Shown in pieces: positions 1 to 64,000 of a DNA stretch of 64,000 nt. Numbering within the stretch: the first letter of the stretch is position 1; the number at the start of each line of letters is the position of its first letter. The DNA is from Epichloe hybrida (Eukaryota; Ascomycota; Sordariomycetes; Hypocreales; Clavicipitaceae): positions 2,604,001 to 2,668,000 of the forward strand of contig JAFEKR010000007.1 of NCBI GenBank assembly GCA_019022495.1. The letters run 5' to 3'. Position numbers and translations under genes: made by a program. The notes under the pieces are model-generated. The model was not told the DNA's origin and searched no databases. It saw nothing but the letters and a program-made list of their open reading frames with translations.

Positions 1-1191
1 CCCTCCCCCTCCCTCAGTAAGGCTGGCTATATCCACCCAGCCAGTATGACAATCGACATCCGTGTGTGAAGAAGCGTGTAAATACTACCCCTGAGGGACC
101 TGACGATGTTGGAGTCTGGGAAGATTTACGACCCTCTGAGAGCATCTTGCGTAACTTGGAAATCGGATATGGAATACAACATCTGTGCCATGCCATGATT
201 GGATCCACTGTTCGGAGCAAGCAACGCCATGTTTTTTTTTTTCCATCTTGCATCTTGGGATTCGTAACACAGTCGGCCTTTCTTTTGTTCCTGTGCAAGT
301 ACCTGATTCAATCTGACTCAAAACTGTACATGAGCTCACAACTACCACGAGGCTCCAATCCCATGGCCAGCCAGCCTGTGTAGTCGAGAGCAAGCGCCCC
401 CCGTCAGTGTCATTTGCGTAGCAGCCTGTGTGTTGTGTGTACATCCTGCAAAACGCGAAAACGCAAAAGAAAAGTGGTTGCTTTCCATCTTGTATATCCT
501 CTTCACGTTGGTAGTCTTTCCTCATCGTGAAAGCCATCTACATGCTTCCCATCTGCTCAACAGCGTAGGTATTCCCACATCTCACACACACTAGATAGTA
601 CATGTATGCCAAACCGTTCGCGCCGTTTTTATCCCCGTTTGCATCAAAGAGAACCTCCTCCATTTCAGTTTCGGGAGGAGAAAAGCATATTTCACCAATG
701 GACCAATTCCATCTACCGCTTTCACGCCAGAGGTGGTTCGTAGCGTTGCTGCCGGATTGTACATCCACGGAGCCATCCTTCAGCCAGTTATGCCCTCTCA
801 TAGCATCGCTCCGAGGTCTCAAACATGACCCCAAAAAAATTTCCATCCATCAAGGATTCGCAATGCTTGTTGCAGTGACCATTCTTTGTCAAGATGCTTT
901 CCCGAACATATGCATTGTTTCCATATAAAAGACGCCAAAGGTGTCGAGTTCCGTTCAAGCCAAAAAGACAAAAAAAAGAAAGTTAAAGAGAGAGAAAAGG
1001 GGCCCGGTGGTACAAACCGAGGCACAAGGGTTTGCCACCAACAGAAATTGCACAATTCCCTGCGTGCTGTCACTGCGACAACATCATGGGGTACATCGGC
1101 AAGGATCTCAAGCATGGTCCTGGATACTCATCCAGAGTGCCAGCTGACAAAATGACAAGGTATAGGAGGACAAAGATTTGGACAAAGACGA
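1..1191. other. Intergenic 3' flank, no gene seen
   Basis: This stretch lies downstream of the minus-strand gene that follows. It contains only short overlapping open frames on both strands, without conserved motifs, consistent codon use or splice-linked partners. Short homopolymer runs occur (T near 233-242, A near 967-977). I see no RNA gene or repeat in it. Confidence 0.5.
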
Positions 1192-2019
1192 TCAGTCCAT
1201 GTAAAAATCACCTTTGAGGATCCTTTCCTGAAAGGCGTCTGGCTTGCGTGGCTCTTGCTTGGGTTGTAGCACTGTGGGCGTCTGAACAGGCGGTTGCATC
1301 ATATCAGAGATGGATCTGGCCCGGTCGTGATTGGGCTCAGCTCTTGGAGGTGAAGAGGCTAGTGATAATGAAGGGCGGGCGCCGGTGACGGAGCTCTCGG
1401 CTCGGGACCGAAGTTGCTCCGACCAGTTGAAGCCCTGTTGGTCTGCACGAGAATTGGCATTGTCAGAAGGGGCTCTTGAAGGCATGGTGTTGCTTGCCTG
1501 TGAACCAGCGGATGAAGCCACCGCAGTACTGGCTCGACGGCCGGCTGCAGAAAGAGCAGCAGAAATCGCAGAGCCTTGGCTCAGCGAGGCTTTGCGTCCA
1601 AGAGACGATGGGGGAGAAGTTGGGTTATTACCATTGCCAGGACTGTTGCCGCCGGGGCGGTAGCCTCTAATAGTAGAGCCGCCGAAGCTCATACGACGGA
1701 CAAACGGTGTGTTGGGAAGGGTCTTGGACATGCCAGGCATTTCCTCATCCTCGATGGCGCTCTCGTCAATGGAATCCGAGTTGGCGGACATGCTGCCGCG
1801 GCGAATATTAAAGCTGGGTGGGTTGGTAGGTGATGTGCCGGAGAGGCCAATCGTGGTGACCGACAGTCGCCTCCGCTGGGAATCAAAGGCGCCATTCGCC
1901 TGCCCGTTGCCGCCGTTAGGGATGGTGCTTGAGCCACGTTGGAAGAGTTGTGATAGAGCTGCTTGTGTGATGGAGCTGCGGCGGTGGCTCGTGCCGTTGG
2001 GAGACCCCTCAGAAGTCAT
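1192..2019 (-). CDS. Conserved serine-rich fungal protein with repeated RRxS phospho-motifs, function unknown
   Basis: Single-exon frame of 275 codons. The protein is low-complexity, rich in Ser, Pro, Gly and Asn, with no globular domain I can name. Basic-Ser motifs recur along it: HRRSS near residue 13, RRRLS near 51, RRGS near 74, VRRMS near 107, GRKAS near 142 and RRAS near 162. The extreme C-terminus (ERILKGDFYMD) is the part I remember as conserved among Pezizomycotina orthologs. The motifs fit the consensus of basophilic kinases such as PKA, so a phosphoprotein regulated by nutrient or stress signalling is an inference only. The start ATG at 2019 is the first in frame, and the upstream region is pyrimidine-rich on the coding strand, as in many fungal promoters. 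No membrane segment or signal peptide is visible. Confidence 0.75.
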   Translation of the reverse strand: MTSEGSPNGTSHRRSSITQAALSQLFQRGSSTIPNGGNGQANGAFDSQRRRLSVTTIGLSGTSPTNPPSFNIRRGSMSANSDSIDESAIEDEEMPGMSKTLPNTPFVRRMSFGGSTIRGYRPGGNSPGNGNNPTSPPSSLGRKASLSQGSAISAALSAAGRRASTAVASSAGSQASNTMPSRAPSDNANSRADQQGFNWSEQLRSRAESSVTGARPSLSLASSPPRAEPNHDRARSISDMMQPPVQTPTVLQPKQEPRKPDAFQERILKGDFYMD

Positions 2020-2895
2020 TTTGGGCGGGTTGAGGAGCTGCGAAGGTACTGGGCTGCTAATATGCTACTGCGTCCAATCGCCAATCCAGTCGGCCCCGGA
2101 TCCCAGAGAGAAAAGGCGACGTTACTGAACTTGATAACCAGGCGTAGGCGTCCAGGTTTGTGGCGATAAGATGTGATTTTTTGGCGAGAAGAGTTTGTTG
2201 GGACAAAAACGTGGGGATCGGATGTTGTTGTTCTGCAAAGGCGGGCGAGGTCGTCGAGAGGTCGAGAGAGGAGGGAGCGAATGTCAAGACGAAGGTTCAG
2301 TAAGTGGTAGAGAAGACGTGACGGACGGACGACAGATGGGATATATAGTTCTGGAGGTGGATGGCGGAGAGACGGTAGGTAGGGTGGTCGATGCGTAGAG
2401 GTGCGCGCCACTTCAGGACTAAGAATTGGGAAGGAGAGAGGAGCAGGCAGAGGTAGAGGCAGAGGCAGAGGGGGAAGGAGGTACGGGGATGGTGGCAGAG
2501 AGAACGAGGATGCGCGAGATTGACGTGGTGTGTGTCCGTTGCACGGAAGTATTATTACGTTGCTGTGTGGGGCGCGGAGCGGAGGAACGGACGAGGTGGC
2601 TCGCCTCAACCCATGCAATGAAACTTGGAATTCAGGAGGTACATATGTATACAAGGATAACGGTGAAGGAAAGTCAAGTGAAGACGAAAGGGGGGAGGCG
2701 CGCGGCCGATGGGTCAATCATTCTCTCATCAATGTGGATGGGCAGAGAAGAGCGCGCTCATAAGACGATGGATGAGGATGAGGATGAGGATGGGCTGATT
2801 GGACTTGGCGACGACTGCAACCCCCCGGGGGCACCGAGAGCGGAGGGGGGAGGGGGCAGGCATTCGTGTCGGGCTAGTCCGTACGGAGTACAACC

Positions 2896-2930
2896 CGACA
2901 AAACGACAAAACGACAAAACGACAAAACGA
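2896..2930. repeat. 8-bp tandem repeat (CGACAAAA)4.4
   Basis: Four perfect copies of an 8-bp unit followed by a partial copy, directly after a TACGGAGTAC motif at 2882-2891. Confidence 0.95.
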
Positions 2931-3230
2931 ACCACCCACCCATGAGATGTGGATGGCAATGGCATGAGAGGAAAGAAACATGGCACTGTGACGAAGCGAT
3001 CGGCTGACTTGGCCAGTGGCCTGGGCCCTTGCTAAACGCGGGATTGGGCTGCTGGTCTGTTTCGAGGCCACACAACAAGCTTCGCCCCGGTAATATGCCA
3101 AGTTGAATCAAAGTCCCGTCCCTTCTCTGGCGGCGAAACGGTGACGTCGAGTGGTCGAGTGCAAGTGGGTGCCATCGGTCTGGTGGGGCGGGGACTGGAC
3201 AGCCAGCTGGCGGGCAGCCGGCAAGCCGAC

Positions 3231-3255
3231 CAGTCAGTCAGTCAGTCAGTCAGTC
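3231..3255. repeat. (CAGT)n microsatellite, about six copies
   Basis: Perfect tetranucleotide tract in intergenic DNA. Confidence 0.95.
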
Positions 3256-4290
3256 AACTTGCCGACTGGAATCTCGACATGATGAACGGGTGGCAGGATT
3301 CTTTTCAATCCATATGCGATCAACTCTTCATCATTTTCATACGATAGTGATACGTTATTACACTAAGTATTGCATAATGGTGCCATGTGCGGGTGTGGCC
3401 AGCAGATGAGCTGGCTTTTATTTCCCTTCCCCTCCCTGTGCCTTCGGCCCTTGTGCACTTCTGCATTGCTCTGCCTGCTACGGACGTACAGTACACATAG
3501 ACCGCTAGCCACTACCCTGACACTCCGGCACTTCTTGCCCAATGACACCACTTTGCGGGGTAAAGTAGGGTGTAGCATCCCTGCCCAAGACAAGAGAGCG
3601 ACTTGAGCTAGCAGGAACCCCGCAAGACAGAAAAAAAAAAAAAGCTTCATGTTTCACATCAGATGAAGCTTTTCGGTGCGACTAACTAACTAGCTGGTTG
3701 AAAGTCTGGAAAAAAAAAAAAAAAAAAAGTGAAACGGCACAGTACTGAACCAGGTTTTTGCTTCATGCTTGGAATGTGATGTCCAGAGAGTGTTGGTAAA
3801 TCACGTTACGCCAAAAACGCGTGGCTCGTCTGGGATTCCTCGCACCACTGATAACTCCATCTTGAGTATGTATGTATGCTGGTCGCAACATTCGAAAAAA
3901 AAAAAAGAAAAAAAAACCCCGCTTGTGTAACCATCATCACAACAATAGCCACGTTGTGACAGCTTTGCGAGGCTCGCAAAAAGTGAGCCTGTCGAGTGAC
4001 TTTGTATCTTGGTCGAAACAAGTGCACATGCACATGAAGCCACTTCATCTCAGGCAGGTGACTAGTCATGATTCCTCGTGCAGATGCAGGTTGTATACAC
4101 TCTTAATGACCAGTTACAATATGCATGTAGTTCCAAAGACCCATTCATTCCCCGTGCAAGCTGTCCCGAGTCCACATGTTCCGTGCTTCCAACCGCGTAC
4201 ATTTCGTCCATCCCGGCGGCCTCTGGTTCGATGACCATGGGTCAATGCCTCTTGGCAAAAGGTAGTCAGTATACCACAACTACGGCCAAT

Positions 4291-5880
4291 CTACACGTCT
4301 CGTCTCTGCCCGCAGAGACCGCACAAGCCGCAGTCGCCAGAATTCACATATCCATTATTCTTACAAGACGAGAGTGCGCAGCGCCATATGTCCGGTGTGA
4401 TGGCCGGGTTCAGAACATTGGCGCACATGCTGCATGTAGCCGCGACTGTGTCATTTTCAAACGAGCACACGGAACAAGTTGACGTCGAAGGGGGCATCGT
4501 TCGCTCCATCAGGGCAGAGTTTGACGCTGGCTCAACCTCCTCTTTGACGGACGCGGGCTTCCATCGCTCGGGAGGTGCGAGGTGGATTTGTGGCAAGTCT
4601 TCGTCCGGCTCACGCTTGACAGGTATTGATGCGGTGGGCTTATCATAGCCCTCTGTCGGCTCGTCTTTGATGCGGACGCCATGTTGCAAAGTCGGCCCGC
4701 CATGGGACACTTCTCGCTTCACATGGCCTTGGAACATGTCCTGAAGCTGGGTGAGTTCGTTTCTCGCATCCGGATCATCTGCGTCTTCATCCTCGCACAC
4801 CTTGACCATTCCTCTCCCTTTACCATCCACCAATCTTGTACCGTCTGCGTCAACGGCATCCAGGGGGCTCTCCTCATATTCGCCTCCAGACGCGCTTCCC
4901 GAATCCGTCTCGTCCTCGTCCTTGATACTTCCATCGTCTTCCTCCACGTCCACCTTCTGCTGTTCGAATCTCGCCAGTGCCGCCGCCGCACGTAGCTCCC
5001 GCCCTCTCGCGCTCCCTGCAACCCGAGGCTTCGCCTTGACTTTCTTTCCCTTCTCCAGCTTCACCTTTGCTTCTTCGTCTGCCCCCAGCGCCACGCCATT
5101 TTCTCCAAACTTCTTCAGGATCCTGCGCTGCTTTCGCTCCTGGTACGTCAAGGGAGGTTTCGCCCTGCGTTTTCTCCGCTGCGTGCGGTACGTCCCCCCG
5201 CACAGATGCTCCGGAAGCACCTCATCTGACTGCACCGTGTTGCCCTCCCACTCACCCGTGGCCAGATTCGCCCCGCGACCCCAGATCCCATCGCCCGTGT
5301 ACCCTTCCCTCCACAGCTCGTACATCTGCGCGGCGTACTGGTTGCGCACCGCCCAGAACGCCCTCGAATGGTTCATCTGCTTGCAATGCGCCAGCTCGTG
5401 CATCATGACCATCTGGACGTACTTGAAGGGGAGCCAGCGTCCCGTCCGCCGCGACCGCAGCACAAGCTGCACCACCTCGCCGGCGTTGAAGTTGCGGCCG
5501 ACAAATTCTCGGTTGGGCTCATATTCTTCGAGTGTCATGACTGAGATGTGGTTTTTGCGCATGACGGGGACTGAATAATCAAAAAGTCAGAAGAATATTG
5601 GCAATCCAAACGTGAATTGCTGACCATTGCTACACCTCTTGTCTGTTTCAAAAAAACTTGTATTCCAAAACATAACAGAACTTGTATTCCAAAACATAAC
5701 AGAACTTGTATTAGAAATGGATAAGATTAATATGAATGGAAACTTACGACATTGTGCAGCAATCCTTTCAAGAAACTTCTGTGCAATATTCTCATGAGGC
5801 CCCGGGAGCGGCTTGATGAAGACAATGTTTGGATTCGGCTGTGATCTCTTGGCGTTGAGTCTCTGAATGCCGATGGGCAT
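4291..5880 (-). CDS. WSS1: WLM-domain metalloprotease (Wss1/SPRTN type) with RanBP2 zinc fingers
   Basis: Two exons: 5880-5748 and 5570-4291, joined across a GTAAGT...CAG intron, giving 470 residues. The join restores the conserved stretch AAQCLPVMRKNHISVMTLEE. The WLM domain fills about residues 1-200, with the zincin signature HELAHCKQMNH (HExxHxxxxxH) near residue 100. A long acidic, low-complexity middle follows. The C-terminus carries one clear RanBP2-type finger (C-x2-C-x10-C-x2-C) and a second, modified cysteine cluster. In yeast, Wss1 cleaves proteins covalently trapped on DNA and acts with SUMO and Cdc48. I see the protease core and the fingers, but did not identify certain SHP or VIM motifs. 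The role in crosslink repair is inferred from family. Confidence 0.9.
5655..5712. repeat. 24-bp tandem repeat, 2.4 copies, inside the WSS1 intron
   Basis: Two perfect 24-bp copies (5655-5678 and 5679-5702) and a 10-bp partial third copy lie in the 177-bp intron of the WSS1-like gene. Confidence 0.9.
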
Positions 5881-6430
5881 AGTGACTGGCAAAAATAACA
5901 GGGTTTGCACGGTGGCTTCCCTTGGCCGAGATGGTGGTTGGTGCGTCTTGTCGAGTTCGTGACGTTCAACAAGTGAGAATGGAGAATGCGTCAAAGGGCA
6001 TCTGTGGCAAACTGGTAACTTGGTAAGCAAGTGAATCAGGTGACCCACTCCATCTCTGTTGACGCTGCTGAAACTGGCGACCATAAGTTTCCAAGCTGTT
6101 GTAGCCCCGAGGTGAAAATATAATCAACACAAGCGGTTATCATCGTTGAATTGCATTACGGGTCATCACTTGGAGAAATGTTGGTGACTGGCCGTTTTCA
6201 ACAAGTTTCTCAGTTTTTGCAGGGGAATTACAACTGCCATCGCCACGACAAAAGACGAGTAAAACATTACGACCATAAAAGCACAACGCAGGAAAATATG
6301 AATGGTTAGCTGTATTTGAAGTTCCTTCTCGAAATATCCAAAACGTGTTCACCCAAATTCATCGTTATAAGCTATTATCGCTAAATATCAATCATGTCGA
6401 GTCCAATTCTTTGGCATCCTATGCATGTCA
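5881..6430. other. Intergenic, promoter of the WSS1-like gene
   Basis: AT-richer spacer between two minus-strand genes. It serves as promoter for the WSS1-like gene and as 3' flank of the sulfate permease gene. No further gene seen. Confidence 0.5.
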
Positions 6431-8984
6431 TCACGAAGGCAGACCAGAAGTTCCAGCCTTGAATTCCTCCTTTGCTACCACATTCGCAATCGCACTCTGC
6501 ACCGCACTCGTCAGGTCGACGTGGAACAGGGGCCTGTTTAACCCATGAACCACAGCTCCTCTGCGTCTCTGTGTTGCCATTCCAGCTTCCTCTGATTTCT
6601 CGTCACCGTCGTTTGGCTGATTGGACACGTCATCTGAGCTCGAGGCTTGTCCCATTTCCTCGTCGAGCTTGCTCATTCGAGACTGACTGGCCTGCAGCCC
6701 CGGTTCATTCGCCTTCACTTCAGCTACCGCAGCAGCTGAGTCTTTCCCGCCTATTTCAGCAACACTGAAGATGGATTTCCATCTGCGGTGCGAGCCATCC
6801 GAGGTTTTTGTCGGTGTGCCAAATCCACCAGCAACAAGTGCCTGTTTTGTCCAGCGATTGTTGATGCATGCAACGTGCCAGTCAACGACATCAGGTGCAG
6901 TGTACAGGTCCAGTTGATTTCGAACGTCGATGAGACGCTGAACAGACGTGATGTCCACGTTGTTCACCGAGCTGAAATCAAGGATTATAGCCCGGAGCAC
7001 AGGGACTATATTCACTTCTGGGTTCTCTCTAGACTTCGCCGATTTTCGGGGGCCGGGGTTGCTCCATGGCCGGTCGCCTGCTCGCTCAAATATCTCGGGG
7101 CTCGCGCGTCTTGTTTGCGAGACAATGAAGTTGGTGAGATAGTCCAGAGAAGAGTTGGCGTTTGGATAATGGAACCCTTCGGAGAAGCGGTATATGAAGA
7201 TACCAGGGTATGGACTCTCTAAATCGACCTCGGGATTGGTGCCGTCTCCGTGGTCCAGAGGAAGATAGATGTTTCTGGTTGCGTTTCCATCCGACTCCTT
7301 AAAAGTTCCGTATTCGCCAAACACTTGCTTGGGGTCTTCACCAATGACATGATCTCCGAGCACCGAGTGGACTCGCACTTTGCCAAGAAACTGGCCGCGG
7401 GCTTTCAAGATGCGGTACAGTAAGATGGATGCCGAAATGGCAACCGTCGCGTACAGACCGTCTTCAATCTGCGCGAATACACTGACGAATACACCGACAA
7501 AGAAGACAAATAACTCTATTGGCGATACGAGCCAGAATTGGTAAACAGTGTCGGGAGGCGTGATGAGATCCCCAACTGCATGAATAATAACCGCCGCTAG
7601 AGTGGCGCTGGGGATGTAGAAGAACACGGCAGTCAACAGATATGTTGCCAGAAGCACGACGAGGCCTGTGATTATTCCTGCTGCTGGTGTTCGGACGCCC
7701 GCTTTGGATTGAATGGCTGTTCGGCTGAAAGATCCGGTGGAAGGATATCCGCCGAGAAACGGCCCCAAGATGTTCGCCATTCCAATAGCTACCATCTCTT
7801 GAGATGGATCAATAGTGTAGTTGTTGACTCGACCAAATGATTTCGAAATAGCGACATGCTCAACTAGCATCACAACAACGGTGGCTGGCAGATGTGGTCC
7901 GAAATGTGCAACTACGCTACTCGAGAGCTCGGGAACAGCCACATTGCGAAGCCCTGCGTCAGGGTAAGAGAATGACGTCGACATGATTATTCTATGAGCA
8001 CTCACCCTTGGGTACAGTTCCAAGAACATGGAACATTGGATCATCTCTTCTATGCATATTGGCTAGCCAGCTGACCACGGTATAGAGTAAGATGACAAAG
8101 ACCGTTCGCATTGTATTCATGAAGAATATAATGCGCTTGTGGGTAGGACATCGTTCCGCGGCCAAAGTGAGAACATATCGGATCAAATAAAGGAAGAAAA
8201 GAGCCGTCAGTCCCATAGCCGCGTCGAGCTTAGTCTCCGGAAGGTGTTTCAGAGTGTTTATGACGACCCTGTATGCTGGGTCTCTATTGGAGAAGCCAGT
8301 CAGGCCCATAAGAGACGGTAATTGGCTAGCTGCGATGGTGATGGCCGAGCCAGTCATAAAAGCTGACAGAGAAGTAATAGAGATCAAGTCGACCATCCAT
8401 CCACAACGAAGTAGCCCAATGGCTAGGACGATGCATCCCGCAATGATGGACAAGGCCGAGGCAACGACGTGCGCTGGAACGTCTTTTGTATCCGGAGACG
8501 ATGCCACATCTTCGACAACCGTACCTACAACTGTAGAAAGGACAGCAACAGGGCCGATCGAAATATCCTTCGAAGTACCAAATATCCAGTATATGATGAC
8601 ACCCATGAATGAAGAGTATAAACCAAACTGAGGCTCGAGCTTGGCCAACGAAGCATACGCCATGCCTTGAGGCACAACAACGGCGCCGATGGTGACGCCT
8701 GCAACTATATCACCAGCGAGCCATTGGAGATTGTAATGTCCCATCCACGAGAGAAAAGGAAACAAAGACTTGACGTATGCGCCGGCCTCTTGTTGCGTGG
8801 GAATTTGATCATGGAGCCACTCCGAGGTTGTAGGTGGCCCTTCGACAAAACTGCCGTTTGTCTGCATGGAGAAAATTGACTCTCCTCGCGTGACCGCAAC
8901 CGCGGTATCCTGATCTGAGTCTTGTAGTTTGATGCCAAGAGCCTTGGCCAAGCCATGGCCCGTCCTGGCAGCAAAGGATGGCAT
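6431..8984 (-). CDS. SulP-family sulfate permease with STAS domain
   Basis: Two exons: 8984-8006 and 7953-6431, separated by a 52-bp GTGAGT...CAG intron, giving 833 residues. The chosen start leads into TGHGLAKALGIKL, which matches the N-terminus I remember for fungal sulfate permeases; frames upstream are less plausible. The SulP membrane region covers about residues 90-530 with many hydrophobic helices and the family segment GLYSSFMGVIIYWIFGTSKD. A cytoplasmic STAS domain follows at about 570-720, then a charged tail. The family imports sulfate at the plasma membrane (yeast Sul1/Sul2, Neurospora CYS-14, Aspergillus SutB). In those fungi transcription is induced on sulfur limitation by a bZIP regulator (CYS3/MetR). 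I did not find a clear palindromic CYS3 site in the promoter by eye, so regulation is not shown here. Confidence 0.93.
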
Positions 8985-10003
8985 GCTTGCGGCAACTTGT
9001 TGACAAGATTCCGCCTCGCTTACACTGCAGAACTGAACAACCAACAAATAATAGCAAAGACAAACGCCGCCGTTGAATCGGCCTTTTTACTCATCCATGG
9101 TGTTTCTACCACGGCCAGCACATAACTTTCTGACGACATTTTCTGAAGCTGCGTGTCCGAGGTGTGGCGCTGATACTGTGTGATTGAACAAGGCCAAGAA
9201 ACGCAGATGATCCAAGCCCAGCACTGAAGAATACAAGAGGGAGCAAATGTTCGAGAGAGGAGATCAAGAACGCAGATATGAGAATAAGAGGAGACATGAA
9301 CTATGGAGGATAGACGTAACTTTCTGGATCAGAGGAGGAGAGGCGCGGGAGCGCTGAATAAAAAAGATCTCACTGAGATGCGACACTAAGGAAACAGGAC
9401 CGACATGCCGGTCGAGACACGAAAGTCGACGACACCCAACAGTAGCAAAGGCCTTGTTGTTTCTTCGTGCCCGAATGGCGACCGACTGGTAATGCCGCGC
9501 GATCAGCCAATCCTAGAGGCATGAGCCGCTTGAGAAAGAAGTGAGAGCTGAGATGTGCGACGGGTTAACGTAAAGGTATGCTGAAACAAACTTCTCGTCA
9601 ACTTGACGATGATGGGAAGGCGGAAGCATTAAAGGGCCATGACGATGAGAGTAGCAAAGAAGGACCAAAGAAGGCATCTTTCCTGTCGCTATCCGGGCAA
9701 AAAAAAGTCCATGAATCTTTCAAGCAGCATCGTCTCGAAGCGGTTACCAGACGGAAAGAGCGATGAGGTGATGCATCAGGCTTGCCCCACCAACCAGTCG
9801 GGTTGCCGCTCCTAGCGTAGCGCAGCTGAGAGGAGGCAGTTGCAGACGGCGCAATGGCCTGGTCCGCATCCATCCAGCCCGCATCCAGCCACCACGCGAT
9901 CGCATCGCGTGCCTCTTCGTACTGACAGAGCCAAATCTTGACATCGCCAGCCAAGCTCCTTGTCCAAATGCCATGCACAAGTCCGTCTTGAAGCCTCGCA
10001 GCC
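8985..10003. other. Divergent intergenic region between sulfate permease and BUB2
   Basis: About 1 kb serving as promoter for the permease (left, minus strand) and BUB2 (right, plus strand). A minus-strand open frame at 9598-10005 has no recognisable motif and overlaps the BUB2 start; I do not call it a gene. Confidence 0.5.
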
Positions 10004-11665
10004 ATGGCTAGTCCCCCTCAGACTCAGGAAGCAAATTCTGCCCCCTCTCTTCCTCCTCCTTCTTCCACCACCTCGTCACACCCCACCATCGCCCATATCG
10101 ACCTCCAAGTACCTCCATCGCCGCGGACACATCGAGCTCTCCGTCGTCTTCAATCCGCTCACACGCTAGGCGCCGCTCGATCCGCGAACCAACCGTCTCT
10201 GCTTTCCCAACAGCGACGAGACTTTCAGCGCAATGCATCACCCACTCGCTCCCCGCAGCGAGGTCGCGCCAATAGTGATGCCGCGTCGGCCTTGATGCAG
10301 ATGAGCGCTGTCGCGGGGACAAAGCGCACCGGTTTGAAGAAGCCCGTCTTTTCGCATGGTCACTTGTCGCTGCAGCAGATCTTTCGTGACGGACCGAGTG
10401 ACGGAGACTACTTGGGGGCGTTGGAAAGCGCAAGGTGGAAGGTGATTGATGAGGGTATCAAGAGCGCTGACGATGGAATGGTATGGCACCTCTTCACCTT
10501 CTGTTAGCCTCTTGACGGATTATTGAGCGGGGCGGCGTTCAGTTCGAGAAAAGCAGTCGTCTTTTACTGACATTGGAGGGGTTTTCCCGGCTAGTCACCC
10601 TTGAGGATATACGTCTGGCTTGTCCTGCTAGACGCACCCATCATGTCCACGGACGAATACCTCTCCTTCATTCATCGCGGCGCCTCACCGGCCTACTCCA
10701 AGATCCGCAATGACACATTCAGAACTCTCACCACCGACCCTCTCTTTCGGCGGCGCGTCAGTGAGGCCAGCCTTATTCGGTTGCTCAACGCCACCGCTTG
10801 GAAGTTGCACGATGCCAAGGAGGAGCAGCGACAAAATGCCAGTCGGCCGAGCAGTAGTCATTCCAATGCGCCGAGGCAGAGTCTAGGAGGCAGCGTTTCC
10901 GGGCACTCCCAAGCCAGTACGTTTGTTTGTCCACATGAATCCGCCTTCATCAAAATCACCAACAGAAGAACACGCATCAACACTCCCGATCATGGACTTC
11001 CCCCCCCCCCCATCTCTATAAAACCCCAGTGCTAACACCAAAGAAAATAGAGTCCGGCACCGGCCCAGAACCAGGAACCTACGTACAAGGCATGAACGTC
11101 CTCGCCGCCCCCTTCTTATACGCGGCTCGTAGCGAGGCCGAAGCCTTCGTCGCATTCCATTCCCTCCTCACCAAGGAATGCCCCGCCTACATCCGCGGAG
11201 CCATGGACGGCGTCCATCGCGGCCTCGCCCTAGTCGACAAGGTCCTCGCCATCGTCGACCCGAAACTGAGCTTGTACCTCACCGCAAAAGGTCTTTCCGC
11301 CGAAATCTACGCTTTCCCCTCCGTCTTGACCCTCTGTGCGTGCACACCCCCGCTACCCGAGGTTCTTCGCCTCTGGGACTTTCTATTTGCCTACGGCCCG
11401 CACCTAAATATTCTGTGTATCGTGGCCCAGCTCACCATCATGAGGTCGCAGATACTGCAATCCCCGAGGTCCTCCCCCCCCCCAATGTCGACAAAGCCCA
11501 TCGCATCTCCTGTAACTAACTTGACCCCTTCTCTACCAAAGTCCAAACAAGGTCCTTCGATCTTTCCCCCCCTTGAACGCCGACTTGATCAAGAGCGTCA
11601 CCATCGGGATCATCAAGAAAATTCCCGATGATGTGTACGCTGAGATTGTCACGCACGCCATGTAA
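10004..11665 (+). CDS. BUB2: Mitotic checkpoint protein Bub2/Cdc16 (TBC-domain GAP)
   Basis: Four exons: 10004-10480, 10595-10916, 11051-11468 and 11542-11665, giving 446 residues. The first 120 or so residues are a Ser/Pro-rich extension absent from the roughly 300-residue yeast proteins. The TBC domain follows, with both catalytic fingers visible: the arginine finger IRNDTFR (IxxDxxR) and the glutamine finger YVQG (YxQ). The tail LNADLIKSVTIGIIKKIPDD matches family conservation. With Bfa1/Byr4, Bub2 forms the two-component GAP for the Tem1/Spg1 GTPase at spindle poles, restraining mitotic exit or septation until the spindle is placed correctly. The third intron uses a weak donor (GTCCTC) followed by a C-tract. 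I chose it because it restores SPNKVLRSFPPLNA; the other splices are standard. Confidence 0.9.
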
Positions 11666-12428
11666 TCAGGTGGTTGAACTACAATATTAAGTGTCCTGAC
11701 GGGGCGTCAGTTGGAGATGAGCATCCGCGGAAGAATTGGACGCGGGCGATACCGGCGATACATCCTACTAGCTATGATAATGAAGTTTATGAACGGCGGG
11801 AACAGAAACAGCCACGGTTTGGGTACGGGGAAACGGGGCAAATGATCAGGAAAGGATACAAAAGGGCGTTATTTGTGCTTCTCGTATGAGGATGTAGAAT
11901 GTGTTGCGCGGTGTCATGTATTTCCTTCTTCCTCTTTTGTACGGTCTACGATGGCGCCTCAGACTCCTGCATTCATGAACAATGGACGAAGTGTGGTGGG
12001 GAGAGACAGTCTGAATCACTCACGGGTTTACTTTACATTGTCGCTGCAAATACGCTCATGGTTTGATGATGGCCCAATGCCACGTATATGAATATAGTCT
12101 AGTCTAGGACTCTTCTACATATTTCATTAATGCACACTAAGCGTGTCTGCAGCTGCCTTGCCGAAAAGCGAGGGAAAAAGAAAACGCCGGTAGATGCCCC
12201 TGGCTGTAAAAAAAAATGAATAATAGCCAACTTTCGCTCCAACCCGACAGATAGTGAATGCTGTGCTGGAAGCACAAATCATGTTTTCTCGTCTTGACAG
12301 CATGCTCGTTTCTCCATTACACGTCTCTCATTCTCTCTCTCTCATCCTCATCATCATCCTCCGACTTCAAGATCATGGTAACGATATTGCGATACCATGC
12401 CGTGACTCACCGTGGCAAGACATGACGA
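11666..12428. other. Convergent 3' flanks of BUB2 and the IZH3-like gene
   Basis: Only short frames without conserved features lie here. It probably contains both 3' UTRs. Nothing else recognised. Confidence 0.5.
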
Positions 12429-13976
12429 CTAGTACGCAGGACAGCCTCCCTCCGCGCGGTGGAAGGCGTTGGAAAAGAATGTCTGCATGGCCGTGTAGTG
12501 GAATAGAATGCCTCCCAGTACAGCGGCATGCCACAGGTTGTGGCTACCACCGATGTAGTCAAACATGCCAGGCCACCAGCGTTCAGGAATCTTGCTTGCG
12601 TACACGATTGCGCCGCCAAAGTAGACCAGAATGGATTTCAGGATGGGGGAGTAGAATGTGATGACGAAGTCGGGACCATGGGTCAGAGACAACTGCAGCA
12701 TGGGCATGAATCCCGTCAGGGCAAGACCCACAAAGAATGCCACTCTCACCCAGACCATATCCGGTCCATTAAACCTGGGATGCCAAGGCAGGATGACACC
12801 ACCGAATCCCAGAGAGGCGGTAAGACACATGTAGATCCAGCGGCTCACGGGATCGCAGTAGAATGCGGTATATTCTGTGGTCATGATGGAGGCGGCAATT
12901 AGCAGGGAAATGCCCGTGTAGTCGACGCATGCGAAGATGGAAATTGCATCAACGTCGGCAACGGCATTCATGGTGTGCCATATGGTCGAGCAGACCAGTG
13001 TGAGACAAGCCATGACGAAGAAAACGGCAGCCACGAACACATCACTCTTGGAGCTGAGTGAGAAATTGGTGCTGGCGGGATAGAAATAAAAGGCAACTGC
13101 CAAGACGAGAAAGAGTCCAATGACATGAGACCAGATATTGATGAATTCGTTGGACATGTTGAAGGCCGATTGCACGCACTCAATCTTGGTCTCGGTGAAG
13201 CGGTAGCCTCTCTTTATGTGAGGATTGTTTCGCCAGGGGGTAGGCAGTTCGTGGTATTGAATCAGGCGTGTCTCTCTGGCCTTTGCCACTGCTTGTTGTA
13301 TGTGCTCCTCTAGTGAGAGCGCTGCTCGTCTTGCCCTTTCCAGACCTTCGTCCATGACACCCCTGGCCCTCTCAATACTTTCGTTGGCAACGCGGCGACC
13401 TTCACCCATGAAGGCCTCTGCGGCGTTGGCCGCATTGGCAAGACCTTGCTCCCGTAGCTTGTATGTGCGTGCTTCAAACTCGGAGAGCATGCCCTCGAGA
13501 AGATCAACCCCCACGCGAGCCTTCTCGTGCAGCGACTCAGTAGCCGCAAGAGTTTCCTGGTAGCGCATCTCGAGTGTCTCGACCATGATCTGCAGGCGAC
13601 GTCTTCCGGCGCCAATGACCTCCTCGGAGGCATGCGAGCATCTTGTTCTGACGGCCTGGAGCGTGCTAAAAGCGCGAGAAAAGCTGTAGTCCTTGCTGAG
13701 GTCGCCGTAATAACTTTCGAGGGAATCGAGGCGGCGCTCTAGTTCAGAGAGGAATAGGTCGACTTTCAGCAACAGGCCCTCTTCGCCTTCCATGATTGTT
13801 TCCACAATTGATCTTCTCCGAGGCAGTGAGAAGGAATGCCGTCGCCGCCGTCGGTTGGTAGGACGCTCGTTGTGCTTCGGCTCGGAGCCAGATGCTGCGG
13901 CTATATTTGTTGTATTATCATCGTCGCGAATCTTGTAGCCACAGGCCGAGGTGAGTGCAGTGGTCACGTCGCTCAT
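12429..13976 (-). CDS. IZH3: PAQR/hemolysin-III family membrane protein, Izh3-like, with N-terminal coiled coil
   Basis: Single exon, 515 residues. I start at the ATG in a strong CCACCATGA context. Residues 1-75 are basic and Ser/Arg-rich. About residues 80-250 are helical and charged, with heptad-like patterning. About 265-510 form the seven-helix PAQR domain. The putative zinc ligands of the superfamily are visible: His in STIWHTMN, the Asp in CVDYTG, and the paired His of GSHNLWHAAV near the C-terminus. Yeast Izh proteins are relatives of adiponectin receptors that affect zinc and sterol homeostasis; Izh3 is the member with a long N-terminal extension. PAQR proteins resemble ceramidases, so a link to the sphingolipid hydrolase gene in this window is possible but speculative. 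Confidence 0.9.
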   Translation of the reverse strand: MSDVTTALTSACGYKIRDDDNTTNIAAASGSEPKHNERPTNRRRRRHSFSLPRRRSIVETIMEGEEGLLLKVDLFLSELERRLDSLESYYGDLSKDYSFSRAFSTLQAVRTRCSHASEEVIGAGRRRLQIMVETLEMRYQETLAATESLHEKARVGVDLLEGMLSEFEARTYKLREQGLANAANAAEAFMGEGRRVANESIERARGVMDEGLERARRAALSLEEHIQQAVAKARETRLIQYHELPTPWRNNPHIKRGYRFTETKIECVQSAFNMSNEFINIWSHVIGLFLVLAVAFYFYPASTNFSLSSKSDVFVAAVFFVMACLTLVCSTIWHTMNAVADVDAISIFACVDYTGISLLIAASIMTTEYTAFYCDPVSRWIYMCLTASLGFGGVILPWHPRFNGPDMVWVRVAFFVGLALTGFMPMLQLSLTHGPDFVITFYSPILKSILVYFGGAIVYASKIPERWWPGMFDYIGGSHNLWHAAVLGGILFHYTAMQTFFSNAFHRAEGGCPAY

Positions 13977-15018
13977 GGTGGAAAGCAATTCTGACCAAAT
14001 CGCGAAGCCTAGGTAACCACTAGTATCCCGATGTGAGAGAGAAGAAGAGAGGACGTCGGATGTCGTTTAAAGGAGGCACGGATGCGGATGCGGCGGGTGA
14101 GGGTGATGAGGGTGAGGGGGGTGAGCCAAGGGCAGGCGGGCAGGCGCAACCAACCGACTGGAAACGAAACGGGACTTTTCGGATTGGAGTGGCGATGGGC
14201 GCTGTTGGGGACTGATTGGCCCAAGGCGGAGCAGCCCAAGACGGAGCAGCCCAAGACGCACTGGATCTACATGTAGGGACCTGGTGGGTTTCACCAGAAT
14301 TGTTGGTTATTAATGCCCGACACGGACCATGGACATGGCTGATGCGGCTCCTTGATTGTTCCCCAACAAACAACTACGGAGGAGGTCGGCTGATGGGCTC
14401 GGGATTGGAGAGGTAGCTCGCAGTGGGCACAGGAGCAGCTGTATGACGCTGATGGCGCTTCGGCCGTCGCACTATTGGTTGGCCTGGATGTGGCCACTAC
14501 ATGTACGGAGTAGTTTCAACAACGGAGATGCAGGCGGCTTGCACCGTCTACGCCAGGCAATCCTCAAGGTTGCTGTGCTTGAGAATGTTCAGCGAGCCAA
14601 TGCCACACACACATGTCAGCACGTGTATCTTCTGTTCAGCAGGATTGCAGCCACTGCGGAGTACCTTCGCAGGCAATTAATATCGACTTCGGAATCAAGT
14701 CGGTGCAAACCGCCATCCTTGTGCTATAAACTTTACACATGCATTCCAAACAGCTTCTGCTTCGAGCACAGTGGGTACGCTTGCCACGGTCACAGTTACG
14801 TTGCAGTGCAGGAGGGATCCACTTCCTCTAACCTCGCCGCGACTTTGTTGTTCTCGTACAACATAAGCACCAAGCTCTTCGATCGTAATTTTCATCTCAA
14901 CGATTCTGAAGCCGCCACCGCAAATCGAGCTTGCCCCTGCGTCACCCTTCGGAATAATTGCAGTAATATCTCTCAAAGGTCGTCGATTTTCCCCACGGTT
15001 CGATCTGCGGCCGCCGCA
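13977..15018. other. Divergent promoter region between the IZH3-like and THOC5-like genes
   Basis: It contains a short imperfect tandem repeat of a GGAGCAGCCCAAGAC-type 15-mer near 14226-14260 and a TACGGAGTA motif at 14504-14512. The long plus-strand frame starting at 14356 merges into the THOC5-like first exon, but the part before 15019 has no conserved content and is read as 5' UTR or promoter. Confidence 0.5.
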
Positions 15019-15787
15019 ATGACCGTCGACAAAATTGTTTCGGAGCCCAGCCTCGTAGCAGTTCTGCAGATTTCCAACCAAGCACGCGACCAGGCGCACG
15101 CCCTCCTGCGCCTAACTGACGAGGCGAGCGATGTTTCTCCGTCTGCTGAGATGCTAGCGGAAATCGCTAAGCAGCAGAAGCATCTGTTAACAAGCATATC
15201 ACATCTCCGTGGCTTGCATCGGAACGCCTGTATCTCAGCTCGCGAGACCAAAACTCAGACCGCAGAGGCACGTCAAGAAGTTGACCGGCTGCATCTCCAG
15301 CTGCAAAACCTCTACTACGAGCAGCGCCATCTTCAAGGCGAAATTGTTGCCTGTGAATCCTACGAGTATGTGCCATCGAGCCCTAACGGCGAGAACTTTG
15401 CACAAAATAGAATCTAATCATCACACTAGTCACAAATACCAGCAGCTGCCCCTCATTCCCGTCGATGAATTTCTCGCTCAGCACCCCGATCATACCGGGG
15501 ATGACGACAACGAGCTTGTGATTGCAAGAATTGATCACGAACGCACTGAGAGAGAGGGTTTAGAGCAGCAACGTCAGGAACTTTTGAAGCGGAAACAGAA
15601 ACTCATTGCTGAAAACAAAAGACGGAAGGACGACCTGGCAAATCTTGACCAAGACCTCGAAAAATTCATCGATGTGAGATTCCCTTTCAACGCTCCTGCT
15701 ATCGTGGGTAGGACATGATTGTACTGACCAAATACACACGTACAGGCTGCGAAACCCATTTTGGAGCTTTTTGAAAAGGCTCCTTGA
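15019..15787 (+). CDS. THO complex subunit THOC5-like protein
   Basis: Three exons: 15019-15365, 15430-15673 and 15746-15787, giving 210 residues. The joins restore CESYDHKYQQLPLIPVDEFL and LEKFIDAAKPILELFEKAP. The protein is almost wholly helical. A region near residues 85-115 (LHLQLQNLYYEQRHLQGEI) matches the conserved core of the THOC5/Fmip family, followed by the PLIPVDEFL segment and a charged coiled coil. Metazoan THOC5 is far longer; fungal forms keep only this core. THO couples transcription to mRNP assembly and export in the nucleus. Membership rests on the core motif. The last exon is only 42 nt. Confidence 0.8.
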
Positions 15788-18593
15788 TTACTCCCGAGCA
15801 CAGGGCCTACTTCATTTGTCATAGAGGCGTCAATTATCCCAAAACATGGACCATCAGGATGAAATCACAGTCGGGCTCAAAACCAACAAAGGAATGCTCT
15901 GCCTCCGCCTTCGTTATTACTCTCCACAGACACTCGCAAATATACTTCGTCAGAGCCCCGAGTTGGATAATATCTTTCGCAGTGAAATGAAGCCGCCTTT
16001 CACGAAGACGTACATGTACAAGTACGTATCAGCCACTACCTCATAGCAATCGCGTAGTCTACAGACTTGTTTGAGCTGGAGCTGGAACCAATACTCAGTG
16101 CCAACGGCGAGTACTCTTAATTATGAGTGTCCGACACGTCAGGCGAATCACTATACACATATGGTGAATCAAGCCTGGAACTGCAAAATATATAGCGACA
16201 ACACCATGCGGCAGTCGAGCAATTTTTTTTTAAGGGAAGCCTCGTGGGATCACGAACTATCGCTGTTAAGGGTCCGAATTGTTCACCGTCAATCCGAGCA
16301 CAAGATGGCCCACTCCTGCCCAAGGGGAAGTGAGGACAGGTCGACGCGGCCACTGACAGTTGTTAAAAGGTAAAGGTTGCCGGCCTGATTATCGGAATGG
16401 CGACTCGGCAAACGGGGCTTGAACACTTCCTAGAGCAACCCTTGGTCTCAGTATTGGACCATTGCCGACGGTTAGCTCAACTGATTCCCTGCGTCAAAGA
16501 CATATTGGATTGTAAGCTTGCGCAAAGAAGAAACGGCTGTCATGCCCCTCAGCTTATAAACTGGAGAAGTGGGCAGCCTGGTAGGGTCACTTATGAAAGC
16601 CTAGTTCCAGCCTCGTGGCAGTGCTCCCGTGGGTTCTAAGGTTCAGGATGAAAATTCGACATTTCTCGTGGCACGTTTATGATTCCTAATTACAAAGAGG
16701 AAGTGGACACTTTGAAGGAGACTCTATAGAGGTTCTAGCCCCTCACTCGCAGGCCCGCTACAGGTACGACTTAAGTTAGCATTTCACTGCAGAGTGACGT
16801 AGGAAGCAAATGCCTTGGATGATGGCGCCAGAAGAGCATACCTGGATCCTACCCTCCTGAACAGATCTGCCTCGGCATGGAACAACGTGAAGCTGAATCA
16901 GGATCAAAAGGCTCTCAGGCTTATTCAAGCAATCGTCAAGAAAGTCCGTTCCATTGACTTTGCCATGCGCCCAGCTGATATACCTGGAGAAGCAGTTGGC
17001 AAAGGTAGCAATTCGGCATGAGCGGCGAGAAAGCTCAGCGCGAAGCACTCCCTGGGCGTGTGTCACAATGTCGTAGTGACGGGCATTGATGGTAGGATTA
17101 CCTATCTCATAAGAAAGTCCTTCTGATGTCTTGCCGGCTAACCAAATTCGTGTAGCCGACGTCATCTTTCGTCCGGTTACTTCACCAATATCACCAGCAT
17201 GCACCATGCTCATGCAGAGACGGCATCAACGACGATGTATGCGGCGCTAATCATATCCGGCCGCAATGCCCACAGTGCTCCCGTAACTGTTCGTGTTGCG
17301 GATGTTCTTTGGTGTGCTGCCGGTACTTCTGGGCTCTATCAGGAGTCGACCATTGCTGGCCCGATTTCTGTGTTTTCTTTGCTGCTGACCTTGGTTGACC
17401 GCGTCGGTGTGTTAGACTGTGATGTCGAAGCCATTTTCGAAGATATACACATGAACATCGAGTGCTTCATTGCCTTGTACGGCAATCTGACTTGCCAGAC
17501 GGTGCTCATTCCCGTAAGCCAGAGCAACGCCACTGGTGGCGGGAAGGGGGACATTCGAGGCACGGCGCTGAATATTAAGGCTCGTTACAAGCAGGCTGTC
17601 CGACACGACACATGTGGGGTGCGTTGAATCCGGCTTTTCTATGCGCAAGGGAGTCGAGATTTGGCAGGACTGCAAGCGTACCACGGGATCTTTTCGACCA
17701 CTGCATAGTCAAAGTAATGAACGAGTCGAGCTTGTACATCTCTGTCATTAAAATCACCAGCACCAAAGACACGCCCGATGAAAACTGCATCTTCTCCGAC
17801 TTGATTGAAGGTAGTTCGACTGAACCTCACTGGGAGCACATCTTCTTTCTACCTCACTCATCGGTTGTTTGAGGCTCGGACGGGCGGACCGGAGTTGGGC
17901 ATAGTGTAATGGGACTCGAAAATAAGTGCTGTAGCCGATATTGCGGGAACATTGAATAAATATCTGGGTTTCACAGATGTCATTTCTAGAGAAGCTTTAT
18001 GTATGCATTGGTCACAAATGAAAATGTGGAAATAAAAGCTTTCCGGCATGTCGTGTCGCACGTCGTGAGTTCCAGTGATGAACTAGCTGAGCAACTGAGG
18101 TTTCAAAAACATGGTTCAAGTCAATGTGTGTGCGCATGGAGTTGTTGAACGGGAGGGAAGTAAAGTAAATAAATACCCTGTAGCTAGCTGGACCCTTTGT
18201 TTTCGTGTCCAACCAGGCAGCGGGGTCCCATTAATCCTTATTACGTATACATGAACAACTGCCGGTGCTGCCTCAGCAACGAGTACCACGCCGCGATAAG
18301 GTGGCTTATCGCGCTGGTTCATTGGTCAGCCATCCAAAGCGGAGTCCTGACAGCCTTTTTAGACCCAGAATTAACTTTGACGGTAAAGAAAAAAATTCGA
18401 AAAGCTCTTCGGCCCAATCTACCTTCACCTCCAGCGCGAGACAGGCATTATTTTCTGGGCCTGTCGACGTTCTCTCTTTGTTCCCTCTTCCCACCGCTGC
18501 CTGTTCTTCTGCACATCCCCAAAGCGAAGGCAACTTCAACCAGATTTTCTATCCCGTGTCCTCCCCGCCGACCACATCACTAGTTAAAACAAA
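15788..18593. other. Gene-poor region with eroded coding-like frames
   Basis: No confident gene in 2.8 kb. Two neighbouring medium frames are present: 145 codons on the minus strand (16776-17213, containing SYEIGNPTINARHYDIVTHA) and 142 codons on the plus strand (17199-17627). Minus-strand readings on either side also contain protein-like fragments in different frames (for example GNEHRLASQIAVQGNEALDV near 17490), interrupted by stops. This pattern suggests an old, broken minus-strand gene, but I could not name a family. The right end includes the promoter of the FKBP gene. Confidence 0.4.
18292..18313. promoter_or_regulatory. Palindromic GATA-type site upstream of the FKBP gene
   Basis: A perfect inverted repeat, CGCGATAAG - GTGG - CTTATCGCG, lies about 280 bp before the start codon. 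Each arm contains an HGATAR-type core, the class bound by fungal GATA factors such as AreA/NIT2. The sequence is certain; factor binding is inference. Confidence 0.5.
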
Positions 18594-20289
18594 ATGTCTG
18601 CTATTCCAGGTCCCGTTTATGGCCTCGAGATCCCGCCTGGCGATGTCTTGATCCCGGCCTCCATGGATTTTCCAGCCTCCGTTAGTACCAATACTTCCCC
18701 TTTGCGCGACCAAAATCCATGTTGATTTGGCGTGAATTGCAAACGGCAATTGGCTCTTGTTTGCCTCGCGATTCGCTGGTACGCTAACATACACCACCTC
18801 CTAGTTCCGCATCACCATGGCTGCCTTGGACCCAACTGACAATCCCGAGCCTGACTACAACGGCGAAATTCCCGCCATTCCTCGCTCTACTCTGCGTCTG
18901 GTCAAGCGTGTCTTCCCAGCTCTTGACGACGATGAGGATGACGAGATTGACGACGAGTACATGAAGGCATTGCTTGCTCGCTCCGACGACGACGAGAACG
19001 AAGAATCCGACGAGGAGGCCAATGGTGGGCCTAGCAACCCTGCCAAGGTCAAGAAACAGAAACAGGCCGCTGCTATCAAGGCCCTCATGGACGCCACCGC
19101 CCAGGACGAAGATGAGGACATGGCCGATGCCAAGCCCAACGGCGTCAAGGGAAAAGGCAAGGGTAAGGGCAAGGCCGTCCAAGAGGTTGATAAAGATGAG
19201 GACGAAGAATCTGATGAGGATGAAGATGATGAGGATGATGACGACGAGAGCAGCGAAGGTGACGATCTCGAGAACTTTGTCGTTTGCACCCTTGACACTG
19301 AGAGAGTAAGCAGCTGGCCGCACATATCAACAAACACCACCTCCTTCCTTCCCCAGTGATTAACGATTCGATACAGAACTATCAGCAGCCTCTCGACATC
19401 ACGGTAAACCACGGCGAGAAGGTTTTCTTTACTGTCAGTGGCACGCATACTGTCTATCTGACCGGAAACTACATCATGGACGATGATGAGATGGACAGCG
19501 AGGACGATGAGGATGATTACGATTTCGACCCCGAGGAGCTCGACTATGCCATTGGCGAGGATGCCACTGACGACGAGAGCGATGAGCTCGACGACACTGC
19601 GGATCCCCGCGTCACTGAGGTCGATTCTGATGAGGAGGAAGCCCCCAAGCTGGTCGATACTAAAAAAGGCAAGAACAAGCGCGCCGCAGCCGAGGCCGAG
19701 GGTCTTGACGATTTGATCACCAAGGCCTCCGACTCTAAGAAGCAGCAGAAGAAGCTCAAGAACAACAAGGGCGAAGCTGTTGCTGCTGAGGATGCCAAGA
19801 AGGACAAGAAGGTTCAATTTGCCAAGAACCTCGAGCAGGGCCCTACCGGCTCTGGCAAGCAGGCTGCTGGCAAGGCTACTACTACTGGCGTCAAAGTCGT
19901 CCAAGGAGTCACCATTGATGACAGAACCATTGGAAAGGGCCGAACTGTCAAGAGCGGTGATACCGTTGGTGTTCGATACATTGGCAAGCTGGCCAATGGC
20001 CAACAATTTGACGGTGAGTGATTGATAATCTCTACTGACGTAACTCCGATATACCTGGACCTACCAGCTCATTTACTTTACAGCCAACAAGAAGGGCAAG
20101 CCTTTCTCTTTCAAGGCCGGTAAGGGACAGGTCATCAAGGGCTGGGATATCGGCATCATTGGCATGGCCATTGGTGGTGAGCGACGCCTGACCATTCCTG
20201 CTCACCTCGGATATGGCTCCCGCGGCATGCCTGGCATCCCCGCCAACAGCCAATTGACCTTCGATGTCAAGCTGCTTGAGATCAAGTAA
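18594..20289 (+). CDS. FPR4: Nucleolar FKBP-type prolyl isomerase (Fpr3/Fpr4 type)
   Basis: Four exons: 18594-18680, 18805-19305, 19377-20013 and 20084-20289, giving 476 residues. The N-terminus ([17 protein letters not shown]) is a nucleoplasmin-like fold segment typical of this subfamily, which continues through the [20 protein letters not shown] strand. Several long Asp/Glu-rich tracts and Lys-rich stretches follow, as in nucleolar histone chaperones. The last 110 or so residues are a complete FKBP domain with [20 protein letters not shown] and the [17 protein letters not shown] loop. Yeast Fpr3/Fpr4 bind histones, isomerise histone H3 prolines and act on rDNA chromatin. The acidic stretches make a spurious 383-codon frame on the opposite strand. 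Confidence 0.93.
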
Positions 20290-21354
20290 GCTACCTCTAG
20301 GCATTCATGCCTTGATGTAGTGTCTACTTTTCTCCTCTTTTGTTGTGTGCCCTTTTCATTTGTGAAAAAAAAAAAGAATATCCCGGCGGCCAATCTGATG
20401 TAGGGCTGGCAAGACCTGGGCAACGGCGTTTTGTCATTGTTTGAGCTTCCTTCTGAATCCCAGTGCGATGCTGAGGAGTCTTGGACCCAATATCCTCTTG
20501 TGTTGGAAGGATTTTTGTCATATCGGGGAGGACAAGACGAAGATCCGCATTTGCCTGTAATGGCGTGTACAAGAGCCATTGCGCAATCTTCAGGATAGAC
20601 CGCCGCTGATCTGATGGGAGGTCAATCAGGCCTTGTTTGTAGAAATCTGGGCGTCTATAAATAAAAGCTTTGTTGTTCACATGAGGTGCTGTGCTTTTGA
20701 GCGACACTGTGCATTATCGAAATATTGGGAAATGTAACGCCGTTGCAGAAAGAGCGAACGAACCTGCATCCAGAATCATGGTGAGTTGCAACCTGGCGTG
20801 TTGTGACTTTTCTCAACCAAGGCAGGTGCCAAAACCAGCCGCCATCTCCAAGTGCGCGACGTGGTTCTGCCACCCCAGCATCGGCACCAGCATCCCCATT
20901 AGCATCAGCATCAGTGTCATGCTTCGGCTCTGACAAGCAGAATTTATATTTGCCCGGTATAAGGGCCGCCGAAGACAGCTAATGCCTTGTTGATGCCTTT
21001 GCGATATTTTTAGGGCATCAGTGTCTACAAGGTGGGCTGAGCCCGACGCGGTCTGATTAGCGAATAGTTGTACTGGGGGAAACATGGCACCAAAGCTGCT
21101 CAACAAGCGAAGCAGCTGCCCGGTGTTGGATCCGATGACCAGACAACCCGCCGTTTCACAGTCAAAGACAGATGAGAGGCGAGACGATGAACAAGCTGCG
21201 CCCAGCACGAGCAGGCCTCGGCCAGGTAGTACCAAGGTCCTTTCCGAGATACGAGATGCCATTCGCGCCATCAAACGTACTCAATATAACTGTTTGTACC
21301 AATGTCTCCATCTCCCACGGACATGATCGATTGACGTTGACTGATGAAGTAAAA
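20290..21354. other. Intergenic between the FKBP gene and PUK1
   Basis: 3' flank of the FKBP gene and promoter or 5' leader of the PUK1 ortholog. The PUK1 frame is open for 61 codons before the chosen ATG, but that part has no conserved content. No other gene recognised. Confidence 0.5.
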
Positions 21355-23878
21355 ATGCCAGGCTCCGATGGTTCGACTGTCTTTGAAGAGACTCGCAGAC
21401 GCTCATCATCGGCAAATCTGGAGAGACAGCAACTCGGTCAAGACTTGCCTGCCGGGCCGGACCCAGTTCCGCTGCGCAGACACAAAGGCATGTCACCAAA
21501 AACTCTCGTAAAAAAGCTTGGGCTCGACAACCTTGGGACGTCTTCAAATGCCACGGTAGTTCTTCGTGGCTCTTTGCTGCGAAGGCGGACGTCGCTGCAA
21601 GCCCTACCCAGTTCCACTTCATCCTTTCCGCTTAGTGATGCTGTCAGTTCGATATCTTCTCTGGGCCCGGATAAATCGTCGGGCATCGGCAATAAGTCGA
21701 CCGGAAAGACATCAGTGGATTCGCGATTGTCGGAATATACCCTCGCAAAAGTGAATCCCAAACGACGACGCAACCGGAGGCACCCATGGTCCAAGTCCAG
21801 CCCTGATGGAGGAGGAAATTTGCAAACCATCGTGGAAGGATTCCATCAGCCACAGCCGACAATTGACACTGTTGAGAAAGCAGCATCAGCCAAGATCTTC
21901 ATGGAAACGTGCTTCAATAACCTTCTCAACAAACCCAACCCGCGGATCGCTCGCTTGCAGTATCTGGAGTCGCAGCTCTACTACAGTCCACATTTAGACG
22001 CGGAAGAAAAAAATGCCATTAGGCAATCATTCTACTACCAAGAGACTTGCCATCTGAGAGAGGCTCGTGCGATCAAAACAAAGTCATTAATGTCGTTGAT
22101 GCAGGAGAACTGCTCACAAGCAGATAGCTATGAACCGCTAAAGACTCTTGGCCGTGGAAGTTTTGGAGTCGTCAAGCTGGTGCGCGAAAGGCCGGACAAA
22201 TCCCACGCATTTCCGCAGCAAGTTTTTGCAATGAAAGTCATACGAAAATCAGAAATGATTCGCAGCTGTCAAGAAGGGCATTTACGGGCCGAGAGAGACT
22301 TTCTGGTGGCGTCTGAAGGCTCCAATTGGTAACGAGACAATAATAACTGTCGATTACTATTCGTTTTCATCTAGCTAACTGTTTCGTGTACAGGGTCGTC
22401 CCCCTGGTGGCCAGCTTCCAAGATTTGACAAGTTTGTATCTGGTCATGGAGTACATGCCAGGGGGGGACTTCCTCGGTCTCTTGGTTCGAGAAAATATTC
22501 TACATGAATCAGTCGCACGTTTCTACGTTGCTGAGATGATCTTGGCTGTCGAAGAGGTCCATCGCCTCAAGTTCATCCACAGGGATATCAAGCCTGATAA
22601 CTTTCTTGTTTCAGCTTCCGGACACTTGAAGATATCAGATTTCGGCCTTGCTTTTGACGGACACTGGTGTCATGATGTATCTTACTACAAATGTCAACGA
22701 TACTTGCTTCTTGGAAAGCTTGGTGTCCGCGTGGATGGAGACGAGCAAGACCAGAAGGAAAGCGCCAACATCAGCTCACAGATCCCTTGGTTGCAGGCCA
22801 TGAAGAAGGTTTTGAGTCGACATGAGAGGAAAAGCGTGGGCGAAGAGAATGATTTACCTAGCCTGCTGGGTTAGAGGAACAGATGTGGCAACCGCGTGTC
22901 TGCAAATTCGGTTGTCGGAACAAGTCAGTACATGGCGCCAGAGGTGATAAAGGCGTGTAGAGGTTCAGAGTACGACGGAAGATGCGACTGGTAGAGCATC
23001 GGCATCATCCTGTATGAATGCCTCTACGGCCATACACCATTCTTTGCCGACGACGGTCGACAACAGACGAAGAGCAATATCTTGGTGAGTACGCCACTCT
23101 GATGAAACCTGGTCCCTGGGAAAAAAAAAGAATTCATGATATTGACCGTAATAAAAAGGACCACAAACAGATTTTCTCGTTTCCGCACCGACCTATGGTA
23201 AGCGACAAGTGCAAAGACCTGATCTTCAAATTAGTTCAGGACAAGGATATTCGGCTGTGCTCGAGACGATACCGCATGAAAGATCGCCGTCCAGCCTACG
23301 ACAGAAGATACACTGACATTTTCGAGAGACACGTGTTTCCCGACGACGCAGAAGATATCAAAGCTCATCGCTGGTTCAAGAACTTTCCATGGGATCGCAT
23401 ACATGCCATAAGTCCGCCATTCATACCACGTATCACCAGCCTCGACGATACCCATTACTTTGACGAGTCTGATCACTTCACGGAGCTCATGGCGTCGTCG
23501 GAAACCGAACCAGCGGATCCCAAACCGGAAGACATCCGCTGGGTGCTTCGGGATTGTAGACCAGTCGTACAGAACTTGGCCATTGAGTTACTCGCCACAC
23601 CTTACGACTCGGCCAGGCTGCGAAGCACGGATCGAAGAATCGACAGAACCTTTCACATAACTCCGGCAGAAAGGAAGACTTTGAAGGCCTTTCTTCGCAT
23701 GCATAAAAGAAAGGAGCAAAAGCGCCCGAGGGACATACTATTGCGAGATCTGAGCACGAAAACGACTGCCATGAACGTACGAAAGAGTACAGCGTTTATG
23801 GGCTATACCTGGCGCCGAATGCGTCCGGGGGGGTATCTTACGCCGAGGGCAGCTCCCTATGAAGTCACCCAGCTTTGA
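21355..23878 (+). CDS. PUK1: PUK1-type AGC/NDR-like protein kinase with two in-frame UAG codons, probably decoded after A-to-I mRNA editing
   Basis: Three exons: 21355-22328, 22394-23084 and 23159-23878, making a 795-codon frame interrupted only by TAG at 22872-22874 (codon 485) and 22992-22994 (codon 525). The kinase core is intact: GRGSFGVV, AMKVIRK, HRDIKPDN, SDFGLAF, MAPEV, and a conserved C-terminal extension ending KSTAFMGYTWRRMRPGGY. Both stops stand where the family has Trp: the first just before RNRCGNR, the second in CDW*SIGIILYE, normally CDWWSIG. In Fusarium graminearum the perithecium-specific kinase PUK1 has stops at the second place that are converted UAG to UGG by sexual-stage A-to-I editing (established knowledge). 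Vegetative translation would end before the APE motif. A pseudogene is the alternative, but the absence of any other damage argues against it. The start is the ATG before PGSDGSTVFEE and is moderately certain. Confidence 0.88.
22872..22874 (+). other. In-frame TAG codon 1 of PUK1, predicted UAG-to-UGG edit (A at 22873)
   Basis: The codon lies between the DFG and APE motifs and is followed by AGGAAC. The A is preceded by T and followed by G, the context favoured by fungal A-to-I editing. Family conservation, as I recall it, has Trp here. Confidence 0.7.
22981..23000 (+). other. Predicted hairpin presenting PUK1 TAG codon 2 in its loop (A at 22993)
   Basis: GATGC (22981-22985) and GCATC (22996-23000) form a perfect five-base-pair stem around a 10-nt loop holding TGGTAG. 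Fungal A-to-I editing sites are known to favour hairpin loops with U at -1. The pairing is visible in the sequence; editing is inference. Confidence 0.65.
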
Positions 23879-24114
23879 AAGAATAGGCTTGATGACCAGA
23901 CTGAAGAGTTGGAAAGGGGAAGAATATGGGCGGCGTACAAGTCCGGCCATCGGAACAAAACAAACGAGCAAGACTATCAAAATGGCTGTATTTTAGCCAG
24001 TAAAGCAAAGCAGCATTAGTAATATTCATATTATACAAATTGTGGATGACCCTTCCTTTTTTTTTGTTGGAAGAAACTCCAACAAGAAATCCAAGACTTT
24101 TGCAGCTGCGAAAG

Positions 24115-25115
24115 CTAGATATCCCCTTTCGAGACCACTGCCGCCCTAGCGTTTTGAATTTCCCACTCGAACTCCTTGAGACTGCGTATTTCTCTCGAGA
24201 AGAAAAGCAAAGCAAGAAGTCCATCTATGACGCCGGCAGTCAGCGTCAAGCTGGCCAAGAGCATAAGGAGGAAAGCCACAAAATTGCGAGGGCTGAACCA
24301 CACGGCGACCAAACAACCGAGCCAGACGATGACTGAAGCATAGAAGTGAATGCCCCGCCAGTATCGCTGCCTCCTCTCTCGAGCGGCGTATTTGCGAGTC
24401 ATGGCAAGCATTTCGTCATAGTCGGATAAAGTGAGGGCATTAGTGTGCTCCTGATTATAGCGCAATTGCTTGTCAAATGCCGTGGGCTGCGCGTCTGCAC
24501 CAGGGGAAAGAGTGTGTCGTTGGAGAGTAGCTCTCACACCAAAATGATCGGAGAGAGAGCAATTCAACTCTGGATGACGACCTGTCATTTCCACGGATGC
24601 AGACTTGACGACCCAGCCAGACCCAGAGGAGACGTCGCCGGTGGAAGCAAATATGTAGTCAATGCGCTTGCCTTTGGGATCCTTGGCCTGTGGGTCAACA
24701 GGACGAGGGTGAGCCTTTAACATCTTCTGCTCCTCTTTTGACCATCGCCACGTGTTGTAGATGGTGTCACTGGCGGCTCCGTTGGCGGTAAGATTGAACT
24801 CGGCGGTGGGCACAGGAAGACCTCGCGCCTGCTCTTCAGCTTGGTCCGATGCGCCGATGGAGCTATCTGGATGCAAGATACGCCATGTGTCGCGTATGGG
24901 TGAGAGAGATGTTATGATGCGGTGGGGGAGTGATAGGGGAATCATGTTGAAGTCACCCAGGGCAACGACGAGGTGGCCTTTGGCCGTGGCGCTGCGGATG
25001 TGCTTGGCAATGTCCCATGCTTGGGCTGTGCGATGACAGAGATATGAATCATCAGGACCGCTCTCATACGGCGCATGTGTCTTTGCCAGCGGGAGTTGGT
25101 TAGACCTGCTTGCAC

Positions 25116-25159
<44 letters not shown>

Positions 25160-25647
25160 CTGCTTTCAAACCCAGACTGAACATGACTTACATGAGTGTT
25201 GAGGACGTCAACGACGTCTCGCTGTCCAGGGCCGAATCTCAACCTCGCCGTCGCAACGCCTTTACCGACATACCAATCGCCTCTCCAGAACGCAGTCGGC
25301 CGTCCGTTCAGCGCGTAGGGAAACATGGAGCTCTCTTCGATGGGCCAGCGACTCAAGATGGCCAAGCCGCCGCCGAAAGAGCCGGCGTGGTAGAATTTCC
25401 CGTAGGGCAAGATGCCCTCGGTGGCTTCGCGGATGGCGAGGTAATCATCTTGAACCCAGCATTCTTGAAGACACACGATATGAGGGGTTGGATCGAGGAG
25501 GGCGATTTGCTTGCCAATCTCGAGAAGACGGGGGGTGCGGAGGGCAGAGATGTACAGGAGACCCCAGCAGTTGAGGGTCAGGAGGGTGATCTCCGAGGGA
25601 GGCGTGTTGCTGTCAGTGAGGGGGGGACGGAGATGCATGGCGTTCAT
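24115..25647 (-). CDS. ISC1: Inositol-phosphosphingolipid phospholipase C (neutral sphingomyelinase family)
   Basis: Two exons: 25647-25192 and 25080-24115, giving 473 residues, close to the 477 of yeast Isc1. The endonuclease/exonuclease/phosphatase fold is marked by TLNCWGL near residue 25, CLQECW near 55, NTH|THAPYESGPDDSYLCHRT across the splice, GDFNMIP near 210 and SDHFG near 350. Two hydrophobic helices close to the C-terminus (IVWLGCLVAVWF and FLLMLLASLTLTAGVIDGLL) anchor it in the membrane. The enzyme removes the phosphoinositol head group from complex sphingolipids, producing ceramide, in the ER and mitochondria of yeast. The intron is 111 bp, carries a GCTT microsatellite and has no stop, so an unspliced frame also exists. 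I place the start at the first ATG after the upstream repeats; the ATG at 25638 is an alternative. Confidence 0.92.
25118..25159. repeat. (GCTT)n microsatellite in the ISC1 intron
   Basis: About ten near-perfect tetranucleotide copies within the intron. Read in the gene's frame they would encode repeated Ala-Ser-Lys-Gln. Confidence 0.9.
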
Positions 25648-25750
25648 GGCTGGCCATTGGAGCGGCACTCGGGTGGCGATTCGTCTTCCTGATGAATGAA
25701 TGCATGCATGCGTGTTCTCCCGGGAGAGAGTTGAGCTGGCTGGCCGGCCC

Positions 25751-25800
25751 ATTTGTCGTTTGTCGTTTGTCATTTGTCATTTGACATTTGACATTTGACA
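25751..25800. repeat. 7-bp tandem repeat (TTTGTCR / ATTTGAC)7
   Basis: About seven copies of a 7-bp unit that drifts from TTTGTCG through TTTGTCA to TTTGACA, just upstream of the ISC1 start. Confidence 0.9.
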
Positions 25801-27278
25801 CGTGATGAAGCGAAACGAGCTCCCAAATGGCAGGCGCGACGGGGTCAACTGCTACCCTGCTTTCCTGCTTTCATCTGCAATTCTGTGTTCCGAGAACGCG
25901 AAATTCGATTGAAGATTCACGATCCTCTATTCTATGTAACGACGACGTTCCTCATTGACAAAATCCCAGCACTCTGACGGAAGCTTTGCTCCATCCTGTC
26001 CTGGCTTGGATAAAAGCTTGTAATCCGTACCAACTTGACTACTCCGTACTCGGTGCCCCGTCTGATACATGATACATGCGCCGCCGGCAGCTCACCTGAT
26101 CGGCATGGCACGACATGGCACGACATGGCATGGCCGCAAGTCAGTCTGTCAGTTCTCGATTGAGTTCATGCCACTTGCAAGGTGGCCCTGCACGACATTG
26201 AAGGACAGACATGGGAAAGAAAGCCCAGTGCAATGCCATGAAAGCACGCAGCGATATCGGGAGCGAGCAAGGCAGGGAGCGGGAGCCCGCGCCCGAGCCC
26301 GAGCCCGAGCCCCTGCATTGCATTGCATCCATCGCCCTCGCATTTTGGTCAGATATGTGTGCTTCTCTGGCCTCCCCCAGAGGCTTGTCGACAGGGGTCT
26401 ACACGGTCTGCAGGCCGTGTCTTCAGATTGCCTGGGAACATGGCCGTGAGAATGGAGACTCGTGCCGCGGCCTCATGGTGTCGTCAGCCAGGGTCTGTTC
26501 TCCGTTTTATCAACATACTGATGATAATACACCAAAGATCCTGTTTGCTGATGCCGCAGCGCGTCCATCCGCTCCGTTGCCGGACCGACCACCTGGCATG
26601 GCACCGCGCTCGGAGGTTACATACACAGTAACATACACAGTACTCCGTACTCCGTGCGTACAGTCTGTGGCTGGCTAGATCGACACATTGCGATATGCAT
26701 CTTATTACTTACGGATTAGTGTCTGTTGGTCAGCGGCCGTCGGCCCCATCTCTTCCTCGGCTCCTCTTTGCATGTCGATGCAGATGCGAAGAGTCTTCTC
26801 TCTCACTGTCAACGCACGCTGATACTATTAGATGTGATGACAGAAATCACGCCAGCGCGGCGGCCAAGCCATTCGAACATCCAGCCACGGTAGTGGCCGG
26901 GATCCTGGTTTCCGGCCTTGGACCATGGCATAGATGCATCATCCATCGTTGACTGTTTGTGGAACGGTAAAGCGCGGTCCTCGGTCCTCGTGTACTTGGA
27001 GCAAATGAAAAAACAAAAAAATCGAAACGCCTTTCTTGTGCCTTCGGGAACCGGTCTCACCAGTCTCCTCACCAGTCTCCTCACCAAGTCCTGCTCGCCA
27101 CTCACAGCAGACATGGTGGGCAAACGAGGACGGGCCTTTTTGCACTTTTATGCGTAACAAGCCTCGCCGAGAGCCTCCACGCTGCGCCGTCATGTCTCCA
27201 TATCTCTCCTCCAGATCTGGGATTCTACAACCTACCTGGGTGCCCTCCTCCGATATCCGGGGTGGTGCTGGTGGCGCT

Positions 27279-27304
27279 GTGCACCGTGCACCGTGCACCG
27301 TGCA
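27279..27304. repeat. 7-bp tandem repeat (GTGCACC)3.7
   Basis: Nearly four copies of GTGCACC in intergenic DNA. Confidence 0.9.
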
Positions 27305-27540
27305 GCACTGGTTCCCTTTTGTTAGTGTTCGTGTGTCCTGTGTACCCGTCCACCCGTCCACCCCCGTGTTTCCGTGTGGTTAAAGTTGAAGCTACTTGGT
27401 ATGGCGTATTAGATGCAGGCTTGCCTCTTTCTTTGTTTCCAAGTCTTCTCACTTTTACTTGTACCAACCGTGTCTTCTTCCATATTTCACCTCCCCCTAT
27501 CGTTGGGTCGTTGCATCTGTCCGTCCGCTTGTTCGTCCGC

Positions 27541-27624
27541 CTGTCCGTCCGTCCGTCCGTCAACCAACCGGCTCCGGCTCCGACTCCGACTCCGACTCCG
27601 ACTCCGGCTCCGACTCCGACTCTC
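27541..27624. repeat. Compound microsatellite (GTCC)n then (ACTCCG)n
   Basis: A GTCC tract passes into a hexanucleotide ACTCCG/GCTCCG tract about 115 bp before the next start codon, so it may lie in its 5' UTR. Confidence 0.9.
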
Positions 27625-27736
27625 CTTGGTGAAATCCGTAATATTGCTGTTGTACGGAGAAAAAGGGCCTTCTCGGAAAAGAGACGAACGATCGACGTTT
27701 GAATACAAGATGAATCATATTCTCAAACAAAAAACA

Positions 27737-28599
27737 ATGTCGCAGGAGCTCATCCAAATCGCCATTTTCAAATTCAAGCCGTCGCTTCAGCAGGGAAGCG
27801 AGCTGCCGCTCTCATTCCGCGATGTCTGCCGCCAGCTCCAGGCCATGCCCGGTGTGGCCTCGAGCTACCTGGGCGAGCAACTCGAGCGCCCCGGCAAATG
27901 GACCTGGATCATCCGCTGGGCCTCGGCCGCCGCCCACGATGCCTTCCTCGCATCCCCCAGCTTCACCAACTGGATTGCCTCCTTCCGGGCCGTTGTGGAG
28001 ACGTACATCTTCTGGAAGGCCCACGTCCGCGGCAGTCTGAGTGCTGCCCTCAACGCCCCCTGCACCGAGGTCTTCTCAGCCTACGGCACGGCCGACAACT
28101 GGCTCGAGATGCGCATGAAGCCCTTTGCGACAAACGTCGACGCCGCCAACCTCCCGGGCTACCACGGCTCCTTCTACGGCCAGTATGACGTCCTCATGCA
28201 TGATTCGCCCAACCCCCCCGAGGGCAACACCGTCAGTATGATTCTCGGCTGGGACAGCAAAGAAGCCCACCTGGCAGAGAGAGGCGAGGGCAAAGGTGAG
28301 TCCGTCAGTCGGCTATTCACGTCGAGACGTTTCACAGCAGCACCACCACCACCGCCACCACAACTGGCAAGCGACTAACACTCTTCTGCGTTTCATAGAA
28401 ATCGACAACAACATCCGACATGTTCGAGAGGAGCGGAAATCAACAGACATGGTTCGTTTACTTGCCCTTCCCCTTCCCCTTCCCCTGCCCCCATTCTCTG
28501 CTGCATGCAAGAAAAAAAAAAAAAAGGACGAGGAAAGTGAGTGGCACTGACACCCGTTTGCTACTACTCTAGTACCATGTCAACCTGAAAAGACTTTGA
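27737..28599 (+). CDS. Dimeric alpha/beta-barrel (ABM-like) protein, function unknown
   Basis: Three exons: 27737-28295, 28399-28451 and 28573-28599, giving 212 residues. The N-terminal half (residues 1-100) starts with the beta strand ELIQIAIFKFKPSL and includes PGVASSYLGEQLERPGKWTW and the WxS...FxxWxxxF pattern seen in antibiotic-biosynthesis-monooxygenase-like folds. A second, more degenerate copy seems to follow (GSFYGQYDVLMHD to MILGWDSKEAH). Such proteins are usually small cytosolic enzymes or stress proteins; no catalytic residue can be assigned. The last two exons are very short (53 and 27 nt) but frame and splice signals agree. An upstream ATG at 27711 in the same frame is less likely. 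The role is unknown. Confidence 0.75.
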
Positions 28600-29426
28600 T
28601 TGAATACGACGACCACCACATCAACTCCATCATGTCCCTTATGATTACGAGCACCGCTCTTTCGCTCCAACTTGGCTACCTTGTTGGACGGGAGCATCAC
28701 TGGGTTTTAGCGTTGAAATTGAACGGACCACCAAGAGGGCTGGGCATGAACCATGTACGCATGTAGTAGGTAGACAGCTCCTCCCGTGTATTGGATGTGC
28801 TGTGCTGCGCCGTCACCACTCGGCTTTAAAGGGGGGGGGGGAGGAAGAAAAAAAGATTCACTTATAATATACTTTTTTTTTTCCGGGACGGCCATATTAG
28901 GTCGCGCCTGTCGTCTTCGCTTTTAACTTTTAACTTTCCACTTCAACTACGACGACAACATCCCACCTTGCCATGCCATGCCTTGTCCTCGCCCGTAGAT
29001 ATGCCGCAACAAATGCAATGACACGTCATGATGGATGCAAACCCGATTAGAAATGCGCTCACTAATAACGAACTCGTTTTGTGCAGCCCATGATACTGCC
29101 CATAACTCCAATCTTTTCTTTTAATAACCCCCAAATTCCCAATCCCCCATCATCAACAAGAACAACGACGACAACGACAACATTACCTGGCCCCTCAAGA
29201 ACAATTTTCTTCCGCCGTCGCCCTACCTACCAATCTCACGCGGTGTGATCCACAGAACTAGAGTAGACCATGAATACGCCATCGATCCGTTTGCAGGGTT
29301 CACTTTGGCTACGGCCAGAAACATGAGAAGCCTCCTCGTTCCGACCTACCAGCCCTCCTCATCCGAGTAACAAAGACAAGAAATCACCCTGTTATGTATT
29401 TCATATGACGTGTTACAATCCATGGT
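28600..29426. other. Convergent 3' flanks, no gene seen
   Basis: Tail-to-tail spacer between the alpha/beta-barrel gene and the KH gene. It has G-, A- and T-homopolymers near 28830-28880. Nothing else recognised. Confidence 0.5.
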
Positions 29427-31019
29427 TCAAACTCGGTGCTTCTCCGATTCTGTCAAGAAGAATATCCAGTTAGCTTCTTCTTCTTCTTCCTCTTCCTCCT
29501 TCAATCTCGGCAAAAGTAATTGATGAGAAGTGGATGGGGGGAAAAGAGTAGGGCAACAACAAGTGTCCTTACCAAGTCTGGAGTAGAGCATGTATAAAGC
29601 CATCCGGTTGCACTCCTCGGTACCGGTGATGGTGACCAATCGCTCGTTACTATTATCTTGGGGCTCATTGATCTTGATGACGCTCCCGCTCATCTGTCGG
29701 ATTTCGTTGATCTTTTGACCGCCCTTGCCAATTATGGCGCCAACCATATCATTGGGGATGTAGATTTGCTGAGTCAAAGGACCGCCAGGCATTCCCGTGT
29801 GCATGGGCTGTCCTTGGGGGCCCCCGTGGGACTGAGGACCAACGTGAGGAGGCATGTGCTGCTGGGCGTGGGGAGCACCCCCGTACGCGGGTTGCTGCTG
29901 CCCGCCGTACTGCATAGGTACGGCTGGGTTGGGGGGAGCTGCTCCGTGCGGGTAGTGAGGCGGATACGCGGCGGGAGGCATGTGGTGAGCACGACGTTCT
30001 TGGTGAGGACCATAATTTTCAGGTCGGCCATAGTTGCCAGACGCTGGCTGAGGAGAGTAGGGAACGACCTGCATGCCGCCAGGGATCGAACCAGCTGGCG
30101 CGCCGCTGCGAGTAGCGTATGCTGAAGCAGCCGGGCCGCCGAATCGTTCGTTCAGCTGCTCAAGAAGCGTGCTCCCGACGTAATACGTGGCGATATGAAC
30201 AGCATCAGCAACACCCATGACGACAAGAGATCGCTCGCTAGACATGGGAAGGCAAGAATCAGACGCGTTGAGACGAGCGCCTGAAGCCTCCTGAATTTCC
30301 CTGATTCTGGCACCACCCTTACCAATGATGGAGCCGATGAGGATATGAGGAATGAGGAGACGAAGAGGGTATGTCTTGGACGAAGCAGTGGAGGCCTCGC
30401 CAAGAGGTTCGTTGTTCAAGGTGCGGATAATCAATCCAAAAGCCTATCAGATCATGTTAGCCACAGAAACACACGACAGGGGCCAATTGGCGTAGTAGGG
30501 GAGCAGTCCGACCTTGGCAACAGCATCCACTATACCGCTGACTGTCAAGATGCGCTCGACGGCACCCTTTTGATAATCGCTGACGGTGCATTTAGCGTTG
30601 GACATTTTCCTAATGTTAGAAACGTTCTCGCCACCCTTGCCAATGATGGTGGCGGCTTCAGGGCTGGAAATAACAGCACGAATGTGAATCCAGGACGTCT
30701 CATCATGGGCAGCGGCAGAGTTCACGGCCTCCTCGCTTGCTGCTGCCTGCGCTGCCGACATACCGGCAGTCTTGACTTCGCCAGCGGCATCTGTTACAGT
30801 GGCATCCGGGGCGTCCGACTTGGCGCCGTGCGCATCCTCGTCTCCATTCTTGTCGATAGCACCGAGGGTGGACTCGCTAGCTTCCGTCTCCTCTTCGAGC
30901 TTGAGAATTTTGTCGAGAGCTGGTCGCTTTGCGTCGGGTTGGTCCGTCGCACGTGAAGGCGACGAAGCCTCCTCAAGAGGACGCTTGGTCGAGGTCGACT
31001 GCGGTGGTGAGGCAGACAT
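29427..31019 (-). CDS. Triple KH-domain RNA-binding protein (Pbp2/Hek2/Rnc1 type)
   Basis: Three exons: 31019-30513, 30443-29573 and 29449-29427, giving 466 residues. An acidic, Ala/Ser-rich N-terminus precedes three KH domains, each with a clear IIGKGG loop: KH1 near residues 110-175 (AATIIGKGGENVSNIRKMS), KH2 near 185-255 (IGSIIGKGGARIREIQEAS) and KH3 near 385-455 (VGAIIGKGGQKINEIRQMS). A Pro/His/Gln/Gly-rich linker of about 120 residues lies between KH2 and KH3. The layout matches PCBP/hnRNP-K-like proteins of fungi that bind pyrimidine-rich mRNA and control stability or localisation. The first intron has an unusual donor (GTCGGA) but a good CTAAC branch site, and its removal joins DAVAK to AFGLIIRTL as in relatives. 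The last exon is 23 nt (SEKHRV). Confidence 0.9.
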
Positions 31020-32462
31020 TTTTGATTCCTTGGTTGCTTCTTTTTAATATGCTTGAAGTAAGATGGTAATCACAAGCACTGATGATTCGAGCGGTGCTTT
31101 GGCTTTTTCAATTGGCAAAAAGTTATAATTTTTGGAGATGACCAGAATCTCTCTTTGTATATTGAACGTCTTTTAATCTACACTCAGGGGTTTTCAAAGG
31201 AAAACGTGCTGGTGTAGTGACGAGTTCGCTGGGATCGAGTGATGGATATTTGCAGTGCTCGTGATGTGACTGAATGATTTGATTTTGTGTCGCGAGGACG
31301 AGGAGCGAGGGCGCAGACCAAAGGTGTGAAGGCAGGATCAAGAAGTTCACAGAACCAAGTCTCAAACGAGGTTCGAGTCCTTTCGTCCTGCAGGCAATTG
31401 AGCTATTGGAGAAGAGGAGGGTGCCGAAACGCCAGGGCTGTCCGCGGTAGAACAACTTCTCCGTGATGGTGTATCAAGCAATGGAAGAAGAGGAAGGAAG
31501 TGCGATGATGAGATTGCTCGGCTGATAAATGGAGAGGAGGTGAAGCGATCGAATACTGGGATGGAGATTCTCGGGAGGAGAACAAGGAAGAGGCAAGCTT
31601 CAAGCTCAAACCAAACCTTCGGTAACGACACTTTTTCTTTTCTTTTTTCCCTTTTCAAAAAAAAAAAAAAAAAAAAAAAAAAGTAATCGGAAAAGTGCAC
31701 GTCGACAAATCGTCGCCGTTCGAGGCTAGATGAAAATTGTGCGAATGGAGCCGTAGGACGCAGGTGATCGAGGACCGAGGAAAAAAGAGATCCAGTAATC
31801 GCCAAGGGCGCAATTTGAGTCAACTGGGAGGGTCCGAGACGTGGCAGTGCGGGGAGCTGGTGCCTAGTACTGTGTAGATCGCAACAGTATGAGACTCAAG
31901 AAAAAAAACCTCGAGGGTCTTGCAATGATCGTCCGATACGGAAATCAGGCCGTTGCGATGATGAGCCTCTGTTTCGTGGCAGGAATTGATGGTCGCTTCG
32001 TCAGGAGTCGCGTCGCATGAGGAGCGGTCGGAGCGAAGAGCGAAGAGTCGATGGAGGGAAAATCGACGGTCCACTTTCGGATGGCAGCTGCAGCTTTGCT
32101 GTGCATAAGTCACGTGCAGCAAAAGAAGCAAGTCGACATTTGATTAGCTAAAGGAGGAACCTTGTGGAGAACGGAACGAGTCGCGATGCTGGTGTGTATG
32201 TACATAATAGTGATAGTGTCAACTGTCCAGACCTTTGAGTTATCATTTATCATTTATAATATATTAATTTACCTGCTATTTTGGCCGTCACCATCTTCGG
32301 AACCCTTTCCATCCACTCGCACCCACCCATTGAAGAAACCAAAGGCTGTTCCTAACAACAACAATACTTCATGCTCAGACGGCCCTCACGCTCTCATTCA
32401 TGTTGGGTTCACGTATGAGCCACGACAAGGAACCGCCCAGTCTTTAACTTCCACCACACACA
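31020..32462. other. Divergent promoter region of the KH and CENP-K-like genes
   Basis: It contains a run of about 26 A (31657-31682), read as a poly(T) tract in the promoter of the KH gene, and a 60-nt hairpin-like element at 31332-31391 with a tRNA-like GGTTCGAGTCC. No gene recognised. Confidence 0.5.
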
Positions 32463-33497
32463 ATGGACGACCGGTCGCGCAGTTCCGAGGCAGAAGTCTA
32501 TTCAGCCAACCTAGACTTTACTCTGAAGGAGCTACAGAGCAAAGTGCGCGATCACCAGGCTGAGCTGGAAAGAGTAAGTTTTCCCCCGTCACGTCGCGCT
32601 CTTATTCCACATCACTCACCATTGTTCCAGCTACGCTCTGCTCATTATGACCTGCCGCTCCTCACGGCTGAAGACCAGGCAATCGTCATCAAGAATGCCC
32701 TCACTGACGTCAACGCGTCCGAGCCATTTCTGCCCTTTGCTGGCTCCGTTCTGCCCGCCATACTAGCCCTCCGGCGTGCTCACCAAACCGTCTCCGAATC
32801 CAAAGCTTATTTGGAATCTCAAGCTGACTCGGCCGACTATGAGAGGAAGCAACTTGAATCAGACCGTGTCAATCTGAAAGACCACTACCTGCTCACCGAG
32901 GCACTCAACTCGAGGATATCCGCCCTCAAGGAAGAGCTACGGTCTAAAGCGGAAATGAGACCAGAGGACAGTGCTCGTGAGAAAATGGACGAGCTGAAGG
33001 CAAGACGGAAGGGTTACGTTGAGGAAACGAAGAGTCTCATGAAGGCATTGCTCGACTTCACTGACAACCAGCTCGCGCCCATGCTTGCGGCAGAGGAATT
33101 GGGCTGCCCTGTGGTGGGAGACATAATAGAGGTTGATCCGGACGAACTGGCCGCAGGGTTCAACGAACAGGGCAAGCCTCTCAAGTCGAAAGGCGCCGAT
33201 GGAGACAAGACTCAGAGAAGGATAGACGAGATCTGGGGCACGCCAAACACCCGCCAACAGGACAGGACGGATGGAAACGAGGAGATAGCTACAGCGGGGA
33301 GGGAGATGCGCGACCTCATGGAAGAATTGTTGAACAGGTTGATGCAGGCAAAGGGAGACAACTCGGCGTCGTATGTCGTGTTGGAGAGGGAGTCGGCGGC
33401 AACGAGGTTTTTGGTTCGGTCAAAAGTTGCTCAGTTCCATCCCAAGGATGCAAATAGGTTGCGGCTGATTGATTTCGGGCGGGACTTGGAAAATTGA
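32463..33497 (+). CDS. Coiled-coil protein, probable inner-kinetochore CENP-K (Sim4/Mcm22) homolog
   Basis: Two exons: 32463-32573 and 32631-33497, giving 325 residues. The 57-bp intron (GTAAGT...CAG) is in frame and lacks a stop, so an unspliced reading also looks open. The protein is mainly helical, with charged coiled-coil stretches at about residues 15-45 and 95-180. A conserved-looking middle (DFTDNQLAPMLAAEELGCPV) and a C-terminal helical block (EMRDLMEELLNRLM) follow. Overall length and layout resemble fungal CENP-K of the constitutive centromere network (CENP-H/I/K), but no short signature makes this certain. Other nuclear coiled-coil proteins are possible. Confidence 0.55.
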   Translation: MDDRSRSSEAEVYSANLDFTLKELQSKVRDHQAELERVSFPPSRRALIPHHSPLFQLRSAHYDLPLLTAEDQAIVIKNALTDVNASEPFLPFAGSVLPAILALRRAHQTVSESKAYLESQADSADYERKQLESDRVNLKDHYLLTEALNSRISALKEELRSKAEMRPEDSAREKMDELKARRKGYVEETKSLMKALLDFTDNQLAPMLAAEELGCPVVGDIIEVDPDELAAGFNEQGKPLKSKGADGDKTQRRIDEIWGTPNTRQQDRTDGNEEIATAGREMRDLMEELLNRLMQAKGDNSASYVVLERESAATRFLVRSKVAQFHPKDANRLRLIDFGRDLEN

Positions 33498-33762
33498 CAA
33501 AATGTCCTTCTCCAAAAAAAAAAAGACGCTTAATGTAAAGCCGTCGAATCCTCTCTGTATCTGGCAGCCGTGCCTGCATCGGCAAGTCCCTGGTCTATCA
33601 TTCAATTTAAAACCAATGAGTGTACAACGTGTACGCGTGCTGCCATGTACGATACCAATGCCAATGCGTTCCCGAACAAAAACAAGAATATTGCCAGCCC
33701 CGTTATTTGCTTTATATACTTCTCACAATATCGCAGACCACCACCGGTCCTTCCGCCATGCC

Positions 33763-35460
33763 TCACCACAAATTAAACTCCTCGGTCTGACTCTGGCTCT
33801 GAGCCTGAGGCTCGGTTACGGAACTAGCTCCCTTGCTTTTGCTTTTGCTCTTACTCTCGCTCCTACTGGTACCAATGACCGGACTGTGATTATTGTCACT
33901 GCCGCTGGTACTGTTCCTCCTTTTTGCCCTACCATTCTTGCTGCTCGCCCACTCCTCAGATCGCCTCATCTCGTCGGGGCAATCCTGCAGACGAGAAAAG
34001 GCCAAGTCCAATCTCCTTTCCTGGGCGTGAAAGTTGTCCGGGATGTTGCCCAGTCCACTAAGCTCCCAGTATATGTAACAGTTTTCCCACCAGGCATCGT
34101 CGCGAACGAGATGCCTCATTTCGCAGCCTGGGCAATTTCTCATGACCAGCTTGGCGGGTTCATAGCTTTTCTTGGCTTTGGAGAAATGCCTGTCGCCCGG
34201 CAATGCCGATGCTGGGGCGCCGTTTGTGCCGCCCTTCTTGAACCTGTCAGCCCGAGGAGCATCATCATCCTTTTTGGAGTGGCCGAAGGTTTCGGAGCGG
34301 GGTGGACTGATTTCCTTCCTGGACGAGGCGACATCGTCTGCTGATGAGGATGCGTCCATGACGTCTCTCCTCTTGGGGTTGTTGGATTTTTCGACAGGCG
34401 GCAAGTCGTCTCCTCCTGTGTTGTTCGCTCTGCCAAATCGCTCCACTACTACCCCAGCACCATCGTGACCAGGCCCTTTCTTGCTCTTCTTGCCACTGGG
34501 CTTTGACGGCGCGTTGGAACCACTTTCAGAAAAGGTTGCGTGGCCGCTGTGGCTGCCGTTCACGCTAGTCGACTTCGACACAGGCTCTTCTTCGACGGAC
34601 TGCTGTTCCCGACGTGTCGTCACGCCAGTGACGCTATTGTCCCTCTGCTCCTCGCACGCGAGGCCCCCGTCGCCTTGCCGCCTCAGCCTGTACTTGAAAT
34701 CTTCTACGATGTCTAATACGGTCTGCTTGCCCCCCTTTCTCGCCCAGGTCTCGGCGAAGCCCTCATCAAGAACTTGTAGCGACCTCAACAGGTCCTTGAC
34801 CGCGGTGCCTTCATCGAAAGTGCCCCTTTTGAAACGGTGCAGCTCCACGGTCACCAAAGCAATCGCCTCGATGAACGCCTGCTTGTCATCTTCTGGCTGC
34901 ACATTGACCTTGCTGTTATACGTTCGCAACGCTGCTGATGCTAGGTCTCTGTCGGAAGGAGGTTTGATCCTATCGCGCAGCGATAAGATCATAGCTCGGG
35001 GATTTTTGGCCTCGTCGAGCTTGAGATAGGCTCGGTATCTGTCCGGGATACTTTTGTAAATGATTCGGTAGAGCTTCTGGAGCTGATCTTTGGACGAGGT
35101 GTACTCTGCTAGCTGGGCGAGATACTCAGCGGCGTCGATGCGGTACTGCTCGCAGAGGATATCGTACTCGCGCACAGAGAGAGCGTGAGCATGTCGTTCC
35201 TGTTCCACGCGCATGTCGAAGGTCTTGTCGGCCTCGAACTGCTCTCGTTTGACGACAGATTTCAGGACCGGCCGGCTTGGCATGGAGGGCTTGACGGGCT
35301 CGGAGACGTCATTTTGGGCATCTGGATCGACGTATTTCCAGACATTGAGGGCCTGGGCTATGGCGCTCACATCATCGTACCATGCTGGCCAGTCCATGCG
35401 GTCGCCGAGGAAGGCGATGGACTCGTAAGGTCCCTCAGGGGTCGGGATAGCAAGGCCCAT
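33763..35460 (-). CDS. Solitary copia-type Gag-like protein, possibly domesticated
   Basis: Uninterrupted 565-codon frame. The N-terminus has the hallmark of Ty1/copia Gag: a W-x2-W motif in DWPAWYDDVSAIAQAL followed by VWKYVDPD, then a helical capsid-like region to about residue 260 with LYRIIYKSIPDRYRAYL. A low-complexity Ser/Lys/Asp-rich linker leads to a degenerate zinc-knuckle-like block near residue 445 (CPGCEMRH...CYIYWEL), and the protein ends in SKSKSK and QSQSQ repeats. No protease, integrase, reverse transcriptase or LTR is visible on either side: dUTPase and the CENP-K-like gene follow within 300-550 bp. An intact frame without the rest of the element suggests either a co-opted gag gene or a very recent fragment. 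Function unknown. Confidence 0.7.
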   Translation of the reverse strand: MGLAIPTPEGPYESIAFLGDRMDWPAWYDDVSAIAQALNVWKYVDPDAQNDVSEPVKPSMPSRPVLKSVVKREQFEADKTFDMRVEQERHAHALSVREYDILCEQYRIDAAEYLAQLAEYTSSKDQLQKLYRIIYKSIPDRYRAYLKLDEAKNPRAMILSLRDRIKPPSDRDLASAALRTYNSKVNVQPEDDKQAFIEAIALVTVELHRFKRGTFDEGTAVKDLLRSLQVLDEGFAETWARKGGKQTVLDIVEDFKYRLRRQGDGGLACEEQRDNSVTGVTTRREQQSVEEEPVSKSTSVNGSHSGHATFSESGSNAPSKPSGKKSKKGPGHDGAGVVVERFGRANNTGGDDLPPVEKSNNPKRRDVMDASSSADDVASSRKEISPPRSETFGHSKKDDDAPRADRFKKGGTNGAPASALPGDRHFSKAKKSYEPAKLVMRNCPGCEMRHLVRDDAWWENCYIYWELSGLGNIPDNFHAQERRLDLAFSRLQDCPDEMRRSEEWASSKNGRAKRRNSTSGSDNNHSPVIGTSRSESKSKSKSKGASSVTEPQAQSQSQTEEFNLW

Positions 35461-35989
35461 GATTGACGACGGCAGCTTGCGGTTGGGCAGTACGAGTCTG
35501 GATGGGTTGGTTACACCAAAAAAAATTCAACCTCCTGGAACTTTCAATGCGCGTTTTGTGTGCAAGTCGTCAGCTGCGCCCGGAAATGTCCAAGGATGCT
35601 GCCGCGGAATCCCGATATAGTAATTCGCCTGTATGTACTTACTCCGTAGATGTGAGGTTTTTTTTTTTTTTCCCGTATAATGAACACTTGGCAAGTTGGC
35701 AAGATACTGCCGTCCAGGGGTCCCATCCAATCACGGGCCCTGCAGCTCCAAGGCCGCCGCCCATTGGCCAATTCCAAGGCCAGGGACATTCAGTCGCCCC
35801 GCCATTCCGCGTGTGCCAACCCCACATATGCAAGCTTGAAACAACCACATCGAACTGATATCACCAAGACCGTCATCTCTTCCTTCTTAATTACCTTTCG
35901 GCCCCTAACCAGTCCATCTTTCACATCGTCACCACCGTTGCGACCTCTCCATTCTTGGTCGTCCACGTTTCCCTCTTCCGAACAAGACC
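35461..35989. other. Divergent promoter region of the Gag-like and dUTPase genes
   Basis: It contains a TACTCCGTA motif at 35640-35648 and a run of T near 35658-35670. No gene recognised. Confidence 0.5.
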
Positions 35990-36658
35990 ATGTCCGAGGC
36001 CACGTCCACAGCTCCCCCCACCGAAGCAACCTCCCCACCAGCCAAGCGCGTCAAAACCGATCTTTCCACCATGGAAGCTCCTCCCGCCCTACAAGTCAAG
36101 AAGCTCTCTGACAAAGCCCGTCTGCCCACTCGCGGCAGCGCCTTCGCCGCCGGCTACGACGTCTACGCCGCCAAGGAAACCGTCGTGCCTGCAAGAGGCA
36201 AAGTCCTCGTCGACACGGACATTAGCATTGCTGTGCCCGCTGGAACATGTACGTTGACCCATAGCCCTCCCACGGGATTTCCCGGGTAACATTGCATTCG
36301 TCAAAATCAACCAAAAGACGGAATCGAGACACAAAAAAATAAAATAAGCCGAGAAACTGACATGATGCTCTCTCCCCTACAAGACGGCCGCATTGCTCCC
36401 CGCTCTGGTCTCGCAAGCAAACATTTCATCGATACTGGCGCGGGAGTCATTGACGCCGACTACCGCGGCCAAGTCAAGGTCCTGCTTTTCAACCATGCCG
36501 AGACCGACTTTGGGATCAAGGAGGGCGACAGAGTGGCGCAATTGATTATTGAACGTATCTACACGCCCGAGGTGGTGGAAGTACAGGAGCTGGAGGAGAG
36601 TGTGCGAGGAGCAGGTGGATTCGGGAGCACGGGTGGGTTTGCTACAAATGGTGCTTGA
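35990..36658 (+). CDS. DUT1: Deoxyuridine 5'-triphosphate nucleotidohydrolase (dUTPase)
   Basis: Two exons: 35990-36248 and 36384-36658, giving 177 residues. All five trimeric-dUTPase motifs are visible in order: AGYDVYAA near residue 53, [10 protein letters not shown] near 88, [19 protein letters not shown] near 105, [12 protein letters not shown] near 134 and [10 protein letters not shown] near 162. The catalytic Asp sits in motif 3 and the nucleotide-closing Phe in motif 5. The enzyme hydrolyses dUTP to dUMP and pyrophosphate, keeping uracil out of DNA and feeding dTMP synthesis. The first 30 or so residues are a flexible extension with a basic KRVK stretch that could act as a nuclear signal (inference). 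Confidence 0.96.
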
Positions 36659-37012
36659 AAAGCCCTCGCATGGGATATTCAAATGGGAAAAAGATTGTTC
36701 TATCCTGATATGACTTTCAGGCCTGGATTGAGCGTGACATGATGAAACCTGCCCGGGTTGGCAACATTGAATAGACGGAGAGGCTACTTAATGACGAGCT
36801 TCACGAAATGAAAACGACAATAGATTACCCAATCGCGAAATGAGAATCTTGTTGAAAGACAATGGATTGCAAAAAGAAGAAAAAAAAAGAAAAAAAAAAT
36901 ACGATGCGATTATGGTCAAGTTTTTCTTTCTTCGCAACAAATGCAACGAGTCTACCGTCCAACGAGCCCTGTAGTTCCCCCTCTTCTGATGATACGCGAC
37001 CTGAGCTTCATT
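36659..37012. other. Convergent 3' flanks of the dUTPase and pyridoxal kinase genes
   Basis: A/G-rich tract near 36872-36900. Nothing else seen. Confidence 0.5.
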
Positions 37013-38368
37013 TCATATTGGCCGTGCCTCAAACTTGACAGATGGACTTCGCAAACTCTCCAAGTTCTGCACGAGCCTCAGCTCCGAGGCCTTTGATTTA
37101 ATCTGTTGCTCGCCCGTGCCGCTCGCCCGCTGCTCCTCCGTCAAATCTGCCTTTGTCCGCTCCACGACGCTCTGCATGCCGTCTCTTGTCTTGGCCAGCA
37201 CCTCGTGCATGCTCGCGAGGACTTTCTCCGTAGCCCGCGCCAAGGGTAGATGGGCCGCAGTCACGGAATCATCACTCAGCCAGCTGGGGCGGTCGATCAG
37301 CCCGGGCACCGCCCGCACCGCCTCTCGCATGCGGGCCGTGACCAACGCGCCAAACATGTCTCCCGTGCCGCAGAAGTAGCAGTCGATGGATGGAAAGGTG
37401 ATTTGGAAGAGCCGCGCCTTGCGAGCGGAGGCCATGCTGGTACCAACAACGGATAGGTGCGAGGGCGACTGGCCGGGCTGTGAGAAGTTGACGGATGTGA
37501 TGATGACGTGGGGGATGCGATATTTGTCATGGAGGGCCTGGATGGCTGATTTCAAGCTTTCCATGTCGACAATCTTGACTTCTGAGAGGAGCCTGGAATC
37601 CAAATTAGCACGGCAACATCTCGTACATGTACAACAAGAAACAAGTCGTCCTGTGTGGCAAAACGGAAAAGGGGAGTCGGGGCATTCTCACTCGGCCTCA
37701 AACTGGTTCGGCAGAATCAAATCAGCATACGCAATCAGCCCCTTGTACGCAGGCACCACGTCCTCCGCCACGTAAATCTTGCCGTTGTCCCCCATGACGG
37801 GATCCAGAACCCAAAAGAAATCGCTCGGCGCCCCCTTGTTCTTCTCCTTGAGCTCCCTCGCGATGTTGCCCACCGCCACGACGGCCTCCGCGCTGGGAAT
37901 GTACCCCGAGAGCATCATGTCGAAGTCATCGAGATACGACTGGCACAGGCCGTTGTACAGGTCTGTGATTTCCTGGGCCGAGACCTTTGTGCCCGTCCAT
38001 TGCCCATACCCCGTGTGATTGCCTTTTGGCCTTGTCAGAAGACCTTGCCTCGTGTTTATCGAAAAGAGAATTAGAAAAAAAAAAGGGAAACTTACTGAAC
38101 TGCACGGTGTTTAGAGCAGCGACGTCATACCCCAGGGATTGAAGTGCAAATACTGCGATTTTATTGCCAACGTAGCTGTTCCCCCCCCCCCAAAAACACC
38201 GTCAGCATGATAACTTGGTGTTTTTGATAGATCACTCAGTCTGCGCACCCAGAAACAACCTGTCGATGCATTAGTGAAACTCGACAGAGCTTAGTTTCTT
38301 GAAGAACTCGGGACATTTCATACATGGCTAGCCACAGCGAGCACCCTTGTCGGCCTGTCCGCCTCCAT
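37013..38368 (-). CDS. BUD16: Pyridoxal/pyridoxine kinase, with an 11-nt micro-exon
   Basis: Five exons on the minus strand: 38368-38324, 38259-38249, 38175-38096, 38022-37692 and 37592-37013, giving 348 residues. All phases agree, and the joined protein reads VLAVASHVVSGYVGNKIAVF, then LNTVQFSNHTGYGQW, then LPNQFEAELLSEVKI, as in the PdxK/PdxY family. The ATP-binding/catalytic block is CYFCGTGDMFGALV near residue 230, where the final Asp of GTGD is the catalytic base. The metal-binding WVLDPVMGDNGKIYV block lies near residue 110. The enzyme phosphorylates vitamin B6 vitamers to make pyridoxal phosphate. The second exon (VVSG) is only 11 nt. The C-terminal 100 residues carry a helical extension common to fungal members. 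Confidence 0.9.
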
Positions 38369-39110
38369 GACTACGAGTTCGTCTCTATCGAACGTACAGA
38401 AACGCGGTGCTCGTGCGCTGCTCCAAAGGCAGCCTCGTTTGCTGTCCCGCGCGGGCAGACAAGCTTTGCGATGCCCAGGAGATCCCTCAACGTGAATACA
38501 ATAATGGGTAGGCTCCTTCTGAGGCGTGTGCGAAAAGACAAGAATGTAAATGATGGAAGAGAAAGTAAGCCAAATCTGCCAAAAGGCGCGGAAATGTCCC
38601 CCACCCCACTCCCAGAGCCAGGCGCTGGGGTGACTGGTGGACGGGGGTGGAGTCGAGATCTTACCACACCGGCTCATAATCGTCGGAGCCATCATCACAA
38701 TTAGATGCCGCCCCAAGAAATTGCGGATGAGTCGAGAGCTTTGCCTCGCGGCGGGCATATCATTTTTTTTTTTTGAAAATTCATTATCGTCAAGGTACAT
38801 TCCTTCCTCCGTCTAGGTTTCCCGTCCAGGGCCCCAAGGTATACAGTGACCACGCACGCCGTACGCAACATCCTGAAAGCAATGCTCATGTCCAGCCTGA
38901 TCATTCATATAAATCCAGTCCCCATCCTCTTATTTCCACCCCTCGTCTCTCAGCAAGTCCATTCAACAGCGCTGCATGCCTCGACTCGACACTGCGTGCT
39001 CTCTGTAAAACGACCTGCTCACAGAGTCATGTAAGACATCGCTTGATTGTGATTTTATGTTGCCGTGGAAGACTCCGCCTGGCGTCAAATTATCCTTTTC
39101 TTCTTCGTTA
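38369..39110. other. Intergenic between pyridoxal kinase and PCNA
   Basis: Promoter of the pyridoxal kinase gene and 3' flank of the PCNA gene. Frames here lack conserved content. T-run near 38763-38774. Confidence 0.5.
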
Positions 39111-40132
39111 TTACTCCTCGTCACCGATCTAGTCACTCCAAGTCAGTCAAAACGTCCAAGGCCACGGAAAATGGCGCTTGCCAATCCCAAATACTAAAGC
39201 CATGAGATGACATACCTTGGGGGCCAGGTAGAAGCGCAAGTAACTGCTACCGGACAAGTTGTACTCAACCAGTAGAGGAACCTCGCTTGACAAGCATATC
39301 TTGACCTGCGTCGATAGGGCTGCAGCCTTGCAGAAGTTGACCAGGTACTTGAGCGAGAAAGTCAAAGAAACGGGTTCAGTAAGCTCAATGTCCACGTTCA
39401 GCTCGGGCTTGTCAACATTAGTGTGGCTGCGCAGGGTGACAGAACCGTTTCCAATATCGCCGTTGCATGAAAACTTGACGCCATCCTTGGATGCCTCGAT
39501 ATTGACTATACAAGAGAGACAAAGTATACTGATGAGCACGTGCGCTTCATGTTGAGAAAATCTTGGGTGTGGATCATACCTGATTCAGACATGGCAGCCA
39601 AATCGGTGCAGATTCTTCGGAATTCGACAGCGGGCATAGCAATGGTGGCAGCATACTCGGTCTGCGGAATACCCAAATGCTCCTGGTCAATATCCATAAG
39701 TTTCAGGTCGTATTCGCTGACTCTGTCATTCTCGCTGCTCTCGAACAACAGGTTCAGGACATCAGGAGCATCCTCGGCCTTGAGAGTGACTATGTCCTCG
39801 TTCTGAGCGGCGCGCAGTACTTTTGTCAGGGATGTCAAGTTGACTCCTAGAGCGATATTGCGATCGCATCGATAGGGGGAGAAGCCTTCGGCCTTGAGCA
39901 TCATGGACACGAGAGCGACGTGAGAGTTGTCCATGGCCTGGAGAGCAATGCCGGAGTCATTGCAATCAAAGTTGCAGTCTTGAACCAGATCCTTGATAGC
40001 ATCGACAACCTTTATTTTTTTGAAAGCAGAACTATGGTTAGATTGGAAATTGCCACTGTGCGTTGAATTGCAAAGTCGCGGGGGACGTACCTTCTTGAGG
40101 ATATTCGCCTGCTCAAGTCGTGCTTCCAACAT
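39111..40132 (-). CDS. POL30: Proliferating cell nuclear antigen (sliding clamp)
   Basis: Four exons: 40132-40091, 40009-39580, 39505-39216 and 39128-39111, giving 259 residues, the standard PCNA length. The joins restore [20 protein letters not shown], a hallmark N-terminus, and the tail [15 protein letters not shown]. The first exon is 42 nt and the last only 18 nt (IGDEE and stop). Conserved features include [20 protein letters not shown] with the QAMD segment, the interdomain loop near [12 protein letters not shown], and LAPKI at the C-terminus that binds PIP-box partners. The homotrimer encircles DNA and tethers polymerases, ligase and repair factors. The usual ubiquitin/SUMO site Lys164 falls in the exon-3 segment, but I did not align it. 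An MCB element lies upstream. Confidence 0.97.
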
Positions 40133-41073
40133 CTCTGCTGCCAGTGTCAGTAACTGAAATCTTGGTCCATGTAGGATGAATCACCAGTTTGACAAGACGC
40201 ACTGGCGGAAGTTTTTCTTAGTTCTGTGAAAGCGGGGGAGGGGTGGGATGAAGCTAGCGGTGAAAAATGAAGACGTTTGAATGTAGCACAGAGAGAGGCG
40301 AAGGCGATGGAACTTGCGAAATCACCGTGGCACACAAATGACTTCAAGAATGCAAACAGACGAGTTTGAAGAGAAAAGTCGAGAGAAGAGTGGTAGGTAA
40401 AAGGGAGCAAAACGAGGCGAAGGTGTGAGGTGTGTGAGTGGCAGAAAAGCACTTTACACGCGGGCGCGAAGCTGAGGGCAGGTCGAGACGTCGAGACGCG
40501 TCTCGGTGGGGCTGGGACCTCGACGCTCGGCCATTGACACCAACTTTACGCGCATGGCCGCTGCTCGTCAACCTGCACGTGTTCCATCACTTGATTCATG
40601 GCCCATGGGGGGGGTTCAAATTGGCTTACCTGATCTTGGTCTTGGGGTTACGAGAAACTATGGCAACTTATGCAATTGACGAGCAGTTTTGTACACGGAT
40701 TATAAAAGCCCAGGCTCCTGAGAAAGTCTAGATCAACGGGGTCCTCCCTAGTCCCCTGATCCGTATTATGCAATTCAATGGCCACTCCAACACAAAAGAG
40801 AATAATGATGGCCACGCCGTAATGTGCCACTGGCCTCCCGTCTACAAACATATATGAAAATATTAGAGGTGAAGGCAATGTAACCCTGCGCCAAATTCGC
40901 CATCCAAAAATCATGTGAAACGAGACCACGCTCGCCCGGAGAACCCAGATTGCCGTAATGCGCCTGGCTGTGCTTTTTGTCGGAAATGTGCAACAAAGCG
41001 ATGCAATTGTAGGAAGCAAAATAGAAAGACGGGCTGTGCATGAAGCCACCGCCGGTCGGTGTGGTGGTCCAGT
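40133..41073. other. Intergenic: PCNA promoter and vezatin-like gene 3' flank
   Basis: A minus-strand frame at 40648-41049 has hydrophobic stretches but no recognisable family and no start context; I do not call it. The promoter side contains the MCB palindrome listed separately. Confidence 0.5.
40493..40504. promoter_or_regulatory. MCB-type element (ACGCGT) upstream of PCNA
   Basis: ACGCGT at 40496-40501, within the perfect palindrome GAGACGCGTCTC, about 365 bp upstream of the PCNA start. MCB boxes recruit MBF/DSC1 to G1/S genes in yeasts; use here is inference. Confidence 0.5.
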
Positions 41074-43285
41074 TCACAACGACGCAATTCGTCCAGGCGG
41101 AGGAGCACTCTGACGTCCCCTGGGTCGTAGATTGATGACTGTCTCGAGCTCGCGCAACATGCCCTTGGTGGCATCCATCTGCTTGCGCGCCTGCGCTTTC
41201 TGTTCCCTATCTTCCTTCATCTTGATGATCCTCTCGTCTCTCGTCAGCGTGCTCTTTGGCCGTTGTCGTGGCTGCGCCACAGCCTCGAAAACCTCGGGAG
41301 TGTCAGGCTCGGCGGGCTCGACGGCTTCGTTCACATCTGAGCCGAGAGGTGACTCTCCCGTCAGAGCCTTGAGAGCATCTGCGGCGTTGCCGTCGTCAAC
41401 GGTCGTCAGACCGCTGAGTGAGCTCCGTGGCGACAAGAGCGTGCTCATAGAAGACAATCTCTTTTCGTTTCTATCGATTCCGAGAGCGAGAGCCGCCTTG
41501 CCTTCCTCCCATGCAGTGATGAGCTCTTTGAGGTCCGCCCCAATGGATTCGTATTGTGACATCAGACCAGGTCCCAGTTCAGAAATGTCGTTCGAGTCAT
41601 CTAGTGCTCGATCGAATTCTTCTCTTAATAGATGAAGCTTGGCCTGCAAGCCTCGAATACCGGTGGACAGTGAATTGAGCTTCCGTAACTGCGAGCGCCA
41701 GCGTTCTCTGCCGGGGGTTAGAGGAATTTTAGGGGTGGGCGGTGCTGGGAAAGCTGAAGATGCGTGATGGTCAGCGATGGACGAAAAGTGAGATGGAACC
41801 AGGTGCTGGAGACACCAGCAGCACACTGTCGGCGGACTTACACTCGGCTTCGCTCAAAATGGCCCGAAGCTGGTTGTACGCCCCCTCGGTGGATTCGTTG
41901 AGGCCTCGGAGCGCTTCCACGGCCGTAGTCCACCTGAGCAAATCGGGCCCCTCTCCGTTCGCGTCCAAGGCTAGAAAGGCACAGAGGAGCATTTTTCTTG
42001 TAGTGTGAAATCTCGCTGCCAGGATTTTCAGTGTTCGAAGCGACTCAGAATCCTCAAACTCGTTCTCGCTGAACCCTTGCAGAGCATCGGAAATGTCCAA
42101 GTCATTGATGTCGTACATATCATAGTACTTCTCCAGCTCTGTCTGTTCCGCAAACCCTTTGATTAGATTGGACATTTGCTTGTATGCGTCTAGAACATTG
42201 GCAAAGGAGTTCTTCAATGCCTTCCGTAAGCGGACACATTTGCGAGCCTGGTTACGATCTTCTAATCTACTGATGGGGGGCAATGGAGCGCTACTACAGT
42301 TCGCATTAGATAGATTTCATCAGAGAACACGGAGCACAGAAGAGCAGCTTGCTATGTCTTGAATGAAGATGGCACTTACATTCGGTACCCACGCGAGACA
42401 AGCTCTACTTCCTGCACGAGGGACAAGGTAGCTTCAGAGGCGCGGTCAAAGTCGTTTGAGTTGGAAACAAAGGTAGTTATCTCGGCTAGGGACTGTTCTC
42501 GTCTGCGTCGAAGCCACTGTCGACGCATGTATATTTGGCCCAAGAACGAGGCGGCGGCCATGAGCGCCACGATGAAGGCGAGTCGTTTCCGCGTAACATA
42601 AGAAGGAGGACCGTTACCCAGACTCCAGCTCAATAGGACCGCAATGGCAAGCGCGCCGAGTATGGTAGCGAGCATCCCTTCCGTAGTTAAAAATGATTGG
42701 TGCTTTGCGATGTTTTGCGCTGCGTGAGGAATGTTGGGGGCAGCTGGGCGGTGGCCCAAAATTGAAGTCCCGCTCAATAGCTGAGATGCGATGATTGTGT
42801 ATCGGAATCGCTCGAGAAATTTGGAGTTATCAGCGCGGTCGATGCTTGCAACAACGGCGGCCTGTTGGCCCTCGCCAGAAGATTAGCATTTGTTGGTCTT
42901 AAAACAAAACACGGCCAATGCAGCAAACTATCATACCGAGCAATTCCTTCTGATGGCTTGTAAGGTCGTGGTCGCTCCAGGTTCATCTGTTCGCAACCTG
43001 GCCGGAGCTTTCGTCCGAAACCTATTTTTTACCATTGGGCGGCCGGTGGGAGCAAACGGCGAAGGACTTGGAGGCAACGAGGGGTCGGAATGTGACGACT
43101 GTGACGATGGTGGTCGCGCTGGTGAGCTGTGGACGGGTGCCCAGTCTGCTTCGGAGCCTCCACCGCCATCTTGAGCAACATGTTAGCACAGCCGGCGCGA
43201 TCGAGGTCGTCTAGAGGTAGACAATAGGGCGCTCACCTTTGAGATAGTCGGCTAGAGGCGACTCCTCATACACAATGGGCTCCAT
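41074..43285 (-). CDS. Vezatin/Inp2-type peroxisome inheritance or myosin-binding membrane protein
   Basis: Five exons: 43285-43237, 43169-42937, 42861-42380, 42293-41842 and 41753-41074, giving 631 residues with consistent phases. The N-terminus MEPIVYEESPLADYLKG and the block SIDRADNSKFLERFRYTII precede two adjacent membrane segments at about residues 153-176 (GMLATILGALAIAVLLSW) and 185-207 (RLAFIVALMAAASFLG). The conserved vezatin/Mysoin-binding region follows (EVELVSRGYRISAPLPPISR, then RLRKALKNSFANVLDAYKQ), and then helical and low-complexity parts. In yeast, Inp2 links peroxisomes to the class V myosin Myo2 for inheritance. A peroxisome or septal myosin-adaptor role is inferred. The last exon has a Ser/Pro-rich stretch and the helix RIIKMKEDREQKAQARKQMD. 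Confidence 0.8.
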
Positions 43286-44458
43286 GTAGCGACTTTTGTG
43301 TGATGTACGACGTCGCAGGAGATGGTAACATTCAGAGCCATGGGGCATGCGACGTGTGCAGGAGGTGCTGTGGGAAAATACGGCCAAAGAGAGAAATGCC
43401 AACAGAACAAAGCGGCGAGTATGTACGGAGTAATAGTAGAAGCAAAGCAAAAGAAGAGAGGGACTGGACTGGACGCATATGACTATGGTGTGCAGCGTGG
43501 TGTCGACGGACGGACGGCGAAGACGATGGTCTGATGGTCTGATGGTCTGACTGCTCGGCAATGTACATGCAGTGGAGTGGACCAAGGTAACGCTCAGGGG
43601 ATGCTGAACGGGTAATCATAATCATGCACCGCTGGCTTCTTTCTCAGGCCGCCGCTGCGGGAGTTGGTCTGGTGTAGTCCGTAGCAGCCTGCGGAGCGCT
43701 TGGGTGGGGCCCTGCCCTGGAGAGTTACACCTGTCACTGTACAAGTTCCTACGGACTACAGTGGGTGTACAACCCATCGACCTCGACAATAAATTAGCAG
43801 GAACTATTAGCTAATGCATGTGTCAGTACTCCGTACCGTCCATCCATTGTGCCTCGGACCGTGCTCTGCCATTACAGTGCACCAACCCGTCCGGTCCAGA
43901 ACAAAACAACAGCAAACATGGCGCCCAGGAATGATGTGTTGTGAAAAACCAAACTTGTGCGGAGTGCATGACATACATAGGTGTACTGCATATGTACAGA
44001 TCAACTTGGGGTTTTTGCGGATTAATATGGGTCGAACAATCCGGAGAAACGTCCAGTGCGTCCACTATTAGTGGAGCTAGTCCAGAGTCGGTCTCATGTG
44101 TAGCAGCGTGGCTCTCTGACCCTTTTCGACCCTCTTTATTGCCTCGAGGCGCAAACTAGCGCGCCTGGTGCATTTCCATGCTCCGGATCAAGAATCGGGC
44201 GCGTTTGTTGTCTGTGAACATGTCTGCATCTTCATCGCACATATCACACATGGATGGGTGCCATACTTGGGCATCGGAGACATGCCCGCCTCCCTCGTTC
44301 GTCAACGTTGGCTCCGGGACAATGCTTCTGTTTGGTCTAAACCAGTCTCTGGTGTAAAGGTGTAACGGTGTAACCACTAATTCTGTGCCTTTCCTTCCTT
44401 CCTTCCCTACAACCATTCATCATCTCGCCATCCTCCCACCAACTTTCAAGATCAAAAC
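43286..44458. other. Intergenic region
   Basis: Promoter of the vezatin-like gene and 3' flank of the TPS-like gene. It contains an 8-bp tandem repeat (listed separately) and two TACGGAGTA-type motifs (43424-43432 and 43827-43835). No gene recognised. Confidence 0.5.
43525..43548. repeat. 8-bp tandem repeat (GATGGTCT)3
   Basis: Three perfect copies about 240 bp upstream of the vezatin-like start codon. Confidence 0.9.
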
Positions 44459-46421
44459 TTAGGACGCCACCATTAGCCTGCGTTTCAGATCATTGGTAAT
44501 CGAGGAGATGGCACCTCCAGCAGGACCAGTGCTCTTAGTCACCTGTCGACTTTGGGAAGCGTCCATCAAGCAATGAAGGTTTGTGTTGACCCAGTATTTC
44601 ACATTGTTCTGCGCAATTCTCTTGTAGAGAGCCATATGCATTGCTTGTCGTTTGTCAGAAGTCATGCTAAGCGCCTCGTGAATCCTCTCAGCAACGCCAA
44701 CCGTGTCCCACGGGTTAATGTGCATAGCTTCCTCGAGACTGCTGACCGTTCCGCTGAATTCGGAAATGATGGTGCAGCCATAGGTGTTCTGCTGGCACAC
44801 CACGTATTCCAAACTCGTCGTGCTCATTCCGTCACGGATGCTTGAGAAAAGAGCAACATCTCCTGATCGCAGAAGTGCAAAATAGTCATCCGTAGAAAGC
44901 CTTTGAGGTTGTAGCTGAACGGGCATGTAGCCAAGTGACCCGTACTTGCAATTGATTGAGTTGACCAGTGCGCTGACGTTACTAGCATAGTGGGATTCTT
45001 CGCCGACATCTTCAATCGTAGCCTGGCCCACTAGTTGTAGGAGAACAACCCGCCCTTGCCACTCTGGGTACATTTCAAGAAACCGGTCAAAGGCCTGCAG
45101 CTTTTTGTCAACACCTCCCAGTCGGTCTAGAGGGTCACATGCCACGATAATCTTCATGCCTGCATGGAGCTTTCTCAGGCCTAAACACTTTTCAGTGACC
45201 GGCACCGACCACGCCAAGGAATGAATGTTGGAGACATTGATTCCTGCGGGAAGAATCGCAATGCGAACTCGTCTCGAGGGAGTGTAGACGCCTTTGTGAT
45301 TCGCTTCCAAGTCGAGTATCCTTGAGCAGGAATTGGCAAAATGTTGACCATAGTGGAAGGACTGGAAAGCAACAACATCGGATCCGAGGAGGCCCGAAAG
45401 AATCTCGTTGCGGCGGACCAGGCAGCGAACCATTTCGCTGGAAGGGAATGGCGTATGCAGGAAGAAGCTGATGCGAATATCGGGATGTCGCTGGCGCAAC
45501 AACGCCGGTAAAAGCATCAGGTGGTAGTCATGCACCAGTATGACATCCCCGGGATGATACACTTCACTTATCCTGTCCGCGAACGTTTGATTCATCCGGC
45601 AGTAGTCTGCCCATCGTTGGCCTTCCGTGAACCCACCCGCGGGTGGATGCTGCCTGTAATGGAGCACAGCACATAAATCATGTTCTGCGTAGCGTCTCCA
45701 TCTATGTTGGTCTCGTAGCTTGATACCGGTTTCTGAAATATCGCCTTTATCTGCCAGCCACACCGGAACAGTCTTCAGGCTTTCATCAGCCAGCTGTTGC
45801 TCAAGACGCCTCTGGTCCTCGTTGGATATGCAGATATCTTTGAACTTGGGATTTGGTGCAGCATGTGACAGTGCTGCCAATTCAGTGTCTGGTACTGAAT
45901 GCTCTTCTTCCGTCTCTGAAGGCTGTTGGATTTCGCCCGTCCACGCGACAATGGTGTGATCCCAGGGGCCAGTATCAGACAAGTAGTGCAATGAGTCCAA
46001 TACGGCAGACCGGTGGCTACGCTGGCTCAGTTGCTAAAGGATTGTCAGCCAGTGCCGACTCAACAGCGAGAACAAACGACTGTTCGGAATCTATCTTTGT
46101 TACCCATTCAGATCCTTGGTGGTACTGCACGGCATGAGGTGTGGCAAATGTTGCTGAAATCACATTGCCCGTCAGAGTTGGCAATCTGTCGGCAACTCCA
46201 TGTGGTTGTGACCCGGACGTCTCTTGTGCGGCACCGCCAAAATAGTCGCTTTCGTACGTTCCCAGGGCCACGCCCGGGGTGACCGGGACCCTGGTGACCG
46301 ATTTGCGCTCATGGGGAGGCAAGTGAGTCTCATTTGGTGTTGGCGGCTCCTGCGTTGAATCAACAGTTAGACAAGGTAGGCGTTGTATGAAAGACGGGAC
46401 CTTTCATAAGCAACTTACCAT
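44459..46421 (-). CDS. Divergent trehalose-6-phosphate synthase-like GT20 protein, possible regulatory subunit
   Basis: Exons 46349-46104 and 46033-44459 are well supported. The start is uncertain: no in-frame ATG exists in the 82-codon exon, so I tentatively use the ATG at 46421-46419, immediately before a GTAAGT donor (607 residues in total). The GT20 domain begins at ISATFATPHAVQYHQGSEW, continues with DHTIVAWTGEI, VHDYHLMLLP and FLHTPFPSSEM, and ends with DGMSTTSLEYVV. Catalytic positions differ from OtsA/Tps1: RLDYSKG becomes RLGGVDKK, PVGID becomes PAGIN, and DGMNLVAxE becomes DGMSTTSLE. There is no phosphatase domain. This fits a Tsl1/Tps3-like helper of the trehalose synthase complex or a neofunctionalised paralog more than the main Tps1. 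Fungi usually carry a separate Tps1 elsewhere. Confidence 0.8.
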
Positions 46422-46950
46422 ACCATAGAAAATCAAAAACTGCCCTGGATACTTGTTGCAAAGTCTTGGATGCGGAGGATTGGTAGGTATGGAAGCATGA
46501 TGAGTGCGATGTGGTTTGGGGGTTTAAGTAAGAGTATTCCGTAATCCGTACCGTTTGGATGAAGGCAGCCAGCTCCATCATAATGTCACACTTGACGGAA
46601 TATGCTAGAAATCGACCAAAAAAAGAAACTTGTTCGAATGCCTACCGTGTAACACCCGAAAGTGACAATTCCACGGCTGACGTAGGAATGAGCGCAGTAG
46701 AAGCTATTGTGGCGGACATAATCCTCCGATGAGGCAACGCACAGGTACCGCATAATATTATGGGGCAAAATCAAGACATTGAGCCTATTACGGAGTACCT
46801 CCTCCGTACAGTGTACCTATTGTAGATGCTCACCGTGCCCAGGTAGGTAAGCAGCCAGCCCGGCCCGCGTTGCAAATTCGGTGAGGCTGTTGAGCTTCCG
46901 CTCCGAAGGCACCCACATCATGAGATCCAAGTCTATTAACTACCTTATCA

Positions 46951-47033
46951 GGGAAAGCGGAGCTTCGCCTGCGTTTTGCGTCATAGCAAGGCGAAGGCAA
47001 GAAAGAGGGTGAAGCGTAGCTTCCCGCTTTCCC
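46951..47033. repeat. 83-bp inverted-repeat element (MITE-like candidate)
   Basis: Starts GGGAAAGCGG and ends CCGCTTTCCC (10 bp perfect), with further imperfect pairing inside (AGCTTCGC against GCGTAGCTT). TTAT occurs on both flanks and could be a target duplication, but it is too short to be certain. Confidence 0.4.
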
Positions 47034-47076
47034 TTTATTAAAATGAGGCCGTCCTGTGGAGACGTCTCTTCTGATT

Positions 47077-47190
47077 GGTCAAATCGTCAAATCAGTCAAA
47101 AAGTCAATTAAAAAGTTAGTCAAAAAGTCAGTCAAATCGTCATTCAGTCAAGTCAGTTCAGTTAAATGGTTGAATCAGTTAAATCGTCGG
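47077..47190. repeat. Degenerate (GTCAAA)-type tandem tract
   Basis: About 110 bp of irregular GTCAAA, GTCAAAAA and CAGTTAAA units adjoining the inverted-repeat element. Confidence 0.6.
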
Positions 47191-47669
47191 TTGTCGGGCA
47201 GCCGTAAGGATCTAATATAACAGTTAAGCAACGTCAAAAATATAAGACATACCACCTATTGTTAACTAGCTACGGAGGTCACACTTTAACAGATCGCATT
47301 TAGTTCCCTTTGTTGAGACTTGAGCCGACGTAGCAGGAGATAGGTAAGGAATTGCAAAAGTGAAGATCCTCAAGGCCAAAGAAGAATGTGATGATGGAAG
47401 AAATAGGCATCAACTTCACCTTCCTCGAGGTCCAACCCTTCTTTGCTTGTGTCGCTTCGATCGCATACGCTTCCGTCGTCGATCATTTGATCTGACGTGT
47501 CGTGTCGAGCCATCAAAGGTGCAATAAGTCTAGAGCAAAGCTGAAGGTGAAAAAAGAAAAAAAAACCCCAATTTTATTTATGTTTATACTCCACACGCCA
47601 ACATTCGATCCCGCTCTACGACGGACAATTGGTGGCGTTGCGGACTAAACCTTTGCCGTCCACCGGCCA

Positions 47670-50004
47670 ATGAGTGCGAGGCCCTTTTCACCACTCATTT
47701 CCAAGGCCTCTAAGGGCAGGAAAACAATCCGATCCAGCCAGCTCAGCCAGCTGGTTCGGCCGACGGCTACACGAGGCGCTTCCACGTTACTCTGCAACGT
47801 GACAGACAGGATCACTCGTTCCCGATGCATTTACGACTTTTTCATCAGGCCCTTTCGCACCCCAGGTCGTACCAATGCCTCCACGGTCGCCGGCCCTGCG
47901 CCGGCGAACCACGTCGAAGCGAGCCGCTGTTCATGTCTCCAACATTGGCATATGGATGACCGATGCCATGCTAATGCACGCCGTTGAAAAGTATCAGATT
48001 GCCATTGCAGCGACATGTCGCCGAATCAACTCGCACGCAGGGCCTCTGGAGAGTCGTCGAAGGGCCTCGAAACGACACATGACGGGGCTGATGCCAACCT
48101 CGCATACCTTCCCGCCCATCTGGCAGTTCGATGTTGGTCCCAGCTCGTTACAATGGGAAGCTCCAACAAGTCAAGAACACAGGAGGCAGAAGAGAGATCA
48201 AGTGAGTGTTTCCGGGCTCTTCAACACCATTGTTGGCTGGCTTGAGAACCAGGGCTCGACCGATAAAACCTTCATTCCCACTCCCGCTTCGCCGTCAGAA
48301 GCGGACTCTGGCGTTGTCCGTTCCGAAGCTCTAGCAGTCGATTCCACACATGTGTTCGTAACGATACCCGAACAGAAACTCCAAGAACCATTCTCTTCCG
48401 CAAACCTTCCCGAGGAAATTATGCTGCTGAGGTCCAGCATTCTCGATATGAACACGGTCGGCGACGATAAGCTCTTCAGCGAGCTGTGCAACAAAGCAAA
48501 AATCTGCAGACGATCGCTCCGTCGCAGAATTGAGCGCGGTCACCTATCTGTCGAGACCCTCTTGGCCGCATTGGAACCGCTAGACTCGGCGTCCAAGAGC
48601 CGTATTCCCACCGCCAAAATGGCGAACAAGATATCTGCCATGATTCGCCGTGGAATTCTATATGCCATGGCTGATGTCCACAGCCAGAACCCAGCGGCCA
48701 TGACTCACGAACTCTGGTTAACGTTTGTTGACAAATTGTGTGCGACGAACGGCGATAACCACGATATACAACTGTTCCGGAGGCTAATGGACATTATGCC
48801 TGCATCGCTCAAGGACCAGTTTTCTCCTGAGCAAATCCGCAATCTGACATGCAGAGTCGTCACAGCACAAGCCCATCGGCATAACGTATTCGGTCATTGG
48901 TTAGCGTTGGCAGCAAGATTCAGTCAAGCGCTTCAAAAATTAACCGCTCAACAACAACGGGAGCTAGACCATGACATGACTACCTTTCTTTCGCAACAAG
49001 ACTGCGTCTCAGATAACGCGAAGCGGTTGCGCTACGCATGGCTTGTCATCAAGGCGTACGACGCAAGTACGAGCACCCAGAAATTCATAGACGTATATCG
49101 CAACTGTCTGGGTCCAGAAACTAGACTCAATGGCATGCAGCGATGGCACGTCGTGTTTGCGCGACTAAGTGCCCTGCAGACATTTGACACAGAATCGCGC
49201 AAGCAGCTCATGCAAGGAGAGTACACGTCCAGCAATGAGCGATGGTCGACTTTGATAGCCCACATCATGCTGTCCAGCATCAAAGACAGTGCACTGCAAG
49301 AACTATTGGCCGTTCTAACCGGAATCGGAGAGTTCGCAACGACAGCTCGGGTACTGACCTTACCACCTCTTCATGAAATGCGTCGCGACATGATGGAAGC
49401 TATTGCCGTGGCATGCGCCAATCACAAACAAGCTCTCCTGCTACACGATTCCATCGACATGAAGCCTCGACGCCACCGAGACCAACCCATATGGTCATGG
49501 CTCACGTGGACCAAGTACGTGGAAGCCATCATCAAAGACCCAGATATTGACCCAGCGCGGATCTGGCAAGTCCTCAAGCTCACATACACGCCGCGAGGCA
49601 TCTCCTCGAGCAAAAAGCTCCTCGCGGAGGAAAACCAAGCCAAGTCCCAACTCCTCAATCAAATTGGCAAATGGTTCATCGAAGCGCAGCACCTCAACGA
49701 CCGTCAAGTCCTGCGCAGCGTACAAAGATGCGTCAACATGCAGCGTGCGCTGACCAAGGGCGACGTGTCGTCCCAGATGCTCGCTCACGTAGTCGAGGTA
49801 ATCAGCCGTGATCTGGAGAGGGGTCAACGCGGACGGACTTCCCGCATGCAGTGGCTCTTGAACATGGTTTCCGAGAAGCATGGTGCGCGGGAGGCCAAGA
49901 AGGCGGCTTTGGCGTGGACGGGTTGGCGATGGACTATTGACGGGACGCAAAAAATCGATGGTTGTAAATACGGACAAAAGGGACGGGAGGGGACAATAGA
50001 ATGA
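47670..50004 (+). CDS. Probable mitochondrial protein of unknown function
   Basis: The main frame runs from 47875 to 50004 and is open for 709 codons. A better model joins a first exon 47670-47865 to 48011-50004 (729 residues). The first exon encodes a basic, Ser/Arg-rich, acid-free start (MSARPFSPLISKASKGRKTI) typical of mitochondrial presequences. The intron has a weak donor (GTCGTA), a CTAAT branch and a CAG acceptor. The body is helical throughout, with Arg/Leu-rich helices and no named domain. Its size and style recall fungal mitochondrial RNA or translation factors with degenerate PPR-like repeats, but I see no clear PPR motif. A 51-bp in-frame stretch (48202-48252) begins GTGAGT and ends AG, so it may also be an intron. 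Start and function are uncertain; the coding nature of 48.3-49.95 kb is not. Confidence 0.7.
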
Positions 50005-50792
50005 CTTGGTTTACATCAAGCTACCAAGGGCTCTTTCTCTCTCTCTCATCGCCCGGTGCCAAGTACATGTATTCAAAAAAAGTTTGCATCAGCTCGACTG
50101 CATACTTATCTATCCCGTCGCATTTGCTACATCCACGAGGTAATTTGCCAACTACTGCTACGTGAATTCGTTCTCAACTCCGTTGGCAAAGCCAGGCAGG
50201 CAGGCAGGCAGGCAGGCAGGCACTGCGCGCAGGATCGAGGAAAGAAAACCCCCCCATTTTTAAAAGGGAAAACGTTCATTCGTCATTTTTACGCTGATGA
50301 CAAAAGGGATATAGACTCGTAGCGGTGCGGAAATGCAGATATAATACAAACGCCTGTTTCGGAAGGCATACATATCGTCCGTGGCTGAGAACTTGAAAAT
50401 CCAAAAAACGGAATTGAACAGATATGACCAGCAACACACTATTGAGATGCATCAAAAATGTGACAACCTTAAAAAAAAAAAAAAAATTGTACGAAAAGAA
50501 CTCGCAGGATATCGTGTCCAAAGACATGCGGAATTAAAGTGAGAAATAACGGACATCATCGTGAATCCAAAGCGGCCTGTCCCTCGTGCCCGTCGCCTTT
50601 TATAACACATCCCAAATGTCCCCTGATCCAGTATCAAACACGGAGAGAAACCGGTTCATTTCCTGACGCACGAAAATAAAAAACAATATACACAACTAAA
50701 TTCCACGCTTTTGCCATTTATGCAAGTCATGAACCATTGTAAAAAGTAAAATCGCCCCGTGGCCATGTCTTGTGTATCATGTAAATCCCTCA
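50005..50792. other. Convergent 3' flanks with a (GGCA)n microsatellite
   Basis: A GGCA tract of about seven copies lies at about 50193-50222, and an A-run near 50470-50485. Otherwise nothing seen; this is the 3' end of leashin on the other strand. Confidence 0.6.
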
Positions 50793-53700
50793 TTACATGC
50801 CGCCCTCTAGATGATGGTGAGCCTCGGGCTGAACCATGGATTCTGTGACAAGACTGATGCGACTGGGTGCGCCGAGGGAGGCGCCGCCCGCTTCACTAGA
50901 CGGAGTGAGGTGCCGTCTGTTTCTGTCATCGCGAACAATGAGAACTTGTGCGGGACAGACGACAACCTTGTCATCGCCGACGCCCTTGTCATCGCCCCTC
51001 TTGACGACCAGGGGAAAGAGCACGATTCGAACGACGGCCTTCTGAGCCTCGAGCTCCTCGTTCGTCACGCTGACATGGCCGCTTCGCTCATTCATCATGG
51101 CGGCATCGAATGTTACTTTCGCCGCCAATTCGCCTTCTGCGTCATATTCGGGCTGCAGAGGCGGGAGCATCATGTACTCGGCGCGTTGCGTGCGCATCTC
51201 AATGGACAAATCCACTGCCTCGTGCACGACTCTGCGCAGCTGTGATTGAATTTGGCTCTCCAAATCCGATGGCGGGGGCAAGATCTTGCACAACGTCTGG
51301 AAGATGGCCTGGACGACAGCTTCGGCGTCCAGATCGCGCTGATCCCTGAAGCTGGCTCTCTTGGAAAGCAGAGTCAACGTCACGGCTCGCCACTGGCGGA
51401 CAGCTTGGGCAGGGCCAACATCCGTCAGCAACTTCTCCAGCGACTTGAGCTTCTGACGCTGCTCTCGGTCCATGCCGAACAGGTATCTGGTGAAGACGAA
51501 TTCCCAAATCATGGACATCGTCATGGACATGAAAATGTCCCGACGCTTGACACGGTCCCTCAGATACGTGTCGACGTTGGATCCATCCAGAACGGAGTTG
51601 TCTAGACGGTCAATCGTCTTCTCGTCATTGATCTCACTACTGAGGCGACACGCACGCATGTCGGAGAATTTGGAGAAGCGCAACACCCACTGCTGCACAT
51701 GCGAGCAGAGCTGTTGACAACGGTGGTCAAAGTAGTCCTCGTCTTTGAGGCTGAGGAAGTCGGAGTCACCAGCCTTGGAATCAAGGATTTTGCGCTGCAT
51801 CTGGCGGATTTGCTCCTTGGCCTCCTCGAGCTGTGCGCGCAGATCCGCAATCTCGGCGTCCTTGTCTTGCAGAGATTGCGTAAAGGTAGTGTGAGCGCCG
51901 CGGGCCTCGTCCAGCTCGCGGGTCAGGTCGGCGTGGCGGCCGCTGTCTTTGCTGGCCAGCTCTGCATTGGCGCTGGCCAGGCCCTCGTTGACCTCTGTCA
52001 GGCGAGTGACCTCGTTTTGCAGAAACTGCAGCGATTGTCTGAGAGATTCAATTTCGGCATCGCGATCGGACAGGACACTTGCCGCCTTCTGGCTGACGCT
52101 TTGCTCGGCATGCAAGCGTGCCTCGGCCAGCAGACGATTCTCGGCGATGAGCTGCTCGACTTTGGATTCGAGCTCGAGGACTTGCATGCTCTGGCGACGG
52201 CGCATGCTGTGAGGGCGGGTGGGCGAGCGCGGAGAGCCAATGCGGCCCTCGCCGTAGCCATCGTAGATGTCGGCCATGTCTTTGTCGTCGCCCTTGGTGC
52301 GGACACGACTCTCGTTGGCGACGGGCTGCGTCGGCTGCGTCGGCTGCGTTGGCGTCGGCGTCGAGATGGAGCTGCTGCTGCTGCGTTGTTGACGAAGAGC
52401 TCGCAGGTCGCCGCTCATGCGCTTGTCGATGCGCCGAAGTGGGGGGGTTGGGGTGGACCGGTGCATGTGGATGCCTTGCACGCCAGTGATGCCTGGGCTC
52501 TCAGGCCGCAACTTGAGCGGCTCTGGCGTGCGCTGGCGGCTGAGGCTGCCGAGGCTGCTGTTGGACACGGACCGGCGCGCGACCGGGTCGGACCGGGCGG
52601 ACCGGGCGGACCGGGCGGACAGTCCTGATGCCACTCCGGCCGCCGTTCCTGACAACTCGGGTGCCGCTGCTGCCCGTTGCTCGTGTCCGTAGTCGAAGGG
52701 GCTGTCGCTCACGCTGCGGCGTCCAGCTGTCTCTGCAGCATCTCGACTCTTCGCCCCATTGTCTGCTGCTTTGCTCGCAAGTCCCGCAGCCGCTGCAGCG
52801 CCTCCCAGTGATGATGCCACTTCCCCGTAGCCCTTTGGCCGGGTTTTGGCCTTCTTTTCTGGTTCCGGTGTGACGACTGCGGCTACTGGTTCCCGCAAAA
52901 CAGGAGTTGCGAATGGAGACCGCCGTGGTCCCTTCTCCGTCGTCACATCCGGTGTTTGCATCCTGCCTTCTCCATAGTCATCCGTATGGACGCCGCTATC
53001 TCTTTGCTGCCCATCTTCAAGTGTGAGGCCGCGACGCGCTTGCGGGTGTGGGCTTGGCGGTTCTGGCGCAAAGCCACTATCTCGGTTCATGCTAGGTGCA
53101 GGCCAGTTGCATTGCGCTGCAACTGCTTCGGCTTCGGGAACTTCTTGAACAGCAGGTAGGCTTATTGCCGGTGATCGCCTAAAGTCTGAATCAGAGCTCT
53201 TGTTTCGCAAAATTGGCTCTGCATCTTGCCTCTCCTTGAGCAATCCTCCCACGGGCTCTCCCATTCCAATCGATCGACGTAGAAGACCTGCCGGCTCTTG
53301 AGCTATCGTAGCCGTGGACTCTCCACGACCCAAGACGGGGCTTTCTGCAAGTTCATCCTCGAGGGGCACCCCTTGTTTTGCTGTCTCTTTCCATCCCCCG
53401 TCAGACTCTGTAAGACTTCCACTCGCGGGAGTGGGCGGAGCATCCTTGGCCTCCCGAAAATCTGTTGCTTCCGGGTTCACATCATGCTTGTATTCTCGTT
53501 TCTCCTCTTCCTTTTCTCCCCCTTTCTCTGCCTCACCTGATCCTCCCCGTAAACCTTCATCAAGATCCGCATCTTCCCCTTCATCTAACCCCTTCTTATC
53601 TGCTCCCTCCCAAAGGGCGGGATCGTCAAAGAGATCAGCCTCTTGCGGCTGCCTTTTGTCTATGATTTTCTTTTGCTTCCCCTTCCCCTTCTTCTTCTTA

Positions 53701-56700
53701 CCGCCACCAAACTTCTCCGCTAAAAGGGCGACGCCTCCAGAAATAGCACCGGCTGCGGCTGCTGAGTTAGAAGCCGTCAGTGTACTCTTGTTCTTGTCCA
53801 TGTTTGCTTCACTTGGGGCTTCAATGGCGTTCGTCTCAGTAACAGGCTCTGCCTGAGCTTCAGTTGCCTTCTTGGCTTTTGGTAAAGAAAAGTCATCACC
53901 TCGCTCGTCATTGGCAGCTTCTTCAAGTCGAGTGTTAGGAAGATGTGGCTCTGGCTCATTGTGCGCGGCCGACTCTTCACGCGGCGAGTCTAGGACAAGG
54001 ACCTGGCTTGACTTTCGTTTCTTCTCCGTCTTGAGCTTCTTGCTTGCCGGGTTAGCACAAGTATCGTCCGGTTTCGCTTCAGTCTCCTGTTCTTTGACCG
54101 GTGATGTATCCGCTTCTGTTGTAGCAGAGTCCATGTCCATGGCGGAAATGTCTCCATCCTTACTCGGCTCAACTTCTGTCGTCGATGCCGGAATTGCTGG
54201 ATCATCAAAAGCCGAAAGTGGCAAAGCTTGGGACTTCCCCTTGTCTTTCCTCTTCTTGACCGGAAGCGCCCACTGGTCATCTTCATTGATTGGTTCTGTA
54301 GATGTCACTGCCTCCACGGGGGAAGTTAGAGCTGCTTTGGCCGTTTCTTGGGCTTCCCCTAGCTCGGTAGTTGTCGATGGCGGCACTTCGTGAGCTATCT
54401 TGGTCTGCGATTCAAGTCGGGTCGTTGGCGTCATTGCAACGCTGCCAGCCTTGTTCTTCTTTCCCCTTTTGCCCTTCGTCTTGACGGAGAGGCCCCCTTC
54501 TTCATCATCGTTCTTGACTTCGACAATTGGAGAAGATTCTGCCATTTCTTCTTGTTCCTGGGCTTCTGTGGGCCGGGCAGGATCGTCAATTGGCTCTGGA
54601 GGACTCGATGCGATATCCGTATTCTCGAGCGTGTTTAGATTCCCGAATGACTTGGGCTCGTGGTCCCCGGGGATGGTAGTTCCGTCAACTGGAGTCATGA
54701 CCCCGCTACCTTTTTTACTTTTCTTGCCCTTTTTGCCCTTCTTCTTGGAGGGGAGAGCCCATTCATCGTCAACATTGGCGAGGGTTAAATTTTCAGCCTC
54801 CTTTGGCATCGGCTCGGCCGCTGTTGACTCGGAAGATATTCCAACGGTCTCGGGGGATGCATCCTGCGTCTGTGATAAAGCCACGGAAGCATCCTCTTCA
54901 GGGGCAACAGACTTTTCGGTGGATGCAGAGGCTGACTCATTGACAGAATCGTTTGCTTCCTGTATCAACGTGGCTTCTGTTTCCGATGCAGGAAGGATTG
55001 ATTCCGTCGAGGTCATTACTCCAGGACTCGACTTGCTTTCTTTGTCATTTTTAATTTTCCTTTCCGTAGGCAAAGCTCGGTCATCTTCGACTTCGGTCGG
55101 CTCTACCACATTTGCATCAGTAGACGTAGGTGCAGCTTCCGCTGACTCAGTGAGCTCGGACACGGGCTCTTGAGTCAAATTAGGCAATGCTTCTGGTTCG
55201 GCGGCAGGTGAGTGTTCAGCAGGTGTAGTCCAAACACTGCTTGGCTTGGCTTTCTTTTCCCTTTTCCCTTTTGTCTTGACAGGCATGGCCCACTCATCAT
55301 CGACGTCGACTGCTTTGGAGGTGTCAGCCTCCACGGGCGGAAAGTCCGTCTCCGTTTGTGCGACACTTGTTTCCAAGGCCTTCTCTGTCTCCTGCGTGGG
55401 CTCAAGTGTCGAGGCTTCATTTGCAAGAGTTTGTTCTGCCGGCGTAGTCATTTCATTACTTTGCTTGTCCCTCTTCCCTTCTTTACCCTTCTTCTTCGTG
55501 GGTAAAGCCAATGCGTCGTCTGCCTCAACTCGTGGTGGAACCTCAGCAGGCGTTGTAATCACAGCATCCAAAGGCATGCATTCGGCTCCAGATTCAATTG
55601 TTCGAGTGGCTTCTGCGATGGTCTCTTGTGTGGCTTCAGTCGTCTGAGCGGTTTCTGCGGGCATCTCTCGTGCCGCTTCAACTGGCAAGGGTTCGACAGA
55701 AGTTGCTGATTCTGGTGCTAGGGTTTCGTCGACAAACGACTCTATAGACTTACTCTTCTTCCCCCTTTCAGACTCCCTTGAAACTGTGATACTAGGATCT
55801 CCGTCTCGCTGTAGATCCTTTGTCGTCATAGAGTCTGGTTCCGCGGGGGCTACAGGGTCTACATCTCCCATTTCGTCGGCCCAAGAGCTGCTGACTGTAG
55901 CCTCGGCAGGTTCATCCGCACCCTCAGATCGATGCTTCTCCTCATTAGAGGGGGCAATGGGGTCCATCACAGATACAGTGGCTGCAGTGGTTGCCAGAGC
56001 TGTAGCGGCCAAGGCGGATTTGGCAGCCTTTTTCTTGTCCTTCTTGGCTTTCTTGGTGGGCAGCCACTCCTCAGGCTCAGCGGATGTGTCGTCCGAGACT
56101 ATTGGCTTCTCGCCGGACTCGACTGCAAGGGCAGCAGGGACATGCTCTTCTGCGATTACTTCCTTGGGTTCTTCCGTTTGTTCTTCCGTCACACTAGGCT
56201 GTTGCTTCTTTTTCTTCTTGTCCTTGGACAATGTCCTCTTTGGAGCGCCCTCCCATGCGCCATCCGCTAGATCATTTTGGGGCTGCTGAGTAGCAGGCTG
56301 CTCACCAGCTATGGTCTTTGGTTCAAGCGAGGAGGTGGTGGTCGCTGCCGGTGCGTCTTGAATCTCGAGGTTTTGCGTCCGGAGCGACTTCTGGGCTTCT
56401 GGAAGATCTGCGCTGGCACCAGTAGACACTCCTGATTCTTTGTCATCTGCATTGGTTTCTTCATCGAAAACCGCTATTGCTGCTGGAGCTATCGATGGAA
56501 TTGAGTTGTTGGCTTGGACATTCTGATCCTCTGGGGGCTGCTCGGGCGTTGTAGGAACGGGCTCCTCCTGGGACAAGGAGTCAACTTGGCTCTTGCGGTT
56601 CTTCTTGCCCTTCTTGTCTTTTTTGCCGGTAGCTGGGGCTGACGGTACATCATCTGCTAGCTGATCCCTCGCCACTGGCACGTCAGCGTCGCCGCTTGGC

Positions 56701-59700
56701 TGGACAGATGAGTCTTGAACGATTTTGAAGTCTTCTATGGCGGACGGCGTAGAACTCTCTGCAAGGTCAGGCTGGTCCGTGGGTGCTTGCTTTTCTTCCA
56801 CGGTGGCCTTGTCGGACACCACGTCTGGAGTAATTGTTTCTGGGAGTTTGGAAGTAACATCACGTTGTACCGCATCACTCACTTCAGTGTGCCCAATATT
56901 CTGCGCTGTTGTTGCAAGGTCCAGGGGGTCGGCTTTTTCGTCCTCTGGTCGAGCATCAGCGTGGTGGGGATCATTGGCGTCCTGAACGAGTATGGGTTGC
57001 TCTGGGAAGTCATCGTACTGGGAGCCCTGCTTGGCCTTCTTGTTCTTCTTCTTCTTGTCCTTCTTTGACACTGTTTCGGACCATGAACCCCCAGTAAAAT
57101 CCTCCACATTCGTAGTCTCAGGCTGCTGAGGCTCTGGCATCCCTTCAGCAGGCTTCGAGCTCACATCAGCCTCCGTTTCCAAAGCCTTTGCCTTTGTTTT
57201 CTTCTTCTTGTTCTTCTTGGAAAGCCTAGTCTCCCGTTCGTCGTCATCAGCTACAATCCTACCAGAATCCGACTCTTTCTCCAGGGCCAGTGTCTCTTTC
57301 TTGACAGCTTTCGGATCGCGGGCTTCGTGCGCTTTGGAAATCGCATCGCCAGTTGCAGCGCCATGCTTCGGCACGATCTCGTGGGACAAATCGACAGCGG
57401 TTCGATCAGCGGGGGTGGGTCCGGAGGTGTCTAAATTCTCATCTTTAGCATTATTCTTATTCTTGCCCTTCTTAGACTTCTTCAGGCTGAGCTCACCGCG
57501 CCCATCTTCTGTACTCCCTTCCGGAATCTCGGACTGCCCGGTTGTAGTTTCAATTGTGGTCGAGAGCTCATTTGAATCTCCCAGAGGAGGTGCGGCCTCG
57601 CCAGAAGAATCAAAGTCCTTTGTTTGTACCTCTGAAGTAGTAGGCTCTGGAATCGTGTCTGGCCGGGACTCATCTGGGGCTGCTTGTGTCTTCTTCTTTT
57701 TCTTGTCCCTTTTTGAGAGTTTCACAGGTGGGAAGGGGTCTGCGTCATCCGCAGGGGCCATCGCTTCTTTGACGGCCGAGTTTTGAGGAGCGTCAGATGA
57801 AATCTCGGTTTTTGACGGTCGAATGTCTGTGACCTTTGATGGGGCTGAATCATTTTCTTCCAACTTGTCCTGGTCATCGGGGTCGGCAGACACAGTGGGA
57901 TCATTGACTGCAACAGATGAGTCATTGTGATCTCTTTGATTATGCTTATTCTCGATCGTGCCGTCTGCCAGCTTTGACTGCTCCGTATCCTGAGTCTCCA
58001 GATCCATCTCAATAGGTGCATCTGCAGCATCGGCCTCGCGGGCAATAGAGTTCTTCTTCTTCTTGCCCTTTTTGCCCTTCTTGGGAACCTCGAATTCTGC
58101 TCCGGGATCGACTGTGAGGGGATTGGCATCTGCAGCAGGCTCAGCTGGGGTAGAAGTTTCAGTAGGGGGTTCTGTAGTCGTCTGCCCCTCCTCCATCGGC
58201 TTAGTTGTCAGACTCTGACGCTTCTTTGCCTCGTTCTTTTGCCCAGAACCCTGTGGCAACTCTTCTTCGACAGGTATTTCAATCGCGACAGAAGCGTCTG
58301 CTTCCATAGAACTTTGGGGATCTTCGGACATAGTAGGCTCTTCAGTTAATAAAACTGGTTCAGTTGTCTCTTTTTCAGTAAACTCAGTTGGCTCCAGCTC
58401 CGGAATTGAGGTTGACTGGCTACCCTTCTTCTTTTTCTTCGATTTCTTGTTTGTCGGAGGGATGCTCCATTCGTCCTCGGCTGGAGCCTCCAGAGACTTT
58501 TCGGTAGAGGCCATCGCCGGAGTTTGAAGGGAATCATTCAGGTTGACATCAGGAACAGCCTCGGGGGCTGGGTCTCCCTGTATTTCTGCGGTGGTGGCCT
58601 CTTTTGATAGCTGAGCATCTGCAGGTTTGGCTGCCAGATCGTCAACTGGCTTTTCTTCCAAAAGATCCTGCACATTGGCCTGGCTACTCTTCTTTTTGTT
58701 CCTCTTGCCCTTATTGTCAGACAAGGCAGGCTCGGTCCAAGAATCGGCTGCAGGTGCTTCATCGATGGTCTTGACCTCAATCTGCGTTGGCTCCACGCTT
58801 GTTGTCTCGTCTTCTGTTGGTTCAAGTGGAGCTTCGCCTTGAGAAAAGAGAGGCCCAGAGACCTCGGGCTCGAGCGATCGAGGTTTATTTTCGGGCTGTT
58901 CTTCATCGGGTTGATCACTTGTCGCTGGCTCTGTAGGCTTCACTTCATCTGACGCGTCGACGACCGGAGCAGGAGCACCAGTTGTCTCAGAATTAGGATC
59001 TGGCACCGAGTCTTCCCACTGCACAGACTTTCTCTTGTCCTTCTTCTTTTTCTTGCTCTTGGTAACAGGGGCAAAATCAGCCTCGGTAGGTTCAGTGGAT
59101 TGGTCGAGGGCAGGAGTTTCTTCAGCGATCACGACTGGCGCTGCATCGGGTAGCAGATCAGTCTCGTTGTTTCGAGTCTCGGACTGGTTCTCTGACTTAG
59201 CAGCGGCCTGTGTCGCATCGATCGGGATATCCTCGTTGAGTTCAAGGCTCTTCTTCTTTTTCTTCTTGCCCTTTGAGGTCACTGGTGCAATGCCAGACTC
59301 TGTGGCTTCCAAGGGCTTTTGGATGATAGGGCTCGGCTCTTCGGCGAAAGGAAGCTCACTCTCAACAGCTTGATCTGATGAAGGGATCGCGACAGGCTGA
59401 TCATCTGCAGCTACAGAAGTGTCGGTCTCCTTCTCGGAGTTCTGCTGTAAAGGGTCCTCTAATTGAGCGTCCTGCCTCTTCTTCTTTTTCTCGCCCCTCG
59501 AGACTGGGGCAATATCTTCCTCGGCAGCTTCCTGTGAGGCAGCAGATGGTTCATCGACAACAGTTGTTTCTGCGACAGGTTGCTCATCATCAACTTCAAT
59601 GACGGCAGGCGCATCCAATTCTTTCTCTCCTGGAAAGGCATCGTCAAGCCGAGTACTATTTTGCTTTTGCTTCTTATTCTTACCCTTAGGCACTGCTGCG

Positions 59701-62700
59701 AAATCGGCGTCGCCAGCTTCAATGGTTTCTTGAGCTTCTTGAGAGCGTGGAGTAGATGACTCAGGCACAAGAGGTGGAGGTTCGGCCAATACAGAGATCT
59801 CAGGCGCTTGCCCAGTCATTTCTGGTTCCTCAAGCTGCTTGCCCTTTTTCTTTTTCTTCTTTTTCTTGGACGCGCCTGAAAACTCCGTTCCGGCTGCTTC
59901 TGCGGGCTCAGCGGTGGGCAAAACGGTATCTGCGCTGGCTGCGGGCTCCTCAGAACTGGATGGAACGTCTGTGATTGCGAGTCCCCCAGTAGCTGGCTTG
60001 CTGGTCTCAATCGCTGATTCTGGCTGATGCTCTTGTGTGATTGACCTTGACTCCTCTGTGGGAAAAGGTTCTTCGACCTGCGAATTCTTCTTCTTTTTTT
60101 TCTTGCCCTTCGAAGTGGTTGGGGCGCAGTCAGCTTTGACAGACTCAGCAACCTGCACCGGCTCGGGAATTCCCCTTGCTGTAGCCATGTCCACATCAGT
60201 TACTGCAACAAGATCGGTTGTTGTTTCTTTGGCTTCGCCTTTCTCGGGAAATGCCGCAGTCTCTGGCTCCTTGCCTATGGGTAAAAGCTCATCCGCTTGA
60301 AGACTCTTCTTCTTCTTCTTCTTCTCCTTCTTTGATAGAGGTGCAGACCACGTCTCCTCAGGATCGGCAGAAGCGGTCGGGTCAGCGGGAGGCATCACAG
60401 TGTCATGTGTTTCTTGGGTAGCATCCAAGTCAGCCGTTGCTGGTCCTCCAACTGAAGCATCTGGAGCAATCTTTTCGACTAAATTTTGCAGTTGCTCGAC
60501 TGCGTCAATCGTGGGGTCCATGCCAACTCCAGCTTTAGGGGGTTCTTGGGCGATCAAGTAGGAGGTATCCTTGGATGTCTTTTTATTTTTCTTGCTCTTC
60601 TTGTCCGTTGTCTCCCATACGTCTGTGTTCAGCTCGGTTGAGACATTTTTCACAACGTTGCTTTGGGCAATTGCCACAGGCTCTGGTGGGGGCTCTTTGG
60701 CTGCTTTCTCGGTGGCCTGGTCTGCGAGGTCTTGTTGTAAATCCTTGTCATTTGTCTCCCCTTCCTCATCATCGGCGATCGGGGTCGTAGGAGCATCGAC
60801 TTCTGGCGTCGACTTGCCAGCCTCGGCTTCGGCATTCGCAAGATCCTTGACTGACTTCGGAGTTTCGGCTGCATCATCAGCAGTGGATGGAAGATTTTGA
60901 TCAGCGTTTGGCTCGGCTCTGGACGTATCCGCAACATCGTCTTCACGTAATAGAGACTTCTTCTTCCCCCCTTTTCCCTTCTTTTCTTTCTTTGGAAGCT
61001 CGAATTCGTCTGGAGCTTGTACAGATACAGCAGACTCTTCAGGCTGAGCTGCCGGCTCTTCTGTCATCATAGGAGTGATTACTGCAGTAGCAGCAGCAGC
61101 AGCGCCCGCAATCGACAAGTCTCTTACTTTACCTGCCTTCTTCGCCTTCTTCTTTTCCTTGGTAGACATACTCTTCCATTCCTCGGGTTCGAATGCTTCT
61201 GTATGGATGGGCACGGTAGGCTCTGGTGCTGGCGGTCCAGTAGCCTCAACATTCTGGACAGGCTCGACAGTTTGTTCGGGGGACCTGGGATTGTCGAACC
61301 AGTCATGAGCCTCCTCGAATGTGTCAGATTGTGTTCCTTCCAGTGCGTCGGAGAAGTGCTCATCCGCAGAGGTCAAGTCTTCCGTGATATCTGGAGCCGA
61401 GCTCTCCACGGCGAGATTCTTGGTTGCAGTAGAGCTGGGGGGGCTTTCCCAGGTGTCCACGCCGACCACACTTTTGACTGATTTTGTCGACCAAGGGGCA
61501 GAGCTCAGCAAGTATGAGCTTCTGTCTTTGGACATGGCGTCAACTGGTACGGGATCTCCCTCGGCGCTTGTCCAAACCTCGGAAGTTTCCTGAGCTGCTG
61601 GCAATGAGGGCAATGAGGGCTTGACGGTGGCCTTGGGCGTAGTCTCTTGTGATTCAGTAATGTCTTGGGATGACACGGCAGCAGCTAATTCTGTGTTGAT
61701 GCGGAGACCAACATCAGCAAGATCGTCGAGATTGAGCCCTTTATTGACCACGTCACCAGATGAGTCCAATTCTGCGAAACCATGCCCGGGCGACGATTTG
61801 GACGGGGGCTCGCTGGGCTCGCTAGGGGTAAGGGCTGGCAGATCCACTTGAGGAATCGTCTCAGCAGAGCCCTGTCGGGAGTGTTCGAGAAGATAGAGAG
61901 GTTTGATTTCTCTACTGCTGTCCCAAGAGATGCGAGCTGCCCGACGAGTGGCTTCGGGTGTCACAACTGGCGATCCGCTGGGGGGTGATCGATAGTTGCC
62001 GGGCGAGCTGGGAGCAGCGCTGTGTCTTTGTCCAAGGCGCAGAGAGATCGGGATGGCGGTGCTGCTGGGAGATTTGGTTGGCGTTTCTTGTGCGCTCTTC
62101 CTTCGTCGATGGGAGAAGACGTCACGCTTGAGGCTTCGCTCCTCGGGAGGTGTATCCGGTCGGCTGTCCGGCAAGGCTGGCATGTCTGGCGTGTCTTCAG
62201 CTGCTGTCACTGGGCTGCCGGGTTCGCTTGGAGGCAGTGGTAGCAAATCGCCATACTGGGGATCGATGGCGGGTTTGATTGCGCGAGGAGCAATCTCTGG
62301 GTCAAAATCATCAAAGTTTCGCGATGGAACGGAGTCGGCTGTATCGCGAGCTTCGGACTCCTCCTTTTCGGAGGCATGGCCGGCATTGAGGCGAGAGTTG
62401 CTAGCAACGATAGCAGCTGTCGCCAAGCCGACACCCGCGCCAAGGGTGCCGGCATTATCTAAAAAAGACTCCTTATCCAATTTCCTGGCATCTTCTTTGC
62501 TGCTGCCTTTGAACAGTGTTGCAAACAGACCGCTAGATCTTTTCTCGCTCTTGTCGACCTCTTTGTCCTTGCCACGCCGAGGTGACCCCGCAACAGACGC
62601 AGAAGATTTGGCAAGTTCTTCGTTCCCGTATAGAGAGGATCGCTTGATCTTACGAGACGAGCCGGGCGCAGAAGCAACTGACTTGGCGTCGTCATCGTCG

Positions 62701-64000
62701 TATAACGATGATCGTTTGCTTCGTCTCTCCCGATGGCGCTCGTCGCTCCGGGGCTCGGAAACCACTGAGCTTACCTCTCGATCTTCCCAGGGGTCCCTTT
62801 TCCGATCGGGTGGGCCATCCCCATAATCGTCAAAGTCAGTACCGCTTCGACGCTTCGACTTGCTGCTGCGTTTGCTGGAGCTGTCCCTTTCGCCAACCTC
62901 AGACCCCGGCGCCGACTGGGACATGATCTCAGAACCAACAGAGTCTCTCTTGGACTTGGACTTGGATTTCCTGAGAGTGTCCCACTCCTCCTCCGGCTCC
63001 ACCGTACGGATCGTCGACTTATCGTCGGCATAATCCGTACGAGCGGGCACACGCGAAGATGTGTCGTCGTCGAAGTCCCGGCTCTTTCGGTTCTTCTTGG
63101 ACTTCTTCTTGCCAACATCTTCCGGGCCGGCATCGTCAGCCTCGCGCGGCTTTGAATCATCATCACGAGGCGGGTCCTCGTAAACTGTGACATTGCCCAG
63201 AGCCCTCTCTTCAGCTCTCCCTTCCTTGTCACGCTTGTAATGCTCCTTTTTACTTAGCTGGCTCTCGGGAGCATCTTCAAACTCGGGAGTCCGACATGAT
63301 TCAACAGGCAAAGGGTCGGTAAGCTCGATTGACTGACGCTTGGCTTTCTCAAGCTTCTTTTTTTCCTTCTTGCTTAGTTGGCTCTCTCCAAAATCACCAA
63401 AGGTTGGTACAACGGATGATGGCTGTGAAACGAGAGGCTCATTGGCGTCCATAGACCGGCGTTTCCCTTCCTTTTCAATTTTCTTCTTCTCCTTTTTGCT
63501 CAACTTTTTGGACGCATCTTCCAAATCGTGTGTGGCAGCTGTCGACTCTTCCCTTGTCATATCGATAGGTTCGGAAAAGAAGCCAGGCTCGGAAATAGCC
63601 TTCTGCTTAGACGTAAGATCTGCCACTACATCGGAAAAGGACGAATGATTCCATCCATCCCCGTTAGGTTCACTAGAGTGGGGAGGAGAATCTCGACGAC
63701 GGTAGGCAGGATCATCGATTACGATATTGGGGTCGAAACCGGTGTCTTTGAGGCCAGCGGCAAGGGTAGCCGCAAACTCAATGTCATCAGCGAAGCCACC
63801 GGGCATCTTCTCGGAAGTCGGGCTAACAGGCTTTGGGCCAGGTATAGGTGGCTCTGATTTGGCGTCATCGTTGAAATCGTCTCTATCCCTTCCGGGTCTA
63901 TCGCGAAAGCCGATGCCGACATCAGAACTGGCTTCTTTCTTCTTCGATCGTGATCCCTTGACCTCGGGTTCGTTTGCGGGCTCAGATCTACTATCCGCGA
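50793..64000 (-). CDS. LAH: Leashin/involucrin-repeat giant Woronin-body tether protein (C-terminal part, runs off the window)
   Basis: An uninterrupted frame from the right edge to the stop at 50793 gives at least 4,401 residues. The ATG at 63806 is internal, because the frame stays open to 64000. Region one (right end) has LSKKEKKK blocks and Ser/Arg/Asp-rich sequence. Region two (about 61.2 to 53.7 kb) has about 29 Lys-rich blocks of the type W/F-x-(x)P-(x)KKxKKKKKxS, spaced about 60-110 codons apart by Glu/Pro/Thr/Ala-rich linkers. Region three has Ser/Pro phospho-like motifs (RDSGF, RDSGV). A coiled coil follows (about 52.2 to 51.8 kb, LELESKVEQLIAENRLL), then a conserved globular C-terminus (about 51.75 to 50.8 kb, with VVRIVLFPLVVKRG). 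Neurospora leashin tethers Woronin bodies to the cell cortex and is split into LAH-1 and LAH-2; this is the LAH-2-like part. No intron signals were needed. Confidence 0.85.
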   Translation of the reverse strand, partial: ADSRSEPANEPEVKGSRSKKKEASSDVGIGFRDRPGRDRDDFNDDAKSEPPIPGPKPVSPTSEKMPGGFADDIEFAATLAAGLKDTGFDPNIVIDDPAYRRRDSPPHSSEPNGDGWNHSSFSDVVADLTSKQKAISEPGFFSEPIDMTREESTAATHDLEDASKKLSKKEKKKIEKEGKRRSMDANEPLVSQPSSVVPTFGDFGESQLSKKEKKKLEKAKRQSIELTDPLPVESCRTPEFEDAPESQLSKKEHYKRDKEGRAEERALGNVTVYEDPPRDDDSKPREADDAGPEDVGKKKSKKNRKSRDFDDDTSSRVPARTDYADDKSTIRTVEPEEEWDTLRKSKSKSKRDSVGSEIMSQSAPGSEVGERDSSSKRSSKSKRRSGTDFDDYGDGPPDRKRDPWEDREVSSVVSEPRSDERHRERRSKRSSLYDDDDAKSVASAPGSSRKIKRSSLYGNEELAKSSASVAGSPRRGKDKEVDKSEKRSSGLFATLFKGSSKEDARKLDKESFLDNAGTLGAGVGLATAAIVASNSRLNAGHASEKEESEARDTADSVPSRNFDDFDPEIAPRAIKPAIDPQYGDLLPLPPSEPGSPVTAAEDTPDMPALPDSRPDTPPEERSLKRDVFSHRRRKSAQETPTKSPSSTAIPISLRLGQRHSAAPSSPGNYRSPPSGSPVVTPEATRRAARISWDSSREIKPLYLLEHSRQGSAETIPQVDLPALTPSEPSEPPSKSSPGHGFAELDSSGDVVNKGLNLDDLADVGLRINTELAAAVSSQDITESQETTPKATVKPSLPSLPAAQETSEVWTSAEGDPVPVDAMSKDRSSYLLSSAPWSTKSVKSVVGVDTWESPPSSTATKNLAVESSAPDITEDLTSADEHFSDALEGTQSDTFEEAHDWFDNPRSPEQTVEPVQNVEATGPPAPEPTVPIHTEAFEPEEWKSMSTKEKKKAKKAGKVRDLSIAGAAAAATAVITPMMTEEPAAQPEESAVSVQAPDEFELPKKEKKGKGGKKKSLLREDDVADTSRAEPNADQNLPSTADDAAETPKSVKDLANAEAEAGKSTPEVDAPTTPIADDEEGETNDKDLQQDLADQATEKAAKEPPPEPVAIAQSNVVKNVSTELNTDVWETTDKKSKKNKKTSKDTSYLIAQEPPKAGVGMDPTIDAVEQLQNLVEKIAPDASVGGPATADLDATQETHDTVMPPADPTASADPEETWSAPLSKKEKKKKKKSLQADELLPIGKEPETAAFPEKGEAKETTTDLVAVTDVDMATARGIPEPVQVAESVKADCAPTTSKGKKKKKKNSQVEEPFPTEESRSITQEHQPESAIETSKPATGGLAITDVPSSSEEPAASADTVLPTAEPAEAAGTEFSGASKKKKKKKKGKQLEEPEMTGQAPEISVLAEPPPLVPESSTPRSQEAQETIEAGDADFAAVPKGKNKKQKQNSTRLDDAFPGEKELDAPAVIEVDDEQPVAETTVVDEPSAASQEAAEEDIAPVSRGEKKKKRQDAQLEDPLQQNSEKETDTSVAADDQPVAIPSSDQAVESELPFAEEPSPIIQKPLEATESGIAPVTSKGKKKKKKSLELNEDIPIDATQAAAKSENQSETRNNETDLLPDAAPVVIAEETPALDQSTEPTEADFAPVTKSKKKKKDKRKSVQWEDSVPDPNSETTGAPAPVVDASDEVKPTEPATSDQPDEEQPENKPRSLEPEVSGPLFSQGEAPLEPTEDETTSVEPTQIEVKTIDEAPAADSWTEPALSDNKGKRNKKKSSQANVQDLLEEKPVDDLAAKPADAQLSKEATTAEIQGDPAPEAVPDVNLNDSLQTPAMASTEKSLEAPAEDEWSIPPTNKKSKKKKKGSQSTSIPELEPTEFTEKETTEPVLLTEEPTMSEDPQSSMEADASVAIEIPVEEELPQGSGQKNEAKKRQSLTTKPMEEGQTTTEPPTETSTPAEPAADANPLTVDPGAEFEVPKKGKKGKKKKNSIAREADAADAPIEMDLETQDTEQSKLADGTIENKHNQRDHNDSSVAVNDPTVSADPDDQDKLEENDSAPSKVTDIRPSKTEISSDAPQNSAVKEAMAPADDADPFPPVKLSKRDKKKKKTQAAPDESRPDTIPEPTTSEVQTKDFDSSGEAAPPLGDSNELSTTIETTTGQSEIPEGSTEDGRGELSLKKSKKGKNKNNAKDENLDTSGPTPADRTAVDLSHEIVPKHGAATGDAISKAHEARDPKAVKKETLALEKESDSGRIVADDDERETRLSKKNKKKKTKAKALETEADVSSKPAEGMPEPQQPETTNVEDFTGGSWSETVSKKDKKKKNKKAKQGSQYDDFPEQPILVQDANDPHHADARPEDEKADPLDLATTAQNIGHTEVSDAVQRDVTSKLPETITPDVVSDKATVEEKQAPTDQPDLAESSTPSAIEDFKIVQDSSVQPSGDADVPVARDQLADDVPSAPATGKKDKKGKKNRKSQVDSLSQEEPVPTTPEQPPEDQNVQANNSIPSIAPAAIAVFDEETNADDKESGVSTGASADLPEAQKSLRTQNLEIQDAPAATTTSSLEPKTIAGEQPATQQPQNDLADGAWEGAPKRTLSKDKKKKKQQPSVTEEQTEEPKEVIAEEHVPAALAVESGEKPIVSDDTSAEPEEWLPTKKAKKDKKKAAKSALAATALATTAATVSVMDPIAPSNEEKHRSEGADEPAEATVSSSWADEMGDVDPVAPAEPDSMTTKDLQRDGDPSITVSRESERGKKSKSIESFVDETLAPESATSVEPLPVEAAREMPAETAQTTEATQETIAEATRTIESGAECMPLDAVITTPAEVPPRVEADDALALPTKKKGKEGKRDKQSNEMTTPAEQTLANEASTLEPTQETEKALETSVAQTETDFPPVEADTSKAVDVDDEWAMPVKTKGKREKKAKPSSVWTTPAEHSPAAEPEALPNLTQEPVSELTESAEAAPTSTDANVVEPTEVEDDRALPTERKIKNDKESKSSPGVMTSTESILPASETEATLIQEANDSVNESASASTEKSVAPEEDASVALSQTQDASPETVGISSESTAAEPMPKEAENLTLANVDDEWALPSKKKGKKGKKSKKGSGVMTPVDGTTIPGDHEPKSFGNLNTLENTDIASSPPEPIDDPARPTEAQEQEEMAESSPIVEVKNDDEEGGLSVKTKGKRGKKNKAGSVAMTPTTRLESQTKIAHEVPPSTTTELGEAQETAKAALTSPVEAVTSTEPINEDDQWALPVKKRKDKGKSQALPLSAFDDPAIPASTTEVEPSKDGDISAMDMDSATTEADTSPVKEQETEAKPDDTCANPASKKLKTEKKRKSSQVLVLDSPREESAAHNEPEPHLPNTRLEEAANDERGDDFSLPKAKKATEAQAEPVTETNAIEAPSEANMDKNKSTLTASNSAAAAGAISGGVALLAEKFGGGKKKKGKGKQKKIIDKRQPQEADLFDDPALWEGADKKGLDEGEDADLDEGLRGGSGEAEKGGEKEEEKREYKHDVNPEATDFREAKDAPPTPASGSLTESDGGWKETAKQGVPLEDELAESPVLGRGESTATIAQEPAGLLRRSIGMGEPVGGLLKERQDAEPILRNKSSDSDFRRSPAISLPAVQEVPEAEAVAAQCNWPAPSMNRDSGFAPEPPSPHPQARRGLTLEDGQQRDSGVHTDDYGEGRMQTPDVTTEKGPRRSPFATPVLREPVAAVVTPEPEKKAKTRPKGYGEVASSLGGAAAAAGLASKAADNGAKSRDAAETAGRRSVSDSPFDYGHEQRAAAAPELSGTAAGVASGLSARSARSARSDPVARRSVSNSSLGSLSRQRTPEPLKLRPESPGITGVQGIHMHRSTPTPPLRRIDKRMSGDLRALRQQRSSSSSISTPTPTQPTQPTQPVANESRVRTKGDDKDMADIYDGYGEGRIGSPRSPTRPHSMRRRQSMQVLELESKVEQLIAENRLLAEARLHAEQSVSQKAASVLSDRDAEIESLRQSLQFLQNEVTRLTEVNEGLASANAELASKDSGRHADLTRELDEARGAHTTFTQSLQDKDAEIADLRAQLEEAKEQIRQMQRKILDSKAGDSDFLSLKDEDYFDHRCQQLCSHVQQWVLRFSKFSDMRACRLSSEINDEKTIDRLDNSVLDGSNVDTYLRDRVKRRDIFMSMTMSMIWEFVFTRYLFGMDREQRQKLKSLEKLLTDVGPAQAVRQWRAVTLTLLSKRASFRDQRDLDAEAVVQAIFQTLCKILPPPSDLESQIQSQLRRVVHEAVDLSIEMRTQRAEYMMLPPLQPEYDAEGELAAKVTFDAAMMNERSGHVSVTNEELEAQKAVVRIVLFPLVVKRGDDKGVGDDKVVVCPAQVLIVRDDRNRRHLTPSSEAGGASLGAPSRISLVTESMVQPEAHHHLEGGM

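Follow-up and report, generated by a model that had tools for sequence, protein, structure and literature searches.

A PUK1-type kinase gene of Epichloe carries, in addition to a stop at the known editing codon, a second in-frame TAG that is probably edited

The closest described counterparts of the gene analysed here are the edited kinase genes of Fusarium and Neurospora. PUK1 of F. graminearum (FGRRES_01058) contains two adjacent stops at its DWW motif, and UAGUAG is changed to UGGUGG in perithecia (PMC4817773). The edited form of this WW pair differs between species, being UAGUGG in N. crassa, UGGUAG in F. verticillioides and UAGUAG in F. graminearum; for the F. verticillioides gene, FVEG_01191, one stop is named in the available part of the same source (PMC4817773). 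In N. crassa the edited orthologue is STK-21 (NCU03242), whose stop stands at the first Trp of DWW and which is needed for normal ascospores (PMC7306014). The Epichloe gene described here encodes the same kind of kinase as F. graminearum PUK1 and likewise has a stop at the second Trp of DWW, where a change from UAG to UGG would restore Trp, as was originally predicted. Its first Trp of DWW is TGG, which is the stop state of FVEG_01191 and differs from both N. crassa and F. graminearum, and another stop, at a different Trp, is found 40 codons further upstream. In its features, the downstream stop (site 2) corresponds to the known PUK1 correction site as it occurs in F. verticillioides. The upstream one (site 1) was not found described in the literature examined, the main N. 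crassa paper (Liu 2017, PNAS) being outside this coverage. In the available part of PMC12194633, one of the sources retrieved for Epichloe, U. virens or Metarhizium together with RNA editing, RNA editing appears once, in the title of a reference.

Judged by homology, the window, i.e., the whole stretch of 64,000 nucleotides that was analysed, harbors a complete PUK1/STK-21 (NDR-type) kinase gene (Table 1). Joining its four exons yields 852 codons and a final stop, with the two TAGs as the only internal stops. The original prediction had described a spliced frame of 795 codons; the two interruptions were found exactly where it had placed them, whereas its length differs from the present model owing to a different start or first exon. 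At the first junction, the protein of E. festucae Fl1 has five residues more than the window gene, which probably reflects the use of another donor. The translation contains GRGSFG, AMK, HRDIKPDN, DFG (codon 469), VGTxxYMAPE and the C-terminal tail, with DWW reading DW-TAG, and thus the catalytic motifs from GRGSFG to APE and the long C-terminal extension are intact, as had been stated. Pfam detects the kinase domain, and the solved structure nearest by sequence is that of yeast CBK1, an NDR kinase. Among the matches listed, four Claviceps proteins match over the full length including the C-terminal extension (81–82% over 100%); further homologues, some of them named agc ndr kinase, come from Fusarium and Trichoderma. 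The PUK1/STK-21 assignment is based on comparison with these Claviceps, Fusarium and Trichoderma homologues and not with the F. graminearum or N. crassa sequences themselves.

The gene just upstream encodes an FKBP/NPL peptidyl-prolyl isomerase, while the downstream neighbor, on the opposite strand, belongs to the endonuclease/exonuclease/phosphatase family. As one Stachybotrys (P0023) and one Fusarium longipes (P0063) annotation fuse the FKBP isomerase gene with PUK1, the isomerase-PUK1 neighborhood is conserved; it was used as a supporting, not a defining, criterion for the assignment. The open frame of the phosphatase-family gene includes ten head-to-tail copies of GCTT (window positions 25118–25157).

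Table 1. Coordinates and identifiers of the features discussed in the text (positions refer to the window unless a locus is given).
Feature	Position or identifier	Strand	Remarks
PUK1, whole gene	21084-23878	+	four exons, GT-AG introns
PUK1 exon 1	21084..21276	+	start codon at 21084
PUK1 exon 2	21362..22328	+	N-terminal region and beginning of kinase domain; Pfam Pkinase from residue 321
PUK1 exon 3	22394..23084	+	HRD, DFG, site 1, APE, site 2
PUK1 exon 4	23171..23878	+	kinase tail and C-terminal extension
Site 1, in-frame TAG, codon 547 (W1)	22872-22874	+	between DFG and APE; Trp in 139/169 related proteins
Site 2, in-frame TAG, codon 587 (W2b)	22992-22994	+	second Trp of DWW; known PUK1 editing codon (PMC4817773)
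Predicted stem-loop	22858..22874	+	folding; 3' arm pairs the site 1 A
Predicted hairpin	22977..23010	+	folding; site 2 A in 6-base loop (22991-22996)
HMG-box genes at homeologous mating loci	L030:6580-7206; L031:7766-8392
Split models, E. festucae	C2857_002598 / 002599		C-terminal beside N-terminal
Split models, Conoideocrella	QQS21_012773 / 012774		C-terminal beside N-terminal
Split models, O. australis	CDD82_3215 / 3214		C-terminal beside N-terminal

The presence of two TAGs at conserved Trp positions within an otherwise intact frame is confirmed. An assembly slip does not account for them, because a second copy of the gene in the same genome has both, and because site 1 is the exact end of the annotated protein of E. 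festucae Fl1. In Fl1 the same gene is annotated as two neighboring genes, which is not how it is modelled here: the N-terminal model, ending at site 1, shares 543 of 546 residues with the window gene, and the C-terminal one shares 211 of the last 212. The second copy (copy B, contig C80) is 97% identical to the window copy (copy A) over exon 3 and 95% over 3.2 kb, it keeps both TAGs, and its whole frame is intact and free of frameshifts.

Both stops are of the type TGG to TAG, and both read TAGAG with a T before the A, as already pointed out in the original prediction. Within PUK1, 11 TGG positions (with the two TAGs counted in), 16 CAA, 16 CAG and 19 CGA codons are one transition away from a stop. 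That two stops both fall on TGG has a chance probability of P = 0.021 under random transitions and of P = 0.061 under RIP-type CpA transitions, so that this test on the stop type alone is modest and shared ancestry and the known editing codon weigh more. RIP prefers changes from CpA to TpA, and on the other strand TGG to TAG is exactly such a change. Nevertheless, it is scarcely credible that recent RIP or random G-to-A mutation made meaningless stops here, as none of the 32 CAA/CAG codons, which are likewise CpA sites, was turned into a stop, as both copies share both stops, and as annotated proteins from other genera terminate at site 1.

The stops most simply predate the split of the two copies, because both copies have both of them, and the sequence beyond them was therefore under selection while the stops were in the gene. 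Copies A and B show a synonymous divergence of 0.09 and differ by 52 synonymous and 37 nonsynonymous changes overall (dN/dS 0.21). Upstream of site 1 dN/dS is 0.25, between the two stops there are two synonymous and no nonsynonymous changes, and after site 2 dN/dS is 0.18. Codons 548–852 together have 23 synonymous and 13 nonsynonymous changes (dN/dS 0.16; P = 2.6e-7), a constraint no weaker than that before site 1. It is most pronounced in the kinase tail, codons 588–720, with 15 synonymous changes against a single nonsynonymous one (dN/dS 0.016; P = 1.3e-9 vs neutrality), while in codons 721–852, with 6 synonymous and 12 nonsynonymous changes, constraint was undetectable. The frame beyond the stops is thus under purifying selection, strongly so in codons 588–720. 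The 64 codons from DFG on (467–530), just upstream of site 1, show no difference at all between the copies.

A decaying pseudogene, in which the stops are true terminations, would fit with the two internal stops themselves, with the missing constraint in codons 721–852 and with the possible asexuality of the hybrid. However, both copies carry both stops and yet neither shows a frameshift, and dN/dS of the kinase tail is as low as given above. In addition, site 1 is where proteins from other genera stop, with the downstream part retained in three of the species concerned. Decay of the gene is therefore regarded as very unlikely.

Comparison with related proteins, which the original prediction had proposed as a check, supports Trp as the family residue at both sites. 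Two protein searches (best 120 of each) gave 169 different proteins, which were sorted by text patterns, the stop state in other genera being read from annotated protein ends and not from DNA. At W1, the position of site 1, 139 of these proteins have Trp, including all classifiable Fusarium proteins listed, which thereby differ from the window gene. Five end exactly before it, 15 do neither, and ten do not contain the anchor motif and are unclassifiable. The five ending at W1, among the matches listed, are those of E. festucae Fl1, Conoideocrella luteorostrata and Ustilaginoidea virens and two records of Ophiocordyceps australis; an annotated end at this position most simply indicates a stop there, and most simply a TAG. 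Both Metarhizium proteins belong to the 15 that do neither, their models jumping from before W1 past the DWW pair, and so do several relatives from Cordyceps/Beauveria, which have a different loop. At the DWW pair, 41 proteins of the same set have WW, eight end before the first Trp and six before the second, five have already ended at W1, and ten are unclassifiable. The remaining 99 show none of these states, as a rule presumably due to models skipping part of the stretch. Among the matches listed, this stretch is skipped in all 12 Claviceps entries, ten of which have Trp at W1. These entries do not include C. paspali, for which both DWW codons are given as TGG (PMC4817773).

A search with the C-terminal part of PUK1 found it, among the matches listed, as a separate neighboring gene model in three species (Table 1). 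Where aligned, the upstream part of the Conoideocrella gene is 78% and the downstream part 80% (over 218 residues) identical to the window gene; the corresponding values for O. australis CDD82 are 56% and 59% (over 173 residues). For U. virens, no C-terminal model was among the matches listed for this search. A Pochonia chlamydosporia match to the PUK1 tail (P0178) is a separate protein of 200 residues named splicing factor U2AF large subunit, apparently a misnomer. In practical terms, many annotations among the listed relatives split PUK1, shorten it or skip its stop-bearing stretch. The public annotations ending at site 1 in E. festucae Fl1, Conoideocrella, U. virens and O. australis could also be taken at face value, the truncated protein of 546 residues then being the functional product and the full-length kinase secondary or absent. 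Such a product, however, would be devoid of APE and the DWW stretch, the constraint downstream of the stops needs a longer product, and an annotation in F. graminearum that avoided the stops turned out to be wrong (PMC4817773). There is accordingly very little to be said for a functional truncated form.

A quick tree of the part before W1 comprised 39 rows, namely 37 proteins chosen by name from the set of 169, together with copies A and B, one pick having been dropped as it did not contain the motif. With Metarhizium and Thelonectria left open, the W1 stop needs three changes on this tree, for example a gain at the base of Clavicipitaceae, a return to Trp in Claviceps and a gain in O. australis, or, alternatively, one still earlier gain and two losses. 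If the open rows are scored as having no stop, four changes are needed, compared to 6.6 for shuffled labels (2 of 500 as low). The forks placing U. virens and Conoideocrella have SH-aLRT values of 81 and 93% (no bootstrap). This favors, but does not prove, a single origin of the W1 stop within Clavicipitaceae, and site 1 looks like an additional, old second stop common to related genera.

Editing in F. graminearum affects UAG and UAA most; U is slightly enriched at −2, as is G at both −3 and +2 and A/G at +3 and +4, and 62.4% of the edited sites lie in hairpin loops (PMC4817773). The context of site 1, GGUUAGAGG, agrees with the edited sites at −1, −2, −3, +3 and +4, and that of site 2, UGGUAGAGC, at −1, −3 and +3; neither has G at +2. 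For the A of site 2, the predicted hairpin-loop probability is 0.97 to 1.00 with flanks of 15 to 60 nucleotides in both copies, despite stem differences between them, and 0.92 and 0.54 (the latter in copy B) with a flank of 10. As background, a value above 0.95 at flanks of 15, 20, 30 and 40 is reached by 40 of the window's 897 TAG triplets. The A of site 1 has a loop probability of only 0.00 to 0.06 with flanks of 15 to 60 in both copies, a value below 0.1 at all four flanks being found for 115 of the 897 TAGs; with flanks of 15 to 30 and of 60 it is predicted to sit paired in a stem, with a flank of 40 it is left unpaired but not inside a hairpin loop, and a weak fold at a flank of 10 places it in a loop (0.84 and 0.86). 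Compared to shuffled sequences, fold stability is ordinary at both sites (z of −0.5 at site 2). In both copies, a hairpin loop, which is preferred but not required, is hence predicted around site 2 and not around site 1.

This difference is the argument for the idea that only site 2 is edited and site 1 is bypassed in another way, be it by programmed readthrough of the stop, by a suppressor tRNA reading amber codons or by a splice form that escaped recognition, since the A of site 1, unlike that of site 2, is not in a predicted hairpin loop and is mostly paired in both copies. On the other hand, GGUUAGAGG has U at both −1 and −2 as well as G at −3, bases that are enriched at edited sites, even if the enriched G at +2 is absent, and 37.6% of the edited sites in F. 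graminearum are located outside hairpin loops (PMC4817773). Splicing that removes the stops, another outcome which would have spoken against the original prediction, is not suggested by the sequence either: both copies share 13 frame-keeping candidate introns around a TAG, and in one loose pattern scan none of them had the tested branch-site motif. A separate bypass of site 1 therefore appears improbable, though less so than the alternatives discussed above.

The best explanation, and in our view a likely one, is that both sites are edited in sexual tissue of fertile Epichloe. Two separate Trp codons of PUK1 would have become UAG in the lineage of the Epichloe hybrid, and the sexual-stage A-to-I complex (Tad2-Tad3 and Ame1) would change both to UGG in the mRNA. 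Full-length kinase would only be made if both were corrected, unedited transcripts giving a dead fragment of 546 residues, and it would be editing, rather than another bypass, that corrects site 1. PUK1 identity, the Trp positions, the intact frame and editing at site 2 are well supported by homology, selection and the predicted loop. For site 1, the idea of an additional edited site is likely, as the downstream frame is kept where the site 1 stop occurs, while the predicted structure argues against it; editing at site 1 is thus probable, not shown.

The editing activator could be traced in the genome as well. Ame1 is a DUF726 protein whose residues MV500-501 contact Tad3 and lie 31 and 30 residues before Ser 531 (PMC11087585). 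A DUF726 match on contig C69, identical on C106 and C142, has MV 31 and 30 residues before its catalytic Ser (hand-counted on the translation), and a diverged second copy on C1 (96% identical) keeps MV, so that an Ame1 candidate of the Sordariomycete type is present. A TAG inside the match on C69 was considered as another corrected stop and rejected, as its stretch has a GTAAGT donor and a CTGCAG acceptor and was read as an intron. A missing Ame1 homeolog, considered in view of the three identical copies, was likewise rejected given the copy on C1, with C106 and C142 taken as redundant contigs. The 4.1 kb around Ame1 are 100% identical at C69:687886, C106:251261 and C142:12427, and so are 3.7 kb at C108:231050 and C113:1842921. 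As each of these stretches is shared by long and short contigs, the assembly is in part redundant and not homeologous. The DNA methylase family includes RID, which is edited in F. graminearum; none of the six DNA methylase matches in the genome has an internal stop.

With 79.9 Mb in 156 contigs, the genome probably belongs to an Epichloe hybrid, as suggested by its size of about 80 Mb together with two diverged gene copies. One parent was probably E. festucae-like: over 546 aligned N-terminal residues, E. festucae Fl1 and copy A differ at 3 positions, Fl1 and copy B at 21. C69 and C86 each contain an HMG-box gene about 9 to 10 kb from an I_LWEQ gene, which we take to be SLA2-like, the HMG-box genes presumably being of the MAT1-2 kind. 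An alpha-box gene was not found in the genome by a search that had no positive control and was silent in control genomes too. If both parents were of one mating type, this would suggest an origin by hyphal fusion and a strain unable to mate with itself. Because of the HMG-box genes at both mating loci and the failure to find an alpha box, the hybrid may never reach the sexual stage with its editing. That the protein is confined to fruiting bodies, as had been suggested, may hence not hold for this strain. Since both of its mating loci bear the same mating-type gene, it would keep PUK1 locked by not reaching the sexual stage, and the hybrid itself probably never makes the kinase.

Taken further, and at roughly even odds, PUK1 of the Clavicipitaceae may be doubly locked by the DWW stop and an older activation-segment stop that stems from the ancestor of the family, was kept in Epichloe, Conoideocrella and Ustilaginoidea, reverted to TGG in Claviceps and occurs also in Ophiocordyceps australis. 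Two independent corrections per mRNA, one of them in a loop, the other within or close to a stem, would then be needed for any kinase to be formed, and a hybrid with one mating type would lock both copies permanently.

The founding gene of fungal A-to-I editing thus gains a second, spaced stop that can presumably be corrected, and the site 1 stop is suggested to be old, common to several genera and once reversed. This provides a natural test: do stops of this kind persist because of their usefulness, or does chance allow them to remain, and by what route might a UAG be corrected that is not in a predicted loop? A further question is the fate of genes that depend on editing in a hybrid which has possibly given up sex.
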